From NCBI RefSeq assembly GCF_947503705.1, contig NZ_CANNES010000014.1, positions 1 to 64,000 on the forward strand: DNA of 64,000 nt, in the 5' to 3' direction. Positions 1 to 64,000 of the stretch are shown piece by piece. Positions within the stretch are counted from its first letter, which is position 1, and each line of letters opens with the position of its first letter. Under the pieces are notes generated by a model. It did no database searches. It was not told where the DNA came from and saw only the letters and a list, made by a program, of their open reading frames with translations. Position numbers and translations under genes: made by a program. The stretch comes from an uncultured Tateyamaria sp. (lineage in GTDB: Bacteria; Pseudomonadota; Alphaproteobacteria; Rhodobacterales; Rhodobacteraceae).

Positions 1-1
1 C

Positions 2-2095
2 TATGCCAGCCGGTCGGGTCGGCGCAACGCGTTCATGTGGCCCAGTTTCGTGCGCATCGGCCCCGAGGCCGTGCGCCTTGTGCAAGGGGAAGAAGGGACA
101 GAAACCGTGTCGGGCCTGTCCTCGCCCAAACGCTATCTTTGGGACAGCGTTGCGGTGCAACAGGATTGGCGTTTCCACAACCATATGGACCCCAACAACC
201 TGCCCAAGCCCGTGCGCTCGGCCATGCGCCACCTCAACGAGGCCGGCGATGTGATGAAACAGGTCCGGTACGAGGAAGAGCAGCGCCTGCGCAAACGCGG
301 TGAGACGCCGAGTACGCCAGCCATCCGGCCCCGGTTCTCGCGGTCGTCCATGTTCGGGTTCATGATGGGCGAGATTATCGCCCACGCCCTTATTCAGATC
401 AATGACCCCGAATCCCGCTCGCGGCGCGCGCAATCCGACCTGCCTCGGCGGCTCAACCGCATCATTCTCAGCCTGCCCACGGCGACCCCGATCAAGGAAC
501 AGGCGATCATCCGGTCGCGCACCCAAGGCGCGCTTGGCCTGATCTGGGAACAGTTGGGGCTGGAAAAGGCGCAAAAACCCTACTCGATCAAGCCCGATGT
601 GATGGTCGACTGGGACGAGGCATCGTGCACTCAGCTGGTCTATCTCTACAGCGAGCTGACCCAGAAATTTGACGGGCGCATCGACACATTCCTGACCCTC
701 AAGGGGCGGCCGCGGCCTGGCCCATCGGGCGCGGATGAACCGTCGCTGCGGCTGGCGAGCATCGACGTGGGGGGCGGCACAACCGACCTCATGATCACCA
801 CCTATCGCAGTGAGGCCAACCGGGTCCTGCACCCCGAACAGACCTTCCGCGAAGGGTTCCGCGTGGCAGGTGACGACCTGATGCAGCGGGTGGTCAGCGC
901 CATCGTGATCCCCCGCATTCAGGAATCCATCGAGGCGGCAGGCGGTGTTTATGTTGGTGAAAAGCTGCGCGAGCTTTTTGGCGGCGATATCGGCGGACAG
1001 GATCAGCAGGCGGTGCAACGGCGTCGGCAATTCTCGTTGCGCGTCCTGATGCCCCTAGCCGAAGCGACGCTGGCCCATTGCGAAACCTCTGAGGAATTTG
1101 ACCGGTTTGAGCTGCCGGTGGCGCGTATTCTGGGTCTGCCCGAGCCGGTTGAGCCATCCGAGGATGGCGAAGAGGCGACCACGCCCACGGCGGATGAAAC
1201 CGCACCGCAAATCGGGGCCGAAATCCTGTCCTATGTGGAAGATGCGGCGCGTGCGCTCGGTGCTGAAAACTGGCAGATGACCGATCTGGTGCTGGCCGCC
1301 TCGCGCGAGGATGTGGATGCGATCAGCCGCGAAGTGTTCCAACGGGTGCTGGGCAACATGTCCGAGGTCATCGACCATCTGGGTGTTGATGTTGTCTTGC
1401 TGACGGGGCGGCCCTCGCGCCTGCCGGCGATCCGCTCGATCGTCGAGGAAATGCTCGTGGTGCCGCCGCATCGCCTGATCTCAATGCACAACTACAAAAC
1501 GGGGCGCTGGTATCCATTCCGCGATCCGGTGACGCAAAAAATCGGCGATCCGAAATCCACGGTGGCGGTTGGCGGTATGCTGATTGCCCTTTCGGAAAAC
1601 CGTATCCCGAATTTCAAGGTAACAACCGGCGCCTTCCAAATGCGGTCAACGGCGCGGTTTGTGGGCGAAATGGACATAAACGGTCAAATCCCGGACGAAC
1701 GGATTCTGTTCTCTGACGTTGATCTGGATGCGGGCAACACTGGCAATGATACGGCCCTCGTGAACCTTTATTCGCCGGTCTATATCGGATCGCGGCAATT
1801 GCCGCTGGAACGCTGGACAACCACGCCGCTGTTCCGTCTGGATTTTGCCGACAGCGGCAATCGTTCGCGTCCGCTGCCGATCAAGGTCGAACTGCGCAAG
1901 ACCGATTTCGACGACAGCGACGGTGAGACCAGCGAAGACAAGCTGCGCCGCGAATCCATGCGCGAGGCCTTTGAGATCGACCAGGTCGAGGACGGCGAAG
2001 GCGGGGCCATGAAATCAAGCGATGTTGTGCTCAAGCTGCACACGCTTGGCTTTGAGGATGAATACTGGATCGACACCGGGGTGTTTCAGATCTGA
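2..2095 (+). CDS. srfB: SrfB-like ATPase, 5' end missing (partial)
   Basis: The reading frame is open to the left edge, so the N-terminus lies outside the window; about 697 residues are visible, while SrfB proteins are usually near 1000. An actin/Hsp70-type nucleotide-binding motif, DVGGGTTDL, sits at about nt 766-792. Near the C-terminus is the stretch LLTGRPSRLPAIR followed by GRWYPFRDP, which I recognise as typical of SrfB (virulence factor SrfB family). It is followed 16 bp later by an SrfC-like GTPase gene, the usual partner. The biochemical role of SrfB is not established; ATP-dependent assembly is an inference from the fold. The ATG at 35 is internal and not the true start. Confidence 0.85.
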   Translation, partial: YASRSGRRNAFMWPSFVRIGPEAVRLVQGEEGTETVSGLSSPKRYLWDSVAVQQDWRFHNHMDPNNLPKPVRSAMRHLNEAGDVMKQVRYEEEQRLRKRGETPSTPAIRPRFSRSSMFGFMMGEIIAHALIQINDPESRSRRAQSDLPRRLNRIILSLPTATPIKEQAIIRSRTQGALGLIWEQLGLEKAQKPYSIKPDVMVDWDEASCTQLVYLYSELTQKFDGRIDTFLTLKGRPRPGPSGADEPSLRLASIDVGGGTTDLMITTYRSEANRVLHPEQTFREGFRVAGDDLMQRVVSAIVIPRIQESIEAAGGVYVGEKLRELFGGDIGGQDQQAVQRRRQFSLRVLMPLAEATLAHCETSEEFDRFELPVARILGLPEPVEPSEDGEEATTPTADETAPQIGAEILSYVEDAARALGAENWQMTDLVLAASREDVDAISREVFQRVLGNMSEVIDHLGVDVVLLTGRPSRLPAIRSIVEEMLVVPPHRLISMHNYKTGRWYPFRDPVTQKIGDPKSTVAVGGMLIALSENRIPNFKVTTGAFQMRSTARFVGEMDINGQIPDERILFSDVDLDAGNTGNDTALVNLYSPVYIGSRQLPLERWTTTPLFRLDFADSGNRSRPLPIKVELRKTDFDDSDGETSEDKLRRESMREAFEIDQVEDGEGGAMKSSDVVLKLHTLGFEDEYWIDTGVFQI

Positions 2096-2111
2096 TGACG
2101 TGGGGATGTAA

Positions 2112-4808
2112 ATGAGCCAGGAAGACACATTATCGGGTCGCTGCAGCGACGTGGCACGCCTGTCGCGGGCCGCTTTGGATTGGATCAACGACCCGGAGAA
2201 TGAACAGACCGTGTCGGGGCGTGCAGGTCACCTGCCCAAAATGCTGCGCAAAAGCGCGCGACGCGCAGAGCGCTTGGGCCGCGCGGCAAAGACCAAGATG
2301 AGCATCAGCGTCTTCGGTCCTTCGCAGGCGGGCAAGTCTTTCCTCGTGTCGGTGTTGGCGCGTCCCAGCGAGGGACGTCTTGTGGCCGATTTCAACGGCC
2401 CCGGTGGCAAGCTGGATTACATCAGCCAGGTCAACCCGGCAGGCGACGGCGAATCCACCGGTCTCGTGACCCGGTTCACGATGAGCCGGAACAAGACGCC
2501 CGAGGGCTTTCCCATCCAGTTGAACCTTCTGACAGAGGCCGATATCGCGCGGACCCTGATCAACAGCTTTTACGAAGATGGCGACCTGTCCGAAGAACCC
2601 CCCTCGCCTGAAACACTGACCGCCCATTTCGCGGCGCATTCGGGCAAGGCACAGGCAACCGAAACCGGGGGGCTGGACTATGAAGAGGTCTTTGAGATTG
2701 CCGATTACGTCCAGAAATGGGTGACCAAGTCATCTTATGCCTTCAACCTTGCGGGCTTCTGGGACGAGGCGGCCGAACTTGCCCCGCGCATGACGCCAGA
2801 GGATCGTGGCCAGTTCCTGTCGATCCTTTGGGGCGGCTACGAGCCGCTCACCGACCTCTACATTAAACTGTCCAAAGCGCTGGCTTCCATATCTCATGCC
2901 GAGGTGATCTATACCGCTCTCGACAGCTTGCAACCGCGCGAAACCTCGATCATCGACGTGAACACGCTCGACGGCCTTTTTGGGCCCGAGAACGAGGATA
3001 TGCTGCAGCTTCAGACGGCAGCGGGCCAAAAGGGGCAGCTGAACCGCGCCGTGGTGACCGCGCTGGCAGCCGAACTTGTGTTCCCGATGGAGGAAGCGCC
3101 CTCGGACTTTTTCCATGAAACCGACCTGTTGGATTTCCCCGGTGCGCGCAACCGGTTCGAGGCCCCGCTCAGCGTCACGCTGCGCAACCCCGAAGAGGCC
3201 GTGACCAACATGCTTTTGCGCGGCAAGGTGGCCTATCTCTTTGACCGCTACGTGTCGAACCAGGAAATCACGTCCATGCTGCTTTGTGTGCCGGACAGCA
3301 ACATGGAAACGCTCAGCCTGCCTGGGTTGGTGGAACAGTGGATCGACCTGACTCACGGCTCCACCCCTGAAGAGCGGGCCAAGAACGACTGCATCCTGTT
3401 CTTTGTCATGACGAAATTCGACAAACACCTGATCGACAGCGCTGGCCAGACCGGCGGCGTCGACACCGAACGGTTTGAACGGCGCATGGACGCGTCCCTG
3501 ATCAAGGGCTTTGGCAAAGTCGCGACATCCTGGGTGCACAAATGGGCAGGCAGTGAGCCGTTCAAAAACTGCTATTGGTTGCGCAACCCCTATTACCCGA
3601 TCGAGGCACTGATCAAATACGAGAACGAGCGTGAAACCGAGGTGTTGCCCGACAAGGTGCAGCGCGTGGCCGAGCTGAAGGAAAGCTGTCTGACCGCCGA
3701 ACCGGTGCAACGCCATTTTAAAGACCCGGAGCGCGCCTGGGAGGCGGCCCTTGGCCTGAATGATGGCGGTGTGAGCTATCTGATCGAAGAGCTCACCAAA
3801 GTCTGCAAACCCGAAAGCAAGCTGCGCCAGATCAGCACCCAGATCGAGGCGGTTGCCCACAAGCTCCACCAGGAGATGGGGCAGTTCTATGTCTCGGACG
3901 ATGTGGAAAAGCGGATCGAGGAAAAGCGCCTGGCTGCGGGTGAAATCATCGACGGGCTGGAAGTGACCCTGTCCCATCACCGCTTTGGTGCGTTCATGAA
4001 TGCACTGTCGGTGGATCAGGACGCCATTCAGGACCGGATTTCGCGGGTGCCCTCGTCAGTCAGAATTACAAATGCCGTCGCCAAGGAGGTGCCAAAGCCA
4101 TCTGCGGCGGCCACAACGCCGGGCCCGGCACGCCCCGGCGCGCCCTTGCGCCCGGGCAGGCCCGCACGGCCAACTGCCGCTGCGGCAGCAGCACCCGAGC
4201 CCAAGCAAGAGGCCGAAGTGCAAAGCCCTGCGGCAAAGTCGATCCGCACCATGACGCCTGAGGCTTTTCAGGCTGATACCGCTATTTCCGTTTGGATTGA
4301 AGGGCTTGAACGATTCCGCGCCGATGAGGATCGCCTGGCGATCTTCCAGCTGAACGGTGAAACCGGGGGCACGCTGGTCAACGAGATCGTGCATGGGTTC
4401 ACACGCGTGGACGTGCGCGAAAGCATCATGGAGATGCTCACCGGCATTTCTTACGGGCTGACGGTCGACAAACAGGCCCCCTCTGCGGCTATCGTGTGTT
4501 CGGAGCGGATTAATAATTTTGTCACTACACTTGGCGCCCGCGAGATGGTTAACGGGACCCCACTGATGATCGACCTTGGCAATGGCGAAAGCCGCGCTGC
4601 GTTTGAACATCGGCAAGGGGCCGACAGTGCGGCAAGCCTGCCCGAAATGCCCCGCCCTGCGGCGGCGGATACATGGACGGATTGGGTTTTTGCGCTCGAC
4701 ACGCTCTTTGTCGAGAACGCCAAGGATGGTGAGGCAGGAACGGTTAACATCGAACAGAACATCCGGCTGGGTAGCGTCCTGGGTGAGCTGTCGCCAACAA
4801 CGGGGTAA
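2112..4808 (+). CDS. srfC: SrfC-like large P-loop GTPase
   Basis: An 898-residue protein. The sequence shows a P-loop GPSQAGKS at residues 69-76, a DxPG-type switch motif (DFPG, about residue 341) and a TKFD base-recognition motif (about residue 434), so it should bind GTP and may act like a large dynamin-type GTPase. The P-loop context VFGPSQAGKSFLVS is characteristic of the SrfC putative virulence-effector family. A low-complexity Pro/Ala/Arg linker at about residues 656-706 separates the GTPase half from a C-terminal domain of roughly 190 residues. There is no signal peptide, so it is likely cytoplasmic or membrane-associated. It lies 16 bp after srfB and 6 bp before the next gene. Role in virulence or toxin action is family lore, not shown here. 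Confidence 0.82.
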   Translation: MSQEDTLSGRCSDVARLSRAALDWINDPENEQTVSGRAGHLPKMLRKSARRAERLGRAAKTKMSISVFGPSQAGKSFLVSVLARPSEGRLVADFNGPGGKLDYISQVNPAGDGESTGLVTRFTMSRNKTPEGFPIQLNLLTEADIARTLINSFYEDGDLSEEPPSPETLTAHFAAHSGKAQATETGGLDYEEVFEIADYVQKWVTKSSYAFNLAGFWDEAAELAPRMTPEDRGQFLSILWGGYEPLTDLYIKLSKALASISHAEVIYTALDSLQPRETSIIDVNTLDGLFGPENEDMLQLQTAAGQKGQLNRAVVTALAAELVFPMEEAPSDFFHETDLLDFPGARNRFEAPLSVTLRNPEEAVTNMLLRGKVAYLFDRYVSNQEITSMLLCVPDSNMETLSLPGLVEQWIDLTHGSTPEERAKNDCILFFVMTKFDKHLIDSAGQTGGVDTERFERRMDASLIKGFGKVATSWVHKWAGSEPFKNCYWLRNPYYPIEALIKYENERETEVLPDKVQRVAELKESCLTAEPVQRHFKDPERAWEAALGLNDGGVSYLIEELTKVCKPESKLRQISTQIEAVAHKLHQEMGQFYVSDDVEKRIEEKRLAAGEIIDGLEVTLSHHRFGAFMNALSVDQDAIQDRISRVPSSVRITNAVAKEVPKPSAAATTPGPARPGAPLRPGRPARPTAAAAAAPEPKQEAEVQSPAAKSIRTMTPEAFQADTAISVWIEGLERFRADEDRLAIFQLNGETGGTLVNEIVHGFTRVDVRESIMEMLTGISYGLTVDKQAPSAAIVCSERINNFVTTLGAREMVNGTPLMIDLGNGESRAAFEHRQGADSAASLPEMPRPAAADTWTDWVFALDTLFVENAKDGEAGTVNIEQNIRLGSVLGELSPTTG

Positions 4809-4814
4809 TACGAC

Positions 4815-5867
4815 GTGCTCTCTATCACGCCAGATCCAAAGCGCCCACGCGGTGGTTTTGCCGAGCTCAAGATTGACGGCGCGCAGGCCAGCGGCGATCC
4901 GGTTACCCTTTCGATCTACAACAGCTATCAGCAAAAGTGGCTCGGCCCCGAAGGCTGGCAACCTGGCAAGGCCGATCTGGCAGCCCGCAGTGCGCGGCAA
5001 GAGGGCGGCACACTTGTCCTTATTCTCGGCCCCGACATCGTCAACCAGATCGAAGAAGACACACCCATCCGTATCGAAATGGGCGGCGAGGGCTGGGACA
5101 CCTATTGGCCCGATGACATCAACGCGGGCCCAGACGAGGCGGTTGTGGGCGAGATCGGCGGCACCGGCCTGGCCCCTGACGTCAAAAAGCCGACGGTCGT
5201 CAAGGAACTCGATCCCGATCCGATCGAAGAGGAGGAAGAGGACACAGGGTCCGCAACCACCCTCGAAGAGGACATGCCGGAGGACGACCTCGACGAGATC
5301 ATTGACGGCGAAGACGAGTACGAGGAAGAGCCGCGCCGCAAATCGCGCCTGCCCGAACTCCTTGGCGGTCTTGTCCTGCTCGCAATTATCGCGGTGGCCC
5401 TGTTCTTTTTCCTGCTCAAACCCGCGGAAGAGGTGGCGACACCTGCCCCTGCACCCACGCCCCCTGCCCCTGCGCCGGTCGTGGCCCAGGGCACCTGCGG
5501 CATGGACACGCTCAGCGCCGCGCAAGGTGACGGCTTCGGCGCGCTGGCGGATAAAATCCGTGGCTGTGGCGGCGATTTGTCGGCGGATAACGCGCTCAGC
5601 CTTGTGGAACAGGCAACAGCGGCCAACGACCCTGCGGCCCTCGACCTTTTTGGCGTGCTTTATGACAGCACCGTCACGGATGAGGCGATCGAAGGGACCA
5701 TCGGGCTGACCTTTTCCGACAACCCTGCACGGGCGGCCGACTATTATGCGCGCGCCGTCGCGGCAGGATCCACCGATGCGCCTGCCCGTTTGCAGGCCGT
5801 GTGCCGCAGGCTGCTGCTGAAATCCGACACGCTGTCACAAAGTGCCCGCGACGAACACTGCTCCTAA
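4815..5867 (+). CDS. Single-span membrane protein of the Srf locus, function unknown
   Basis: A 350-residue protein with a GTG start 6 bp after srfC. The N-terminal domain (about 1-120) is predicted cytoplasmic. It is followed by a strongly acidic linker rich in Glu/Asp (about 130-175), one hydrophobic segment LLGGLVLLAIIAVALFFFLL (about 181-204), a Pro/Ala spacer and a C-terminal domain with paired cysteines and a Sel1/TPR-like helical stretch (ARAADYYARAVAAGSTDAP). This architecture places one domain on each side of the membrane, so it could couple the cytoplasmic SrfB/SrfC pair to the secreted VWA protein encoded next. I do not recognise a named family; function is inferred only from position. 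Confidence 0.75.
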   Translation: MLSITPDPKRPRGGFAELKIDGAQASGDPVTLSIYNSYQQKWLGPEGWQPGKADLAARSARQEGGTLVLILGPDIVNQIEEDTPIRIEMGGEGWDTYWPDDINAGPDEAVVGEIGGTGLAPDVKKPTVVKELDPDPIEEEEEDTGSATTLEEDMPEDDLDEIIDGEDEYEEEPRRKSRLPELLGGLVLLAIIAVALFFFLLKPAEEVATPAPAPTPPAPAPVVAQGTCGMDTLSAAQGDGFGALADKIRGCGGDLSADNALSLVEQATAANDPAALDLFGVLYDSTVTDEAIEGTIGLTFSDNPARAADYYARAVAAGSTDAPARLQAVCRRLLLKSDTLSQSARDEHCS

Positions 5868-5885
5868 CCTGAGAAAGCGCGCCCC

Positions 5886-7811
5886 ATGACATTCGCATTG
5901 ACCCGGCCCCTGATTGCCCTGACCACGATGCTGATCATCTGCGCCACGGCGCTTGTGGCGCAACAGCGGCGGCCCTTGCTGCTGGAAAACACCTCGTCCA
6001 TCTACGAACGGGTCCTGACCCGCCCAGGGGCCGTACAGCACAGCGCCCCCGACGGCGCCGCCACCGGAACGTATCCCGCATTCCAACCACTTTATGTCTT
6101 TGCGCGCCAGAATGACTGGATCGAGGTTGGCCCCAGCCCCAATGCCCCGCCCGAAGGGTGGGTCAAGGAGCCCGGCACCGTGCAGTGGAAACAGAACATC
6201 GTGGGTGCCTTCACCAATTCCGCCGGGCGCAGCCGCCAGTTGCTTTTTGACACCCAAGGCAACCTGGAATGGCTGATGAATCACGAGGCGGTGCGCGATG
6301 TGCAGGAACGCATGGTTGCCGAGGCCAGCGCAGGCGTGATCGGCGGCGAACGGGGCACCGTGTCTGTCGAGCCTGCCGAGTTTGTGAACATCCGCGATGA
6401 CCTCTACCTGATGCCGATCCTCGAATTTACCGAAGGGCTGCATCCGCTCACCTATGACGAGATCCTGATGATGCAGGTGGCGTCAGTTCCGAAACAGGCA
6501 GCCCAAGCGCAGACCCTGGACAGTGACGAGACCGACCCGTTTGACGTGGGCATCGTGCTGGTCCTCGACACAACCCAATCCATGGAAAATTACATCGCCC
6601 TGACCCAACGCGTGTTGCAAGGCACCGTGCGTCAGATCCAGAACACCGAAATTGGCGAGTTGGTGAACTTCGGCGCAATCGGATTTCGCGACAATGTGGA
6701 TGCGGCCCCCGGCCTGGAATACCGTACCAAAACCCTGATCGGGCTGGAACGACGTCAAGACCAGACCCCTGTGATCACCGCACTTGGCAATGCAGTGAAC
6801 GTGGCCGACGTGAACTCCCCCGGCTTTAACGAAGACAGCCTTGCCGGCGTCGAAGATGCCATCGACACCATCGACTGGGATCAATTGCAGGGCGACGGTG
6901 ACAAGATCGACGCCCGCTATGTGATCCTGGTGACCGATGCGGGCCCCAAGGATCCGCGCGACCCCAACGCCCGTTCCGAAATTGGCGCTGTTGAGCTTCA
7001 GCAAGACGCCGAGGGGCGCAACATCGTTGTGATGACGCTGCACCTAAAGACGCCCAATGGGGCCGGCAACCATGCCTATGCAGCGGGCAAATATCGGCAA
7101 TTGTCCCGCTTTGCAGGGCGCGAGTTCTATTTCCCCATCGAGGGTGGTTCTGAACCCGCATTCGAAGGAGTTGTAACCCGCCTTGTCACTGCTTTGACAG
7201 ACCATGTGCGCACCGCACGGGGCGAGGCGACCCTGCTCAACCCCGAAGAAGCGGGCGACGATCTGGTCGAACTGGGCCGGGCCATGCAACTGGCCTGGCT
7301 GGGGTCGCAACGCGGCACCCAGGCCCCCGATGTGATCAAGGGCTGGCTTTCGAACAAGGCAGTCGAGGATCCAAGCCGCCTGGCCATTGAGCCGCGCCTG
7401 TTGGTGACCAAGAACGAGATGGCCAGCATGGCCGAGTTCCTCGACAATCTGGTCCGCATCGGGGAAACGGCGCAATCTTCGCAGCAATCGCTTGATTTCT
7501 TTGGACAAGTGCGGGGGCTGATCGCGGATATGGCGCAAAACCCTGACCTTCTGATCAACGCCAATGCCGATACGCTGGGCGGCGCGATGGAGTTCCTTGA
7601 TCGCCTGCCCTACCAAAGTCAGATCCTCGACATGTCAGAACAACGCTGGGCCGAAAGCGCAATGATGCGGCGCAGCCTGATCGACGGGATGCGCCAGAAA
7701 CTGACGCAATACCGCAAATGGCTGTTCGACAGCTCGGTCTGGACCGAACTCTACGAGGGGTCACCCGACGGCGAATATGTGTTTGCCATGCCCTTTGACG
7801 TGCTGCCCTAA
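5886..7811 (+). CDS. Secreted von Willebrand factor A domain protein
   Basis: A 641-residue protein with a clear N-terminal signal peptide (hydrophobic core LIALTTMLIICATALVA, cleavage probably before QQ). Residues about 35-110 look like a small SH3-type beta domain. A VWA domain begins near residue 222, with a MIDAS motif DTTQS at about 228-232 and a later TDAGPKDPRD stretch. The C-terminal third is helical without recognised motifs. VWA domains bind metal-coordinated protein ligands, so this is a candidate periplasmic adhesion or assembly partner for the Srf system. It follows the membrane protein gene by 18 bp and precedes the ABC transporter by 3 bp, indicating one operon. Confidence 0.82.
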   Translation: MTFALTRPLIALTTMLIICATALVAQQRRPLLLENTSSIYERVLTRPGAVQHSAPDGAATGTYPAFQPLYVFARQNDWIEVGPSPNAPPEGWVKEPGTVQWKQNIVGAFTNSAGRSRQLLFDTQGNLEWLMNHEAVRDVQERMVAEASAGVIGGERGTVSVEPAEFVNIRDDLYLMPILEFTEGLHPLTYDEILMMQVASVPKQAAQAQTLDSDETDPFDVGIVLVLDTTQSMENYIALTQRVLQGTVRQIQNTEIGELVNFGAIGFRDNVDAAPGLEYRTKTLIGLERRQDQTPVITALGNAVNVADVNSPGFNEDSLAGVEDAIDTIDWDQLQGDGDKIDARYVILVTDAGPKDPRDPNARSEIGAVELQQDAEGRNIVVMTLHLKTPNGAGNHAYAAGKYRQLSRFAGREFYFPIEGGSEPAFEGVVTRLVTALTDHVRTARGEATLLNPEEAGDDLVELGRAMQLAWLGSQRGTQAPDVIKGWLSNKAVEDPSRLAIEPRLLVTKNEMASMAEFLDNLVRIGETAQSSQQSLDFFGQVRGLIADMAQNPDLLINANADTLGGAMEFLDRLPYQSQILDMSEQRWAESAMMRRSLIDGMRQKLTQYRKWLFDSSVWTELYEGSPDGEYVFAMPFDVLP

Positions 7812-7814
7812 GCC

Positions 7815-8546
7815 ATGGGCCTGCAGCTATCCCTGCAACAGGTCCAGGTCTGGCTTGCCGATCGCGAAAGGCGCTTTACCCTCGACGTGCCGGAGCTGAG
7901 CATCGCCTCGGGCGAGGCCATCGGCCTCACCGGGCCCAGCGGGACGGGCAAGACGCTGCTGTTGGAATTGCTTGGGCTGTTGCGCAGGCCCAGTGCGGCG
8001 GACACCTTTCAGGTCACCTCGGAGGACGGCGAGATGAACCTCGCTGAAGTCTGGACACGCGCCGATACCTCGCCCGCTGAGGTGCGCGCGCAGCTTTTCG
8101 GTTTTGTTCCGCAAAGCGGTGGCTTGCTGCCCTTTTTGAATGTGGCCGAGAATATCGCCCTGTCGGGGCGGATCGCGGGGCGTAGCCATCCCGAGTGGCA
8201 AGCGACGCTCATTGACCAACTGGGCCTGGGCGATGTGCAACGGCTGCATCCCCCGGCACTGTCCATTGGCCAGCGCCAGCGCGTGGCCATCGCCCGGGCA
8301 CTGGCCCACAAACCCGCCTTTGTGATTGCGGACGAACCCACCGCCGCCCTTGACCCCGATGTGGCAGCCACGGCCATGGGTCTGTTGATCGACAATGCCG
8401 TGACGGGGGGCAGCGGCGTGATCATCTCGTCCCACGACCTGACATTGCTCAACCAATTCGCGCTGCGCCGCGTCGCACTCAGCCTGATCAGCGCACCGGG
8501 CGCGCCCGACGCCCTGAGCCGCCTGGCGGAACAGGAGGCCCCATGA
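7815..8546 (+). CDS. ABC transporter ATPase, LolD/MacB type
   Basis: A 243-residue nucleotide-binding subunit. Walker A is GPSGTGKT (residues 40-47), the signature is LSIGQRQRVAIARAL (from about residue 149) and Walker B with the catalytic Glu is FVIADEPTAALD (from about 171), followed by an H-loop SSHD. Size and sequence style match the LolD/MacB/FtsE group that pairs with FtsX-type permeases. The start lies 3 bp after the VWA gene, and its stop overlaps the permease start (ATGA-type overlap at 8543-8546). It probably powers a mechanotransmission-type permease rather than solute import, acting on periplasmic proteins of this locus. Confidence 0.9.
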   Translation: MGLQLSLQQVQVWLADRERRFTLDVPELSIASGEAIGLTGPSGTGKTLLLELLGLLRRPSAADTFQVTSEDGEMNLAEVWTRADTSPAEVRAQLFGFVPQSGGLLPFLNVAENIALSGRIAGRSHPEWQATLIDQLGLGDVQRLHPPALSIGQRQRVAIARALAHKPAFVIADEPTAALDPDVAATAMGLLIDNAVTGGSGVIISSHDLTLLNQFALRRVALSLISAPGAPDALSRLAEQEAP

Positions 8547-9745
8547 CCCTTCTCTTTGATCTGGCCATGCGCGACCTCTGGCGCCAACGCATTCACCTGA
8601 TTTGCAACGTGGCCATCCTGGCAGGCGTGCTGGTGCCGCTCATGGTGGTCTTTGGCGTCAAGAACGGCGTCTATGATGCCCTGATCGGCGAGTTGATCAA
8701 TGATCCGGGTACATTGCGGATCGAAACCACAGGCAACAGCGCTTTTACCCAAGCCGATGTGGACGAGGTGCGCGGTTGGGCCGAAACCGGGTTTGCCACG
8801 GCCAAGACCCGCAGCGTCTTTGATTTTGTCAATGTGCGGCTGGCGGGGGTGAACAAGAAACGCGACGCGATCCTTGTGCCCTCAGGCACGGGCGATCCGA
8901 CCCTGCCCAAAGACCTGGCGCTTGGCCCCCAAGAGGCCGTCGTCAGCGCCAATCTTGCCCGCCAGCTTGATATTTCCGAAGGCAACGACATCCAGATCTT
9001 TACACAGGCCACAGAACGGCCAAGGCAATTGATGCTGCCTCTCACGGTGGTTGCGGTGCTGCCAGACGCGCGGCTGTCGGGGCGGTCGATCCTCGCTGAT
9101 ATCGCGGTACTGGATCTGGTCGAGGCGTTTTACGACGAATACGCCCTGCCCGATCATGGCATCACCGAAGGGCGCGACATCGCCACCCGGTCGCCCGAGT
9201 TCGAAGGGATGCGCATTTTTGCCCGAGAACTGACCACTTTGGCCGCGCTGCAATCGCGGTTGGAAACCCGGTTCGGGGTCCAAACAGAGGCGCGCACCGG
9301 CGAGGTCAGCGGCATACTGAACCTGGGCCAGAACCTCAACCTCGCGCTGTTGCTCACGGCGGGGGTGGCCAGCCTCGGGTTGTCGGCCGCCCTGCTCTTT
9401 GGGTTCTGGGGCGAGGTGGCGCGCAAACGGCAAACGCTGGCCGCATTGGCATTGCTGGGGATCGGGCCGGAACGGTTGTGGGTCTTCCCCGTGCTTCAGG
9501 CTCTGGTGTCGGGCGTTATCGGGCTGGTGGTCAGCTTTATGCTTTTCTTCGTCGCCGGGGCCATCGCCGAACAGATGTTCAACAGCGCGCTGACCGCCGA
9601 AGGGGGTCTTGTGGTGCTGACAGTCCTGCAAGGGCTGGCAATCACCGCCGTCACCTTGGGTTTCGTGGCCGCCGCGTCCTTTTTTGCCGCCCGCAGCGCT
9701 GCGCAGGTCGACCCGGCGGATGTGCTGCGCGAAGGGGCGACCTGA
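8543..9745 (+). CDS. ABC transporter permease, FtsX/MacB type
   Basis: A 400-residue protein with the MacB-fold topology: one N-terminal membrane helix (about 18-40), a large extracytoplasmic domain (about 45-260), then three C-terminal helices (around LALLLTAGVASLGLSAALLFGFW, FPVLQALVSGVIGLVVSFMLFF and the final VLQGLAITAVTLGFVAAASFF). It is translationally coupled to the ATPase gene by a 4-bp overlap. Together they form a mechanotransmission ABC transporter and close the visible Srf operon. The next gene converges from the opposite strand 6 bp away. The substrate is unknown; handling a periplasmic component such as the VWA protein is an inference. Confidence 0.87.
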   Translation: MTLLFDLAMRDLWRQRIHLICNVAILAGVLVPLMVVFGVKNGVYDALIGELINDPGTLRIETTGNSAFTQADVDEVRGWAETGFATAKTRSVFDFVNVRLAGVNKKRDAILVPSGTGDPTLPKDLALGPQEAVVSANLARQLDISEGNDIQIFTQATERPRQLMLPLTVVAVLPDARLSGRSILADIAVLDLVEAFYDEYALPDHGITEGRDIATRSPEFEGMRIFARELTTLAALQSRLETRFGVQTEARTGEVSGILNLGQNLNLALLLTAGVASLGLSAALLFGFWGEVARKRQTLAALALLGIGPERLWVFPVLQALVSGVIGLVVSFMLFFVAGAIAEQMFNSALTAEGGLVVLTVLQGLAITAVTLGFVAAASFFAARSAAQVDPADVLREGAT

Positions 9746-9751
9746 CCCGGT

Positions 9752-10663
9752 TCAGGGACTGCTTTTGTGGGTGGGCATATCGCCAAACATCTCATCGGCA
9801 CTGTCGATGGGAATGCGCTGGTCCCCCGGTGAAAAGCTCGCTGAAATATAGGGGCGCTTGCGTCCGCCGCCCGGTTTGTCCGCCGTCTCGACCAGCGAAT
9901 GCAAAACAATGGGCTGGCCCATGAAATCGGCAAACTGACCCACTGGGGCCTCGCCTTGGTTGGGCACCGATTCCCAATGCTTCAACACGTCACGCGCAGT
10001 CACGACGACCCGGGACGCAAGCAAGGTCGTGCCGATAAAGTCGCCATTGGTAGAAGGGTTCGTGGTGCCCCGAAACGTGGCGTTGGGGACGAGGGCGCGC
10101 AGGGCCGCATTGGCCATAGGCTGCCAGATATCATGATCCGTTCCAATCAGGATGCCGCCGCCCTGTTCGGACAAGGCATAGATCTGGTTCATCAATAGGC
10201 CTGCGCTTGACCCATTGACGCCGGGAAATTTTGTTGTGGGATTATGGGTCAGATTGCGGATCGCAAAAGAACCATCCAGCATCAGGGCCCGCCGCCCCGA
10301 CCCGTAAAACTGCTGAAGCGAGGCTACATCAGCCGGGCCCATGGGGTTCGCCTTGCCCGTCATATCCAGGATCAGGATATCGAACTGGCCTGCGGATAAC
10401 TCTTTGGACAGTCCACCGCGCGACGTGTTGCGCCGGTAGGTGACATTGAAGGCCGTCCCGCCCGCGTAATTGTTCACGTAATCGGCCATCTTCTTGCGAT
10501 GACCAGTTGTGAACTCGCGCCCCACATCCGGCATGGCACTGAACCACAACACCCGGCGCGGATCTTTTTGGGCAAAACCGGGCGCGGCGTCGGCCACAAG
10601 CATCACAAAAGCCAAAATCATGGCCCAGGCAAATTTGAAAATCGGCACTGTCAAAATCTCCAT
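9752..10663 (-). CDS. Exported protein of unknown function
   Basis: About 303 residues from the ATG at 10663, chosen because it gives a compact signal peptide (MILAFVMLVADAAPGFA, cleavage probably before QKDP); an upstream start at 10696 is possible. The mature part alternates strands and helices, with a segment QFDILILDMTG and then a stretch rich in Gly and hydrophobics (RRALMLDGSF, GGGILIGTDHD). This is reminiscent of a class-I glutamine-amidotransferase-like or ThuA-like Rossmann fold, but I see no catalytic Cys triad and the assignment is weak. It converges with the FtsX permease and is divergent from the anchored protein at 10803, so it may belong to the Srf neighbourhood. Confidence 0.6.
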   Translation of the reverse strand: MEILTVPIFKFAWAMILAFVMLVADAAPGFAQKDPRRVLWFSAMPDVGREFTTGHRKKMADYVNNYAGGTAFNVTYRRNTSRGGLSKELSAGQFDILILDMTGKANPMGPADVASLQQFYGSGRRALMLDGSFAIRNLTHNPTTKFPGVNGSSAGLLMNQIYALSEQGGGILIGTDHDIWQPMANAALRALVPNATFRGTTNPSTNGDFIGTTLLASRVVVTARDVLKHWESVPNQGEAPVGQFADFMGQPIVLHSLVETADKPGGGRKRPYISASFSPGDQRIPIDSADEMFGDMPTHKSSP

Positions 10664-10802
10664 CTCGTGATGTTTCAAGCTTAATTGGAAATACACGACT
10701 GTAAAATGATGAAAACTATCATCCGGAGTTGTTCGTCACCGCATTGACCGCCAATGGATAATCGGCAAACTGCAATTACCCTAAGTCGCGGCGCTATTTG
10801 AT

Positions 10803-11462
10803 ATGTCTTCTCGTTTTCTTTTTCCAACTTTGCTGGGCGCGCTTGCCCTGATGGGATTGGTCGGGATTTCGGCATATTTGATCCTGCAGGCCTGCGCATT
10901 GCCAATTTTGCAAGATCGGGTCTCGTCCTGCCGTACACCCCAGGCGATCAGCACAGCCGAAACACTTCAGGTGTCCACGCTGCGCAACACCGACCTGCAA
11001 CGGAGGATCTTCGAGCTTGAGCGCGAGTTGGCCGCCCTGCAATGCGTCAAGGCACCCCCTGATCCCAATGCGCCCCTCACGCCCGAGGGGTGGGACAACC
11101 GCGATCTGGCAATGCTTTATGGCTGTTGGGACCTCGACAGTACATACCGCACCCGTGACGTGGACACCGGCACCATCCGCACCTACGCAGATTGGCAGAT
11201 GTGTTTTGACCTCGAAGGAAACGGGACGCAAACCATGCGGGCCGACGACGGCACACTCTGCGAAGGTACGGTGCGCGGCGCATTTCAGGGCGAGGGCCTC
11301 AGCTTGATCGAGCCGGGCAATCTGGCCTGCGATGACGGTGGGTACATCCACCAGCGGCAGATTTCATGCGTCCCCGCCCCCCAAGGCCGGGCCACGTGCG
11401 ACACGCTCCAGCCGGAAACAAGCGGCAAGGCCCAGGTCGGGTTTGCCCGCGCACCCAGCTAG
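10803..11462 (+). CDS. Membrane-anchored coiled-coil protein with a Cys-rich C-terminal domain
   Basis: 219 residues. An N-terminal hydrophobic anchor (about 7-29) is followed by a short coiled coil (LRNTDLQRRIFELERELAAL, about 61-80) and a C-terminal beta domain carrying Trp and six regularly spaced cysteines (YGCWDLDS, WQMCFD, GTLCEG, LACDDG, ISCVPA, ATCDTL). The pattern suggests a periplasmic disulfide-stabilised lipocalin/jelly-roll-like domain. I believe similar C-terminal domains accompany srf loci, but cannot confirm this without a search. It is separated from the exported protein on the other strand by about 140 bp of A/T-rich divergent promoter region. Confidence 0.6.
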   Translation: MSSRFLFPTLLGALALMGLVGISAYLILQACALPILQDRVSSCRTPQAISTAETLQVSTLRNTDLQRRIFELERELAALQCVKAPPDPNAPLTPEGWDNRDLAMLYGCWDLDSTYRTRDVDTGTIRTYADWQMCFDLEGNGTQTMRADDGTLCEGTVRGAFQGEGLSLIEPGNLACDDGGYIHQRQISCVPAPQGRATCDTLQPETSGKAQVGFARAPS

Positions 11463-11532
11463 GCTCAATCTTTCTTGCTCCGTTAAGGTCGTGGTGGCAC
11501 ACTCTGTCCAACCGAATACAGGATGGACTGTC

Positions 11533-11940
11533 ATGGCGCTCAAAATCTCTGCTGCAACACTTGTCGCCAACGCCCGCGCCCGGATCAAAGAGGTCGCGAC
11601 CGCGGACGCCATCGCCCTTGTGGATGACCCCGACACTGTGATCGTGGACATCCGCGATGTGCGCGAACGCCAGCGCAGCGGGTACATCCCCGGGTCAGTC
11701 CACGCGCCCCGCGGCATGATCGAATTTTGGGTCGACCCCGACAGCCCCTATCACAAGGAAGTCTTTGCCCAGCCGGGCAAGAATTACCTCTTTCACTGTG
11801 CCTCGGGCTGGCGGTCTGCCATCACCGTGGCCACCCTCCAGGACATGGGGTTCGAGGCCGCGCACCTGCGCGATGGGTTTGGCGATTGGGTGAAACAGGG
11901 CGGCCCGGTGGACCATCCCGACAGCGAGGGCAAGACATGA
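11533..11940 (+). CDS. Rhodanese-like sulfurtransferase
   Basis: 135 residues using the ATG at 11533. A longer open frame upstream overlaps the previous gene and is not needed. A single rhodanese domain with catalytic loop CASGWRS (in HCASGWRSAITVA) and the preceding DVREXXXXGXIPGS-type motif (IRDVRERQRSGYIPGSVHAPRG). It transfers sulfane sulfur from persulfides or thiosulfate to an acceptor. The stop codon overlaps the start of the metallo-hydrolase gene (ATGA), so the two are translationally coupled; such rhodanese/persulfide dioxygenase pairs work together in sulfide oxidation. Confidence 0.88.
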   Translation: MALKISAATLVANARARIKEVATADAIALVDDPDTVIVDIRDVRERQRSGYIPGSVHAPRGMIEFWVDPDSPYHKEVFAQPGKNYLFHCASGWRSAITVATLQDMGFEAAHLRDGFGDWVKQGGPVDHPDSEGKT

Positions 11941-12812
11941 CACCGGATATGACCAAACACCCCACCGTCACCCCGTTCTTCGATGACCGCTCCAACACGA
12001 TATCCTATGTGGTGCAGGAACCGGATGGCCCGACCTGTGCCGTGATCGACGCGGTGATGGACATCAACTACGCCGCCGGCGCGCTCAATTTCGACGGGGC
12101 CGATGCGATCATCGCCCATATCACCGAAAATAACCTCACGCTCGAATGGATCATCGAAACCCACGTCCACGCCGATCACCTGTCGGGCGCGCCTTATATT
12201 CAGGACAAGCTAGGCGGCAAAATCGGGATCGGCGCCAAGATCACCGAAGTGCAGGACACTTTTGGCAAAGTCTTCAACGAGGGCACCGAGTTTCAGCGGG
12301 ACGGCTCGCAATTCGATGCGCTATTTGAGGACAATGACACCTATCAGATCGGCGCGATGCAATGCTTTGCCATGCATACGCCCGGGCACACGCCCGCCTG
12401 CATGGTACATGTGATGGGGGACGCGGCCTTTGTAGGCGATACGCTTTTCATGCCCGATGGCGGCTCGGCCCGCGCGGATTTTCCGGGGGGCGACGCGGGC
12501 GAGCTGTATGACAGCATCATGCGGGTTCTGGCCCTGCCAGACGCCATGCGCCTCTTTATCTGCCACGACTACGGTCCCGGTGGACGGGCCATCGCCTGGG
12601 AAACCACCGTGGCCGAAGAGCGGGAAAAGAATATCCATGTGGGCGGCGGCAAGACCCGTGACGATTTCATCAAGTTCAGGACCGAACGCGACGCACAACT
12701 GGCCATGCCCAGCCTGATCATCCCCGCCCTGCAAGTGAACATGCGGGCCGGCGAAATCCCCCGCGACGACGCAGGCGACATGGCGCTCAAAGTGCCTTTG
12801 GGCAAACTCTGA
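11937..12812 (+). CDS. Metallo-beta-lactamase fold hydrolase, ETHE1/Blh-like persulfide dioxygenase
   Basis: 291 residues from the ATG overlapping the rhodanese stop. The metal-binding motif THVHADHLSG (HxHxDH) is clear, with later ligands in HTPGHTPACMVH and FVGDTLFMPDGGSARADFP. These last two strings are typical of the sulfur dioxygenase branch (ETHE1/Blh) rather than glyoxalase II. The expected reaction is glutathione persulfide plus oxygen to sulfite. Partner rhodanese immediately upstream. No ArsR/BigR-type regulator gene is adjacent. The gene ends exactly where a copy of the dispersed intergenic repeat begins. Confidence 0.85.
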   Translation: MTPDMTKHPTVTPFFDDRSNTISYVVQEPDGPTCAVIDAVMDINYAAGALNFDGADAIIAHITENNLTLEWIIETHVHADHLSGAPYIQDKLGGKIGIGAKITEVQDTFGKVFNEGTEFQRDGSQFDALFEDNDTYQIGAMQCFAMHTPGHTPACMVHVMGDAAFVGDTLFMPDGGSARADFPGGDAGELYDSIMRVLALPDAMRLFICHDYGPGGRAIAWETTVAEEREKNIHVGGGKTRDDFIKFRTERDAQLAMPSLIIPALQVNMRAGEIPRDDAGDMALKVPLGKL

Positions 12813-12848
12813 CCCTTCATTGTGCCGCCAAATATGCCACCCGGAGGG
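12812..12848 (+). repeat. Dispersed intergenic repeat, copy 1
   Basis: Begins at the stop codon of the metallo-hydrolase gene and reads ACCCTTCATTGTGCCGCC, then AAATATGCCACCCGGAGGG. It shares the CCCTTCATTGT block, the AAATA block and the CGGAGG block with copies near 27636 and 46908. Confidence 0.6.
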
Positions 12849-12906
12849 TCGCGCCCAACCTGTTATGCCCTTGCCAATCGAGGCACTTGGGCCAACACTC
12901 GCGCCC

Positions 12907-14178
12907 ATGACCCTCAGCACCCGTATTGACGCCAAGCGCGACGACCTGATCGCGCTGACCCAGGCCCTGATCCGCATCCCGACGCTGAACCCGCCCGGCA
13001 CGTATTATCACGATATTTGCGCGCTGCTCGACACGCGGCTCAAGGCACACGGGTTTCAGACGCAAATGATCCGCGCCCAAGGCACGCCAGGCGACAGCGA
13101 CAAATACCCGCGCTGGAACCTCGTGGCGCGGCGGGAGGGGCCAAAAACTGGCGACTGCGTCCATTTCAACAGCCACCACGACGTGGTCGAGGTCGGCCAC
13201 GGCTGGACCCGTGACCCGTTCGGCGGCGATGTCGATGGCGACAAGATCTATGGGCGGGGCGCTTGTGACATGAAGGGCGGGTTGGCCAGTTCCATCATCG
13301 CTGCCGAGGCGTTTGTCGAAGAGCACCCCGATTTTCAGGGCGCGGTCGAGATCAGCGCCACGGCAGACGAGGAATCCGGCGGCTATGGCGGTGTCGCCTA
13401 TCTGGCCGAACAGGGTTTCTTTGAGCCTACTCGCGTGCAGCACGTGATTATCCCCGAACCGCTGAACAAAGACCGGATTTGCCTCGGCCACCGTGGCGGC
13501 TGGTGGGCCGAGATCGAGACCAAGGGCGAGATCGCCCACGGCTCCATGCCTTTCCTCGGCGATTGCGCCGTACGCCATATGGGGGCGGTGCTGGATCGGT
13601 TCGAGACCGAGCTTTTCCCCGCCATGGCCGCCCGCTTTACTGATATGCCCGTGGTCCCCGAAGGCGCGCGCCAATCCACGATGAACATCAACTCGGTCCA
13701 TGGCGGCCAACCCGAACAGGCCGCCGACTACAACGGCCTGCCCGCCCATTGCGTGCCGGACAGCTGCCGAATCGTGATCGACCGGCGTTTTCTGGTTGAG
13801 GAAAATGTGGACGACGTGAAAGGCGAGGTTGTGGCCTTGCTTGAAGGGCTCAAAGCTTCGCGCGCCCGGTTTGACTACGAGATGCGCGAACTGAATGTTG
13901 TTCTGCCCTCCATGACCGACAAATCCGCCCCGGTGGTCGAAACGATCCATGCCGCCATCGAAGACGTGCTGGGAGTGGAGCCCGCCTATGTGGCCTCCCC
14001 CGGATCCTATGATCAAAAGCACATCGACCGGATCGGCAAGCTGCGCAACTGCATCGCCTATGGACCCGGAGAGCTGGAACTGGCGCACAAGCCCGACGAA
14101 TGGGTCGGCATCACGGATATGCTCGACAGCGCCAAAGTCATGGGTCACGCCCTGCAAACCCTGCTCACCCGGCCCTGA
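12907..14178 (+). CDS. M20 family amidohydrolase (ArgE/DapE-like)
   Basis: 423 residues from the ATG at 12907; the frame is open further upstream but that part crosses the intergenic repeat. The M20 metal-binding pattern is present: HFNSHHDVVEVG with the H-x-D pair, GRGACDMKGGLAS with the bridging Asp, and TADEESGG with the catalytic Glu. A central dimerisation domain follows. Members hydrolyse N-acyl amino acids or short peptides (acetylornithine deacetylase, succinyl-diaminopimelate desuccinylase, carboxypeptidase). It is followed by a peptide-type ABC binding protein gene, so a role in processing an imported acylated amino acid or peptide is likely. Confidence 0.85.
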   Translation: MTLSTRIDAKRDDLIALTQALIRIPTLNPPGTYYHDICALLDTRLKAHGFQTQMIRAQGTPGDSDKYPRWNLVARREGPKTGDCVHFNSHHDVVEVGHGWTRDPFGGDVDGDKIYGRGACDMKGGLASSIIAAEAFVEEHPDFQGAVEISATADEESGGYGGVAYLAEQGFFEPTRVQHVIIPEPLNKDRICLGHRGGWWAEIETKGEIAHGSMPFLGDCAVRHMGAVLDRFETELFPAMAARFTDMPVVPEGARQSTMNINSVHGGQPEQAADYNGLPAHCVPDSCRIVIDRRFLVEENVDDVKGEVVALLEGLKASRARFDYEMRELNVVLPSMTDKSAPVVETIHAAIEDVLGVEPAYVASPGSYDQKHIDRIGKLRNCIAYGPGELELAHKPDEWVGITDMLDSAKVMGHALQTLLTRP

Positions 14179-14184
14179 GGGGGG

Positions 14185-14205
14185 CGTTTTCCGACACGGA
14201 AAACG
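14185..14205. repeat. Perfect hairpin after the M20 gene
   Basis: CGTTTTCCG, loop ACA, CGGAAAACG: a 9-bp perfect stem 6 bp after the stop codon. There is no T-run directly after it, so it may be a terminator of the less canonical type or an mRNA-stabilising hairpin. Confidence 0.45.
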
Positions 14206-14322
14206 GACCACCGCGCCGCACATGACCAAAGGACAAGCACCGCCGATGGCACAGACCGCCCTTGCAGAGCGCCCCTTTTAAGTGAAAGTTAGTGCCCAAA
14301 TTGCACCGATGGAGAGATCACG

Positions 14323-15795
14323 ATGCTCAAACACCTGACCACGACTGCCGCTGTGCTGGCCCTCAGCGCCACCACCCTCTGGGCCAAGACCGACATCACC
14401 GTCGCGTTGCAGCTGGAGCCGCCGCACCTTGATCCGACCTCTGCGGCCGCCGGTGCCATTGATTCCGTGCTCTATTCAAACGTGTTCGAGGGGCTGACCC
14501 GGTTCACCGGTGACGGCGCCATCGTGCCCGGTCTCGCTGAAAGCTGGGAAATCTCTGACGATGGTCTGACCTATACGTTCACCTTGCGCAGCGGCGTCAC
14601 ATTTCATGACGGCACCACGATGGACGCCGATGACGTGAAGTTCAGCCTCGACCGCATCCTCGCCGAGGACAGCGCCAACGCCCAAAAGGCGCTCTATGCC
14701 GCCATCAGCGGTGTCACAGTGAACGACCCTCAGACCGTCACGATCACCCTGTCCGAGCCCAACGGCAACATGCTCTTTAACCTCGCCTGGGGTGACGCCG
14801 TGATCGTGGCCCCCGAAAGCATCGAGGACATCAAACAGACCCCCATCGGCACCGGCCCTTTCAAATTTGACCTCTGGAACCAGGGCGACCGGATCGAGAT
14901 GAGCAGCTATGACGGCTATTGGGGCAACGCCCCCGCCCTCGACAAGGCCACGTTCAAGTTCATCTCTGACCCCACCGCCGCCTTTGCCGCCGTGATGGCC
15001 GAGGATGTGGATGTATTCAGCGGCTTCCCCGCTCCTGAAAACCTGCCCCAGTTCGAAGCCGATCCCCGTTTCCAGGTCCTTGTCGGCTCCACCGAGGGCG
15101 AAACGATCCTGTCCACAAACAACAAGCAGGCCCCCTTTGACGACCTGCGCGTGCGTCAGGCCCTGGCCCACGCCATCGACCGCCAGGCGATCATCGATGG
15201 GGCCATGTTCGGCTATGGCACGCCGATCGGCACGCATTTCGCCCCGCACAACCCGGCCTATGTTGACTTCACCGGCAGTTCTGCCTTTGACCCGGCCAAG
15301 GCGCGCGCGCTGCTGGCCGAGGCGGGCCTTCCTGACGGGTTCGAAACGACGCTGCACCTGCCGCCCCCCTCTTACGCCCGTCGCGGCGGCGAGATCATCG
15401 CCGCCCAACTGGCAGAGGTGGGTATCACGGCGGAAATCATCAACGTGGAATGGGCCCAATGGCTGGAAACCGTATTTCGTGGCAAGGATTTCGGCCTGAC
15501 GATCGTCAGCCACACCGAGCCGATGGATATCGGGATATACGCCAACCCCGACTACTACTTCCAATATGACAATGCCGATTTCCAAACGCTGATGGCTACA
15601 CTGAACGCCACCACCGACCCCGATGCGCGGACAGCACTCATGGCTCAGGCGCAAGAGATCATCGCGGGCGACGCGGTCAACGGCTACCTCTTCCAACTGG
15701 CACAGCTTTCGGTCGCCAAGGCAGGCGTTCAAGGGCTCTGGACCAACGCGCCGACCCAGGCCACCGACCTCACAGGCGTCAGCTGGGCAGAGTGA
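14323..15795 (+). CDS. ABC transporter substrate-binding protein, peptide family (SBP_bac_5)
   Basis: 490 residues with a signal peptide (MLKHLTTTAAVLALSATTLWA). The family hallmark is present early: FEGLTRFTGDGAIVPGLAESWEIS and YTFTLRSGVTFHDGTTMDADDVKFS, followed by the PIGTGPFKF motif. A good ribosome-binding site (GGAGA) lies 7 bp before the ATG. It binds an oligopeptide or similar solute in the periplasm. The matching permeases and ATPases are at 19224-22569, about 3.4 kb away beyond a divergent gene block; it very likely works with them. A strong terminator follows. Confidence 0.92.
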   Translation: MLKHLTTTAAVLALSATTLWAKTDITVALQLEPPHLDPTSAAAGAIDSVLYSNVFEGLTRFTGDGAIVPGLAESWEISDDGLTYTFTLRSGVTFHDGTTMDADDVKFSLDRILAEDSANAQKALYAAISGVTVNDPQTVTITLSEPNGNMLFNLAWGDAVIVAPESIEDIKQTPIGTGPFKFDLWNQGDRIEMSSYDGYWGNAPALDKATFKFISDPTAAFAAVMAEDVDVFSGFPAPENLPQFEADPRFQVLVGSTEGETILSTNNKQAPFDDLRVRQALAHAIDRQAIIDGAMFGYGTPIGTHFAPHNPAYVDFTGSSAFDPAKARALLAEAGLPDGFETTLHLPPPSYARRGGEIIAAQLAEVGITAEIINVEWAQWLETVFRGKDFGLTIVSHTEPMDIGIYANPDYYFQYDNADFQTLMATLNATTDPDARTALMAQAQEIIAGDAVNGYLFQLAQLSVAKAGVQGLWTNAPTQATDLTGVSWAE

Positions 15796-15803
15796 AAACA
15801 GAC

Positions 15804-15836
15804 AAAGGCGGGCGCACTCCGTCCGCCTTTTCTCTT
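15804..15836 (+). terminator. Rho-independent terminator after the binding-protein gene
   Basis: AAAGGCGG at 15804-15811 pairs with CCGCCTTT at 15823-15830, extended by one G-T and one C-G pair, with a 7-base loop, followed by TCTCTTCTT. It sits 9 bp after the stop codon. Confidence 0.85.
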
Positions 15837-15866
15837 CTTCAAAAATACTCAAAGACGGGCGGCAAA
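15836..15866 (+). repeat. Dispersed intergenic repeat, degenerate copy 2
   Basis: TTCTTCAAAAATACTCAAAG directly follows the terminator. It matches the TTCTTCAAAAATACTCC block seen at 38487 but loses the GC hairpin part. Confidence 0.4.
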
Positions 15867-15947
15867 CCACCCGCACCCAAAGGTTTGACTAAATCCCCGT
15901 AAGGCGCAGCTATTGGTGCGCCACCCCCCTCACTCCGGAGCGTATCG

Positions 15948-16343
15948 ATGCAGATCCACAAGCCAGGCAGCCGCCCCTCGCAACGCGCCAACACGGAGTA
16001 TTTCACCGGCACAGTCTGGCAAGACCCCATCATCATGGCGCCAGACCCTGCGCGCCTGCACGCGCTCACGGTCCATTTTGAGCCCGGCGCCCGCACCGCA
16101 TGGCACACCCATCCGCTGGGTCAGACGTTGCATGTGACGCAAGGGGCCGGGCTGATCTGTCTGCGCGGCGAAAAACCAAGTGCCATCACGGCCGGCGACA
16201 CGGTCTGGATTCCCGCGGGGATCGAGCATTGGCACGGCGCCGGTCCCGACACCCACATGACCCATATTGCGATGCAAGAGGTCCAGGACGGCAGCGCGGC
16301 AACCTGGCTCGAACTGGTCAGCGACACCGATTACAGCGCGTGA
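15948..16343 (+). CDS. Cupin domain protein
   Basis: 131 residues, one double-stranded beta-helix. Cupin motif 1 is AWHTHPLGQTLHVTQGAG and motif 2 is GDTVWIPAGIEHWHGAG, with the metal-ligand histidines preserved. The sequence resembles the small cupins annotated as carboxymuconolactone-decarboxylase-associated. The substrate cannot be told. Its end overlaps by 13 bp, tail to tail, the end of the histone-deacetylase-like gene on the other strand. Confidence 0.85.
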   Translation: MQIHKPGSRPSQRANTEYFTGTVWQDPIIMAPDPARLHALTVHFEPGARTAWHTHPLGQTLHVTQGAGLICLRGEKPSAITAGDTVWIPAGIEHWHGAGPDTHMTHIAMQEVQDGSAATWLELVSDTDYSA

Positions 16344-17428
16344 ACCATCGCGCGCAGCGCGGGCCGGATCGGACCGCAGCGCGGGGCATCTGCCAAAGTG
16401 GTGAACCAATGCTCGGGCGGATTGCGCCCCCGCCGGTTCCCGTCAAAACGCAAGGCGCGCAGCACTTCCTCCGCTTCTGACCCCAAGCGATCCGGCACTT
16501 CGAAGCCGTTCAGCGCGCCCCAAACCCCGGTCCAAAGCCGCCCAACGGACCACGGATTATACCCGCCACCGCCCAAGACCAGCAGGCGCGGCGCCAGTCC
16601 CATCAGCGCGCGCACAACACCCCAATGGGCTTGGTTCGACAGGGATAGATGCGCCTGCGGGTCCTCTTCGACCCCATCCGCGCCGCATTGCAACACCACC
16701 GCGTCCGGGGCAAAGGACTCGACCCGGGGCAGGATCACCTCGTCTCGGATCAACGCCATTTCGTCATCATTCAACCCGCGCGGCACCGCCACATTGACCG
16801 TGCTGCCTGCGGCCCGCACGCCCGTGGCACCGGTGCGCGGCCACAGCCCGTCCTCATGTACCGAAATCATCAACACGTCAGTGTCTTCGGAAAAGGCGAC
16901 CTCGACCCCATCGGGATGATGCGCATCAATATCCACATAAGCGACCCGTCGCGCGCCATTGCGGCGCAAGGACAGGATCGCCAGCACCGGATCGTTTAAA
17001 TAGCAAAAGCCGCCTGCCCGATCCGGCATACCGTGATGCGTGCCGCCCGCCGGGTGGTAGACGACGCCACCATCGGCCAGCAGCTCTCCCGCCAGCAATG
17101 ATCCCCCCGCCGCAGTGGCCGGGCGGCGATACATCTCGGGGAAAACCGGGTTGGACGGCGTGCCCAGGGCATGGCGCGCCCGCACGTCTTCGCTCACCGC
17201 TTGCGCCGCCTCCGCCGCATGCAGGGCGGCCACATATTCAGGAGTATGCCAATGGGTCAGCGCCCCGGGCTTGACCCGCGGGCTGGGCACATAGATTTCG
17301 GGCGGCAACCAGCCCATGGCCCGGCTCAGGTCCATAACGGTCGACACACGCGGCACCCGCAAGGGATGCCACGTGCCATATGTCGATCCACGATAGATCT
17401 CTGATCCGATGAAAAGGGGGCGCCGCAT
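16331..17428 (-). CDS. Histone deacetylase-superfamily amidohydrolase (AcuC/acetylpolyamine type)
   Basis: 365 residues from the ATG at 17428. Zn-dependent deacetylase motifs are visible: HPAGGTHHGMPDRAGGFCYLND (the His-His dyad and the ND motif), YVDIDAHHPDGVE (normally DxDxHHGDG, with metal ligands Asp and His kept) and LQCGADGVEEDP (third metal ligand Asp region). A late GGGGYNPWSVGRLWTG motif supplies the active-site Tyr. Bacterial members remove acetyl groups from polyamines, acetoin-pathway proteins or other small amides. The HHPDG variant, with Pro for Gly, is unusual. It lies in a minus-strand block with the DUF1772 and flavodoxin-fold genes. Confidence 0.85.
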   Translation of the reverse strand: MRRPLFIGSEIYRGSTYGTWHPLRVPRVSTVMDLSRAMGWLPPEIYVPSPRVKPGALTHWHTPEYVAALHAAEAAQAVSEDVRARHALGTPSNPVFPEMYRRPATAAGGSLLAGELLADGGVVYHPAGGTHHGMPDRAGGFCYLNDPVLAILSLRRNGARRVAYVDIDAHHPDGVEVAFSEDTDVLMISVHEDGLWPRTGATGVRAAGSTVNVAVPRGLNDDEMALIRDEVILPRVESFAPDAVVLQCGADGVEEDPQAHLSLSNQAHWGVVRALMGLAPRLLVLGGGGYNPWSVGRLWTGVWGALNGFEVPDRLGSEAEEVLRALRFDGNRRGRNPPEHWFTTLADAPRCGPIRPALRAMVHAL

Positions 17429-17434
17429 AAAATC

Positions 17435-17896
17435 CTATGTAACGGCCTGACCCGCAATGGCGAGGGCTGCTTGCAGATAACAAAGCGAAGCCGCAGCCGC
17501 AGCCACCGTCCGCAGCGTGTTCAAAGGGGTCCAGCGGGCCAGATAGTCGGCCCAGACCGTGGCCGGATCAGCGGCCCGATCGAGGCGGTTGTTCAGGGGC
17601 ACATTGCCGACAATCGTGACGCCCACCACACCAAAGGCATAGATGACGCCTGCCGCGACAGCCCACAGGCTGCCGCCCGCCCAATACGCCCAGGCCGCCA
17701 ACGCAAGGGCCAAAGGCCCCAACCCGATCAGCAAGGGCACAAAGCTGGATCGCAGGATCACCCGGTTGATTGACACCATGGCTGCGGCCCCTTCGGGCAC
17801 AGCCCTGAGCGACCGCATGATGAAGTCAGAAAAACCGTAAAACACGCCCGCGACCAGACCACTGGCAAGGGACATCGCAATCATCACGCCCAGCAT
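17435..17896 (-). CDS. DUF1772 / anthrone-oxygenase-like membrane protein
   Basis: 153 residues from the ATG at 17896, which overlaps the stop of the upstream gene in a TGATG arrangement, implying translational coupling. Four hydrophobic segments are apparent. The N-terminal GVFYGFSDFIMRSL and the NVPLNNRLDRAADPATVWADYLARWTPLNTLRT stretch are typical of the DUF1772 (anthrone oxygenase-like) family. Partnered with a quinone-reductase-like flavoprotein and under a TetR regulator, it may take part in detoxification of aromatic or quinone compounds. Confidence 0.8.
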   Translation of the reverse strand: MLGVMIAMSLASGLVAGVFYGFSDFIMRSLRAVPEGAAAMVSINRVILRSSFVPLLIGLGPLALALAAWAYWAGGSLWAVAAGVIYAFGVVGVTIVGNVPLNNRLDRAADPATVWADYLARWTPLNTLRTVAAAAASLCYLQAALAIAGQAVT

Positions 17897-18504
17897 CACG
17901 CACCCCCCGCCATAGCGGCCCGCGCACCCATGCGCTGCGCCCGGTCCAGCCATTTGCCCACCTGCCCATCCTTGGCCAGCTTGACCGAGCCCAATTGCAC
18001 GATCTTGCGCGGCGCGATGCCGCAAAATTTCAGAACCTGATTACGGATCACCCGGCGTCCGGGGCGCAGGTAAAGCAGGGTATCAAGCCAGGGCGGCGTA
18101 TCCGAGGTGATGATCGCATCGCCCGTCCGACCCGACAACAGCTTGTCCCATTTGACCCCACGCTTGTGGTACTTGAAGGCAAAACCGGGCAGCAGCGCCA
18201 TATCCAGCACCGCCTTGGCGCGGGACGGCATGGCACCCCACCAATAGGGATGCACGATCAGCACATGATCGGCCCACTGCATGTTGTCCTGCCAAGCTTG
18301 CAGATCGGGGGCAAGCGCCGGGGCCGATCCTTCCTTGTTCGGATCATAGCCCTCAAAGGCTTCGCTGAACTGCATGTCTGCCAGTGCCATTTCGCGCACT
18401 TCTGCCCCCTGGGTGCGGGCCCCATCGGCATAGCGTGCGGCCAGTGCCGCGTTCAATGATCCGTGTTTCGGGTGCGCGACCCAAATGAAAATGCGCTTGG
18501 CCAT
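17896..18504 (-). CDS. NAD(P)H dehydrogenase (quinone), flavodoxin-like fold (KefF/NQO1 family)
   Basis: 202 residues. The N-terminus IFIWVAHPKHGSLNAALAARY is the FMN/FAD-binding start of the NQO1/KefF family, and the HVLIVHPYWWGAMPSRAKAVLD and FKYHKRGVKWDKLLSGR segments are the conserved core. It is expected to perform two-electron reduction of quinones or other electrophiles. The gene is divergent from a TetR gene, and two abutting palindromes in the 76-bp gap are the likely operator, so it is probably induced by the TetR ligand. Confidence 0.88.
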   Translation of the reverse strand: MAKRIFIWVAHPKHGSLNAALAARYADGARTQGAEVREMALADMQFSEAFEGYDPNKEGSAPALAPDLQAWQDNMQWADHVLIVHPYWWGAMPSRAKAVLDMALLPGFAFKYHKRGVKWDKLLSGRTGDAIITSDTPPWLDTLLYLRPGRRVIRNQVLKFCGIAPRKIVQLGSVKLAKDGQVGKWLDRAQRMGARAAMAGGA

Positions 18505-18531
18505 GAGGCTCTCCTTTCAAGGTTAATCAAC

Positions 18532-18561
18532 TTGACACCGTGTCAATTGACAGCCTGTCAA
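18532..18561. promoter_or_regulatory. Two abutting TetR-type operator palindromes
   Basis: TTGACACCGTGTCAA at 18532-18546 and TTGACAGCCTGTCAA at 18547-18561 are each a perfect 6-bp inverted repeat with a 3-bp centre, joined with no spacer. They sit between the quinone reductase and the divergent TetR gene, immediately upstream of the TetR ribosome-binding site (AGGAGG). A further TGTCAA half-site overlaps the TetR start at about 18582. Confidence 0.85.
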
Positions 18562-18580
18562 GTAGGAGGTACTTTACATC

Positions 18581-19213
18581 ATGTCAAGTGATTCATTGCC
18601 CACCCCGACCAGAATTTTGCAAGCCACCCTCACGCTGTTGGAAGCGCCGGGAGCCAAGCTGCCCACGATGTCCGACATTGCCCGCGCCTCCGGCGTCAGC
18701 AGGCAAGCCGTCTATCTGCACTACCCCAGCCGCACTGACCTGCTGGTGGCCGCAACCCGCTATCAGGACACGCAAAACGATGTGGATGCGGCACTGGCCG
18801 CCAGCCGCAACGCGCGGTCAGGGGCCGAACGGCTCGACGCTTTTGTCACCGCATGGGGCAATTACATCCCGAAAATCTATGGGGTGGCCCGCGCCATCCT
18901 GGCCGTCACCGACACCGATCCAGAGGCGGCTGCCGCCTGGAACACCCGTATGCAGGACATGCGCGAAGGCTGCCGTGCCGCGATAAGGGCGCTCGAAGAC
19001 GATGGCACGTTGCCCCCCGGCACCGATCCAGAACAGGCCACCGATCTGCTCTGGACGATCCTGTCCGTCCGCACCTGGGAGAACCTGACGCAAACCTGCG
19101 GCTGGTCCCAGACCTGTTACCTCGACACTGTGCGAGGGCTGGCACTGGCCGCCCTGGCCCAGGATGTGGGCGCGCTCACAGACGTGCTTGCCTGTCCCGA
19201 CCCGCCCGCCTAA
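18581..19213 (+). CDS. TetR family transcriptional regulator
   Basis: 210 residues. The N-terminal helix-turn-helix is clear (TRILQATLTLLEAPGAKLPTMSDIARASGVSRQAVYLHYPSRTDLLVAATRY, residues about 9-60) and is followed by an all-helical ligand-binding domain. A strong AGGAGG lies 11 bp before the ATG. Two perfect palindromes just upstream are the probable binding site, giving autorepression and control of the divergent quinone-reductase/DUF1772/deacetylase block. The peptide-type permease gene begins 10 bp after its stop, so read-through into the transporter is possible. Confidence 0.9.
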   Translation: MSSDSLPTPTRILQATLTLLEAPGAKLPTMSDIARASGVSRQAVYLHYPSRTDLLVAATRYQDTQNDVDAALAASRNARSGAERLDAFVTAWGNYIPKIYGVARAILAVTDTDPEAAAAWNTRMQDMREGCRAAIRALEDDGTLPPGTDPEQATDLLWTILSVRTWENLTQTCGWSQTCYLDTVRGLALAALAQDVGALTDVLACPDPPA

Positions 19214-19223
19214 CGTCAGCGCA

Positions 19224-20171
19224 ATGCTGCGCTACACCCTCAAACGGCTCTTGTCCCTGCTGGTCAGTCTGGCCATCGCCTCGCTGGTCATCTTCGTCGT
19301 GATCGAGGTGGCGCCAGGCGATCCGGCCTCCTTCATGCTGGGGATCAACGCGCAAGAGGATACGCTCGCCGCCCTGCGCGCCGAACTGGGCCTCGATCAA
19401 CCGAAATGGCAGCGTTACGTCTCCTGGGTCGGGGGCATGGTGCAGGGCGATTTCGGCATGTCCTATCAATACCGCACCCCGGTGGCCGAGATGATCGGCG
19501 ACCGGCTTTGGGTGTCTCTGCCACTGGCGCTTTATGCGCTGACCCTGTCCACCCTCATCGCCTTCCCCGCAGGCATCTACGCCGCCGCCAGACGCGGCAA
19601 GCCCGGCGATATGGGCGTCATGGGGGCCACCCAACTGGGCGTCGCCATCCCCAACTTCTGGTTCGCCATGATGCTGGTGCTGATCTTTGCGATCAACCTG
19701 CGCTGGTTCTCGGCGGGCGGCTTCGCAGGCTGGGACAAGGGGTTTTTCGCCGCGCTCAAATCCCTCACCCTGCCGGCCATCGCCCTCGCTCTGCCCCAGG
19801 CGGCAATCCTTGCGCGCGTTATGCGCTCGGCCCTTCTGGACGTGCTCGGCGAGGATTTCATGCGCACCGCACGGGCCAAGGGCCTCACCCGCGGCCAGGC
19901 CCTGCGCCGTCACGGGCTACGCAACGCGATGATCCCGGTGCTGACGATCCTGGGCTTGCAATTCTCCTTCCTGCTCGCGGGCGGGATCATTATCGAACAG
20001 GTCTTTTACCTCCCCGGCCTCGGGCGGTTGATCTTCCAATCCATCTCTGCCCGCGACCTCATCGTCGTGGAATCGGTCACCATGCTGCTGGTCTTTGCCG
20101 TCATCCTGGTCAATTTCGCCGTCGATCTGGCCTATGCCGCCGTTGACCCGCGCCTGAGGGCAAGAACATGA
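19224..20171 (+). CDS. ABC transporter permease, DppB/OppB type
   Basis: 315 residues from the ATG at 19224. Six hydrophobic segments and the DppB-type signature are present: MLRYTLKRLLSLLVSLAIASLVIF at the N-terminus, PGDPA, and the EAA-like loop EDFMRTARAKGLTRGQALRRHGLRNAMIPVLTILG. The stop overlaps the next start in ATGA. It forms the membrane channel with the following DppC-type gene. The probable binding protein is encoded at 14323. Substrate unknown, likely a peptide, opine or similar solute. Confidence 0.9.
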   Translation: MLRYTLKRLLSLLVSLAIASLVIFVVIEVAPGDPASFMLGINAQEDTLAALRAELGLDQPKWQRYVSWVGGMVQGDFGMSYQYRTPVAEMIGDRLWVSLPLALYALTLSTLIAFPAGIYAAARRGKPGDMGVMGATQLGVAIPNFWFAMMLVLIFAINLRWFSAGGFAGWDKGFFAALKSLTLPAIALALPQAAILARVMRSALLDVLGEDFMRTARAKGLTRGQALRRHGLRNAMIPVLTILGLQFSFLLAGGIIIEQVFYLPGLGRLIFQSISARDLIVVESVTMLLVFAVILVNFAVDLAYAAVDPRLRART

Positions 20172-20983
20172 GGCGCAACCTGATCATTGGCGGTGCGCTT
20201 TCCGCGCTCATGGTGCTGGCGGCGCTGGTCTCCTTTGTCTGGACGCCGTTTGAACACACGGCCATGGACATCCCGAACAAGCTGCAATCCCCAAACTTCA
20301 CCCATTGGCTGGGCACCGATCATTTCGGGCGCGACATCTTTTCCATGATCATGGTCGGCGCGCGGACCTCGATCGCCGTGGCCGTAGTGGCCGTGGGCAT
20401 CGGCGTGGGACTTGGCGTGCCGCTCGGCCTTTGGGCTGCCGCGCGCCAGGGCGGCTGGGTGGACGAGGTCATCATGCGCGGCAACGACCTCATCTTTGCC
20501 TTCCCCAGCCTCGTGATCGCCATCCTGATCACCGCCATTTTCGGCGCGGGCGCCGTCAACGCCATCATCGCCATCGGCATCTTCAACATCCCCGTTTTCG
20601 CCCGCGTCACGCGGGGCGGCGCCCTGCCGCTCTGGGCGCGCGAGTTCATTCTAGCGGCCCGCGTCGCAGGCAAGGGCGCGGCACGGATCAGCGTGGAACA
20701 CATCCTGCCCAACCTCGCCAACCTGCTGATCGTCCAGGCGACAATCCAGTTCAGCCTCGGCATCCTGGCCGAGGCGGCGCTGTCCTATGTGGGGCTCGGC
20801 GCACAGCCCCCCACGCCAAGCTGGGGCCGCATGCTCGCCGACGCCCAAACGCTGGTCAGCATCGCGCCACACATGGCGCTGGTTCCGGGCTTTGCGATCA
20901 TCCTGACAGTGTTGGGCCTGAACCTCTTGGGCGACGGATTACGCGACGCACTTGATCCACGGCTGCGGGTGGCGCGGACATGA
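20168..20983 (+). CDS. ABC transporter permease, DppC/OppC type
   Basis: 271 residues. The N-terminal membrane helix is followed by LGTDHFGRDIFSMIMVGARTSIAVAV, the hallmark of DppC-type permeases, and by a C-terminal EAA loop (REFILAARVAGKGAARISVEHILPNLANLLIVQ) and LGDGLRDALDPRLR. ATGA overlaps occur at both ends, so the permeases and the ATPase are translationally coupled. Confidence 0.9.
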   Translation: MRRNLIIGGALSALMVLAALVSFVWTPFEHTAMDIPNKLQSPNFTHWLGTDHFGRDIFSMIMVGARTSIAVAVVAVGIGVGLGVPLGLWAAARQGGWVDEVIMRGNDLIFAFPSLVIAILITAIFGAGAVNAIIAIGIFNIPVFARVTRGGALPLWAREFILAARVAGKGAARISVEHILPNLANLLIVQATIQFSLGILAEAALSYVGLGAQPPTPSWGRMLADAQTLVSIAPHMALVPGFAIILTVLGLNLLGDGLRDALDPRLRVART

Positions 20984-22569
20984 ACCTTCTGTCGATCCAA
21001 AACCTGAGCCTGCGCATCAACGACACGCTCATCCTGCATGACGTGTCCCTCGACATCGCCCCCGGCGAGGTCGTCGCGATCACCGGCGAAAGCGGTTCGG
21101 GCAAGTCCATGACGGCGCTGGCGGTGATGCAACTGCTCCCCGAAGGCAGCGACACGACGGGTCAGATCACGCTAGACGGCCAAGACATCAACAACTTGAC
21201 CGAGGCCCAGATGTGCGCCCTGCGCGGCGACACGGTCGGCATGGTGTTCCAGGAACCCATGACGGCCCTCAACCCGGTCCAGACAATCGGCGCGCAAGTG
21301 GCCGAAACGGTCCGGTTGCACCGCCCCGATCTGGACCCGATGGGCCGGGCGGCAGAGGTCCTTACCCGCGTCGGCCTACCCCCCGACCAAGTCCCCCTGA
21401 CCCGCTACCCCCACGCCCTTTCGGGTGGTCAAAGGCAACGCGTCGTGATCGCCATCGCCATCGCCTGCGGCCCCAAACTGCTGATCGCGGATGAGCCAAC
21501 AACGGCGCTTGATGTGACCACCCAGGCCCAGATCCTCGACCTGCTACGCCAACTCGCAGCCGAAGACGGGATGGGCCTGATGATGATCACCCATGACCTC
21601 GCTGTCGTCGCCGAAATGGCACACCGGATCGTGGTCATGCAGCACGGGGCGGTAGTCGAAACCGGCGACACCGCCACGCTGCTGGCCAACCCGCAACACC
21701 CCTATTCCAAGGCCCTGCTCGCCGCCTCCACCCATCACGTCACGCTGCCGGACACCGACACAAGTGCCCCCTTGCTCCGCGTCGAAAACGTCATCCGTGA
21801 CTACCCCCTGCCCCGCACAAAACTCTTCCAGAGCCCCGGCCACATGCGCGCCGTCAACGATGTCAGCTTTGACATCCCGCGCGGGGGCCGGATCGGGCTG
21901 GTGGGCGAAAGCGGGTGCGGAAAATCCACCCTCACCCGCGCCATCCTCGGGCTGGAGCCGGTGCAATCAGGCCGCATCACATTGGGCGGCGACCCGGTGT
22001 TCAGCGCAGGAAAACCCAACCTCGCCGTCCGCCGCCGCATGCAAGTCGTGTTCCAGGACCCCTACGGCAGCTTCAACCCCCGCCACAAAGTGGCCCGCTT
22101 GATCACAGAGCCGTTCCACCTGCTGGAAACGCAACCGACCGCCACCGAGCGCAAGATGCGGATCACAGAAGCGCTCACCGCCGTGGGCCTCTCCCCCGAA
22201 GACGCTGAAAAATACCCCCACCAATTCTCAGGCGGCCAGCGGCAGCGTATTGCTATAGCCCGCGCCCTGATCATCCGCCCTGACCTGATCGTGTTCGACG
22301 AGGCGGTGAGCGCGCTCGACGTCTCGGTCCGCGCCCAGATCCTCGACCTGATCGCCGATCTCTGCACCCAATACGACCTGACTTACCTCTTCATCTCCCA
22401 CGACCTCAGCGTGGTGCGAACGATCACCGACCGCGTGCTGGTAATGAAAGCGGGGCAAATCGTGGAACAGGGCGACACCGAAGCCGTGTTTACCGCGCCC
22501 CAACACCCCTACACTCGCACCCTGATCGACGCCGCCCCGACCTTGCCCGAAAGGACCGAACATGTGTGA
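20980..22569 (+). CDS. Fused dual ABC ATPase of the peptide transporter (DppD-DppF type)
   Basis: 529 residues with two complete nucleotide-binding domains in one chain. The first has GESGSGKS (about residue 38), [16 protein letters not shown] and [12 protein letters not shown]. The second has GESGCGKS (about residue 309), [15 protein letters not shown] and [12 protein letters not shown]. Such DppD/DppF fusions power peptide-type importers. The start overlaps the DppC stop (ATGA) and the end overlaps the aldehyde dehydrogenase start by 8 bp, tying the transporter to the downstream catabolic genes. Confidence 0.93.
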
Positions 22570-24004
22570 TGCCCTCTGGTTCGACCCTACCGAAATGCTG
22601 ATTGGCGGCACCTGGAAACAGGCCGCGGAAACCTTGCCGCTCATCAACCCGTCGGACGGCAGCCCCCTGGCCGACATCGCGCGCGGCCAGGCCCCCGACA
22701 TTGACGCCGCAGTCACCGCCGCGCACGCCGCACGCGCAGGCGATTGGGGCCGGATGACCGCCACCGAAAGGGGCCGCATCCTGACCCGCATCGGGCAACT
22801 GGTCCTGACCTGCGTGGACGCACTGGCCGAGATCGAGGCCCATGACGTTGGCAAACCCCTGACCCAGGCCCGCGCCGATGCGGTGGCACTGGCCCGCTAT
22901 ATGGAGTTCTACGGTGGCGCGGCGGACAAGATCATGGGCGAAACAATTCCCTATCTCGACGGCTACACCGTCTACACCTTGCGCGAACCGCATGGGGTCA
23001 CCGGGCACATCGTGCCGTGGAATTACCCCATGCAGATCATCGGCCGTTCGGTCGGGGCCGCGCTGGCCATGGGCAACGCTTGCGTGTTGAAACCGGCAGA
23101 AGAGGCCTGTTTGACAGCCCTGGCCTTTGCGCGCATCTGCGCCGAGGCGGGGCTGCCCGCTGGCGCCCTGAATGTGGTGCCGGGGCTGGGGGCAGAGGCG
23201 GGCGCGGCGCTGGCCGGGCACCCACATGTGCAGCACATCAGCTTCACCGGTTCCGTGCGCACGGGCGCGCTTGTCCAACAGGCGGCGGGCGCAAATGTCG
23301 TGCCCGTCACGCTCGAACTCGGCGGCAAATCCCCGCAACTCGTCTTTGACGACGCCGATCTCGACGCGGCGCTGCCCTTTCTCGTGAATGCGGGTATCCA
23401 GAACGCCGGGCAAACCTGCTCCGCCTCTTCGCGTATCCTCGTGCAACGGGGCGTTTACGACGAAGTCCGCGACCGCATGGCCGCCGCCTATACCGAACTC
23501 ACCGTCGGCCCCGCCATGGACGACCTGCGCGTCGGGCCATTGATTTCCCAAAGGCAAAAGGAGATCGTGACCGGCTTTCTGACCCAGGGCACGGACCTCT
23601 CCATCGCCGCCCAAGGGCACCTGCAAAACGCCCCCGACAACGGGGCCTATGTCCTGCCCACTCTTTTTGACAACGTCCCGCCCGACCACTCGCTGGCGCG
23701 GGATGAAATCTTTGGCCCCGTCCAGGTGCTGATCCCCTTCGACACCGAAGCCGAAGCCATCGAAATCGCCAACAGCACCGATTACGGCCTCGTCGCCAGC
23801 ATCTGGACGGCCCATGGCGCGCGACAGATGCGACTGGCCAAGGCGCTGCGCTCGGGCCAGATCTTCATCAACAATTACGGGGCCGGGGGCGGGGTCGAAC
23901 TGCCCTTTGGCGGCATCGGCAAATCGGGCCACGGGCGGGAAAAAGGGTTCGAGGCGCTCTATGGCTTCTCGACCCTCAAAACGGTCGCGGCGCATCATGG
24001 GTGA
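22562..24004 (+). CDS. NAD(P)+-dependent aldehyde dehydrogenase
   Basis: 480 residues, full length for the ALDH superfamily. The catalytic Cys is in GQTCSASSRI and the general-base Glu in LELGGKSPQLVF. The cofactor-binding FTGSVRTG and the PWNYPMQII motif are also present. It oxidises an aldehyde to the acid; the substrate cannot be read from sequence. It overlaps the ABC ATPase gene by 8 bp upstream and the GNAT gene by 8 bp downstream, so it is part of the same operon, probably acting on a product of the imported compound. Confidence 0.92.
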   Translation: MCDALWFDPTEMLIGGTWKQAAETLPLINPSDGSPLADIARGQAPDIDAAVTAAHAARAGDWGRMTATERGRILTRIGQLVLTCVDALAEIEAHDVGKPLTQARADAVALARYMEFYGGAADKIMGETIPYLDGYTVYTLREPHGVTGHIVPWNYPMQIIGRSVGAALAMGNACVLKPAEEACLTALAFARICAEAGLPAGALNVVPGLGAEAGAALAGHPHVQHISFTGSVRTGALVQQAAGANVVPVTLELGGKSPQLVFDDADLDAALPFLVNAGIQNAGQTCSASSRILVQRGVYDEVRDRMAAAYTELTVGPAMDDLRVGPLISQRQKEIVTGFLTQGTDLSIAAQGHLQNAPDNGAYVLPTLFDNVPPDHSLARDEIFGPVQVLIPFDTEAEAIEIANSTDYGLVASIWTAHGARQMRLAKALRSGQIFINNYGAGGGVELPFGGIGKSGHGREKGFEALYGFSTLKTVAAHHG

Positions 24005-24482
24005 CATCACCCGGCTGACATTCCCAAAGGATGCCGATGCCGTCTTGCACCTCTGCCTGCGCGCCCGAGACTACATCGAGCTGGAAACCGGCAAAGGCCC
24101 CGACGCCGATTACGTGCACGAGACGATGACAGACGCGCCCCCCGGCGTGCCGCCCGATCACATCTGGTGCTGGGGGCACACCCGCAACGACGGGATGCTG
24201 AACGGGATCGCCACCTGCCTCAAAGGGTTCTATGGCCCCAGCGACTGGTATCTCGGGCTGCTCCTGCTCGATCCTGCCGCACGGGGGCAGAGCCTTGGAA
24301 CACAAATGGCAAACCACGTCATCACCCAAGCACGCAACGACAACGCGACCTGCCTCAGGATCGCGGTACTCGACGCCAACCCCCGCGCGCGCATATTCTG
24401 GGAACGGCTCGGCTTCATCCACGAAAAATCCACCTCCGCCGGGGATGGCAATCTGCGCCATGTCCACCGCCTGGCCTTCTGA
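23997..24482 (+). CDS. GNAT family N-acetyltransferase
   Basis: 161 residues starting at the ATG that overlaps the aldehyde dehydrogenase stop. The C-terminal half shows the GNAT core: WYLGLLLLDPAARGQSLGTQMANHVITQA, an acetyl-CoA-binding A motif (R-G-Q-S-L-G in place of the usual Q/RxxGxG/A), then LRIAVLDANPRARIFWERLGF (B motif). Substrate unknown; possibly protects or modifies an amine in the pathway. Confidence 0.8.
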   Translation: MGDITRLTFPKDADAVLHLCLRARDYIELETGKGPDADYVHETMTDAPPGVPPDHIWCWGHTRNDGMLNGIATCLKGFYGPSDWYLGLLLLDPAARGQSLGTQMANHVITQARNDNATCLRIAVLDANPRARIFWERLGFIHEKSTSAGDGNLRHVHRLAF

Positions 24483-24494
24483 AAGGGAAACCAC

Positions 24495-25214
24495 ATGATC
24501 TTTGAAAACCGATTTCAGGGGCGGCACGCCGTCGTTACCGGCGGGGCCGCAGGGCTGGGGCAAGGCATCGCTGACCGGATCGCCGCCGAAGGGGGCAGCG
24601 TCGAGGTCTGGGATATCAACGCCGATGCGCTCGCCGCCACCAAAACCCACGCCACCCGCCAGATCGACGTGACCGACCACGCCGCCGTCGCCCGCGCGAT
24701 GGCCGACGCCAACCCCGATATCCTTGTATGTTCGGCAGGGATCACCGGGCCGAACACCACCACCTGGGACTATCCAGTCGACGACTGGCTCGCCGTCCAT
24801 AACCTCAACCTGAATGCCGTGTTCTACTGCTGCCGCGCCGCCGCTCCGATCATGCAGACCAAAGGCTGGGGCCGGATCGTCAACATCGCCTCCATCGCGG
24901 GAAAGGAGGGCAACCCGAACGCGCCTGCCTATTCTGCGTCAAAGGCCGCCGTGATCGGCCTGACGAAATCGCTCGGCAAGGAGCTGGCAACCTCCGGCGT
25001 CACCTGCAATGCTATCGCCCCCGCAGCCGTGCGCACGGCGATCTTTGACCAGATGACCCAGGAACACATCGACTTCATGCAATCCAAAATCCCCATGGGC
25101 CGGTTCGGCACGGTCGCGGAAATCGCCGCCATGGCCTGCTGGCTGGCCAGCGACGAGGCCAGCTTCAGCACCGGTTTCTGCTTTGACCAATCGGGCGGGC
25201 GGGCCACGGCGTAA
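24495..25214 (+). CDS. Short-chain dehydrogenase/reductase (SDR), first copy
   Basis: 239 residues, classical SDR. Cofactor motif TGGAAGLGQGI (TGxxxGxG), LVCSAG in place of NNAG, catalytic Ser in NIASIAGKEG and catalytic YSASK. Oxidises or reduces an alcohol/ketone with NAD(P). The stop overlaps the next gene start (TAATG). The style is close to sugar-acid or 3-hydroxy-acid dehydrogenases; exact substrate unknown. Confidence 0.9.
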   Translation: MIFENRFQGRHAVVTGGAAGLGQGIADRIAAEGGSVEVWDINADALAATKTHATRQIDVTDHAAVARAMADANPDILVCSAGITGPNTTTWDYPVDDWLAVHNLNLNAVFYCCRAAAPIMQTKGWGRIVNIASIAGKEGNPNAPAYSASKAAVIGLTKSLGKELATSGVTCNAIAPAAVRTAIFDQMTQEHIDFMQSKIPMGRFGTVAEIAAMACWLASDEASFSTGFCFDQSGGRATA

Positions 25215-26071
25215 TGCGGATTGCAGTCAACGGCGTCCGGCTTTTCATCGACATCGAAGGGGCCGGGCTGGTGCCTGATGGCCCTGTCATGCGCGCCAAA
25301 CCGACGCTGATCGTGTTGCATGGGGGGCCGGGGGCGGATCACTCGATCTATAAACCGGGCTTCAGCCAGCTCAGTGACATCTGTCAGATCGTCTATATCG
25401 ATCACCGGGGCAATGGGCGGTCTGATGACGGTGACCCGACCACCTGGACCCTTGCGCAATGGGGCGACGATATTGCGGCACTGTGTGACGCGCTCGAGAT
25501 TGAAAAACCCATCATCTACGGCGCATCCTTTGGCGGATATGTGGCGCAGTCCTTTGCCACACGGCACCCCGACCGGATCGGTTCGCTGATTTTGGCCAGC
25601 ACATCGGCGCACGTGGATTTCGATCAGATCTATGACGCCTTCACCGACCTTGGCGGGGTCGAGGTCGGCCAGATCGCGCGCCACTATTGGTCCGACCCCA
25701 CGCCTGCGCGCAGGCAAGCCTACCTCGACACTTGCTTCCCGATCTATTCCGTCAAACCCCAAAATCCCGACGTCATGGCCCGGCTGATCTTCAAAAATCC
25801 GGTGGCCATGCATTTCAACGGTCCCAAAAACGAACAGGGGCGGTTTGACTTCCGCGACGGCCTCGGCACGCTCGCCTGTCCCGCCATGGTACTGGTGGGC
25901 GACCGCGACCCGATCATGCCGCGTGCCTTTTCCGACGTGATTGCCGCGCACCTGCCCCATGCGGGCTATCACGTGCTTGAAAACGCGGGCCACCTGCTGG
26001 AACATGATGCCCACGACGCCTTTTTCGCGCATATGCGCCAGTTCATAACGGAGAGTTCCCATGCAACTTGA
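25214..26071 (+). CDS. Alpha/beta hydrolase, proline-iminopeptidase-like
   Basis: 285 residues. Oxyanion HGGPG motif, then DHRGNGRSDDGD, nucleophile elbow GASFGG (Ser), acid region VGDRDPIMP and catalytic His in ENAGHLLEHD. This is the proline iminopeptidase/tricorn-interacting factor branch of the alpha/beta hydrolase fold, which cuts N-terminal residues from peptides or hydrolyses amides and lactones. It overlaps the following SDR gene by 11 bp. Confidence 0.88.
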   Translation: MRIAVNGVRLFIDIEGAGLVPDGPVMRAKPTLIVLHGGPGADHSIYKPGFSQLSDICQIVYIDHRGNGRSDDGDPTTWTLAQWGDDIAALCDALEIEKPIIYGASFGGYVAQSFATRHPDRIGSLILASTSAHVDFDQIYDAFTDLGGVEVGQIARHYWSDPTPARRQAYLDTCFPIYSVKPQNPDVMARLIFKNPVAMHFNGPKNEQGRFDFRDGLGTLACPAMVLVGDRDPIMPRAFSDVIAAHLPHAGYHVLENAGHLLEHDAHDAFFAHMRQFITESSHAT

Positions 26072-26801
26072 CGGCAAGACCGCCATCGTGACCGGAGCCG
26101 CCAGCGGCTTTGGCGAGGGGATCGCCAAGGCCTTTGCCGCCGCTGGGGCGCGGGTGCTGGTGGCCGATCTCAATGCCGAAGGGGCCGCCGCCACCGCCGC
26201 CGAAGTCGACGGTTTCGCAGCCCACGTGGACGTGGCCAACGGGGCCTCGGTGCAGGCGATGACCGACATGGCGCTGGCCCTCATGGGGCATATCGACATT
26301 CTGGTGAACAACGCAGGTATCACGCATCTGCCCACCGCCCTAGAGGACGTGAGCGAAGAGGATTTCGACCGCGTGCTGGCGGTAAACGCCAAATCCGTCT
26401 ACCTCACCGCGCGCAGCATCGTGCCCCATATGAAGGAACGCGGGCAAGGCGCGATCCTCAACGTGGCCTCGACCGCCGGAGTGTCGCCCCGGCCCCGGCT
26501 CAACTGGTACAACGCCTCCAAAGGCTGGATGATCACCGCGACCAAGGCGATGGCAGTTGAACTCGCGCCAAATGGGGTCCGCGTCAACGCGATCAACCCG
26601 GTGGCGGGCGAAACGCCCCTGCTCAAATCGTTCATGGGCGAGGACACACCCGAAATCCGCGCCAAATTCCTCTCCACCATCCCGTTGGGGCGATTCTCCA
26701 CGCCCGAAGACATGGGGGCAGCAGCCACATTCCTGTGCTCCGACGCGGCCTCCATGATCACCGGCGTGGCGATGGAAGTCGACGGCGGGCGCTGCATTTG
26801 A
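26061..26801 (+). CDS. Short-chain dehydrogenase/reductase (SDR), second copy
   Basis: 246 residues. TGAASGFGEGI cofactor motif, LVNNAGITH, catalytic Ser in NVASTAGVSP and YNASKG at the active site, where Tyr-x-x-x-Lys is conserved. ILVNNAG and the C-terminal TGVAMEVDGGR are typical of classical SDRs. It belongs to the same operon as the first SDR (24495) but is clearly diverged from it, so the two probably act on different intermediates. Confidence 0.9.
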   Translation: MQLDGKTAIVTGAASGFGEGIAKAFAAAGARVLVADLNAEGAAATAAEVDGFAAHVDVANGASVQAMTDMALALMGHIDILVNNAGITHLPTALEDVSEEDFDRVLAVNAKSVYLTARSIVPHMKERGQGAILNVASTAGVSPRPRLNWYNASKGWMITATKAMAVELAPNGVRVNAINPVAGETPLLKSFMGEDTPEIRAKFLSTIPLGRFSTPEDMGAAATFLCSDAASMITGVAMEVDGGRCI

Positions 26802-26834
26802 CGCGGGCCAAGGCGCACAGACAGGACAGCCGCG

Positions 26835-27221
26835 ATGATTGATCACATGACGCTGGGCGTCACTGATTTTGCCCGCTCAATCGCCTTTTATGACAAGGTC
26901 TTTGCCCCACTGGGGGTCCGCCGCCTCTTTGACGTGCCGCTTGAACACAGCGACGGGGTCCAGGTCACCGGCTACGGCGATGACCGGCCCTGGTTCTGGC
27001 TGGCCGGGGAAAGGGCCACAACCGGCCTGATGCACGTCGCCTTTCAGGCCCAAAGCCACGCTCAGGTCGATGCCTTCCACGCCGCGGCCCTGCAAGCGGG
27101 CGGCACCGATAACGGGGCCCCTGGTCTGCGCCCGCACTACCACGCGGATTACTACGCCGCCTTCGTGCGCGATCCCGACGGGCACAACATCGAAGCGGTC
27201 TGCCACCACGCCAACCTCTAG
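26835..27221 (+). CDS. VOC superfamily (glyoxalase/bleomycin-resistance fold) protein
   Basis: 128 residues with two beta-alpha-beta-beta-beta modules: IDHMTLGVTDFARSIAFYDKVFAPLG at the start and GLMHVAFQAQSHAQVDAFHAAALQAGG, then DPDGHNIEAVCH at the end with His and Glu metal ligands. Could be a lyase, isomerase or extradiol dioxygenase-like enzyme of the neighbouring catabolic pathway. Confidence 0.87.
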   Translation: MIDHMTLGVTDFARSIAFYDKVFAPLGVRRLFDVPLEHSDGVQVTGYGDDRPWFWLAGERATTGLMHVAFQAQSHAQVDAFHAAALQAGGTDNGAPGLRPHYHADYYAAFVRDPDGHNIEAVCHHANL

Positions 27222-27287
27222 GTGCCAGGCCCCCTTGCCGCCGCGCACCATTCGGGCATGATGCAAAAACCCAAAGCCGGAGGCCCC

Positions 27288-27638
27288 ATGCAGCCCATCA
27301 ACCTCACCGCCAAGCTCGCTCAGTTCAACACCCACTGGGACCCCCACGTGGTGGCCGACTACAACGGCAACGACGTCATGGTGGTCAAATTCCAGGGCGA
27401 ATTTCCCTTCCACCTGCACGAGGACACTGACGATTTCTTCCTCGTGCTCGAAGGGGAAATGACGATGGACCTCGAAAACCAAAGCCACCCGGTCAAAACC
27501 GGCGAACTCTTTATCGTGCCCAAAGGGGTCACACATCGGCCCCGCGCCGAACACGAATGCAAGGTCTTGCTGATCGAGCCAAAAGGCGAACCCAACACCG
27601 GCGACCCCGCAACAGCGGCCAAAAAACCGCGCATCTGA
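27288..27638 (+). CDS. Small cupin protein
   Basis: 116 residues using the ATG at 27288, preceded by GGAGG at a good distance; longer in-frame starts exist upstream. Cupin motif 1 (FPFHLHEDTDDFFLVLEGE) and motif 2 (GELFIVPKGVTHRPRAEHE) with metal-ligand histidines are present. Substrate unknown. Confidence 0.85.
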   Translation: MQPINLTAKLAQFNTHWDPHVVADYNGNDVMVVKFQGEFPFHLHEDTDDFFLVLEGEMTMDLENQSHPVKTGELFIVPKGVTHRPRAEHECKVLLIEPKGEPNTGDPATAAKKPRI

Positions 27639-27672
27639 CCCTTCATTGTTCCCAAAATACTCCCGCCGGAGG
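27636..27672 (+). repeat. Dispersed intergenic repeat, copy 3
   Basis: Starts at the cupin stop codon: TGACCCTTCATTGTTCCC, then AAAATACTCCCGCCGGAGGC. The GGAGG at its right end is correctly spaced to serve as the ribosome-binding site of the next gene (ATG at 27678). Confidence 0.65.
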
Positions 27673-27677
27673 CAAAA

Positions 27678-28682
27678 ATGATCCCAGGCCCCCAAAACGC
27701 AATCACGGATGTCCCTGGTCTCAGGGTCGGCAATGCCCAGGATGACAGCCTGAAATCCGGTGTGACGGTGCTCACGGCTGATGCGCCCTTTACCGCCTCG
27801 GTGGCCGTGATGGGCGGCGCGCCCGGCACCCGTGAAACCGACCTCTTGGCCCCTGACAAATCCGTCGCAAAAGTGGACGCGCTGGTGCTCTCGGGGGGCT
27901 CGGCCTATGGGCTCGATGCCTGCTCTGGCGTGGTGGCGGGGCTGCGGGCGCAAGGGCGCGGTTTCAAGGTGGGCAAGGCCATCATCCCGCTTGTGCCCGG
28001 CGCAATCATCTTCGACCTCTTGTCAGGCGGCGATCAAAGCTGGTCAGACACCCCCTACCCGGCCTTGGGTCGCGCCGCCTTTGACGCCGCTACAGACAGG
28101 ACAGACATCGGCACCGTCGGCGCGGGTACCGGGGCCATGACGGCCATGATGAAAGGCGGGCTTGGCACGGCCTCTCTCACGCTCGACAACGGGATCATCG
28201 TGGGGGCGCTGGTGGCCGCCAACCCCATGGGCAGCGTCACAACCCCCGGCGACAAGCATTTCTGGGCCGCCCCGTTCGAGATTGATGGCGAGTTTGGCGG
28301 GCTCGGCCCCGACGCCAATGCAGGCCTCGGGCGCAGCCTCGACAGCCGCAAACTGACCGCAATGATCGAGCGGACCAATACGACCATCGCGATCATCGCC
28401 ACCAATGCAACACTGGACAAGGCGCAATGCCAGCGGGTCGCCTGGGCCGCCCACGACGGGATCGGACGGGCCTGTGTTCCGGCGCACAGCCCCGGCGACG
28501 GCGATCTGGTCTTTGCCGCCGCCACCGGCGACATCGCCCTGACAAACGAACGGGATCTGGCCCTGATCGGGCACGCGGGCGCGCTCTGCCTCAGCCGCGC
28601 CATCGCAAGAGGCGTGCACGCGGCCACGCCCGCCCCGAACGATCTGCTGCCAACCTGGAGCATGCTGAATGCCGACGCTTGA
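27678..28682 (+). CDS. P1 family peptidase (DmpA/Ntn-hydrolase, S58)
   Basis: 334 residues. The GGSAYGLDACSGVVAGLRAQG, TVGAGTGA, GGLGTASLTLDNG and NPMGSV stretches are hallmarks of the DmpA/L-aminopeptidase family. These enzymes self-cleave to expose a nucleophilic Ser/Thr; the probable site here is in ERTNTTIAIIATNA. They release N-terminal amino acids or beta-amino acids from peptides and amides. Its ribosome-binding site appears to be supplied by the intergenic repeat. It overlaps the next gene by 14 bp. Confidence 0.87.
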   Translation: MIPGPQNAITDVPGLRVGNAQDDSLKSGVTVLTADAPFTASVAVMGGAPGTRETDLLAPDKSVAKVDALVLSGGSAYGLDACSGVVAGLRAQGRGFKVGKAIIPLVPGAIIFDLLSGGDQSWSDTPYPALGRAAFDAATDRTDIGTVGAGTGAMTAMMKGGLGTASLTLDNGIIVGALVAANPMGSVTTPGDKHFWAAPFEIDGEFGGLGPDANAGLGRSLDSRKLTAMIERTNTTIAIIATNATLDKAQCQRVAWAAHDGIGRACVPAHSPGDGDLVFAAATGDIALTNERDLALIGHAGALCLSRAIARGVHAATPAPNDLLPTWSMLNADA

Positions 28683-29460
28683 ACGCCCCGATCTGACCCT
28701 GCACTACACGGTCACAGGCACCGGCCCGCCGCTCCTGATGCTTGCGGGATTCATGTCGGATCACGCCAGTTGGACACCGCTGATCCCCCTCCTGTCAGAG
28801 CGGTTCACCTGCATCGCACCCGACAACCGCACCACGGGGCAAAGCACACCATGGAACGCGCCCGTCTCCATTGACCACATGGCAACCGACGCCATGGCGC
28901 TGATGGATCAGCTCGGGCATGAGAGGTTCCACCTGATCGGGCACTCCATGGGCGGGATCATTGCGCTGCACATGGCCCAACATATCCCGGACCAGATTGC
29001 CTCGGCCACCATCGCCGCCTCCGCTCCCGTCAGGCTCCCGCGCAACACCGCCCTTTTTGCCAACCTCATCGCGATCCGGCAGAGCAATGCGCCGCCCGGC
29101 ACATGGCTGCGGGCGCTGTTCCCCTGGCTGTTCAACCCTCAGGTCTTTGACGACCCAAAAGCCTTGGATGCGGCCATCGCCGACGCGCTCGCCTACCCCT
29201 ACGGTCAAAGCGCGGATGCGATGGCGCATCAACTGACAGCCCTGCGCGATTACAACGGGGCGGCCCTCGCCCATCCGGCCTGCCCGGCGCAGGCCCTGAT
29301 CGGGGGTGTTGACCTGATCAATCCGCCCGATCATATCCTGTCGGTGCTGAACCACCTGCCGCACCATATCATTGAAGGGGCCGGACATTCGATCCACTGG
29401 GATGCGCCCGACGCGGTGGCGCGGCACCTGACCGCCTTTGCGCTGCAACACCCGATCTAA
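28669..29460 (+). CDS. Alpha/beta hydrolase
   Basis: 263 residues. Nucleophile elbow GHSMGG, preceding DNRTTGQST turn, and catalytic His in EGAGHSIHWD. Resembles 3-oxoadipate enol-lactonase and related ester/lactone hydrolases. The start lies inside the end of the P1 peptidase gene, indicating coupled translation. Confidence 0.87.
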   Translation: MPTLERPDLTLHYTVTGTGPPLLMLAGFMSDHASWTPLIPLLSERFTCIAPDNRTTGQSTPWNAPVSIDHMATDAMALMDQLGHERFHLIGHSMGGIIALHMAQHIPDQIASATIAASAPVRLPRNTALFANLIAIRQSNAPPGTWLRALFPWLFNPQVFDDPKALDAAIADALAYPYGQSADAMAHQLTALRDYNGAALAHPACPAQALIGGVDLINPPDHILSVLNHLPHHIIEGAGHSIHWDAPDAVARHLTAFALQHPI

Positions 29461-29469
29461 GGACACGCC

Positions 29470-30825
29470 ATGCACGACCTCTACGGGCTACAGATCACTT
29501 GCGACAGCGACGAAACCCGGCAGGGGATCGACGATTTCATCCACGGGTTCATCAGCTTTCGGACCAAGGCGGCGAATATCCTCAAAGCGGCCAAGGCTGA
29601 CCCCGGCAACGGGCTGGCCAACGCCTACGCCGCAATCCTCTATATGCTGCTCGAAGCGCCCGTGGCCCCAAAACTCGCCGCACCCTTTCTGGAAAACGCG
29701 CAAAAAGCCACCGACATCACCCCGCGCGAGGCGGCGGCGGTCGAGGCGGCGCATCTCTTTGCAACGAGCCAAATTCCCAAGCTGATCCAGCTTTGCGAAG
29801 CGACGGTAACCGCCTATCCCCGTGACATGCTCATGCTGAAGCTTGGCCAATATCACACGTTCAACATTGGCGACTTCCCTGCCATGCTGCGGATCGCCCA
29901 AAAGGCACAGCCAGGGGCGGCCGATATTGCCTACGCGCATGGTATGCTGGCCTTCGGCTACGAAGAGTGCCACCTGCTGGACGAGGCAGAATGCGCCGCG
30001 CGGCACGCGCTGTCCCTGGATCAAAGCGAGCCTTGGGCGCATCATGCACTGGCCCACATCTACCTCACGCGCGGTCAGGTCGCCGAGGGGACGACATTTC
30101 TGGAAAGCGTCGCGCATCACTGGGCCGACCTCAACAGTTTCATGCACAGCCACAACTGGTGGCACCTGGCGCTGTTCTACATCTCCGCAGGGCGGACGGA
30201 CGACCTGCTCAAGGCCTATGACACCCATGTCTGGGGGCTGTCCAAGGACTATTCTCAAGACCAGGTCGGCGCAGTGTCCCTGCTGGCACGGATGGAGTTC
30301 GCAGGTGTCCATGTGGGCGACCGTTGGGCGGACGTGGCTGACCACGTCGCCAAACGGGGCGCCGACACCACCAGCCCTTTCCTGACACTGCAATACCTCT
30401 ACGCGCTCGGGCGGACCGGCAGGCCAGAGGCGGAAACGCTACTCAGCGCCATCGAAGAGCGCGCCGAAGACGAGACCCGACACGACCACGCCACCTGGCG
30501 CGACGTGGTGATCTGGGCCGCCCACGGGATCGCGTCCCACGCCGCAGGCGACTATGACGACACGATCCGCTTCCTCAGCAAAGCACTCCCCCGCCTCGCC
30601 GAAGCAGGCGGCAGCCACGCGCAACGGGACCTCTTCGAGCAGATCCACCTCGACGCGCTGATCCAGGCAGGCCATAGCAGCCGCGCCCAGCAAGTGCTGG
30701 AAATGCGACGAACCTATGACCCCGACGGCGTCCCGCTGAACACGATGCTGGCCGAGATCTACGACAAATCGGGCCTCCCCGATCAGGCGAACAAGGCCCG
30801 CGCACGCATCGCTTCTTTTGGCTGA
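29470..30825 (+). CDS. Tetratricopeptide repeat protein (TTC38-like)
   Basis: 451 residues, almost entirely helical with degenerate TPR units (for example AECAARHALSLDQSEPWAHHALAHIYLTRGQVAEG). No signal peptide or membrane segment. The layout and the HNWWHLALFYI and HDHATWRDVVIWA motifs match the TTC38-like family found next to hydrolases in many bacteria. Likely a cytoplasmic scaffold; role unknown. Last gene of the long plus-strand run; a repeat copy begins at its stop codon. Confidence 0.8.
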   Translation: MHDLYGLQITCDSDETRQGIDDFIHGFISFRTKAANILKAAKADPGNGLANAYAAILYMLLEAPVAPKLAAPFLENAQKATDITPREAAAVEAAHLFATSQIPKLIQLCEATVTAYPRDMLMLKLGQYHTFNIGDFPAMLRIAQKAQPGAADIAYAHGMLAFGYEECHLLDEAECAARHALSLDQSEPWAHHALAHIYLTRGQVAEGTTFLESVAHHWADLNSFMHSHNWWHLALFYISAGRTDDLLKAYDTHVWGLSKDYSQDQVGAVSLLARMEFAGVHVGDRWADVADHVAKRGADTTSPFLTLQYLYALGRTGRPEAETLLSAIEERAEDETRHDHATWRDVVIWAAHGIASHAAGDYDDTIRFLSKALPRLAEAGGSHAQRDLFEQIHLDALIQAGHSSRAQQVLEMRRTYDPDGVPLNTMLAEIYDKSGLPDQANKARARIASFG

Positions 30826-30845
30826 AAATATCCCCCCGGAGGGAC
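30822..30845 (+). repeat. Dispersed intergenic repeat, short copy 4
   Basis: GGCTGAAAATATCCCCCCGGAGGG spans the TPR stop codon: the AAAATA block plus the CCGGAGG block, without the TTCATTGTT block. Confidence 0.5.
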
Positions 30846-30848
30846 ATG

Positions 30849-30876
30849 TCAGAAGGGTCTGAAAAGGCCCTTCTGA
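30849..30876. repeat. Inverted repeat between the TPR gene and dxs
   Basis: TCAGAAGGG at 30849-30857 pairs with CCCTTCTGA at 30868-30876 around a 10-base loop. It lies in the 183-bp gap where the plus-strand operon and the minus-strand photosynthesis operon converge. It lacks a T-run on the correct side for either strand, so a terminator function is only possible. Confidence 0.45.
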
Positions 30877-31008
30877 AAAAAATCGTGTCGCGCGTATGCG
30901 CGTCAATTCCGAACCAGCGTCGCTTGCACGGACCTGAGCTTCCCCTCGCGGCGGCAAAGCCACCTGCCGGGCAGTGGGCCGGGAATTTTTTAGAACAGAG
31001 AAGAAACG

Positions 31009-32928
31009 TCAGGTTCCGCTTTGAATATCCACCACATTGCTGGATGCCTGATCCAAGGCCGCACGCACCGTCCGGGCAATCCCGTCCGCGTTCAGCCCTG
31101 CGGCGGCATACATCTCGTCCGGGCCCGCCTGGTCGATGAACACATCCGGCAAGTGCATGCTGCGCACCTTCAGGCCGTGATCCAGCAGCCCATCCGCCGC
31201 CATGGCTTGCAGCACCATCGCGCCAAAGCCGCCCATCGCCCCCTGTTCCACCGTGACCAGCACCGCATGACGCGCCGCCAGATCGCGGATCAGACCCATG
31301 TCCAGCGGCTTGGCAAAACGAGCATCCGCGATGCTCACCGACAGCCCCTGACCCTCCAGCACGGCAGCCGCCTTTTCACACTCATCCAGATGCGTGCCCA
31401 GCGACAAGAGCGCCACATCCGACCCCTCCTGGATCATCCGGCCCTTGCCGATCGCCAGCACCTCGCCGCGCTCGGGCATCTCGACCCCGCGCCCATTGCC
31501 GCGCGGATATCGAAAGGCAATCGGGCCGCTGTCATGGGCCGCCGCCGTGGTCACCATATGCATCAGTTCCGCCTCGTCCGAGGCGGCCATGACCACCATC
31601 CCGGGCAGAGCCGCCAGATAGCCGATGTCGAAAGATCCCGCATGGGTGGCCCCATCCGCGCCCACGAGACCGGCGCGATCAATGGCAAAGCGCACGGGCA
31701 GACCCTGCAAGGCCACATCATGGACCACCTGGTCATAGCCGCGCTGCAAAAACGTCGAATAGATCGCGCAGAAAGGTTTCAGCCCCGACGCCGCCATACC
31801 GGCCGCAAAGGTCACCCCGTGTTGTTCCGCAATACCAACGTCAAAGACACGCGCCGGAAAGCGGTCCGCCATCTTGTCCACACCGGTGCCGCCCGGCATC
31901 GCTGCGGTCACAGCCACAATGGTAGGGTCCTCAGCGGCCAGATTGGCCAAAGTGGCCCCGAACACCGATGTATAGCTTGGCGCGTTGCTCTTGCCCTTGG
32001 ACTGCGCGCCGGTCTCCACATCGAACTTGGACACCCCGTGATACTTGTCGGCCGACCCCTCGGCGGGGGCATAGCCCTTGCCCTTCACCGTACAGGCATG
32101 GATCAGAACGGGGCCGGTGGACCGGGCACGGGCCGCACGCAGCACGGACAGAACCTGCCCCATGTCATGCCCATCAATCGGGCCGATATAGTCAAAGCCC
32201 AACTCTTCAAAAAACGTCCCCTTGCTCTCGACGCCCGTGACCATCTCGCGGGCGCGGCGCGCGCCATCGCGAACGGGTTTGGGCAGGGCCTGCTCCATCC
32301 CTTCGGCCAAAGCCTGGAACGGGGCAAAGGGTGAATTGCGGGACAGATTGGACAGATAGGTGCTCATCGCGCCGGTGGGTGGCGCGATGGACATCTCGTT
32401 GTCGTTCAGGATCACAAACAGCCGGCGACCCTCATGGCCCGCATTGTTCAACGCCTCATAGGCCATGCCGGCAGAAATCGACCCATCGCCGATCACGGCC
32501 ACCGCATCGCCCGTCGGCATCCCCATGTCGCGACCCACGGTAAAGCCCAAGGCTGCGGAAATGGAGGTCGAGGAATGCGCCGCCCCAAAGGGGTCAAAGT
32601 CACTCTCGGAGCGCTTGGTAAAGCCGCTCAGCCCGTCCTTCTGGCGCAGAGTGCCCATGCGGTGGCGGCGGCCCGTCAGGATCTTGTGGGGGTAACACTG
32701 GTGGCCCACATCCCAGATCAGCTTGTCGCGGGGAGTGTCGAACACCGCATGAATGGCCACGGTCAACTCAACCACGCCCAATGACGATCCAAGGTGACCG
32801 CCCGTGCGGCTCACCGCCTCGATCACATCGCCACGCAACTCACGGGCGACCTGGGTCAGCTCGCTATCGGAAAACCGTTTCAGATCGGCAGGACCCGCCA
32901 CGCGGTCCAACAATGGGGTCTGAGACAT
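31009..32928 (-). CDS. dxs: 1-deoxy-D-xylulose-5-phosphate synthase
   Basis: 639 residues from the ATG at 32928, preceded by AGGA at a good distance. Thiamine diphosphate motif [18 protein letters not shown], the [12 protein letters not shown] stretch, the second-half [13 protein letters not shown] motif and the C-terminal transketolase domain ([14 protein letters not shown]) identify DXS. It condenses pyruvate and glyceraldehyde 3-phosphate, the entry step of the MEP isoprenoid pathway feeding carotenoids and the bacteriochlorophyll tail. It is the last gene of the puf-bch operon, 243 bp after pufC; a photosynthesis-linked extra dxs copy is common in purple bacteria. Confidence 0.96.
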
Positions 32929-33144
32929 CACGCACATCCTTTTTTCAACGCCTCACCGCCTTGCCCGCGGTTGACTGAGGCAAAAAGGCGCCGCACCTGA
33001 GGGAACAAGTGCGACGCCAGGTTCCTGTAGCCAACAGGAAGGGAACCGGGGTCAGAAACCCCGCACCCGGACCAAGGAAGCCAATGGTCCGTGCCTGGCG
33101 TCACAGGGCAATCCGCAAACCGCCCCATGTCATCTTGGGCGTAG

Positions 33145-33164
33145 GGCGGGGGGGTGACCCCGCC
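33145..33164 (-). terminator. GC-rich hairpin after pufC
   Basis: On the minus strand GGCGGGG and CCCCGCC form a 7-bp stem with a 6-base loop, 8 bp after the pufC stop codon. No T-run follows. It may stabilise the puf mRNA or attenuate read-through to dxs. The rest of the 243-bp pufC-dxs gap holds no convincing gene. Confidence 0.5.
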
Positions 33165-33171
33165 GCCACGG

Positions 33172-34287
33172 TTACTCGTAGACAGGCGCGCCGGGGGCGG
33201 CCAGTTCAGGCCAGTCGGCGGTCATGTTCATGCCCTGCAAGGGGCGCTGATAGCCTTTGTGACAGGTCCGGCAGGCCACCTTGGGCGCGTCGGCATAGAT
33301 GGGGCCGAGGCGCTCCGCAGGATAGGTATCCTTGAGCGGGATCAGATAGGTCTCGTTCAGGTCCAGAACCATTGCGATGCCAAGGCTGGCGGTCGACCAC
33401 TGGGGCGTGTTCTGGCCCCCGTCATAGAACGCGCGGCTGTTGTGACAGAACACACAGTTCACGCCGAGGCTGTTGGCAAAGTAGTTCATCAGCGAATAGG
33501 TCCGCTCGGTGTCCTGAATGCTGGCATAGCCATCGACACCGGGCACGCCCGCCTCGCGGCTGTCCAGCGAGTGAACGGCGATGACCTCACCTTCCTCAAG
33601 ATACTTGGCTAGCGCATCCGACGGCAAAGACGTCGATTGGCTCAGCGAGGTGGCGCGGTTCTGGTTGGCAGACCAGCCTTCGACATTCTCGTTGACCGGG
33701 CTGATGCGGAACCAGATATCGCTGGGCACATGTTCGCCCCGGTGACAGGTGTAACAGTTCACACCCACCTCGTCGGCGGCATTCACATGCCCGTACCAGT
33801 CATCATTGATGGCCTGAGTCATCTGGATCATGCGGCGGCTGACGACCTTGGTATAAAGGTCATCGGCCCCGTATTCCGACACATCCGCATCACCGTGGCA
33901 ATAGGTGCACCCCTCGTCCGGGCTGACCCACTGGGTCATGGCCAGCATCACACGGTTGAAATTGTCCTCGGTCAGATCGCCCAGCACCTGAACGTTTTCG
34001 TACACGTCCTTGGCCAGCGGCTCACCGCCCTCGGGCACATAAGGCTCTTCGGTGTAGTAGTCCTCGATCGTGGGATCAGGGGCCACACGGGCCACGTTGA
34101 ACTCGGGCACCGACATGCCCGTGCCCCGTGGGCCGGTCTGCAATGACGCGGTCTGCGCCGGATTGCCCCAGGTCACGATCAGGGCGGCCGCAAAGATCGC
34201 GCTGCCTGCCACACCGACCAGGATCGCCGGACCAAAGATGTTGGTCGGGTTGTCCTTGTTCCATTTATCAAACCACTTGGGAAACAT
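33172..34287 (-). CDS. pufC: Photosynthetic reaction centre cytochrome c subunit (tetraheme)
   Basis: 371 residues from the ATG at 34287 (AAGGAG upstream, 1 bp after the pufM stop). Four CXXCH heme sites are visible: CTYCH (about residue 127), CYTCH (about 178), CVFCH (about 278) and CRTCH (about 339). The N-terminus has a hydrophobic anchor (about 20-40) and no lipobox Cys. It re-reduces the photo-oxidised special pair from soluble carriers on the periplasmic face. It occupies the place held by pufX in Rhodobacter, which is absent here. Confidence 0.96.
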   Translation of the reverse strand: MFPKWFDKWNKDNPTNIFGPAILVGVAGSAIFAAALIVTWGNPAQTASLQTGPRGTGMSVPEFNVARVAPDPTIEDYYTEEPYVPEGGEPLAKDVYENVQVLGDLTEDNFNRVMLAMTQWVSPDEGCTYCHGDADVSEYGADDLYTKVVSRRMIQMTQAINDDWYGHVNAADEVGVNCYTCHRGEHVPSDIWFRISPVNENVEGWSANQNRATSLSQSTSLPSDALAKYLEEGEVIAVHSLDSREAGVPGVDGYASIQDTERTYSLMNYFANSLGVNCVFCHNSRAFYDGGQNTPQWSTASLGIAMVLDLNETYLIPLKDTYPAERLGPIYADAPKVACRTCHKGYQRPLQGMNMTADWPELAAPGAPVYE

Positions 34288-34288
34288 A

Positions 34289-35275
34289 TCAGTTCTCCTT
34301 CCCAATGAAGGCTTCATAAGAGCCGTAATCTTCGTAGCCGTAGGCACCGTCATACATGGGAGCAAAGTTGTGCTCTTGCGCCCAGATGAACCAGTTGTCG
34401 ACAACTGTACCGGTCAGCAGGATCCCGATGCCGCCCGTGATGGGGGTCAGAACCGCGAACCACCAGGCCCAGCGGTGAATGCCTTCCATCGTGGCGTTGA
34501 ACCCCATGGTCCAGCGCCAGAAAAGGGCCGCACGTTCCGTCGCTGTTCCGCGATCAAAGATCTGCTCAAGCTCGCGGTCGCCGCCATAACGAGTAACCGC
34601 CAGGATGGTGCCGCCATGCATGGCAAACAGCAGAACCGAACCATACAGGAACACGATGCTCAGACAGTGGAATGGGTTGTAGTACAGGTTGCCATAACGG
34701 ATCGAAAAGGCGGTCGTCCAATCCAGGTGGGCAAAGATGCCGTAGGGCACAGCCTCTGACCAGCTGCCCATCAGGACAGGCCGGATCAGACCCAGAACCA
34801 GCACCAGCCACAGAAGGGCGGCAAAGGCCCAGGCCAGGTGCTTGCCCATCTTGTGCTGCTGCGCCAATTGGTAGGTGCGCAGCCACCAGGTCACGCAACC
34901 GCCCAAAAAGAACATGCCCGCGATGATGAACGCGCCACCGTCATTGAGGGGCGGCATGCTCAACCCGTATTCAGGCCCGGGGGGTTCCAGCGCCAGCCAG
35001 AACAATTGGCGGATGAACTCGGGCACCGACCAGCCAACTTGGGCCAGCATGGAAAAGCCCACGATGTTGAACCAGATCATGAAACAGATACACGAGATCA
35101 CACCGTAAGAGCCGATGTTGATCGGACCAATTTGCGCGTTGCCAAACAGGCCCATCAGCTTGGAGAAGAAGGGCTTGCCCGCGCGCTCTGCGCTCAGCTC
35201 ACCGCTGTCATCCATGCCCCATTCGGTTTTGCCCTGCACTTGGACCTGGGTGAAGATATTTTGATACTCAATCAT
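34289..35275 (-). CDS. pufM: Photosynthetic reaction centre M subunit
   Basis: 328 residues, five membrane helices. The bacteriochlorophyll and iron ligands are in [15 protein letters not shown] and [23 protein letters not shown], and the final helix has [22 protein letters not shown]. With PufL it forms the core that performs charge separation to the quinones. The ATG is 2 bp after the pufL stop. Confidence 0.98.
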
Positions 35276-35277
35276 GG

Positions 35278-36129
35278 TTATACTCCTCCCACGGGCATCG
35301 GGTTCGCGCCCCAGATCGGCAACTCAAGCCACCAGTTCCACCATTCGGGCCAACCGGCTGTCCAGACGGGACCAGAGATGATGATGCACACAGCCGAGAA
35401 GAAGACAGCGTTCAGCGCCAGCAGGTAACCGACCCGGTGGATGCCCAATGTGCCGACGGAATAGCCGATGTAGTCGCGGAAAAACGTGTCTTCGTGATCC
35501 GGCGTCTTGGCCAGCTCGCCCTTTTCCGGGTTGGCCGCCGACAGGATCAGACCGCCATGAAGCGCAAGGGCAATGGTGGTGGTAAAGAACAAGGTCACCG
35601 CCAGCATGTGGGCCGGATTGTAATGGAAGTGCAGATAGGCATAGCCCGTGTTGCTCACCCAATCGAGGTGGCTGAAGATCCCGTAAGGGAACCCATGGCC
35701 CCACGCACCCATCAACAAGGGGCGGAAGATGACCAAGGTGACATAGGCCAGGATCGCAAAGGAGAAGCCGATGGGCACATGGTATCCCATGCCCAGCTTG
35801 CGGCAAATCTCGACCTCGCGCAGGGCCCAGCTGATAAAGGCGCCCGTGGCGCAGAAGGTGACAATCTGCCAAAGGCCGCCCTCCATCAAGGGGGCCATGC
35901 CCAGACCGTAACTCAGATCAGGGGGGGCGATGTTGATCAGCCAGGGGTTAAAGGTGCCCTGCTGGGACGCGCCCCAGAAAATGAGGACGGTGCCCAATAG
36001 GGTGAAAAAGGCAGTCGTGACCCCGAAAAAGCCCACGTAGAAGGGGCCGACCCAAAAGTCGAACAGATCACCGCCGATCAGCGTCCCGCCTCGGACGCGA
36101 TACTTTCTCTCGAAGGATAGCAAGGCCAT
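35278..36129 (-). CDS. pufL: Photosynthetic reaction centre L subunit
   Basis: 283 residues starting [17 protein letters not shown], five membrane helices. Cofactor-ligand segments are [17 protein letters not shown] and [11 protein letters not shown], followed by [24 protein letters not shown]. Forms the special-pair and quinone-A/B scaffold with PufM. Separated from pufA by 141 bp holding a strong hairpin. Confidence 0.98.
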
Positions 36130-36199
36130 CTCTCAAACTCCGCAGTTGGCGGTGCAGCCCACCATAGGACAGCGACCGTCTTGAATGTCGTTATGGTTT

Positions 36200-36241
36200 G
36201 TTGCGGGCAGGCCAGGGCGCACTGTCGGCCCCGCCCGCAAC
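36200..36241 (-). promoter_or_regulatory. Intercistronic mRNA hairpin between pufA and pufL
   Basis: A perfect 9-bp stem (GTTGCGGGC at 36200-36208 with GCCCGCAAC at 36233-36241) encloses further complementary G/C blocks. In Rhodobacter, hairpins at this position stop 3' exonucleases and keep pufBA mRNA more abundant than pufLM, setting the LH1 to reaction-centre ratio. The same role is inferred here. Confidence 0.85.
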
Positions 36242-36270
36242 TTTGCTTTTGATCCGCTTGCGAACCGGTC

Positions 36271-36429
36271 TTACTGGGCGCTTTGGGCGGCCAGTTCGAA
36301 CCAGTTGAAGTGGTCCGTGCTCAGCAGGACGAGGTGAATCATCGCCGCCAGCAGGAACAGGAAAACGCCCTGTGCGACAAACACACGACGGGGATCAAAG
36401 ATGAGCCAGATCTTGTAGAACTTTGCCAT
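36271..36429 (-). CDS. pufA: Light-harvesting 1 alpha polypeptide
   Basis: 52 residues, [20 protein letters not shown] at the N-terminus, one membrane helix with the bacteriochlorophyll-ligand His in [18 protein letters not shown]. The ribosome-binding site AGGAGGG lies upstream in the 15-bp gap after pufB. It forms the LH1 ring with PufB around the reaction centre. Too short for a standard ORF cut-off but unambiguous. Confidence 0.96.
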
Positions 36430-36444
36430 TGCTTAAATCCCTCC

Positions 36445-36588
36445 TTAGAACCACGGACGCCAGATGAACACTGCCAAGTGAGCGACAACGGCAACGGCTG
36501 TAAAAAGCCAGAGCCCGCTCATATAGACAGTGTGCAATTCTTGCGCCTGCTCGTCTGTGAGACCTGTAAAGGACAGGTTTTCAGCCAT
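36445..36588 (-). CDS. pufB: Light-harvesting 1 beta polypeptide
   Basis: 47 residues, starting [20 protein letters not shown], with the ligand His in [14 protein letters not shown] at the end of the single membrane helix. GGAGG lies 7 bp before the ATG. The frame is open upstream but only this start gives the known LH1-beta length. The 159-bp stretch between pufQ and pufB is non-coding and GC-rich. Confidence 0.96.
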
Positions 36589-36747
36589 AAGTATTCCTCC
36601 GGAATAAGATGCTGATGCCGCGCACCCCGCGGCCGGGTCCATTGGGGTCGCCCCCTCCGGGCTCTGTCCACCTGTTGCCAGGCGGCCAGTCTCGCATCCC
36701 GGCAGGCGCACACATGCTGGGAAATTCGAAATATGTCGGGTGGGCCT

Positions 36748-36981
36748 TCAAGCGTTGAAGATCATCGGCGTGATGATCCGCGCTTGGGTCCAGGCCCGGG
36801 CCATCGGGCCCTTGTCCGTGAACGACCGCGATTTGATCGCGGCCAACGCCCAGGTCAGGCAGGCCAGCGGCAGCGTCGCCACAAAGATGATCGCGAAATA
36901 GACCATGAACTCGGTCTTTTGGCCGTTGCGCTTTTTCGGCGCGGCCTCGGTGGTGACCAGATCAGATGTCATGTCAGTCAT
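36748..36981 (-). CDS. pufQ: PufQ, bacteriochlorophyll-synthesis accessory membrane protein
   Basis: 77 residues with one membrane helix ([27 protein letters not shown]) and the C-terminal [26 protein letters not shown] stretch typical of PufQ. It is thought to steer bacteriochlorophyll or porphyrin intermediates during assembly. The start overlaps the bchZ stop (ATGA), and a second ATG three codons on is an alternative. Confidence 0.92.
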
Positions 36982-38468
36982 TGTTGCTCCTCCTCGGAAA
37001 CAGGTTCTGACGACCCGGCCAGGGCAGGGTCCAATGCGCGCACAGTTTCGATCACAACCCGGTCCGCACCGGCGCTCAGGGCTGCTTGCTCAGCCGCATC
37101 GCGCAAGGTTTTTGCCGCGGAAATTCGGGTCAGGATGGGGTGCTTCTCGACAATCTTGTCGAGCATCGCCTGCGCATCGGCATCCCAGGGGAAGTCGCGG
37201 CGCAGGGTCGTCGGGGTCGCCTCGGCACTGTCCATGTCGGAGGCCAGAGGCAGGATGTGGAACAGGGCATCAAAAAGCCCGTTGCACACTTCCTGAATAA
37301 GATAGGTGGCACCGGCATAGCCCATCATCGGCGTGCCGGTATGACGGCGAATCGCGGCGCCGGGGAACGACGCGGGGATAAAGGCAGGCGCCGGTCCAAA
37401 GCCCGCCTTCAGCTCCGCCAGGTACATTTTTTCGTTGATGGAGCCAAAGACAACCAAAGGCCGCTTTTGGCCCATCCAGGCCCGCACCTCTTCGTTGTTG
37501 GTCTTCTTGCCTGCCACCCGGGCCACCGCAAAGGCGCAGGGCAAGCCCATGTCATCCTCCAGGAACTGACGAATGCCCCGGGTGTAGGTCTCGTTCGCCA
37601 CGATGGCAAAGGACGCAGTGGCAAAGAAATCCTGCGTCACGGACCGCCACAGGTCCCACACAGGTTTGAGCGTCGAATGTTTTTCGCGCTCGATAAAAGG
37701 TTCGGGGTCGAGGCCCACCAAGGTCCCCAGTGCGCGCAGGAACTTGGTGGTACTCTCGACCCCTATCGGGGCTTGTAGATACGGCTTGGCAAGAAGCTCG
37801 CACAACCCGCGCCCGAACTCGCGGTACATGCAGATGTTCACATCCGCATTTACCAGATTTCGCATTTCGGCCACGTGGGCACCCAGCGGATGCACCATGT
37901 TGACCTCGCAGCCGATCCCTTCGACCAGCCTGCGGATCTCGGCCAGATCAGATGGCATGTTGAACGTGCCATACATCGGACCGAGGATATTAACGCGAGG
38001 ACGCGCACCTTCCTCGCGTTTCTTCTCGGGCGGCATCCGACCCTTGGTCATACCGAACTCGGTAAAGATCCAGGTCATCGCCCGATCCGCCGCTTCCCAC
38101 TGATCCTCATCAATGGTGCGCGGCAGGAATCTCTGAATGTTGGTGCCCATGGGGGTGACACCCCCGCCGATCATCTCGGCAATGGAACCGGTCACAACAA
38201 CGGCAGGCAGCGCGGGGTCCAGCGTGCCCCAGGCCCGCTTCATCGCGCCCTCGGTCCCGTCACGGCCAAGCTCTTCCTCGCCCAGACCGGTGGTCACGAT
38301 GGGCAACTCATGGGGTGGCAGCGCATCGGTGTAATGCAACACGGACGTCACCGGCAGGTTTTCACAGCCCACAGGGCCGTCAATCACACATTGCAGGCCC
38401 TTGACGGCACAGAACGCATAAACAGCCCCCCAATACCCGCCAGCCCGGTCATGATCCATAATCAGCAT
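36978..38468 (-). CDS. bchZ: Chlorophyllide a reductase subunit Z
   Basis: 496 residues starting [19 protein letters not shown], the conserved BchZ N-terminus. Nitrogenase-like fold with cluster-ligand Cys in GPVGCENLP. With BchY it forms the catalytic component that reduces the C7-C8 double bond of chlorophyllide a, using electrons from BchX. The last codons overlap pufQ. An intergenic repeat separates it from bchY. Confidence 0.97.
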
Positions 38469-38482
38469 GAGGAAACCCCCAG

Positions 38483-38532
38483 CTTCTTTTCTTCAAAAAT
38501 ACTCCGGGGGTGTGGGGGCTGGCCCCCACTCC
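38483..38532 (-). repeat. Dispersed intergenic repeat, copy 5 with GC hairpin, between bchY and bchZ
   Basis: TTCTTCAAAAATACTCCGGG is followed by a hairpin: GTGGGGG at 38512-38518 and CCCCCAC at 38523-38529 with a 4-base loop. This is the fullest form of the repeat family, here placed inside an operon. Confidence 0.65.
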
Positions 38533-38553
38533 GAACATATGAAGCCCGCGCCA

Positions 38554-40110
38554 TCATATCATCTCAGCGGCCTTCGCCGCCTTGGCCTGACGCTCAAGCT
38601 TCTTCTGGTTCTGCGCCCGGAAATCCTCACGCACATTCGGCGTGCCTTCCCAGACACCCGCCGTGTCGCCGGTGCCAACGCCCTCAAAGAACGCCTTCAT
38701 ATGATCCATGCGGGATTTGTTGCCGATAGCCGCGTTGATGACCGTGGCCAACGACCCGGCGCCCGCCACACCCATTAAGGGGCGCGCCGAAATCAGGTTG
38801 GTGAAATAGAGGCCGGGAATACCCAGCTCTTTGGCCTTCTGCACCACCGGCGTCGTGCCAATGGCCAGATCGGGCTGCACCGCTTCCATGGCGGCACAAT
38901 CATCTTCCAGCGAGGCGCGGAACTGCACCTTGACGCCGCGCGCTTCCAGCCACTCCTGATCGTCCGCATTCCACGGCGTCCGGGGGCACGCGGTGCCCAC
39001 ATAAGGCACATCCGCCCCGCTCTCGATCAGCAGACGGGCAACCAGCAGTTCGGACCCTTCATAGCCCGACAAGGTGATCGTCCCCAAAATCGGCGTCGCC
39101 GCCAGCGCCCCGGTGATGGCAGGCAGCACAGCATTCTGAGCCGCAGCGATCTGTTCGGCGGAACAGCCATGGGCACGCCCAATCGCCGCCAGCCAGGACG
39201 CGGTGCCATCGCGGCCCACAGGGGCTGAGCCGACGATGGGCCGACCCGCGGCCTCGAACTCGCGCACAGAGGCGGTGTAAAACGGATGGATCGCCGCCAC
39301 GACAGAACTGTCCAGAGCGGCGTAAAGCTCGCGCCATTCGCGGCACGGCACAACCGGGCCCGCAGCCAAACCCAGAGGGGCCAGCATTTGCCCGATCATC
39401 ATCGGATCGGCCGGAAACATCTCGCCCAGCATGGCCACGGTCGGACGGTCCGACTTGCCACCGGTGGGCGCGGCCACGGGGCCAGCCTCAACCTCTTCGC
39501 GAGCGTATTTCAGCATCGCACCGGCCAACACGTCCTTGGCTTCCGCATGGGTCGGGATGCCAAAACCGGGCACATCAATGCCCACGATGCGCACACCGTT
39601 GATCTCGTTTGGCAGCAACCGCAGGGGCACGCCAGACGCAGTGGGCACACACAGGTTGGTCACCACAATGGAATCGTATTTCTCGGGATCGGCCAGATCG
39701 TGGACAGACTCGCGAATGTCCTCGAACAGCTTGCCGGTCACCAGCGTCTCGGAATTGAAGGGCACATAGCCCACGCTCCGACGCGCCCCGTAAAAATGGC
39801 TCACAAAGGTCAGGCCATAAACACAGCAGGCCGAGCCACTCAAAACGGTGGCGGTGCGGCGCATCCGCAATCCCACACGCAATGACCCAAAGGCGGGGCA
39901 CATCGACTGCGGCTTGTCATGGGGGCCCTGCGGATAGTCTGCGGCGAACGTGTCGAGCATCTCGGAATTGCCGGCCATGCGCGCGGCCTTCTCCATCTCG
40001 GAACCCGAATGACAGCCAAGACTATCTACGCCCGCCTCCACGGCAGGCAACTCGGCCTCGCGCGGATGACCGGTGGTCACCTCCACCTCATCGGTGGCGT
40101 CATATGTCAC
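38554..40110 (-). CDS. bchY: Chlorophyllide a reductase subunit Y
   Basis: 518 residues from a GTG at 40110; a TTG at 40122, overlapping the upstream small ORF stop in TTGA, is an alternative. The conserved core starts at PQGPHDKPQSMCPAFGSLRV and SGSACCVYGLTFVSHFYGARRS, with iron-sulfur ligand cysteines. Partner of BchZ in chlorophyllide a reductase. No ATG fits the N-terminus; the frame upstream of the GTG has only unlikely starts. Confidence 0.94.
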   Translation of the reverse strand: MTYDATDEVEVTTGHPREAELPAVEAGVDSLGCHSGSEMEKAARMAGNSEMLDTFAADYPQGPHDKPQSMCPAFGSLRVGLRMRRTATVLSGSACCVYGLTFVSHFYGARRSVGYVPFNSETLVTGKLFEDIRESVHDLADPEKYDSIVVTNLCVPTASGVPLRLLPNEINGVRIVGIDVPGFGIPTHAEAKDVLAGAMLKYAREEVEAGPVAAPTGGKSDRPTVAMLGEMFPADPMMIGQMLAPLGLAAGPVVPCREWRELYAALDSSVVAAIHPFYTASVREFEAAGRPIVGSAPVGRDGTASWLAAIGRAHGCSAEQIAAAQNAVLPAITGALAATPILGTITLSGYEGSELLVARLLIESGADVPYVGTACPRTPWNADDQEWLEARGVKVQFRASLEDDCAAMEAVQPDLAIGTTPVVQKAKELGIPGLYFTNLISARPLMGVAGAGSLATVINAAIGNKSRMDHMKAFFEGVGTGDTAGVWEGTPNVREDFRAQNQKKLERQAKAAKAAEMI

Positions 40111-40118
40111 GGCCTTGC

Positions 40119-40310
40119 TCAAGGCAGATCCCGCCGAAAGGCTGCCAAGGCCGCCTGCATCTGGGCCAGATTGGCACGTGTCGCAGCCAGGGCGCGATGT
40201 CCCTGCACCAGGCATTCCTGGCTGGTGTCACACATCTCTCGCGAGGTGCGGACAGCAATCTTGCTCTGGGTCACAGTCGCAATGACCGCGCTCAAATCAA
40301 GCGTCGTCAT
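40119..40310 (-). CDS. Small unknown ORF between bchX and bchY
   Basis: 63 residues (ATG at 40310), beginning MTTLDLSAVIATVTQSKIAV and ending ANLAQMQAALAAFRRDLP, predicted mostly helical with two cysteines (MCDTSQEC). It starts 14 bp inside bchX and its stop touches the bchY start region, so it fills the 187-bp bchX-bchY gap almost exactly. Codon third positions are mostly G/C as in neighbours. I do not recognise it from the standard photosynthesis cluster. It could be a genuine small protein, or a by-product of a conserved leader region. Confidence 0.5.
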   Translation of the reverse strand: MTTLDLSAVIATVTQSKIAVRTSREMCDTSQECLVQGHRALAATRANLAQMQAALAAFRRDLP

Positions 40311-41298
40311 AGATCACCTCCAGCGACGCCTTCGGCTCGGCATTCTTGCCGCGCATGTCCATGTCGGTGGCCGGTTCCAGAACCACATCGCCACCGGTCT
40401 CGGACGCATCGAACAGGCCCAACAACCCGTCCTGATCCAGAGGGGCCGGGCGCACCGGCGGGGCCACCGCCACGTTCTCGCCCAGAGCAGCAAAGAGCGC
40501 GCCCCATTCGGAATCGGCCGTGCCGACAATCTGATAGTTGGCCGATTTCTTGCGCAGATCATCATTCTGCGGGATCGCCGCCAGCACCGGAATGTCGACC
40601 GCCTCGGCAAAGGCCTGCGCCTCGCCCGACCCGTCATCCTTGTTGATGACCAGACCTGCGACACCAACATTACCGCCCAGCTTGCGGAAATACTCCACCG
40701 CCGAACAGACGTTGTTGGCGACATACAGGGACTGCAAATCGTTCGATGCGACCAGGATCACCTTCTGGGCCATGTCGCGGGCAATGGGCAGGCCAAAGCC
40801 ACCGCAGACCACGTCGCCCAGGAAATCGAGCAGGACGTAGTCAAAATCCCAATCGTGAAAGCCCAGCTTTTCCAGCAGCTCGAAACCATGGATGATGCCA
40901 CGACCGCCGCAACCACGGCCCACTTCCGGGCCGCCCAACTCCATCGCGAACACGCCGCCGCGCTTGAAGCACACATCCCCGATCTGCACCTCTTCGCCGG
41001 CCAGCTTCTTCTTGGTCGAGGTCTCGATGATGGTCGGGCACGCCTTGCCGCCGAACAACAAAGATGTGGTATCGGATTTCGGATCACAGCCAATCAGCAA
41101 AACGCGCTTGCCTTGCTCGGCCATCATGTGGCTGAGGTTGGCAAGGGTGAACGACTTGCCGATGCCGCCCTTGCCATAGATGGCAATGATCTGGGTCTTG
41201 GAGGTAGGTTCTTCCGCCACGATATCTGCAAGGTCCTCATGGGCCTCATCGCGCAGCCGCTGATCGAAGTCTTTCAAATTTGGTACTTCATCTTTCAC
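40297..41298 (-). CDS. bchX: Chlorophyllide a reductase iron protein, subunit X
   Basis: 333 residues with a GTG start. NifH-like P-loop IYGKGGIGKSFTLANLS, the LIGCDPKSDTTSLL motif, and Cys ligands in the VGRGCGGRG and VVCGGFGLPIA stretches that hold the 4Fe-4S cluster. The ATP-dependent electron donor to BchYZ. Starts 3 bp after the bchC stop. Confidence 0.97.
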   Translation of the reverse strand: MKDEVPNLKDFDQRLRDEAHEDLADIVAEEPTSKTQIIAIYGKGGIGKSFTLANLSHMMAEQGKRVLLIGCDPKSDTTSLLFGGKACPTIIETSTKKKLAGEEVQIGDVCFKRGGVFAMELGGPEVGRGCGGRGIIHGFELLEKLGFHDWDFDYVLLDFLGDVVCGGFGLPIARDMAQKVILVASNDLQSLYVANNVCSAVEYFRKLGGNVGVAGLVINKDDGSGEAQAFAEAVDIPVLAAIPQNDDLRKKSANYQIVGTADSEWGALFAALGENVAVAPPVRPAPLDQDGLLGLFDASETGGDVVLEPATDMDMRGKNAEPKASLEVIYDDA

Positions 41299-41301
41299 GG
41301 C

Positions 41302-42237
41302 TCAGTGCTCCCAATCCAAAATCATTTTCAGGCAGGACGCGTCGGTAAACGCCTGCTCATATGCCGCACGCGCCGTCGCGGCGGGCTTGGTGTGTGTGAT
41401 CAAACCGCTCAAGCTCAGTGCGCCGCATTCGACCAGGGCGCGGGTCGCGGCCAGGTCCTCGCGGGTCCATTCAGCGGCCACGCGAAAGCGCGCCTCTTTC
41501 ATAAAGGCGGGCGGAAAGGCAAAGGACAAAGGCGCGGAATAAAACCCGGCCAACACAATCTCGCCACCCTTGGCGATACGGCCAACCAGATCGTTCAGCA
41601 GGGCACCCTGCCCCGACGCATCATAGATCGACGTATAGTCGCGGCGCGGATCGTCAGCAGGGTCCATGACCTGATAGCCTTGGGCACCATCGCGACGGGC
41701 CGGATCAATTTCCCAGACCATCGGGGCCGGCGCACCGGCGGCAATGGTCAGACGGGCCAGCAAACGGCCCAGCACCCCGTGACCCACGATCAGGTCGGGC
41801 ACCGCCTTGTTCATGCCAGCCATCGCATGGCGGGCGGTCGCGGCAAGCGCCAGCAAGGCACCCTCGGCGCCAAGGCCCGCATCGATTCGCGTCACGCGCT
41901 CGCTGTCCGTAACGACAGTGGCAGCGGCCCCACCAAACAAGCCAAAGGCACCGTCATAGCAATTGGCACCGGGCACAAACACACGGTCGCCGGGTTTGAA
42001 CCCCGTCAGCGGCCCCGCCTCGACAACCTCACCCGCCGCCTCGTAACCGGGGACAAGCGGGTAGCCCATGCCAGGAAAGGGCGGCATCTCACCGCTCCAG
42101 AACAGTTTTTCGGTGCCGGTGGAAATGCCCGAATGGGTGACGCTCACAACCAGATCCGCAGGCCCCGGCGCAGTCAGCGGCAGGGTGTCCAGGTCCAGAT
42201 CCTTGGGACCTTTCAAAAGGACGGCAGCGGTTTCCAA
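41302..42237 (-). CDS. bchC: Bacteriochlorophyllide a dehydrogenase
   Basis: 311 residues from a TTG start at 42237, preceded by GAGGGAG at 8 bp; an upstream in-frame TTG at 42270 is less well placed. Zinc-less medium-chain dehydrogenase fold: [30 protein letters not shown] and a Rossmann region near [14 protein letters not shown]. It oxidises the C3 hydroxyethyl group to acetyl in bacteriochlorophyll a synthesis. Two PpsR-type sites lie about 63 bp upstream, so it heads its own light/oxygen-controlled transcript. Confidence 0.95.
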
Positions 42238-42299
42238 TGTGATCTCCCTCAGGGTGGCCCACGCGGTCAAAGACTCAGACGCGAGCGGATTTCCTATAG

Positions 42300-42343
42300 T
42301 GTCATTCTAGTTAGACATTTCAATGTGTCAATTAGATTAGACA
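42300..42343. promoter_or_regulatory. Tandem PpsR/CrtJ operators upstream of bchC
   Basis: TGTCATTCTAGTTAGACA at 42300-42317 and TGTCAATTAGATTAGACA at 42326-42343, both TGT-N12-ACA, separated by 8 bp. They lie in the 119-bp gap between crtF and bchC, an unusually A/T-rich stretch for this region. Tandem sites with an 8-bp gap are the classic bchC promoter layout in Rhodobacter capsulatus. Confidence 0.9.
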
Positions 42344-42356
42344 CATTCAGGCGCAA

Positions 42357-43475
42357 TCATTCGGCACGCACCGCCGTGACCGCTTGGGTCACATAGGACC
42401 GGCTGGGTTTGTAAACCTTGATCTGGTCAAACCCCGCCTCGGCCAACAGGGCCGAAATCTCCGCCGCCGATCGGGCACGGCCCGTCTGCATCGCCATCGT
42501 GTAGAATGCGAAATAGACGTCGCCCGCCTTGTCAGGCCGCGCGCCACCGCCCATCGGCTCCGAGACGATCAGGCGGCCGCCGGCAGGCAAAGCGTCTCGA
42601 ACCTTGGCCAAAAGGGCGCGAACGGTATCGTCCGAATGGTCATAAAGGACACGGATCAACGATATGGCATCCATCCCTTCGGGCAATGGATCGGTGCGAA
42701 ACGACCCCGGCACAATGCGCACCCGATCCGCCATGGCCGCCGCATCGAACCGCGCTTGGGCATCGGGCACCACGGGCGGCAGATCAAACAGGGTCATCTG
42801 CATCTTGGGCGCCGCACGCCCCGCCGCCTCAAGAAAGGCACCGGTGCCGCCGCCAATGTCCAACAGATGTGACACATCCTTGAGTGACACCGTGCGCAAC
42901 GTGTCCTCGGCCACCAACCTTTGGGATTGGGCCATCAGATCGGAATAGATATGCGCCTCCGCCTCGGGCACATCGCCGCCAAAGACATAAGGCCAAAACT
43001 TCGACAGTTGCGTCTCCTCCGGCCCCCGCAGCAAAGCCACCGGATCACGCAGGTCATCATAAAATGCGCCATGATGGCGAATCATCGCCTCCAGCCCCGG
43101 CACGCCCATCAAGGCGGCCCCCTTGCGGGCCAGGGCAAAGCGCCCATCACGCTTGCGCTTGAGCAGGCCAAGGGCCGCCCCCGCCTGCAAGGCGATCTGC
43201 ATCCGGTCGGCCGGAATATCCAGGGCATGGCCCAAATCATCCGCACTCTGCGGCCCCGCCTTGAGCCGCCGAAACACCTGCAATTCGATCAGGGCCAGCA
43301 AGACCTGGCTCTGCACAAATCCCTGCACAATATCAAACAGCACCGCCCCATCGGCGCGCGCCCGTCCCCGCGTCAAGGGAAAGCGGGCCGCCCAGCTTTG
43401 AAAACCGGGCCGCGCGATCAGGCGGTTCAGCCAGCCACCGCGCCAGGCGGGGCCGTCTTGGGTCTCGGTGATCAT
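42357..43475 (-). CDS. crtF: Hydroxyneurosporene O-methyltransferase
   Basis: 372 residues from the ATG overlapping the crtE stop (ATGA). SAM-dependent methyltransferase: LLDIGGGTGAFLEAAG (motif I), MTLFDLPPVV, and IRVLYDHSD near the active site, preceded by a dimerisation winged-helix domain. It adds the 1-methoxy group in the spheroidene branch of carotenoid synthesis. Confidence 0.95.
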   Translation of the reverse strand: MITETQDGPAWRGGWLNRLIARPGFQSWAARFPLTRGRARADGAVLFDIVQGFVQSQVLLALIELQVFRRLKAGPQSADDLGHALDIPADRMQIALQAGAALGLLKRKRDGRFALARKGAALMGVPGLEAMIRHHGAFYDDLRDPVALLRGPEETQLSKFWPYVFGGDVPEAEAHIYSDLMAQSQRLVAEDTLRTVSLKDVSHLLDIGGGTGAFLEAAGRAAPKMQMTLFDLPPVVPDAQARFDAAAMADRVRIVPGSFRTDPLPEGMDAISLIRVLYDHSDDTVRALLAKVRDALPAGGRLIVSEPMGGGARPDKAGDVYFAFYTMAMQTGRARSAAEISALLAEAGFDQIKVYKPSRSYVTQAVTAVRAE

Positions 43476-44350
43476 TCGCCGGGCACGTGGGTCGGTGTCA
43501 CCACGGGCGTCAAACGCTCCGCATACATACGCACCATCTCGGCCAGTTGCGCCTCGCCCGGGCAAGCCGGGATCGAGGCGATGGCCCCGCCCAGAATATC
43601 CTTGAGGCGACTAATGGCCCCATTCACACCCAGCAGGGTCACCGCATTGGGCCGCCCATGCAAGTCGTCCTGACCCGCAGGCTTGCCCAGCGTCTCGGCA
43701 TCATAAAGCGCATCGCGCAAATCGTCGGCCACCTGAAACGCCTCGCCAATGCGCGCGCCCAGCTCAAACCACGGCTCCGCCTCCTGGCCCGCGGCCACGG
43801 CCCCCATCTGCGTCGCGGCGATAAACAGCGCCCCGGTCTTGGCCTGATGGTAAGCGCTCAGGTCAATCTCGCTCTCGCTCTCCCAACCCTGGCCCGCACA
43901 GATGCCACCGGGCATGCCCGTGCGTTGGGCCAGCGTCATGATCAACTGCGCCACACGCTCAGGCGATTGCCCGGATTGGCGCGCCAAGATCTCAAAGGCG
44001 AGCACAATCAGGCTGTCGCCCGCCAGCACCGCCAAAGGCTCCGAATAGGCCTTGTGAACCGACGGCTTGCCCCGGCGCACATCCGCGTCGTCAAAACAAG
44101 GCAGGTCGTCGTGCACGAGGCTGGCACAGTGGATCAGCTCCAACGCCGAAGCGGCGGCATCGGAAATGGCAGGGCGGTCATCGCCGCAGGCCATTGCCAC
44201 CGACATCAGGATGGTCGGGCGGATGCGGGCCCCGCCGGGGGCGGTCGCGTAATGCAAGGCACTGGCCAGCTTGGGCGGCGTCGATCCGCGTCCCTGCCCG
44301 ACGGCCACAGCCTTGGCAATTGCGGCTTCGATCCGTGTGTTCAGACCCAT
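43472..44350 (-). CDS. crtE: Geranylgeranyl diphosphate synthase
   Basis: 292 residues from the ATG at 44350, with AGGAGG upstream. First Asp-rich motif in HDDLPCFDDADVRRG and second in DDLRDAL; GARIRPTI is the substrate-binding region. Makes C20 diphosphate for carotenoids and the bacteriochlorophyll tail. Shares a divergent, PpsR-controlled promoter region with crtD. Confidence 0.96.
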   Translation of the reverse strand: MGLNTRIEAAIAKAVAVGQGRGSTPPKLASALHYATAPGGARIRPTILMSVAMACGDDRPAISDAAASALELIHCASLVHDDLPCFDDADVRRGKPSVHKAYSEPLAVLAGDSLIVLAFEILARQSGQSPERVAQLIMTLAQRTGMPGGICAGQGWESESEIDLSAYHQAKTGALFIAATQMGAVAAGQEAEPWFELGARIGEAFQVADDLRDALYDAETLGKPAGQDDLHGRPNAVTLLGVNGAISRLKDILGGAIASIPACPGEAQLAEMVRMYAERLTPVVTPTHVPGE

Positions 44351-44376
44351 GAGGTGCCTCCTGCAGCGGGATGAAG

Positions 44377-44418
44377 TGTAATGCACGCACGACACTAAAG
44401 TGTAAATCATACTGGACA
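44377..44418. promoter_or_regulatory. Tandem PpsR/CrtJ operators between crtE and crtD
   Basis: TGTAATGCACGCACGACA at 44377-44394 and TGTAAATCATACTGGACA at 44401-44418, both TGT-N12-ACA, 6 bp apart. They lie in the 123-bp divergent region and can repress both genes. Confidence 0.82.
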
Positions 44419-44473
44419 CTTTGCCGAGACGAGTCAACAATCGCAAACACCAGCGCCGCATAGAAAGAGCACC

Positions 44474-46039
44474 GTGACAGCCCACGACCCCTCAACCCCC
44501 ACACGCGCCGTAATCATCGGCGCGGGCATCGCCGGGCTGGCCTGCGCGGTCCGGCTGCGCGCGGCGGGGATGCAGGTGACGGTGCTGGAACGGCACGGGA
44601 CAGTCGGGGGCAAGATCAGAACAGTGCCCTCCACCGCCGGGCCGATCGACGCAGGGCCAACGGTGCTGACGATGCGGCACGTCTTTGACGACCTCTTTGC
44701 CTGCGCCGGGCAACGGCTGGACGATCACGTCACGCTGATCCGGCAGGACACGCTGGCCCGGCACTTCTGGCCCGATGGCAGCACGCTTGACCTCTATTCC
44801 GACGAGGCGCTCAGCACGACGGCGATCAACGACTTTGCCGGGGCCAAGGCGGCACGCGAATTCACCAGGTTCTGCGCCCGGACCCGGGCGCTGTTCCAGG
44901 CCTTTGACGGGCCCATGATGCAAGCGCCCGAACCCAGGCTCGGCGCGCTCACGGCACACGTGCTGAAACACCCAAAGCTCATCCCGGCCATGGCCCCGCT
45001 CTCTACGCTCAAGTCCCTGCTCAAATCCTCCTTTGACGATGCGCGACTGCGGCAACTCTTTGGACGATACGCCACCTACGTGGGGGGCAGCCCGACACAC
45101 GCACCCGCCATCCTGTCGCTGATCTGGCAAGCCGAGGCGTCGGGCGTCTGGGTGGTCAAAGGGGGGATGCACAAGCTGACGCAAGCACTGCAATCGGTGC
45201 TGCAAAGCCAGGGGGTGGATATCCAGACAAACGCCCATGTGGCCGGAATAGAGACGCATGAGGGCCGCGCCACAGGGGTCACACTGGAAAACGGCACGCA
45301 TATTCCCTGCGATATCCTTGTGCACGCAGGCGACCCAAGGGCATTGGCCACGGGGGCACTCGGGGCACAAACCAAACACATCGCCAAACAAACGGCGACG
45401 GCCAAGCGCAGCTTCTCGGCCCGCGTGCTCAGCTTTGCGGCCACGCCGCAGGGGCCGGCACTGGCGCACCACAACGTCTTTTTCAGCAGCCAGCCAGAGG
45501 ACGAGTTCAACGACCTCATGGCGGGCAAAATCCCGCAAAATCCCAGCTTCTACATCTGCGCGCTGGACAGGGGGCAAGGCACCACACCCCCCGATCTCGA
45601 ACGGTTCGAGATCATCACAAATGCGCCCGCCACGGGCGACACCAACGCGCCCGCAACCGCAGACACAACAGACCCCGAGGACATCGCAAAATGGCTTCAT
45701 CAGATCACGCAGCAGATGGCGACACACGGCATGACTTTCAGCCCGACACCGACCACGGATACAGTGACAACGGCCCAAGCGTTCGGGCGGATGTTCCCCG
45801 CCAGCCAAGGCGCGCTTTACGGGCAAAGTCCCCACGGGCTGACGGCAGCCCTCAACCGACCCACAGCCCGGACACAGATCCCCAACCTCTACCTGGTGGG
45901 CGGGGGAACGCATCCCGGGGGGGGCGTCCCGATGGCGACGCTCTCCGCATGGCATGCGGCCGAGGCGATCGCAGCAGACCGAATTTCGACATCCCTGTCG
46001 GGCCAAATGGCTATGCCTGGTGGTATGTCGACGGCCTGA
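44474..46039 (+). CDS. crtD: Hydroxyneurosporene/methoxyneurosporene desaturase
   Basis: 521 residues with a GTG start. The N-terminal FAD motif VIIGAGIAGLACAVRLRAAG and the C-terminal NLYLVGGGTHPGGGVPMATLSAWHAAEAI place it in the CrtI/CrtD phytoene-desaturase-like family; position next to crtC argues for CrtD. Introduces the 3,4 double bond in the spheroidene pathway. A short Asn-Ala-Pro-Ala-Thr repeat near residue 395 looks like a local insertion. Its end overlaps crtC by 91 bp. Confidence 0.94.
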   Translation: MTAHDPSTPTRAVIIGAGIAGLACAVRLRAAGMQVTVLERHGTVGGKIRTVPSTAGPIDAGPTVLTMRHVFDDLFACAGQRLDDHVTLIRQDTLARHFWPDGSTLDLYSDEALSTTAINDFAGAKAAREFTRFCARTRALFQAFDGPMMQAPEPRLGALTAHVLKHPKLIPAMAPLSTLKSLLKSSFDDARLRQLFGRYATYVGGSPTHAPAILSLIWQAEASGVWVVKGGMHKLTQALQSVLQSQGVDIQTNAHVAGIETHEGRATGVTLENGTHIPCDILVHAGDPRALATGALGAQTKHIAKQTATAKRSFSARVLSFAATPQGPALAHHNVFFSSQPEDEFNDLMAGKIPQNPSFYICALDRGQGTTPPDLERFEIITNAPATGDTNAPATADTTDPEDIAKWLHQITQQMATHGMTFSPTPTTDTVTTAQAFGRMFPASQGALYGQSPHGLTAALNRPTARTQIPNLYLVGGGTHPGGGVPMATLSAWHAAEAIAADRISTSLSGQMAMPGGMSTA

Positions 46040-46908
46040 GCGATTGCGGCACACGGGCGGTGTCGGTGATCGGGTTCATCGGCTCGGTCTTTTCGCCGTG
46101 GTACCGCTGGTCGGGGCGGAAAAACCCGCAAAACCACGTCTGCATCAACGTGGCGACCTATGGGCCGGGGGGCCGGTTCACGATGACCGACCGGGGCATC
46201 TCCGCACTGCGGCAGTCCGAGGACCGGTTCGAGGTCGGGCCATCCGCCATGCACTGGGACGGCAACGATCTGGTGATCGACATCGACGAGGTCTCCTCGC
46301 CCCCATTGATCAGCCGGATCAAAGGGCAAATTCGGGTCACACCCTCGGCCATCACAAACGTGGAACTGCCGCTGACACCGGACGACGCACATATCTGGCG
46401 GCCCTTCGCGCCCCGCTCGCGGATCACGGTCGATATCGACCGGCCCGGCTGGCAATGGAACGGCGAAGGGTATTTCGATGCCAATTTCGGCACCCGGGCG
46501 CTTGAGGAAGACTTCAGCTACTGGACCTGGGGGCGCTATCCCACGTCACAAGGGGCCACATGCTTCTATGACGCCACGCGACTGGATGGGTCGGAATTGG
46601 CGGCTGCCTTCAGCTTTGACAATGACGGTACCGCGCAAACGATCCCCCTGCCCCCAAAGGCGCCCATGCGACGCTCGCTCTGGGCGGTCAAACGCGAAAC
46701 GCGCGGGGACATCGGCACACGGGCAAAACAAGTCCAGGGCATGCTGGACGCGCCGTTCTATTCACGCTCGGCCGTCGAAACGACGCTGAACGGCGAAACA
46801 GTAACCGGCGTGCACGAGGCGCTCGACCTCACGCGGTTCCGCTCCCCCCTGATCAAACCCATGCTGGCCGTCCGGGTTCCCCGCCGCGCCAAATGGACGT
46901 TTGCCTGA
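45949..46908 (+). CDS. crtC: Carotenoid 1,2-hydratase
   Basis: 319 residues from the ATG at 45949, the first in-frame start that keeps the conserved N-terminus (GPNGYAWWYVDGLSD, IGFIGSVFSPWYRW). Other family stretches are WHWDGNDLVID-like (MHWDGNDLVIDI), HIWRPFAPRSRI and GYFDANFGTRALEEDFSYWTWGR. Adds water across the C1-C2 double bond of neurosporene-type carotenoids. The start lies inside crtD, so translation is coupled. Confidence 0.93.
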   Translation: MACGRGDRSRPNFDIPVGPNGYAWWYVDGLSDCGTRAVSVIGFIGSVFSPWYRWSGRKNPQNHVCINVATYGPGGRFTMTDRGISALRQSEDRFEVGPSAMHWDGNDLVIDIDEVSSPPLISRIKGQIRVTPSAITNVELPLTPDDAHIWRPFAPRSRITVDIDRPGWQWNGEGYFDANFGTRALEEDFSYWTWGRYPTSQGATCFYDATRLDGSELAAAFSFDNDGTAQTIPLPPKAPMRRSLWAVKRETRGDIGTRAKQVQGMLDAPFYSRSAVETTLNGETVTGVHEALDLTRFRSPLIKPMLAVRVPRRAKWTFA

Positions 46909-46970
46909 CCTTTCCCTTCATTGTTCCATAAATACTGCCGGGGAGTTTGAGGGGCCGGCCCCTCATCCCG
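46908..46970 (+). repeat. Dispersed intergenic repeat, copy 6 with GC palindrome
   Basis: Begins at the crtC stop: TGACCTTTCCCTTCATTGTT, then CCATAAATACTGCCGGGG and the palindrome TGAGGGGCCGGCCCCTCA at 46948-46965. Its first 21 bases are repeated in mirror orientation at 47035-47055. Confidence 0.7.
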
Positions 46971-47009
46971 CACATGCAACCAGAACCGACATCGCCAGTT
47001 TCGCGCGTT

Positions 47010-47055
47010 GGAGCCTCCGGCGGGCAATACTTTCAGAACAATGAAGGGAAAGGTC
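47010..47055 (-). repeat. Dispersed intergenic repeat, copy 7, inverted
   Basis: On the minus strand this reads TGACCTTTCCCTTCATTGTT, then CTGAAAGTATTGCCCGCCGG, starting at the tspO stop codon. The first 21 bp match copy 6 perfectly, giving a large inverted repeat across the crtC-tspO gap that may end transcription in both directions. Confidence 0.7.
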
Positions 47056-47536
47056 AGCCCGGCTGAACAGTGGCCTTCGCGGCTTCTTCGCGATTGAGGT
47101 TCCAGACCGATGCGTTCAGCGCACCGGCAATGGTCACCCAAATCAGGTAGGGGATGAACAACATGCCCGCGATCGTATCCACCTGCCAAAGGGCCAGCAT
47201 CGCGCCAAAGACAGACAGCCACAGCGCCACAAGCACCAGCATCCCCAGGCGAATATGTTTGAGGCCGAAAAACACTGGCGTCCACACGGCGTTGAACGCA
47301 ATCTGGATCGACCAGAGCGCCATCGCCACGCCGTTGCCTTCGGCCACACCGGCCCGTGCCCCCGCCCCTGCCATACAGAGGTAGAGGACCATCCACGTGA
47401 CCGGAAACACCCAGTCAGGCGGCGTCCAGGACGGCTTGTTCAGCGATTTGTACCATGGCCCCGGCGAAAACAGCCCACCGGTCATCCCTGCCCCAAGGCA
47501 GGCCACCAGAAATAAACAGAAGAGAAGCCAGAACAT
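47054..47536 (-). CDS. tspO: Tryptophan-rich sensory protein TspO (CrtK)
   Basis: 160 residues from the ATG at 47536, five membrane helices. WYKSLNKPSWTPPDWVFPVTWMVLYLCMAGAGA is the hallmark of TspO/MBR proteins, and FNAVWTPVFFGL the second. It binds tetrapyrroles and in Rhodobacter modulates photosynthesis gene expression in response to oxygen. The gene is minus-strand, immediately after crtB. Confidence 0.95.
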   Translation of the reverse strand: MFWLLFCLFLVACLGAGMTGGLFSPGPWYKSLNKPSWTPPDWVFPVTWMVLYLCMAGAGARAGVAEGNGVAMALWSIQIAFNAVWTPVFFGLKHIRLGMLVLVALWLSVFGAMLALWQVDTIAGMLFIPYLIWVTIAGALNASVWNLNREEAAKATVQPG

Positions 47537-47540
47537 TGGA

Positions 47541-48575
47541 CTAGCGTAGCCCAACCTGGCCACCGATCATAGTGGCCCGATCAGATTGGCGACGTTCTTC
47601 AAGGGCGGCAAGCGCCTCAAACAGGCTGTCACTGCGCGCGGGCCGCGTGTTGCGGGCCGCCGCATCCACCAGGAATGCCACTTCTGGCAGTGGCTTGGCA
47701 TAAAGCACGGCAGATTGCGGCATCACCATACTGATCCCGCTTTGCAGCACCGACTGGCCCAGCCACCCGATCTTTTGCGCCTTGGACGTCCGCGCCCGCG
47801 CCGTGATCGAATCGTAGCCCATCGTGGTCAGCTTGCCCGCAATCCCCGCATAGATGAACCGCGCCCCGTAAATGCCGGGACGGCAGGATTTTGGCAGGGC
47901 TGCGATCCCCGGCTCTGCGCGGTAATAGAGCCTGTTCGCCTCCATCACCAGGCGTTTGACCATGCCCCGCACCGCCTTGGTCGGGCGCGGGTCGGCAAAG
48001 AACGCCTGACGGTCGATGCCTGCCTCGTCCAGCCAGTCGGTCGGCAAGTAAAGCCGCCCTTCCAGCGCATCCTCGCCCACGTCGCGGGCAATGTTCGTCA
48101 GCTGCATCGCCACGCCCAGATCGCACGCCCGCGCCAACGCATCCGCATCCCGCACGCCCATCAGCACGCACATCATCGCACCCACGGCCGACGCCACCCG
48201 CGCCGAATAATCCCGCACCTCGCTCAGGCTCGCATAGGTCCGTGCATCCGCGTCCCACGCCAGCCCCTCCAGCAGCGCATCAGGCAGCGTGCGGGGCATG
48301 TCGAACTGCTCCACCACGGCGGTAAAGGCCCGGTCCGGGGCCGCATTCTCGGGACGGCCCGCATAGACCCGGTCAAGCCTGTCGCGCAGCCGCAGCACCG
48401 CCTCGACCTTTTCGGCTTTCAGGTCAACCTCATCATCGGCCAGCCTGCAAAACGCATAAAGCGCCAGCGCCGGATCGCGAACCTTTTTAGGCAACAGCTT
48501 GGACGCCGCATGGAACGACAACGACCCGTGGCGAATGGCTTCTGTACAGGCGTGCAGGTCGCGCGGGTCCATCAT
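47541..48575 (-). CDS. crtB: Phytoene synthase
   Basis: 344 residues. Squalene/phytoene synthase motifs: YAFCRLADDEVD (first Asp-rich motif), SVDxxL-type region ALYAFCR, and MQLTNIARDVGEDALEGRLYLP (second motif). Condenses two geranylgeranyl diphosphates to phytoene. The ATG overlaps the crtI stop (ATGA). Confidence 0.96.
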   Translation of the reverse strand: MMDPRDLHACTEAIRHGSLSFHAASKLLPKKVRDPALALYAFCRLADDEVDLKAEKVEAVLRLRDRLDRVYAGRPENAAPDRAFTAVVEQFDMPRTLPDALLEGLAWDADARTYASLSEVRDYSARVASAVGAMMCVLMGVRDADALARACDLGVAMQLTNIARDVGEDALEGRLYLPTDWLDEAGIDRQAFFADPRPTKAVRGMVKRLVMEANRLYYRAEPGIAALPKSCRPGIYGARFIYAGIAGKLTTMGYDSITARARTSKAQKIGWLGQSVLQSGISMVMPQSAVLYAKPLPEVAFLVDAAARNTRPARSDSLFEALAALEERRQSDRATMIGGQVGLR

Positions 48576-50101
48576 GTGACCGGATCCGGCACAAGCTGGC
48601 TGAGGACTTCGGCGGTGGAAATCACCCCCGGCACACCGGCGCCCGGATGGGTGCCCGCCCCGACCAGATACAGCCCCTCGGCCTCCTCCGACACGTTATG
48701 GGGGCGGAACCAGGCCGATTGCAGAATGCGCGGCTCAATCGAAAACCCGGCGCCATGCGGCGACAGGTACCGATCACGAAAGGTCTCCGGCGTGAACACC
48801 TGCTCGGTCACGATTTTCGACTCTAACCCGGGCAAAAGCTGCTCTTCCAGCACCTTGAGCATCTTGGCCTTATAGACCTCGGCCTCCGTCTCCCAATCCA
48901 CGCCGCCATGGCCAAGATGGGGGACAGGGGACAGAACATAAAAGGTATCATCCCCCTCAGGCGCCACCGACGGATCAGTTACCGAAGGACGGTGAATATA
49001 AAGGCTCATGTCATCCGACAGCTTCCCCTTCATGAAAATATCATGAAGCAAGCCGGTGTAGCGGGGGCTGTTCAGAATGGTGTGATGACCCACATCGGCC
49101 CAATCGCCGCGCGTGCCCTTGGTCCCGAAATACCACACGAAGAGGCTCATGGAATAGCGGGTGCGCCTGAGCCGCTTGGGCGTCCACCGCTTCTTGGGCG
49201 CATCGCGCATCAGATGGTTGTAGGTGTGGCCGCTATCGGCATTGCTGACGACCACGTCGGCCCCCATCTCCAGACCAGAGGATAGGCGCACGCCACGGGC
49301 CTTGCCCTCACGGACGACAATCTGGTCCACCTCTGTCTGCATCAGCAACGTGCCGCCCTGGCTCATGATGACATCGGCCATGCGCTCGGCCATGCCGGCC
49401 AGACCGCCCATCGCATAATGCACCCCGAACTCCTTTTCGAGGTAGCTGACAAGGATATACATCGAGGTCACGTTGCACGGATCACCGCCGATAAAGAGGG
49501 GGTGAAAGGAAAAGGCCATGCGGAGCTTGTCATTGCGGAACCGCTTGGACGCATGGGCATAAACCGACCGATCGGCACGCAGCAGACCAAAGGTCGGCAA
49601 CACCTCGATCAGGTCCCACAGCTTGTGCATCGACCGGCGGCCAAGGTCTTCAAACCCGAACCAATAGCGCTTTTCACTGTCCTTCAGGAACTTGTCAAAA
49701 CCGGCCACATCGCGGGGCTCGATCTTGGCCACCTCGGCGCGCATCTTATCGGTGTCCTGCTGGGCGACAAACTTGGTGCCGTCGGGCCAGCGGATTTCAT
49801 AGAACGGATCAAGGGGCTTCAACTCCACCTCAGAGGCGAAATCACGACCACAGGCCGCCCACAGCTCTTTGTACAACTGCGGCACGGTCACAATGGTCGG
49901 GCCCAGATCAAAACGGTGGCCATCCTGCCAAATGGCAGAGCCGCGCCCCCCCGGCACATCCAGCTTGTCGATGACGGTGACCTTGTAGCCCTTGGCACCC
50001 AATCGCATGGCAGCGGCCAGGCCGCCCAAACCGGCACCCACCACGATGGCACGGTTGCCCGTGGCGCTTTCCGACGATTCGATCTGATCAAGACGTGTCA
50101 T
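48572..50101 (-). CDS. crtI: Phytoene desaturase
   Basis: 509 residues. FAD motif AIVVGAGLGGLAAAMRLGAKGY near the N-terminus, RGSAIWQDGHRFDLGPTIVT, and C-terminal GLYLVGAGTHPGAGVPGVISTAEV. In this pathway it makes three desaturations to neurosporene. Its start codon lies inside one PpsR-type site of the divergent crtI/crtA promoter. Confidence 0.97.
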   Translation of the reverse strand: MTRLDQIESSESATGNRAIVVGAGLGGLAAAMRLGAKGYKVTVIDKLDVPGGRGSAIWQDGHRFDLGPTIVTVPQLYKELWAACGRDFASEVELKPLDPFYEIRWPDGTKFVAQQDTDKMRAEVAKIEPRDVAGFDKFLKDSEKRYWFGFEDLGRRSMHKLWDLIEVLPTFGLLRADRSVYAHASKRFRNDKLRMAFSFHPLFIGGDPCNVTSMYILVSYLEKEFGVHYAMGGLAGMAERMADVIMSQGGTLLMQTEVDQIVVREGKARGVRLSSGLEMGADVVVSNADSGHTYNHLMRDAPKKRWTPKRLRRTRYSMSLFVWYFGTKGTRGDWADVGHHTILNSPRYTGLLHDIFMKGKLSDDMSLYIHRPSVTDPSVAPEGDDTFYVLSPVPHLGHGGVDWETEAEVYKAKMLKVLEEQLLPGLESKIVTEQVFTPETFRDRYLSPHGAGFSIEPRILQSAWFRPHNVSEEAEGLYLVGAGTHPGAGVPGVISTAEVLSQLVPDPVT

Positions 50102-50138
50102 GTTACTGCGACAATAGATGTGTCTAGTTTAGTTGACA
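50096..50138. promoter_or_regulatory. Tandem PpsR/CrtJ operators between crtI and crtA
   Basis: TGTCATGTTACTGCGACA at 50096-50113, covering the crtI start codon, and TGTCTAGTTTAGTTGACA at 50121-50138, both TGT-N12-ACA and 7 bp apart. They sit at the divergent promoter of the crtIB-tspO and crtA-bchIDO operons. Confidence 0.88.
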
Positions 50139-50199
50139 ATTTGTTTTCGACCGATAGGCTTAATCAAGCGCCATACCGGTGCAAAAACAGTGCGATGAG

Positions 50200-50907
50200 A
50201 TGAACCAGACGACGACACTTTCCTTCTTCCGCTTTGAGCGGTGGCAAGACCGGGCGTGGGCGCTGACCATGATGGGCGGTGCACGACTGGCCATGGCACG
50301 CATACCGGACCTGGGATTTTGGAAGCTCTGCGGGTCCGGTACGGGCGAGGGGTTCACGCCCATCCCCAACACCGCCGTCTATGCGATATTGTGCACCTGG
50401 CCGGACGAGGCGACGGCACGGGCACGACTGTCCGAAACGCGCATCTTCCAACGCTACCGCGCCCGCGCAGTCGAAGATTGGACCGTGTTTCTCGCCCCCA
50501 CCTCCGCGCGCGGGGAGTGGAGCGGGCAAACCCCCTTTTCGCCTGTGTCAGAGCCGCAATCGGGCGCTATCGCCGCCCTTACCCGCGCCACTGTCAAACC
50601 GCGCATCGCCCTGAAATTCTGGGGCCGCGTGCCCGACATTTCCGCCATGATCGGCAGCGACAAGAACGTGGCCTTCAAGATCGGGATCGGCGAAGTGCCG
50701 CTGTTGCACCAGATCACCTTTTCCATCTGGCCCGGCGCCCACGAAATGGCGCAATTCGCTCGTGAAAACGGGCCACATGCCAGCGCCATCCGGGCGGTGC
50801 GCGACGGCGCGTGGTTCAAAGAAGAGCTTTATGCCCGCTTCGCCATTCTGGGTGACACAGGCACATGGGGCGGCACCAGCCCCCTGCAAGGACTGAAACT
50901 CACATGA
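50200..50907 (+). CDS. crtA: Spheroidene monooxygenase
   Basis: 235 residues from the ATG at 50200; a GTG at 50179 would add seven residues. Conserved stretches are FFRFERWQDRAWALTMMGGARLAMARIPDLGFWKLCGSGTGEGFTP-like text at the N-terminus and TPFSP, FWGRVPDISAMI, HQITFSIWP further on. It adds the keto group giving spheroidenone under oxygen, the usual pigment of aerobic phototrophs. The stop overlaps bchI (ATGA). Confidence 0.94.
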   Translation: MNQTTTLSFFRFERWQDRAWALTMMGGARLAMARIPDLGFWKLCGSGTGEGFTPIPNTAVYAILCTWPDEATARARLSETRIFQRYRARAVEDWTVFLAPTSARGEWSGQTPFSPVSEPQSGAIAALTRATVKPRIALKFWGRVPDISAMIGSDKNVAFKIGIGEVPLLHQITFSIWPGAHEMAQFARENGPHASAIRAVRDGAWFKEELYARFAILGDTGTWGGTSPLQGLKLT

Positions 50908-51911
50908 CCAAGACCCCCTTTCCGTTCTCTGCCATCGTCGGTCAGGACGATATGAAACAGGCAATGATTCTGACGGCGATTGATCCGGGCATCGGCGGCG
51001 TTCTGGTCTTTGGCGACCGGGGCACGGGCAAATCCACCGCCGTACGGGCGCTCGCGGCCCTCTTGCCTCCGATCAAGGCTGTGGTGGGTTGCCCGATCAA
51101 CGCCGCCAGCCATGACGCCTGCCCCGAGTGGGCCAATATTGAGACCGGGAAAACCGCCAATATCCCCACCCCCGTGATCGACCTGCCCCTCGGCGCGACC
51201 GAGGATCGCGTGGTCGGTGCGCTTGATATCGAACGGGCGCTGACACGGGGGGAAAAAGCGTTTGAACCGGGCCTCCTGGCCCGTGCGAACCGGGGCTATC
51301 TTTATATCGACGAGGTCAACCTGCTTGAGGATCACATCGTCGACCTCTTGCTCGACGTGGCCCAATCGGGTGAAAACGTGGTCGAACGCGAGGGGCTGTC
51401 GATCCGGCACCCGGCGCGCTTTGTCCTCGTTGGCTCCGGCAACCCGGAGGAAGGCGAATTGCGGCCCCAGTTGCTTGACCGTTTCGGCCTGTCGGTCGAG
51501 GTCCGCAGCCCCAATGACATCGCCCAACGCATCGAGGTCATCAAACGCCGCGATGCCTTTGAGTCCGATTTTGACGCCTTCATGACCACCTATTCGAAAA
51601 AAGACGCCACCATCCGCCGCAAGATCCTCGCCGCGCGCAAGGCCCTGCCGGGCATCGAGACGCCCGACACCATCCTGCACGACTGCGCCGAGCTGTGCAT
51701 CGCGTTGGGCAGTGACGGTCTGCGGGGCGAGCTGACCTTGCTGCGGGCGGCCCGCGCCTTGGCCGCCTACAAAAAACACGGCACCCTGACCCGCGCCCAC
51801 CTGCGCGACATTGCCCCCATCGCGCTCAGCCACCGCCTGCGCCGCGACCCTCTGGACGAAGCAGGCAGCAGCACCCGCGTGGCCCGCACCGTCGCCGAAG
51901 TGCTCGGATGA
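50904..51911 (+). CDS. bchI: Magnesium chelatase ATPase subunit I
   Basis: 335 residues from the ATG overlapping crtA. AAA+ Walker A GDRGTGKS, Walker B GYLYIDEVNLLEDHIVDLLLDVA, sensor region FVLVGSGNPEEGELRPQLLDRFGLSVEV. With BchD and BchH it inserts Mg2+ into protoporphyrin IX using ATP. BchH is not encoded in this window. Confidence 0.97.
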   Translation: MTKTPFPFSAIVGQDDMKQAMILTAIDPGIGGVLVFGDRGTGKSTAVRALAALLPPIKAVVGCPINAASHDACPEWANIETGKTANIPTPVIDLPLGATEDRVVGALDIERALTRGEKAFEPGLLARANRGYLYIDEVNLLEDHIVDLLLDVAQSGENVVEREGLSIRHPARFVLVGSGNPEEGELRPQLLDRFGLSVEVRSPNDIAQRIEVIKRRDAFESDFDAFMTTYSKKDATIRRKILAARKALPGIETPDTILHDCAELCIALGSDGLRGELTLLRAARALAAYKKHGTLTRAHLRDIAPIALSHRLRRDPLDEAGSSTRVARTVAEVLG

Positions 51912-51935
51912 TGCGCCGGCGGCATCCGGCACAAT

Positions 51936-51953
51936 GGCGGATCAAGATCCGCC
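51936..51953. repeat. Perfect hairpin in the bchI-bchD gap
   Basis: GGCGGATC-AA-GATCCGCC, an 8-bp palindromic pair 25 bp after the bchI stop. The surrounding text (AATGGCGGATCAAGATCCGCC, then TTACGGGGATGCGTGAAC) looks like another short interspersed Rhodobacterales repeat. It may lower or tune bchD expression. Confidence 0.5.
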
Positions 51954-52001
51954 TTACGGGGATGCGTGAACCCTTGCGTTTCGTGGGCATGCTGTGACGC
52001 T

Positions 52002-53678
52002 GTGAGCGCGGCAAGCTGGCATATGGCGGCCTTGGCCTTGCGTCTTTTGGCCATTGACCCTGCGGGGCTCGGCGGGGCCGTCATCCGCATGCGCGCCAGT
52101 CCCGACCGGGACGCCGTGATTGCTGCCTTTGACAGCCCCCTGCCCCTGCGCAAAATGCCCCCCACGATCAGTGACGAACAGCTTTTGGGCGGAATAGACT
52201 TGTCGGCGACCCTTGCTTCGTCACAAGTTATTGAAAATAAAGGGTTCTTTTCAACTCCCTGCGTGGCGTTGATCCCCATGGCCGAACGCTGCACTCCCAC
52301 CCTTGCCGCCAAGCTTTGCAATCTCATGGATCAGTCTCTGCCTCAGGGGATTTTGGCCCTCGACGAAGGCGCCGAACCCGACGAGGCCGTCCCCCCTGCC
52401 CTCGCTGAACGTCTCGCTTTCCACATCGAACCCGAAGGCCGCAGGCCACCCGATTGGAACGTTGTCCCCGCGGGGACAAACTCCAAAACAACATCTGTCC
52501 CCGCGGGGACAGACACAAAAACCGTGCCCATTTCCGACGCGCTGATCCAACTCACGACACTCGCTGCAAGCTTCGGAATCCACTCTCTCCGCGCGCCCAC
52601 CCTCGCCCTGCGCGCCGCCCGCGCGCACGCTCTTTTTCATGGCCGCACCACGCTCACCGAACCCGACATCACCGCCGCCGCGTCCCTTGTCTACCCCCAC
52701 CGCGCAACGCTGGTCCCGCAAGAGGACGCTCCCGCCGATCCGCCCCCGCCAGAAGACCAGGCGCAAGACGAACCCGAGGGCCAGGACCAGTCCGACGACC
52801 TCACCTTGCCCGACGCCGATATGCTCATCGAGGCTGTCAAAGCACTGCTGCCTCCCGGCCTGCTCCACGGACTTGTCCCCGCGGGGACAAACCGGAATTC
52901 GGGCGGCGCTGGGGCGGGCCAAACACGCACTGGTAACCGCCGCGGACGCCCCCTGCCCTCGCGCCCCGGACGCCTCGATAGCAGCGCACGCATCGACCTC
53001 GTCGCGACCTTGCGCGCCGCCGCCCCCTGGCAACCCTTGCGCCGCCAACAACAGCCCAATCGCGTGGGCCTCTTGATCCGCCCTTCCGACATCCGCCTCA
53101 AACGGTATGCCGAGCAATCCGACCGCCTGTTGATCTTCTGCGTCGACGCGTCAGGCTCTGCCGCCATGTCCCGCCTGGGCGAGGCGAAAGGCGCAATCGA
53201 ACTCCTACTAGCCGACGCGTATGCCAGCCGCGATCACGTGTCGCTGATCGCGTTCCGGGGCACCGATGCTGAAATCCTTTTGCCCCCCACACGCTCGTTG
53301 GTGCAAACAAAACGGCGCTTGTCTGCCCTGCCGGGCGGGGGCGGTACGCCGCTGGCATCCGGGTTACAGAACGCTCTGCTGCTGGCCCAGCAATCCCGCT
53401 CCAAGGGGCTGACACCCACGGTCATTCTGATCACCGACGGGCGCGCCAATATTGCCCTCGACGGCTCTGCAAATCGCGCTCAGGCTGCGACGGATGCGAC
53501 GCAAATGGCGGCTGCCCTGCGCAGCGCTGGCATCGCAAGTCTGGTACTTGACATGTCGACCCGGCCCCAGCCCGCCTTGCAGGCTTTGGGCGCAACCCTG
53601 AACGCACCTTACGTCCCCCTGCCGCGCGCAAATGCGGAGCGCTTGACGAACGCTGTGACCGCCGCGCTGGACGGTTAA
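52002..53678 (+). CDS. bchD: Magnesium chelatase subunit D
   Basis: 558 residues from the GTG at 52002; an ATG at 52023 and a GTG at 51966 are alternatives and no ribosome-binding site decides between them. The N-terminal degenerate AAA+ domain (LRLLAIDPAGLGGAVIRMRAS) is followed by an acidic Pro-rich linker (about 240-285) and a C-terminal VWA domain with MIDAS DASGS (about 382-386). Scaffold for BchI and BchH in Mg insertion. Three copies of a 18-20 bp GC palindrome are embedded in the coding sequence and read as Val-Pro-Ala-Gly-Thr at about residues 154-158, 165-169 and 291-295. Confidence 0.95.
   Translation: MSAASWHMAALALRLLAIDPAGLGGAVIRMRASPDRDAVIAAFDSPLPLRKMPPTISDEQLLGGIDLSATLASSQVIENKGFFSTPCVALIPMAERCTPTLAAKLCNLMDQSLPQGILALDEGAEPDEAVPPALAERLAFHIEPEGRRPPDWNVVPAGTNSKTTSVPAGTDTKTVPISDALIQLTTLAASFGIHSLRAPTLALRAARAHALFHGRTTLTEPDITAAASLVYPHRATLVPQEDAPADPPPPEDQAQDEPEGQDQSDDLTLPDADMLIEAVKALLPPGLLHGLVPAGTNRNSGGAGAGQTRTGNRRGRPLPSRPGRLDSSARIDLVATLRAAAPWQPLRRQQQPNRVGLLIRPSDIRLKRYAEQSDRLLIFCVDASGSAAMSRLGEAKGAIELLLADAYASRDHVSLIAFRGTDAEILLPPTRSLVQTKRRLSALPGGGGTPLASGLQNALLLAQQSRSKGLTPTVILITDGRANIALDGSANRAQAATDATQMAAALRSAGIASLVLDMSTRPQPALQALGATLNAPYVPLPRANAERLTNAVTAALDG
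52462..52479. repeat. GC palindrome site A in bchD (candidate parS)
   Basis: TTGTCCCCGCGGGGACAA, perfect 18-bp palindrome in frame, read as VPAGT. Confidence 0.85.
52494..52513. repeat. GC palindrome site B in bchD (candidate parS)
   Basis: TCTGTCCCCGCGGGGACAGA, perfect 20-bp palindrome, centre 33 bp after that of site A, also read as VPAGT. Confidence 0.85.
52873..52890. repeat. GC palindrome site C in bchD (candidate parS)
   Basis: TTGTCCCCGCGGGGACAA, perfect 18-bp palindrome in frame, read as VPAGT, at the start of the C-terminal half. Confidence 0.85.
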
Positions 53679-53681
53679 GCG

Positions 53682-54554
53682 ATGGACTGGGCGGGCATCA
53701 AAGGCTGGCCAAATGCGCATTTGTCCCGGCGGGGACACGGCCCCGTGCATCGCTGGCATATTCAGGAAACGGGCAGCGGAAAAACCATCCTCCTGCTGCA
53801 TGGCGCGGGCGGCTCGACCCACAGTTTTCGCGATGTCAGTCCACTGCTCGCGGGCCGTTTTCACGTGATTGCACTCGACCTTCCTGGGCATGGATTCACG
53901 CAACTGGGTGCCCGGCATCGCAGTGGGTTAGACGACACGGCTCAGGACATCGCCGCGTTGTGCGCACAGGAAGGGTGGAGACCGGACATCATCATTGGGC
54001 ATTCGGCAGGTAGTGCGGTTGCGCTGCGACTGGCGCAAGGGGATTTGTCCCCGCGGGGACAAACGCCTTTGGTCATTGGAATCAATGCCGCCCTCAGCGA
54101 GTTCAAGGGCGTTGCAGGCCTCTTGTTTCCGGCGATGGCCAAGGCGCTGGCGGCGGTGCCGTTTACCGCCAGACTGTTCTCGGGGGCGTCGGCCAATCCG
54201 GCCCGGATCAAGGCTCTGATCGACAGCACAGGCTCTGTTCTGGATGCTGAAGGCTTGGCGCTTTATCGGCGGCTGGTATCGGACAGGGACCACGTGGACG
54301 GCACCCTGATCATGATGGCGCAATGGCGGTTGAACCCGCTGTTGGCGCGGTTGAAAGACCACCAAGGGCCGGTTCATTTCATCGTCGGGGACCAGGACAA
54401 AACCGTGTCCCCGCAGGTTTCAGCGGACGCGGCCAAGTTGATCGCCGGGGCGCAGGTACATCGCATCGCAGACCTTGGGCACTTGGCCCATGAAGAAAGG
54501 CCCGCCGAGGTGGCGGGCCTGATCATGCACATCATTGACGAAACCGGGGTTTAG
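53682..54554 (+). CDS. bchO: BchO, alpha/beta hydrolase of Mg-chelatase operon
   Basis: 290 residues, ATG 3 bp after the bchD stop. Alpha/beta hydrolase fold: LLLHGAGGSTHSFRDV, nucleophile elbow GHSAGS, VGDQDKTV and final His in DLGHLAHEE. BchO is conserved in purple-bacterial clusters after bchID; its substrate is unproven. Two copies of the GC palindrome (one imperfect) lie in the gene, read here as Leu-Ser-Arg/Pro-Arg-Gly. Its TAG overlaps the TAA of convergent repB, so no spacer separates the photosynthesis cluster from the replication module. Confidence 0.93.
   Translation: MDWAGIKGWPNAHLSRRGHGPVHRWHIQETGSGKTILLLHGAGGSTHSFRDVSPLLAGRFHVIALDLPGHGFTQLGARHRSGLDDTAQDIAALCAQEGWRPDIIIGHSAGSAVALRLAQGDLSPRGQTPLVIGINAALSEFKGVAGLLFPAMAKALAAVPFTARLFSGASANPARIKALIDSTGSVLDAEGLALYRRLVSDRDHVDGTLIMMAQWRLNPLLARLKDHQGPVHFIVGDQDKTVSPQVSADAAKLIAGAQVHRIADLGHLAHEERPAEVAGLIMHIIDETGV
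53721..53737. repeat. GC palindrome variant site D in bchO
   Basis: TTGTCCCGGCGGGGACA, the same core with one substitution that breaks perfect symmetry. Located near the 5' end of bchO, read as LSRRG. Confidence 0.6.
54044..54063. repeat. GC palindrome site E in bchO (candidate parS)
   Basis: TTTGTCCCCGCGGGGACAAA, perfect 20-bp palindrome, read as LSPRGQ, in a different codon phase from the bchD copies. Confidence 0.85.
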
Positions 54555-55609
54555 AGACCCAAACTGTCGAGCATTACCCGCACCGCGGCCTCCAGCTTGC
54601 GCGCGTCGATGGCCCCGAAATCCTTGTCCATCTGCAGATCAATCCGGCCCTGAGCGCCGGTCACTTTGACCGTGCCGGAATGCCGGTTCAGTTTGATCGT
54701 GGTCTTGGACGACGTCGACGGGCGCGGCGTCCCGTCGGGGCGTTTGGGGGCCAGCGCGCTGTTCAGCACCGTCATTTCAGCGGCGGCTGTATCGGGTTTG
54801 AATTGATCCAACGCCACTTCGATCTGGCCGCGCAAACGGGGATGATCCTGCATCGCCTTGACCAGCTTGAGGCCCAGGGATCGCGGGATCGCCTCGGGGT
54901 AATTGATCTTGTCCCCAAGCACCGACATCAGGGCGCTGAAATGGGCGATGTAACTGCGTTTCTGACGGCCCGCAGACGCATAGAGCAAGTCGATGGCATC
55001 ACTGACCGACACGCCCACCTGCTGCGCATATGAGGACGCAAGTTGCCCCATTTCGGCGAATGAAATGTCGCGCCGCACCAGGTTTTCGTCGACCATCCGG
55101 CGATAGAGTTTTTCGAGCGCCTCGCCCTTGGCAATCAGAACGGCGGGGATGGTTTTGAACCGGTCCTCGTTCGTCTCTTTGGCGAGTGCACGGTAGGCGG
55201 AGAGCCGGCGAAAACCCTGGATCAATTCGTACCCCTCGCCGGTGTCCTCGACCTGGATCGGGTTGGACAGACCCAGTTCGAGGATCGAGGTTTTCAGCTC
55301 GTTGAACTCGGGGTCTTCGCCTTTGCCCCGGTCGCGGGTGAGCTTGGTCATTTTGACATCGTCAATGGCCACCTTGGCCACGATGGCGCCGTCCCGTTTC
55401 AGCGAGACATATTCATGGGCGAGCCGATCATTTTCGGCGCGGATCGCAGCCTCGGCCGATTGACGGTCGGTGAGGGCGGCGGCGTTTTCCGAGATGGCGG
55501 TTGCCATCGGTCCCCGCCGGGACACTTCCGTTTCGGGGGCGTCCGGGGCAGGGGCGTCGGTGTCGTCGTTCAGGTCGAAGTCGATGTCGAATACGCGGCG
55601 CTTGCTCAT
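54551..55609 (-). CDS. repB: ParB-type plasmid partition protein RepB
   Basis: 352 residues. ParB N-terminal domain with KMTKLTRDRGKGEDPEFNELKTSILELGLSNPIQV and the box II YELIQGFRRLSAYRAL, followed by a helix-turn-helix region (RRDISFAEMGQLASSYAQQVGVSVSDAIDLL) and a C-terminal dimerisation domain. It should bind centromere-like palindromes and, with RepA, segregate the replicon. The ATG overlaps the repA stop (ATGA). A weaker variant of the GC palindrome (GTCCCCGCCGGGAC, about 55510-55523) lies in its 5' part. Confidence 0.93.
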   Translation of the reverse strand: MSKRRVFDIDFDLNDDTDAPAPDAPETEVSRRGPMATAISENAAALTDRQSAEAAIRAENDRLAHEYVSLKRDGAIVAKVAIDDVKMTKLTRDRGKGEDPEFNELKTSILELGLSNPIQVEDTGEGYELIQGFRRLSAYRALAKETNEDRFKTIPAVLIAKGEALEKLYRRMVDENLVRRDISFAEMGQLASSYAQQVGVSVSDAIDLLYASAGRQKRSYIAHFSALMSVLGDKINYPEAIPRSLGLKLVKAMQDHPRLRGQIEVALDQFKPDTAAAEMTVLNSALAPKRPDGTPRPSTSSKTTIKLNRHSGTVKVTGAQGRIDLQMDKDFGAIDARKLEAAVRVMLDSLGL

Positions 55610-56910
55610 GCCTCATCCTCCAGCTGGTCCCAGGCTTGGCCCAGGTTTGTTTTGAATTCGTCATAGGCCCGATCAAAGGAGGCGCGAGCCCGTCGCCAGG
55701 TTTCCCGGGTCATGTCGCGGTAGTCGATTTCGTAGATGCTGCTGAGAAAGCGGCCCGACTGTTCGACGGCGCGCGTCATCTCGATCGGGTGTTCGCAAAC
55801 CCGGTCGCCGAACACTTTTTCGAACGCGCCCTGCATCGCGCGGTGCAGTTCATTGCCCGGCTCGAACCGCGTCAGAAGGAAGCGCAGGTCGAGGAAGGAT
55901 TTGGGCAGTGTCATTGTCCCCGCGGGGACAAGCCCGTTGAAGCGGCTGAGATCCTCCAATGCTTCGGACAATTGGCCGATGAAAGAGGTCGTGGAATCGT
56001 ATTCCCAATAGCCGGGCCCGGACGGGATATAGAGCACGTCGGCGGCAAAGACCGCGTTCATGGACTGGTAGCCGATGGCGGGCGGGCAGTCGAAAATGAT
56101 CAGGTCATAGGCGTCGGGGGCCAGCTGATCGAGGAAACGTGAGACCGCAGCGAAGAAGGACCATTCGGGATTGATGTGCCGATACTGCGCAGAGGCAAAT
56201 TCGACAAAGGCCGCGTTGGCGCAAGAGGGCACGATGTCGATGGTGGGCCAGTTTGTCGGCTTGATGAAGTCGCTGGCGCGTAGGTCGGTCAGGCCCATTT
56301 CGGTGATTGCGTTGGGCAGCTTGCGCTGAGGCAGGGCGGTGCCGGTTTCGGCCCCCTGCACGGCGGAGTTCATCCGGTCGGTCTCATGCGCCAGATCGCG
56401 AGCCATGATGCCCCAGACGGTATATTCCTCGGCCACGTCGGAGAGGCCCATGGAGTGGCTGAGCGTGGCCTGCGGATCGAAGTCGACGCACAGCACGCGG
56501 TAGCCGTCGAGGGCGGCGGCATGGGCGAAATGGAGCGCGGTGGTGGACTTGCCCGCCCCCCCTTTGAAGTTGGCGATGGCGGCGCGGATGGCACGCTTGT
56601 TCGCCGGGCGATAAGGCATGAGCGACTTGCGGTTCACCTTGATCCGGCGGCGCAGCTCGTTGATTTCCTCAAGCGTGTACCAGCGTTGGCGGCCGTCCTC
56701 TTCGACGATGCCCTGGGGCAGGGAGGGATCAGCGGCGAGCCGTCCCCGCAGGGTGGATTGGTTGGCCTTGAAGATCAGCTCGGCCACCTCCCAACTGGAG
56801 AAACGGCGCAGCGTCTTTTCGTTCTGTGGCGAAAAGGTCTGCTGGCGGATGAAGCCCTGCATTTTAAGCGATTGGGCCTGGAGTTTGGCGAGGTCGGAAT
56901 GGGTAAACAT
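55606..56910 (-). CDS. repA: ParA-type plasmid partition ATPase RepA
   Basis: 434 residues from the ATG at 56910; the open frame runs further upstream through the palindromes but that part reads as palindrome-derived sequence. N-terminal helix-turn-helix-like region (about 30-90), deviant Walker A FKGGAGKSTTALHFAHA (about residue 114 on), RVLCVDFDPQATLSHSMG, and IIFDCPPAIGYQSMNAVFAADVLYIP. ATPase driving partition and probably autorepression. One GC palindrome lies inside (read as VPAGT) and two lie 18 and 41 bp upstream of the start. Confidence 0.93.
   Translation of the reverse strand: MFTHSDLAKLQAQSLKMQGFIRQQTFSPQNEKTLRRFSSWEVAELIFKANQSTLRGRLAADPSLPQGIVEEDGRQRWYTLEEINELRRRIKVNRKSLMPYRPANKRAIRAAIANFKGGAGKSTTALHFAHAAALDGYRVLCVDFDPQATLSHSMGLSDVAEEYTVWGIMARDLAHETDRMNSAVQGAETGTALPQRKLPNAITEMGLTDLRASDFIKPTNWPTIDIVPSCANAAFVEFASAQYRHINPEWSFFAAVSRFLDQLAPDAYDLIIFDCPPAIGYQSMNAVFAADVLYIPSGPGYWEYDSTTSFIGQLSEALEDLSRFNGLVPAGTMTLPKSFLDLRFLLTRFEPGNELHRAMQGAFEKVFGDRVCEHPIEMTRAVEQSGRFLSSIYEIDYRDMTRETWRRARASFDRAYDEFKTNLGQAWDQLEDEA
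55914..55931. repeat. GC palindrome site F in repA (candidate parS)
   Basis: TTGTCCCCGCGGGGACAA, perfect 18-bp palindrome, read as VPAGT on the minus strand. Confidence 0.85.
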
Positions 56911-56927
56911 GCGCTGCCTGTCAGTGG

Positions 56928-56966
56928 TGTCCCCGCGGGGACAGATGGTTTGTCCCCGCGGGGACA
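56928..56966. promoter_or_regulatory. Two GC palindromes upstream of repA (candidate parS/operator)
   Basis: TGTCCCCGCGGGGACA at 56928-56943 and again at 56951-56966, centres 23 bp apart, just upstream of the repA start at 56910. This is where a partition operon operator or centromere is expected, and it anchors the interpretation of the identical copies inside bchD and bchO. Confidence 0.85.
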
Positions 56967-57415
56967 GCGTTTTTCGGACGCTCTTGATGCTCTGTTTCTG
57001 ATTTACGCTGGTTTTGCGAAAAATGCAAAAGGGGATTATCATCAAATGAAGGGAGCGCGCGTTGGCTTTACCCATGGGGACAAGGGCGATTCGCGTTTGG
57101 GTGGCGCTGGGACTGGTTCCTAGGGATCAGCGGATAATATTGGGGACAGGTTTTTCAGTGCCCCAACCTATAGGGTGACAAAAGGCGCTGAATAGGGGAC
57201 ATTGTGTATGTCCCCCAATACCAAGACTACCTGATTTTTCTTTGAAAATAGGATCAGGGCAGGGACTGGGTTCGATCAATGCTTGACAGAATCGCCGTTG
57301 GGGACGCAAATCAAGGCAGGAGACGGAAAAGCGGCTAGAACCGTTGGGACGATATACCGCCGTCAGCAGGTGTGAACCGGGCCCGTCCCGGCATTTACGA
57401 AAATCGAGGGCAGTC
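56967..57415. other. Putative replication origin region between repA and rep
   Basis: No convincing gene between divergent repA and the replicase. It contains an A/T-richer stretch (about 56995-57055) and repeated TTGGGGAC motifs: 57140-57148, an inverted pair GGGGACAT / ATGTCCCC at 57195-57202 and 57208-57215, and 57298-57306. These look like iteron-type initiator sites. No consensus DnaA box was seen. oriV is inferred from position and repeats only. Confidence 0.55.
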
Positions 57416-58099
57416 ATGCAAACGCTACGGCCGGTGGGCCAGGGCGCCTCTGCGCGCAAATACGACATTCTGACAGCTTTGGGGGCCTATGCGCTGGCGC
57501 AGGGCAAACATGACCAGCGGCGGGTCTTGCGCCTGATGACGCTGGTGACGGCGCGGTACAATTGGGCACGCGACGAATTGGCCGTGGGGCAGCGCGAGAT
57601 TGCGCGGCTGTGGTCGGTGGATGAACGCACCGTCAAGCGCGAGATGGCGCTGTTGCGGGCGCGCGGCTGGCTGGTCGTCAAACGGCAGGGCGCGCGCGGG
57701 CGCGTCACGCAATACGGGCTGGGACTGGAGCGGATGCTGCATGACACGTCTGTGCAATGGGCCGCCGTTGGCCCGGACTTTGAGCTGCGGATGGGGCAGG
57801 GGGATGTGCCGGATGCGACCGTGGTGCCGTTGCCGGTCAAAGGCGTGGTCCGCGCGCCCGATATCAGCAAGGGCACCGAATGGGCTTTGGCGCAAGCGGT
57901 GCTGCATGGTGAAGATCCGGGAATGTATGCCAGTTGGATCGCGGGACTGACGCGGGTTGAGCGGGCTGGGGGGCGGTTGACCCTGCGTGCGCCGTCGCGC
58001 TTTCACGGGGCCTATGTGCAGACCCATCTGGAGCGTCGCGTGCTGGCCGCCTGCCGTGAAGTCGACGGGGATGTGACGGAAATACGGATTGTGGTGTGA
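57416..58099 (+). CDS. DnaA-like plasmid replication initiator
   Basis: 227 residues from the ATG at 57416, preceded by GAGGG. The N-terminal part has a winged helix-turn-helix (VGQREIARLWSVDERTVKREMALLRARGWLVVKRQG). The C-terminal stretch YASWIAGLTRVERAGGRLTLRAPSRFHGAYVQTHLERRVLAACRE resembles DnaA domain I (W...L...L.APS.F....V...Y...). There is no AAA+ ATPase domain, so it is not chromosomal DnaA. This combination next to parAB matches the DnaA-like plasmid replicases of Rhodobacterales. Alternative: another small Rep class; family assignment is from memory. Confidence 0.82.
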   Translation: MQTLRPVGQGASARKYDILTALGAYALAQGKHDQRRVLRLMTLVTARYNWARDELAVGQREIARLWSVDERTVKREMALLRARGWLVVKRQGARGRVTQYGLGLERMLHDTSVQWAAVGPDFELRMGQGDVPDATVVPLPVKGVVRAPDISKGTEWALAQAVLHGEDPGMYASWIAGLTRVERAGGRLTLRAPSRFHGAYVQTHLERRVLAACREVDGDVTEIRIVV

Positions 58100-58111
58100 A
58101 GGAGCGTTGCC

Positions 58112-58771
58112 ATGGAACTGACATTTGAGTGTGACGGGGCGGCGTTGCCGTTGAAGATTGACCAAGTGGTGGTTGCGGGCTGGACGGGGCGCGATATTGC
58201 TGCGGTGCAGCATCACATTGACGAGCTGGCCGCCGTGGGTGTGCCGGGGCCGAGCACTGTGCCGCTGTACTACCGGGTGTCGGAGGGGTTGTTGACCCAA
58301 GGCGACCGTATTCAGGTGCTGGGCGCGGGCACCTCGGGTGAGGTGGAACCCTTGCTGATCTGTACGGATGGGCGCACGTATTTTGGACTCGCGTCGGACC
58401 ATACGGACCGGGATCTTGAGACCCATTCGGTCGCCGCCTCAAAGCAGGCCTGCGCCAAGCCGGTTGCGGCGATGCTTTGGGACATGGCCGAGATCGAGGG
58501 ACATCTGGAAGAGATCACCCTGCGCTGTTGGATCGTCGAGGACGGGGCCGAGGTGCTGTATCAGGAGGGGACGCTCGCGGGCATTCGACCGCTGGCGGAA
58601 CTGTGTGCGGGGGCCGGGTTTGGCGACGGCATGGCGATGCTCTGCGGGACGTTCGGGGCCAAGGGCGGCGTGCGTCCGGCAGGGGCCTACCGGATGGAGG
58701 CGGTGGACCCGCGAACGGGGCGCAGCATGACGCTGTCTTATGCGGTTGAGGTGCTGCCGATTGTGGCCTGA
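58112..58771 (+). CDS. DUF2848 family protein
   Basis: 219 residues with GGAG 9 bp before the ATG. Family-like stretches: VVAGWTGRDIAAVQHHIDELAAVGVPGPSTVPLYYRVSE, LGAGTSGEVEPLLI, GLASDHTDRDLETHSVAASKQACAKPVA and YQEGTLAGIRPL. DUF2848 resembles the fumarylacetoacetate hydrolase fold, but no activity is established. It overlaps the convergent PxpC-like gene by 34 bp. Probably part of the same catabolic island although on the other strand. Confidence 0.82.
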   Translation: MELTFECDGAALPLKIDQVVVAGWTGRDIAAVQHHIDELAAVGVPGPSTVPLYYRVSEGLLTQGDRIQVLGAGTSGEVEPLLICTDGRTYFGLASDHTDRDLETHSVAASKQACAKPVAAMLWDMAEIEGHLEEITLRCWIVEDGAEVLYQEGTLAGIRPLAELCAGAGFGDGMAMLCGTFGAKGGVRPAGAYRMEAVDPRTGRSMTLSYAVEVLPIVA

Positions 58772-59775
58772 GCCTCGTCGAGGATGCAGCCGTGGATCAG
58801 GTTTTCGCGCATGAGCCGTTGGGCGAGGGTGCCGCGTGGGGTGCTGACCTCGGCCAGGTAGGCGGCTTTGGCGGTGGTGTATCGCCTTGTGATTTCAATG
58901 GCTTGTGTCGCTGATACGGGTTTGAACCGCAAGGTTTGACCGGAGCGGAATTGCGCCAGCCTGTCGGTGTCGCAACTGATCACCGTAGCGATTTTGGGAT
59001 AGCCGCCGGTGGTTTGATGATCGGCCAGAAGGACGGTCGGAATGCCGTCGCCCGCGACCTGCACTGATCCGCGCACGATGGGTTCCGAAGGGATCGACAA
59101 GGCGCTGTTGAGGGCGAGTTTGGCCCCGTTGAGGCGCATCCCCATGCGGTCATAGGCGTCGGAAACCTTGAAAGGCTGGCTGGTGAACAGATCAAGTGCG
59201 CCCTCGGCGAAATGTTGATCCTGGGGGCCGGTGACGACGTGGATCGGGCCGTTGTCCTCGAATTCGGGTTGGGGGATGGTGCCAAGCCGATCCTCGCGGA
59301 TGGCGGCGTTGGTGACCGTGACCGTGTCGCCAGATTTCAGCGCGCCACCGCCAAAGCCGGAGTTGGAATGGGTTGCCTGGCTGTTGAGCCATTGCGGCGC
59401 GGTGAGTTGACCCGCGAAAGCGAGATAGGCCCAACTGCCGGACTTGCCCGCGCTGAGGGCGAGCCGTTCGCCTTTTTGCACTGTCAGAATCGTCCAGCCA
59501 CTGGTCTTTTGCCCCTGATGCTGGATGGTGAAATCGCCCCCTGTGATCGCCATCGTCACTGCTCCTTTGGTGCTGGTGAGGATGAGGCCGCCAAGCGAGA
59601 TCTCGATCGCTGTTGTGCCCGAAACATTGCCAAGGGCAGCGTTGGCAGCGTCAAAGGCGAGCCTGTCCATCGGGCCGGAGGCGGGCACGCCAAAGCGCAT
59701 GTGGCCGGGGCGGCCCGCGTCCTGGTAGGTGACCAATGGCCCTGCGAAGGTGACGGTGAAGGTGGCGTCAGACAT
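58738..59775 (-). CDS. pxpC: 5-oxoprolinase subunit C-like (biotin-dependent carboxyltransferase/KipA family)
   Basis: 345 residues from the ATG at 59775. Family features: VTFAGPLVTYQDAGRPGHMRFGVPASGPMDRLAFDAANAALG and LADHQTTGGYPKIATVISCDTDRLAQ. With PxpB and PxpA such proteins cleave 5-oxoproline to glutamate with ATP; related proteins act in allophanate hydrolysis. The start overlaps the PxpB-like stop by 8 bp. No PxpA (LamB/YcsF) gene lies in the window. Confidence 0.88.
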   Translation of the reverse strand: MSDATFTVTFAGPLVTYQDAGRPGHMRFGVPASGPMDRLAFDAANAALGNVSGTTAIEISLGGLILTSTKGAVTMAITGGDFTIQHQGQKTSGWTILTVQKGERLALSAGKSGSWAYLAFAGQLTAPQWLNSQATHSNSGFGGGALKSGDTVTVTNAAIREDRLGTIPQPEFEDNGPIHVVTGPQDQHFAEGALDLFTSQPFKVSDAYDRMGMRLNGAKLALNSALSIPSEPIVRGSVQVAGDGIPTVLLADHQTTGGYPKIATVISCDTDRLAQFRSGQTLRFKPVSATQAIEITRRYTTAKAAYLAEVSTPRGTLAQRLMRENLIHGCILDEAQATIGSTSTA

Positions 59776-60451
59776 GGGCGGCTGTCTGCCTGGCGAAGCT
59801 GTCGGCGCTGATCCGTTCGAAGGTGACTGTGTCGCCCACATCAAAGAGGAAGGGCCGTGTGTCATCGCCGGTCAGGATGGCCGTGGGCGAGCGCCCGATG
59901 ATCGACCAGCCGGTGGGCATGGTGAGCGTTGTGATCAGGCATTGGCCGCCTGCGATGATCACGCTGCCTGCTGGGACGTCGCGGATGGGGCTGGGCTTGC
60001 GCGGGACTTGGATGGGGGCGGGGACGCCTGACAGGTAGGCGTAGCCGGGGGCGAACCCGTACATCAGCACGCTGAACTGCCCCGCGAGATGGGCGTTAAT
60101 GATCGCCTCGGGGGAGAGCCCGGTGGCGGTGGCCACAGCGGTGAGGTCGGGGGCAAAGGGCGCGTCATAGCAGACGGGCACCCGGTGCGTTTTGCCCTGT
60201 ATTTGGGTCGATCGGGCGGTTTCCAGCCGTGCACGCACGTGGGTTTCGATCTGGCCGTGATCCGTGACCAGCGGATCGAAGGACACCAGCAGGTTCACGA
60301 TGGCCGGCACGGTTTCAATTGCACCGGGGGGCATATCGGCGGCCAAGGCGCGGTCGAGCGCCAGAACGGCGTCATGGGCGCCTTGGCTGAAGTCGGTGCC
60401 AAAGCTGACCAGCAGGGCGTGGTCGGCGATGGCTGTGCAGTGCGGTGTCAT
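59768..60451 (-). CDS. pxpB: 5-oxoprolinase subunit B-like (KipI family)
   Basis: 227 residues from the ATG at 60451, 2 bp after the dctM stop. KipI/PxpB motifs: VPAIVNLLVSFDPL, VPVCYDAPFAPDLTAVATATGLSPEAIINAH, MYGFAPGYAYLSGVP, PRKPSPIRDVPAGSVIIAGGQCLI, and PTGWSIIGRSP near the end. Partner of the PxpC-like protein. Confidence 0.9.
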   Translation of the reverse strand: MTPHCTAIADHALLVSFGTDFSQGAHDAVLALDRALAADMPPGAIETVPAIVNLLVSFDPLVTDHGQIETHVRARLETARSTQIQGKTHRVPVCYDAPFAPDLTAVATATGLSPEAIINAHLAGQFSVLMYGFAPGYAYLSGVPAPIQVPRKPSPIRDVPAGSVIIAGGQCLITTLTMPTGWSIIGRSPTAILTGDDTRPFLFDVGDTVTFERISADSFARQTAAHV

Positions 60452-60453
60452 GG

Positions 60454-61737
60454 CTATTGCAGGAGCGTGGGCAGGAAGAGGGCGATGCTGGGGAAGGCGA
60501 TCAGTGCAAAGGCCATGGCGAGCATGGTCAGGCAATAGGGCAGGGCGCCCAGCATAACTTCGTTCAGGCTGCCCGATTTGCGCGCGCCTTGCACCACGTA
60601 GAGATTGAGCCCCACGGGCGGGGTGATCAGCGCCATTTCGATCAGCACGATCATCAGGATGCCGAACCAGATCACGTCGTACCCTTGGGCCACCACCAGC
60701 GGCACGATGATCGGGATGGTGACAACCATGAGCGAGAGCGTTTCGATGAAGAAGCCCAGCACGATGTAGAGCACCACAACCACCAGGATCGTCTTGAGCG
60801 GGGTGAGGCCGAGGCCCGTCATGAATTCCGTCAGCTCGCGCCCCAGCCCGGCAGAGGCCAGCGTAAAGTTGAGGAAGGATGCGCCGATAACGATGAGCAT
60901 GATCATTGATGTGATCTTGACCGTGCCTGTGAGGCTTTGCGCCAGCATGGACCACGAGACGCCACCGAAGGCCAGCGCGATGAGCAGCGCGCCTGCGACG
61001 CCGACGGCGGCCGCCTCGGTCGGGGTGGCCCAGCCGCGATAGATTGAGCCGACGATAAGCCCGAAGAGGATCAGGATCGGGATCAGGTCGATCAGCGCCC
61101 GCAGCATTTGCGGGAAGGGGAAGGTGCGCCGGACGCCGCCCAGATCGGGGCGGATGAGGCAGATCACCGCCGTAACGGCCATAAAGGCGATGGCCAGCGC
61201 GAGGCCGGGGATCAGCCCCGCGAGGAAAAGCTGTGGGATCGAGGATTGGGTGAGAAAGCCGTAGACGATCAGGTTGATCGAGGGCGGGATCATGATGCCC
61301 AGCGTGCCGCCTGCGGCGATGGCGCCAGAGAACAGCTTGGGGTCATAGCCGAGCTTTTCCGCCTGGGGCATGGCGACGGTTGCCACGGTTGCGGCGGTCG
61401 CGACGGAGGAGCCGGAGGTGGCGGAGAACATGGTGGCGGTGGCGACATTGGCGTGCACCAGCCCACCGGGCAGCCAGGACACCCAGCGGTCGAGGGCGGC
61501 ATAGGTGCGGGTGGCCACACCGCTGCGCACGAGAATCTCGCCCAAGAGCACAAAGAGGGGGATCGCGATCAGCGTGGCCGAGTTGGACGACGACCAGACC
61601 ATGTTGCCAAGCCCGCGCGTGAGCGGGAAGCTGGAGAAGAACGTGTCGACCCCGAAGCCCAGCAGGAAGAGGACGATGCCGACAGGGATGGAGAGGGCGA
61701 GCAGCCCCAGAAGGGCGACAGAGACGAAACCGATCAT
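60454..61737 (-). CDS. dctM: TRAP transporter large permease (DctM)
   Basis: 427 residues with about 12 hydrophobic segments. DctM features: ALLGLLALSIPVGIVLFLLG, LFVLLGEILVRSG, LGIMIPPSINLIVYGFLTQSSIPQLFLAGLIPGL and the GFFIETLSLMVVTIPIIVPL stretch. Na+-driven uptake together with DctQ and DctP. ATG overlaps the dctQ stop (ATGA). Confidence 0.94.
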   Translation of the reverse strand: MIGFVSVALLGLLALSIPVGIVLFLLGFGVDTFFSSFPLTRGLGNMVWSSSNSATLIAIPLFVLLGEILVRSGVATRTYAALDRWVSWLPGGLVHANVATATMFSATSGSSVATAATVATVAMPQAEKLGYDPKLFSGAIAAGGTLGIMIPPSINLIVYGFLTQSSIPQLFLAGLIPGLALAIAFMAVTAVICLIRPDLGGVRRTFPFPQMLRALIDLIPILILFGLIVGSIYRGWATPTEAAAVGVAGALLIALAFGGVSWSMLAQSLTGTVKITSMIMLIVIGASFLNFTLASAGLGRELTEFMTGLGLTPLKTILVVVVLYIVLGFFIETLSLMVVTIPIIVPLVVAQGYDVIWFGILMIVLIEMALITPPVGLNLYVVQGARKSGSLNEVMLGALPYCLTMLAMAFALIAFPSIALFLPTLLQ

Positions 61738-62282
61738 TGCAGTGTCTCCTGCTCGGCGAAGGCGCCGACGAAGTTTTCGGTTTCTTCATGCCGTTTTTTC
61801 AGGAGTAGGCTGAGTGCGGCAAGGGTTGTGAGCGTGGACATGATGGCGAACCAGACCCATCCGGCGAACCACGGCAGTTGCACCCAGGCCAGCGGCGTTT
61901 CCAGCGGTGTATTGGCGCGTGAGCCGTTGGTGAGGGAGCGTTCGACCACCGGCCAGGCCTTGACCGCGATGGTGATCACGACGCCGGACATGACGATCAT
62001 GGAAAAGACGTCGAAGAGGGCGCGCGCGAAGCTTTGAAACCGGCTGCGCAGCAGGTCAATGCGCACGTGGCCAAGTTCGAGCAGCGCGTAGGACATGCCC
62101 CAGGAGGTGGCCAGCGCCATAGCGTAGCCTGCGATTTCCTCTGTCCCGCCAAAGGACGTGCCGAAGCGGCGCAGGATGATGTCGGCCAGCACGAAGGCGG
62201 CGCAGGCCAGCAGGCCAAAGCCCACGATCATCGCGACCCCTTTGTTCAGGGTCCGCAGGCCCTCGATCATCTTGCGTTCCAT
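61734..62282 (-). CDS. dctQ: TRAP transporter small permease (DctQ)
   Basis: 182 residues from the ATG at 62282, four membrane helices. ADIILRRFGTSFGGTEEIAGYAMALATSWGMSYALLELGHVRIDLL is the typical DctQ core. Pairs with DctM. Confidence 0.9.
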   Translation of the reverse strand: MERKMIEGLRTLNKGVAMIVGFGLLACAAFVLADIILRRFGTSFGGTEEIAGYAMALATSWGMSYALLELGHVRIDLLRSRFQSFARALFDVFSMIVMSGVVITIAVKAWPVVERSLTNGSRANTPLETPLAWVQLPWFAGWVWFAIMSTLTTLAALSLLLKKRHEETENFVGAFAEQETLQ

Positions 62283-62339
62283 ATGCCTCTGGCCTCTTTG
62301 GAGTGGTGTTTGGGGCGGCGTGGACCGCCCCAAGACGCT

Positions 62340-63371
62340 TTAGTTGATGGTGACGCCGACAACTTTGCCGACGCTGTCATTCCAGCGAGCGGCCCAATCG
62401 CCGCCTGCGCGCTCTGCCCATTCGGGCAGCACTTCGCTGGTGAGGATGTCGCGGGCGCGGTCAAAATCGGCATCGCTGACCTCGACCAGGGTCATGTCGC
62501 GCGCGTCACCGGCGGGGCATTCGCCATTGCCGGTCAGGCAGGCGATGTCATCAACCAGAGCCGTTTGGGCGCTGGCCCATGCGGGATCCTCGAACCCGGT
62601 GGCGGCCTGTGCGGTGATCAGCGCCTGGGTGTCCCCATCAAGGCTGTTCCATTTGTCGAGGTTGATCGCCGTCACAACGGAATCCCAGCCGCCGAGCGGG
62701 ATGGGCAGCAGGTGCGTGGAGACCTCCCACCAGCCGGCGCTGTAGCCGGAACCGGCCCCAGTCACGGCGCAATCAACCACACCGTTTTGCAGCGCGCCGG
62801 GTACTTCGGAGAAAGAGACGTTCACGCCCTCGGCCCCAAGCGCCTCAAGCAATTTGGCGGTCATGCGGCCCGACGCGCGGACCTTGAGGCCTTCGAGGTC
62901 GGCCAGATTGGCAATCTCGTGATTGCAGAAAACGACCTGAGGCGGGTAGGGGGCGATGGCCAGCACGTGGCTGTTGAACCGGTCGCGGTAGATGTCGGAC
63001 ACCATGGGCCGGGCCGCGTCCACCATGGCGCGCGCCTCGTCAGCGGTGAGGGCCAGCAGGGGCACGTCCAGCCCTTCAAGCTCTGGCGCGTCTGCGACGG
63101 CATAGTCCGCGACGGTCATGGCCACGTCATAGACGCCCTGGCCGAGCAGGGGGTAGATGTCGCCCAAGCCAAGGCTCATCTGGTTGTGCGTGGTCAGTTC
63201 CACGGTGATGGAGCCACCCGATGCCTCGGGCAGGGTCGTGGACCAGAACGGCGCCTCGTATTGCTTGTGCAGCGGCAGGCTGGACCAGCTGCCCACGACA
63301 GACAGGTTTTCGGCCAGCGCAGGTGTCGCAAGGGCCGTGGTGGCGGCGAGGATGGGAAGCAGTTTTTTCAT
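62340..63371 (-). CDS. dctP: TRAP transporter substrate-binding protein (DctP)
   Basis: 343 residues from the ATG at 63371 with GGAGA upstream. Signal peptide MKKLLPILAATTALATPALA. Family stretches: VFCNHEIANLADLEGLKVRASGRMTAKLLEALGAEGVNVSFSEVPGALQNGVVDCAVTG, where the Arg of KVRASG is the usual carboxylate anchor. Binds an organic acid in the periplasm; context suggests a glutamate- or pyroglutamate-like acid. Confidence 0.92.
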   Translation of the reverse strand: MKKLLPILAATTALATPALAENLSVVGSWSSLPLHKQYEAPFWSTTLPEASGGSITVELTTHNQMSLGLGDIYPLLGQGVYDVAMTVADYAVADAPELEGLDVPLLALTADEARAMVDAARPMVSDIYRDRFNSHVLAIAPYPPQVVFCNHEIANLADLEGLKVRASGRMTAKLLEALGAEGVNVSFSEVPGALQNGVVDCAVTGAGSGYSAGWWEVSTHLLPIPLGGWDSVVTAINLDKWNSLDGDTQALITAQAATGFEDPAWASAQTALVDDIACLTGNGECPAGDARDMTLVEVSDADFDRARDILTSEVLPEWAERAGGDWAARWNDSVGKVVGVTIN

Positions 63372-63394
63372 TTCAGAAGTCTCCGTTGTTGGAA

Positions 63395-64000
63395 TTATGT
63401 GAGGATTGTTGTTTCGGCGTCTTCGGCCACGTCGGCGATCAGCATGTGGCCGGGGGCGTGGGTGATGCAGAGCGGCAGGCCCGCGTTCAGCAGGACATTT
63501 TGGGGCGTGACGCCACAGGCCCAGTAGACCGGCATTTCGCCCGGGTGGATGTCGACCGCATCGCCCCAATCGGGTTGGCCGAGGTCGCTGATCCCGATCT
63601 GGGCCGGGTCGCCCACCGCGATGGGTGCGCCATGGGCCTGAGGGTAACGGCGGCTGATCTCGCGGGCCTGATCGACCTGATGTTTGGGGATGGGCCGCAT
63701 GGTCACGACCATCTGTCCGCCAAAGGGGCCTGCGGGCACCAGATCAATATTGCTGCGAAACATCGGGACGTTCCTGCCCGTCTCGATATGGCGGACCGGG
63801 ATGCCGTTGCTGAGCAGGGCGTTCTCGAAGGTGAAGGAACAGCCCAAAGCGACGGTGACCAGATCATCAGCCCAAACGTCGGTTATGTCGGTCACTTCGT
63901 CGGTGAGCGTGCCGTTGCGAAACACCCGGTAACGGGCCACGTCGCTGCGAATGTCGATGTCATGGCCCAGCGTTGGCAGGGCCGGATCGCCGCTGTCGCT
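63395..64000 (-). CDS. DUF1445 family protein (putative hydro-lyase / D-glutamate cyclase type), 5' end missing
   Basis: The frame is open through the right edge, so the N-terminus is outside; about 201 residues are visible, while the family is near 260-270. Stretches such as DPALPTLGHDIDIRSDVARYRVFRNG, VALGCSFTFENALL, GIPVRHIETGRNVPMF and MRPIPKHQVDQAREISRRYPQAHGAPI are typical of DUF1445. The C-terminal part of mammalian D-glutamate cyclase belongs to this family and makes 5-oxo-D-proline. Placed before the TRAP transporter and PxpB/C, the same reaction would fit. Confidence 0.85.
   Translation of the reverse strand, partial: SDSGDPALPTLGHDIDIRSDVARYRVFRNGTLTDEVTDITDVWADDLVTVALGCSFTFENALLSNGIPVRHIETGRNVPMFRSNIDLVPAGPFGGQMVVTMRPIPKHQVDQAREISRRYPQAHGAPIAVGDPAQIGISDLGQPDWGDAVDIHPGEMPVYWACGVTPQNVLLNAGLPLCITHAPGHMLIADVAEDAETTILT

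Follow-up and report, generated by a model that had tools for sequence, protein, structure and literature searches.

We found that a 16-bp palindrome, TGTCCCCGCGGGGACA, repeated in the photosynthesis and partition genes of an uncultured Tateyamaria sp., is very probably parS, the docking site of the adjacent plasmid ParB. The whole proposal, in which the palindrome is the parS of this ParB and selected copies throughout the chromosome serve a second ParB role, is likely to hold. The pairing of palindrome and ParB, the dispersal and conservation of the copies, their scar-free state at most comparable places and the uncoupling of some ParB forms from ParA were all established by sequence comparison.

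The palindromes lie in or beside neighboring genes of the window, the whole 64-kb stretch of DNA that was analyzed. bchD (magnesium chelatase subunit D; 51966..53678, + strand; start codon uncertain) was delimited as an ORF and aligned with annotated BchD from four PGC plasmids, and bchO (53682..54554, + strand) by ORF and alignment. On the − strand, parB (RepB; 54551..55609) encodes a 352-aa protein, the proposed palindrome reader, assigned by its presence pattern and by consistent but weak ParB/RepB profile matches (ParB_N, E 2.4e-5; TIGR03454, E 1.2e-8; both below curated cut-offs), with Spo0J/ParB/Noc found at E 5e-7 to 3e-4 in a profile search against the PDB. It adjoins parA (RepA; 55606..56910, − strand), a ParA-type ATPase gene (AAA_31, E 3e-25; CbiA, E 1e-17), whose start was set at 56910 (MFTHSDLAK), the longest ORF extending to 57075. 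No repC replicase of the repABC type was found in the window operon; the ORF beyond parA (57416..58099, + strand) gave a weak DnaA_N match (E 2e-4, under the Pfam cut-off) and is putatively the gene for a DnaA-like protein that initiates replication of this replicon. PGC replicons of Tateyamaria have been typed as DnaA-like I and classed as chromid-like (PMC6739100).

Seven exact copies of TGTCCCCGCGGGGACA, the unit common to all exact copies in the window, occur at 52463-56966 together with one copy with one mismatch and one with two, none with an assigned strand, and a scan of the 64 kb gave no further exact copy. Three are in bchD in the VPAGT frame (52463..52478, 52496..52511 and 52874..52889), a fourth in bchO in the LSPRGQ frame (54046..54061), a fifth in parA (55915..55930), and the sixth and seventh immediately upstream of parA (56928..56943 and 56951..56966). 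The one-mismatch copy, TGTCCCGGCGGGGACA, is close to the bchO start (53722..53737), and the degenerate copy with two mismatches is inside parB near its 5' end (55509..55524). The maximal perfect palindromes begin at 52462, 52494, 52873, 54044, 55914, 56928 and 56951. All the copies listed by the sequence-only reading thus exist (three in bchD, one perfect and one near-perfect in bchO, one in repA and two upstream of it), and the exact copies within window genes do use two codon phases, as it had stated; the copies of genome G002 use all three. It gave a 14-bp core, but the common unit is 16 bp; its statement that the window holds no others is right for exact copies and overlooked the two-mismatch copy in parB. 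The letter preceding the unit is A in only 4% of 132 distinct copies from several genomes. Since Markov models of order 1-5 predict 0.0007-0.003 exact copies per 4.4 Mb, seven in 4.5 kb are not due to chance, and their clustering at the par operon is the arrangement of a ParABS system. Palindrome 5 is the most widely conserved: of 34 ParB loci that carry exact copies, 29 have one in parA, in the same frame and at a relative position of about 0.74-0.78.

Chromosomal parS is TGTTTCACGTGAAACA and is clustered near the origin; the palindrome has the same 16-bp length and TGT..ACA ends but different inner letters. The parS of repABC plasmids has the consensus 5'-GTTNNNNGCNNNNAAC-3' and is nearly always in or near repABC, a few tens of kb away (PMC9040568). 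Shared with it are the 16-bp palindromic form, the GC centre, the location of copies in or near partition genes and the ParA-ParB operon, whereas the window replicase is DnaA-like instead of RepC, the outer letters are TGT..ACA and many copies are chromosomal. We propose that ParB (54551-55609) would load at the palindrome, and that the cluster in bchD, bchO, parA and the region upstream of parA would form the centromere of a plasmid or chromid. ParB, which is presumably a sliding clamp gated by CTP, would assemble on this centromere, and ParA would move the centromere.

The palindrome and ParB occur together. Among 20 Tateyamaria genomes, the source genome included, the palindrome was present in 14/14 with an orthologous ParB and 0/6 without (Fisher 2.6e-5, phylogeny ignored), and the six ParB-less genomes still had no copies when one mismatch was allowed. 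This pattern agrees with the earlier suggestion that the neighboring RepB goes with the palindromes, and may stem from a few events. In the family sample of 295 genomes, a close homologue of ParB is encoded by 25 of the 26 that bear the palindrome; an exact site was found in 25/74 genomes with ParB at E<=1e-60 versus 1/221 without, the sole exception being G265, whose ParB match is weaker. The other 49 of the 74 homologues have no exact site, and among nine of these loci that were examined, eight hold a related palindrome that differs in its outer or inner letters, none being found at L080. The palindrome sequence differs by ParB clade; the palindromes of L077 contain GTTCCCCGCGGGGAAC, which matches the repABC parS consensus. 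Fifteen genomes represent the genus to which G265 belongs: the two with 100% and 88% ParB hold 62 and 35 sites, those at 66% and 51% hold 1 and 0, and the 11 without ParB hold 0. In the 126 kb of G313 (ParB 66%) that were sampled, a single exact copy lies at a distance from parB, and TTCCCCGCGGGGAA represents a variant palindrome family. Another protein co-occurring with ParB could read the chromosomal copies.

In the photosynthesis genes, alignments put the copies in variable stretches, which bears out the suggestion that they are housed in non-conserved loops of bchD and bchO. VPAGT is situated in variable parts of BchD, and that of palindrome 3 recurs at the equivalent position in Tateyamaria omphalii, Thalassococcus and Roseobacter ponti; palindrome 4 lies at about 0.42 along bchO in several genera, and the T. 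omphalii plasmid L257 has the identical one-mismatch sequence. The LSPRGQ segment has three residues more than in several other BchO proteins. In L270 and L267, two Tateyamaria loci without ParB, it has unchanged length and no palindrome. Photosynthesis replicons of the DnaA-like I type, for example pRLO149_94, have the gene order bchI-bchD-bchO/parB-parA, as in the window (PMC6052148, PMC6739100), and carry palindromes in bchD, parA and bchO; in R. litoralis the bchO copy has decayed at one base. The word stem 'palindrom' is absent from these two papers on the replicons. Among 80 named BchO loci (the best 80 of 521), exact copies were found in 11 of the 14 with ParB in the fetched stretch, and 65 of the 66 without ParB there had none. 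bchD palindromes without a related RepB, which would speak against the link, were encountered once, at L269 (one exact and two decayed copies, which look like a relic). On replicons whose fetched stretch holds no bch genes, parA of the same parAB likewise contains the palindrome, so the pigment-gene copies would extend rather than create the centromere. The suggested tie between photosynthesis and replicon inheritance is accordingly an inference.

The copies extend far beyond the window. The source genome has 22 exact copies (reversed control, 0), of which 15 are on seven other contigs, so that the absence of further copies does not hold genome-wide; even so, the local density in the window cluster exceeds the density elsewhere in the genome about 460-fold. 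Eleven congeners have 51-95 copies per genome. In G002, which alone has a contig of chromosome size, that contig holds 45 of the 55 copies, so the sites are not restricted to the replicon, and their spacing is random rather than regular (gap CV 0.955 vs 0.969 at random). Species form a gradient in site number (2, about 10-22 and 51-95 per genome), and most palindrome-bearing genera sampled have few copies, those seen being near parAB. Dispersal is not obligatory, because G004 and G015 have ParB with only two exact sites each.

Dispersed sites are conserved where ParB is present. Eighteen site pairs shared by G001 and G002 are intact within flanks that are 0.77 identical; among the site-centered loci, a biased set, three comparisons were unshared. 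Sites of G001 and G002 alignable to 400 kb of G003 were intact in 6/6 rows (4 places), and those alignable to 400 kb of the ParB-less G014 in 0/10 rows (8 places), where six of the eight empty places are gapless with substitutions and two have gaps inside the palindrome. In the source genome 3/11 alignable rows are intact, and of its 15 dispersed sites four have an intact partner, two an alignable partner without the site and nine no partner in the fetched DNA. A tblastx comparison of 28 sites of G082, G265 and G100 with the fetched DNA, in which several queries have no Tateyamaria counterpart, showed a single shared place beyond the ParB loci (G082/G001), so the site sets of the genera are not wholly independent. 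In Tateyamaria and at least two other genera, extra parS would have arisen over the chromosome, chiefly by point substitution, and been kept by selection, which would let the plasmid-derived ParB load at tens of places on the nucleoid.

Two further genera with 35-79 copies have a ParB without the usual N-terminus and without an adjacent cognate ParA (L100 of G082, L101 of G265 and L372 of G319), and no cognate parA was found beside the ParB of G082 C17 or G265 C13. The window and Tateyamaria have ParA, and their ParB retains its N-terminus. Because the genomes with such ParA-uncoupled forms carry 35, 62 and 79 sites (62 in G265, 79 in G082), the second role would not need a cognate ParA. Judging from these patterns, ParB most likely loads along the whole chromosome, and does so in a role that can be separated from plasmid partition. 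This role may be to organize the nucleoid or to couple the chromosome with segregation or division, like other ParB-derived DNA clamps. We give an even chance to the specific reading that a plasmid partition protein was recruited in several genera as a chromosome-wide clamp, with sites mutated in point by point and held by selection, and ParA dropped in two lineages.

ParB might instead bridge the chromid to the chromosome through chromosomal parS for joint inheritance, the sites having been fixed as the replicon was domesticated. The chromid-like class of Tateyamaria PGC replicons (PMC6739100) is consistent with such a tether, as are the counts of exact copies within the 3-4 kb surrounding parB, which are 4-7 in site-rich Tateyamaria versus one in G004 and G015. 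It is rather unlikely, however, since tens of conserved chromosomal sites would be unnecessary for it, and G265 and G082 combine 62 and 79 sites with a ParB lacking an adjacent cognate ParA and with only two and three exact sites around it (14 and 19 kb fetched). We put at the same low level a regulatory role, in which promoter-loaded ParB would change transcription at a distance like VirB, a ParB relative with a non-partition role whose virS sites act on promoters (PMC10770331). In its favor, 17 of the 45 sites on the G002 chromosome fall outside called ORFs (about 12% is noncoding), several 'inside' ones are at possibly over-extended ORF starts, and 6/102 site groups have a CtrA-like TTAA-N7-TTAA no more than 80 bp away, with about 0.6 expected (a rough figure from 7 noncoding occurrences per ~104 kb). 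One site is flanked by yceG and a terminase gene, and two adjoin cobalamin-pathway genes, but this annotation covers ten proteins near five sites picked for the CtrA-like box, too small a set for judging a regulon. Unlike virS, most mapped sites here are in called ORFs on the chromosome (28/45 in G002), and five of the remaining 17 are between convergent genes.

A chromosome-wide clamp recalls Bacillus subtilis Noc, which is described as a product of duplication and neofunctionalization of a canonical parB (PMC12704722), but nucleoid occlusion proper, with sites marking the nucleoid so that division steers clear of it, is improbable. Likenesses are descent from ParB, tens of dispersed sites beyond a single centromere (15 in the source genome), a presumed CTP clamp (PMC8429893, PMC12704722), loss of the ParA-binding part in the G082/G265-type proteins of two genera, and an N-terminal profile resemblance that ordinary ParB shares. 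The site differs, however, in Tateyamaria the protein remains a plasmid ParB that has kept its N-terminus and ParA, and G002, the only chromosome mapped, lacks the terminus exclusion of a Noc/SlmA-like distribution, a hallmark of Noc, 12-13 of 45 sites being in the ter-most quarter under three origin choices (the origin, from sampled GC skew, is approximate). A mobile or selfish palindromic repeat independent of ParB is very improbable, for although the copies are dispersed, exact and within genes and a few empty places are gapped, the common sequence is only 16 bp with unrelated flanks, the link to ParB recurs in three data sets, the sequence tracks ParB clade, and most empty G014 places and the bchO of L270 and L267 have lost no length. 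A phage origin was also rejected: three viral-contig stretches have an exact site and, in the fetched parts, no ParB of the window type.

The 14-base core had no match in the text of the literature searched, and searches at the level of titles and abstract beginnings gave no report of dispersed plasmid parS; the plasmid palindrome was possibly described earlier by Petersen et al. 2011 for DnaA-like plasmids. If recruitment as a chromosome-wide clamp is true, these bacteria would present a natural, still-running series that leads from the ParB of a plasmid to a chromosomal factor resembling Noc, with intermediates available. With a plasmid ParB as the source and living intermediates, the order of events (sites first, loss of ParA later) would be testable. 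Such recruitment would also mean that the photosynthesis chromid and the host chromosome use one centromere code, a possible molecular reason for the permanence of the replicon. Decayed bchO or bchD palindromes without ParB, as in L269 and perhaps in L270 and L267, where the segment has kept its length, may be footprints of plasmid-borne photosynthesis clusters that moved back to the chromosome, as PMC6052148 has proposed.

The 16-bp palindrome TGTCCCCGCGGGGACA occurs seven times without mismatch in the 64-kb window (52463, 52496, 52874, 54046, 55915, 56928 and 56951), and further copies were found with one mismatch where bchO begins (53722-53737) and with two mismatches at 55509; the genes around them are bchD, bchO, parB (54551-55609, minus strand) and parA (55606-56910, minus strand). 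Under Markov models (orders 1-5), between 0.0007 and 0.003 exact copies would be expected by chance in 4.4 Mb. We set the parA start at 56910 because a relative begins MFTHTDLAK; the longer start in the ORF list, 57075, would take in both upstream palindromes. This gene order is the known order of DnaA-like I photosynthesis plasmids, as given in two published accounts (PMC6052148, PMC6739100). The one-mismatch copy has the same sequence in T. omphalii, and L262-L264 also have a one-mismatch copy at this bchO place; what preserves it may be the encoded LSRRG and not ParB.

The palindromes had been thought to be confined to the replicon, which proved wrong. The 4.43-Mb assembly (31 contigs) holds 22 exact copies, 15 of them across seven contigs other than the window's, and a reversed-palindrome control gave 0 copies in this genome; in the congener G002, 45 copies lie on a 3.86-Mb contig. 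This spread beyond the replicon is the surprising part of the result. Fourteen of 20 Tateyamaria genomes, ours included, carry the exact palindrome, with totals (copies near parAB counted) of 2, 2, 22 and, in the other eleven, 51 to 95. Allowing one mismatch added 1 to 19 copies per positive genome and still gave 0 in the six negative ones. Within 3-4 kb around parB (L026-L039), site-rich Tateyamaria have 4-7 exact copies, our genome 4 and the site-poor G004 and G015 one each; the denser sites possibly make up for ParB that the chromosome titrates away. Three viral contigs (L114, L115 and L116) each bear one exact palindrome, and no ParB of the window family was found in their fetched parts.

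A homologue of the window ParB (66-100% identity, near full length, E<=1e-145) occurs in exactly the 14 palindrome-positive genomes of the 20; five negative ones have only weaker relatives (best E 4e-36), and in the sixth, G006, nothing matched at E<=0.001. At that threshold, which more distant ParBs escape, no second match was obtained in G018 (95 sites) or G009 (66 sites). ParA of G009 and G018 is 93% and 90% identical to that of the window and ParB 71% and 68%, and therefore ParB evolves faster than ParA. Across the family, 295 genomes were sampled, close to one per genus; 26 bear the palindrome and 74 a ParB homologue at E<=1e-60; 25 of the 26 belong to the 74, and the remaining one, G265, has a homologue at E 3e-53. 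The exact palindrome is absent from 49 of the 74, and at eight of nine ParB loci examined among these we found a related palindrome, including CTTCCCCGCGGGGAAG, TTTCCCCGCGGGGAAA, GGTTCCCCGCGGGGAACC, CTGTCCCTGCAGGGACAG and a 14-bp form of TGTCCCCGCGGGGACA; the ninth, L080, had none. At L078 and L082 a related palindrome lies at about the same distance from parB as the parA copy at other loci. Among 15 genomes of the G265 genus, several of them incomplete, the two with a 100% and an 88% ParB homologue have 62 and 35 sites, G313 (66%) has 1 and G318 (51%) has 0, and the exact palindrome is missing from the 11 in which the ParB search gave no hit at E<=1e-30. A variant, TTCCCCGCGGGGAA, adjoins the ParB gene of G313, with a second exact copy away from parB in the 126 kb sampled. 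The proposal that the palindrome is the parS of the neighbouring ParB is thus supported, since both its occurrence and its variants track ParB, and the pattern matches the appearance of a centromere and its putative reader.

The same pairing was seen at the pigment genes. Among the best 80 named BchO loci of at least 521 relatives, 14 have this ParB within the fetched stretch, 11 of them with the exact palindrome, and 65 of the 66 others lack it. The odd one out is L269, where one palindrome is exact and two are decayed; ParB was not found in its fetched 17 kb. At the Tateyamaria loci L270 and L267, which are without ParB, the bchO segment has the same length and the palindrome is gone. LSPRGQ, encoded by the palindrome in BchO, makes this stretch three residues longer than its counterpart in several relatives, and the VPAGT copies fall in variable stretches of BchD.

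Conservation was compared at 34 of 72 G001 sites and 45 of 55 G002 sites. Eighteen G002 sites have an intact G001 partner, with 77% identity over the flanking 60 bp on each side, and in three comparisons the site is not shared. Fetched loci centred on sites are a biased sample, and contiguous DNA is the fair test. In 400 kb of G003, alignable G001/G002 sites are intact in 6/6 rows (4 places); in 400 kb of our genome, 3/11 rows are intact, G001/G002 having supplied ten of the eleven and G005 the other; and in 400 kb of the ParB-less G014, 0/10 rows (8 places) are. An unconstrained 16-mer at 80% identity has a computed 2.8% chance of staying intact; the palindromes are kept in the site-rich species. 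Six of the eight empty G014 places are gapless with substitutions and two have gaps within the palindrome itself, which means that point changes account for most of the gain or decay of copies. For four of our genome's 15 dispersed copies the fetched DNA contains an intact partner; two have an alignable partner lacking the palindrome, and nine no counterpart for comparison.

Spacing of the 45 copies on the G002 contig is random (gap CV 0.955, against 0.969 for random placement); the G002 site listing, in contig order, gives 50 of 55 places and by its end is already on contig 4. Twenty-eight of the 45 lie inside called ORFs, compared with a coding fraction of about 87% in a 400-kb stretch of G003, the calls being crude and several host ORFs possibly over-extended at their starts; the intergenic copies sit between genes arranged in tandem (9), convergently (5) or divergently (3). 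The ter-most quarter holds 12-13 of the 45 under three origin choices, the origin being placed from sampled GC skew and the position of chromosomal parB. CtrA-like TTAA-N7-TTAA boxes occur near 6 of 102 site groups, a link we regard as a lead only. One accompanies the parS copy of L091 (1501-1955; G002:C1 about 1051647) and L165, flanked by yceG on one side and on the other by a gene whose product has a terminase large-subunit domain and which may open a gene-transfer-agent cluster; others lie within 80 bp of sites at L002/L137/L145, L012/L124/L169, L007/L122, L126/G003 379557 and L214. At two unrelated loci of our genome, L002 and L012, TTAACCACAAG immediately precedes the palindrome. Tateyamaria copies are mostly single, unlike those of the G265 genus, where many listed copies are grouped in twos or threes, usually at distances of 27-60 bp (G319 C2, C5, C7, C10, C11; G265 C3, C7, C8, C10).

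Large site sets also accompany ParBs without an adjacent cognate ParA. G082, from another genus, has 79 sites over many contigs; its ParB gene follows bchD-bchO with no parA beside it, the protein is without the N-terminal conserved block, and a 60% ParA sits on a separate contig adjoining a different ParB. In G265 (62 sites) the ParB gene is divergent to a repAB(C) operon, an arrangement shared by G319 and G313. Nothing close to the window ParA turned up in G265, where the best match (E 1e-22) is a RepABC-type RepA. One of 28 examined sites of G082, G265 and G100 falls at a Tateyamaria site place, and in a tree of 46 ParBs the two ParA-less ones are joined by long branches, their mutual relation being unsure.

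Two published accounts (PMC12704722, PMC8429893) describe Noc and ParB proteins as clamps whose loading at their sites depends on CTP, and we therefore infer that the window ParB would load at the palindrome cluster and so partition the replicon; in site-rich species it would load also at tens of chromosomal places. The parS concept is known, and this palindrome is a further, putative parS. The literature searched, as titles and abstract starts, held no report of a conserved chromosome-wide parS set for a plasmid ParB, and to that extent such a set would be new. The coexistence of ParA-less ParBs with large site sets argues for a chromosomal role separate from plasmid partition, and three features of the G002 contig argue that this role would be chromosome-scale: copies are placed at random, many of them lie within ORFs or between convergently transcribed genes, and the terminus is not avoided. 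Such a role would fit neither a regulon of the classical type nor nucleoid occlusion in its textbook form.
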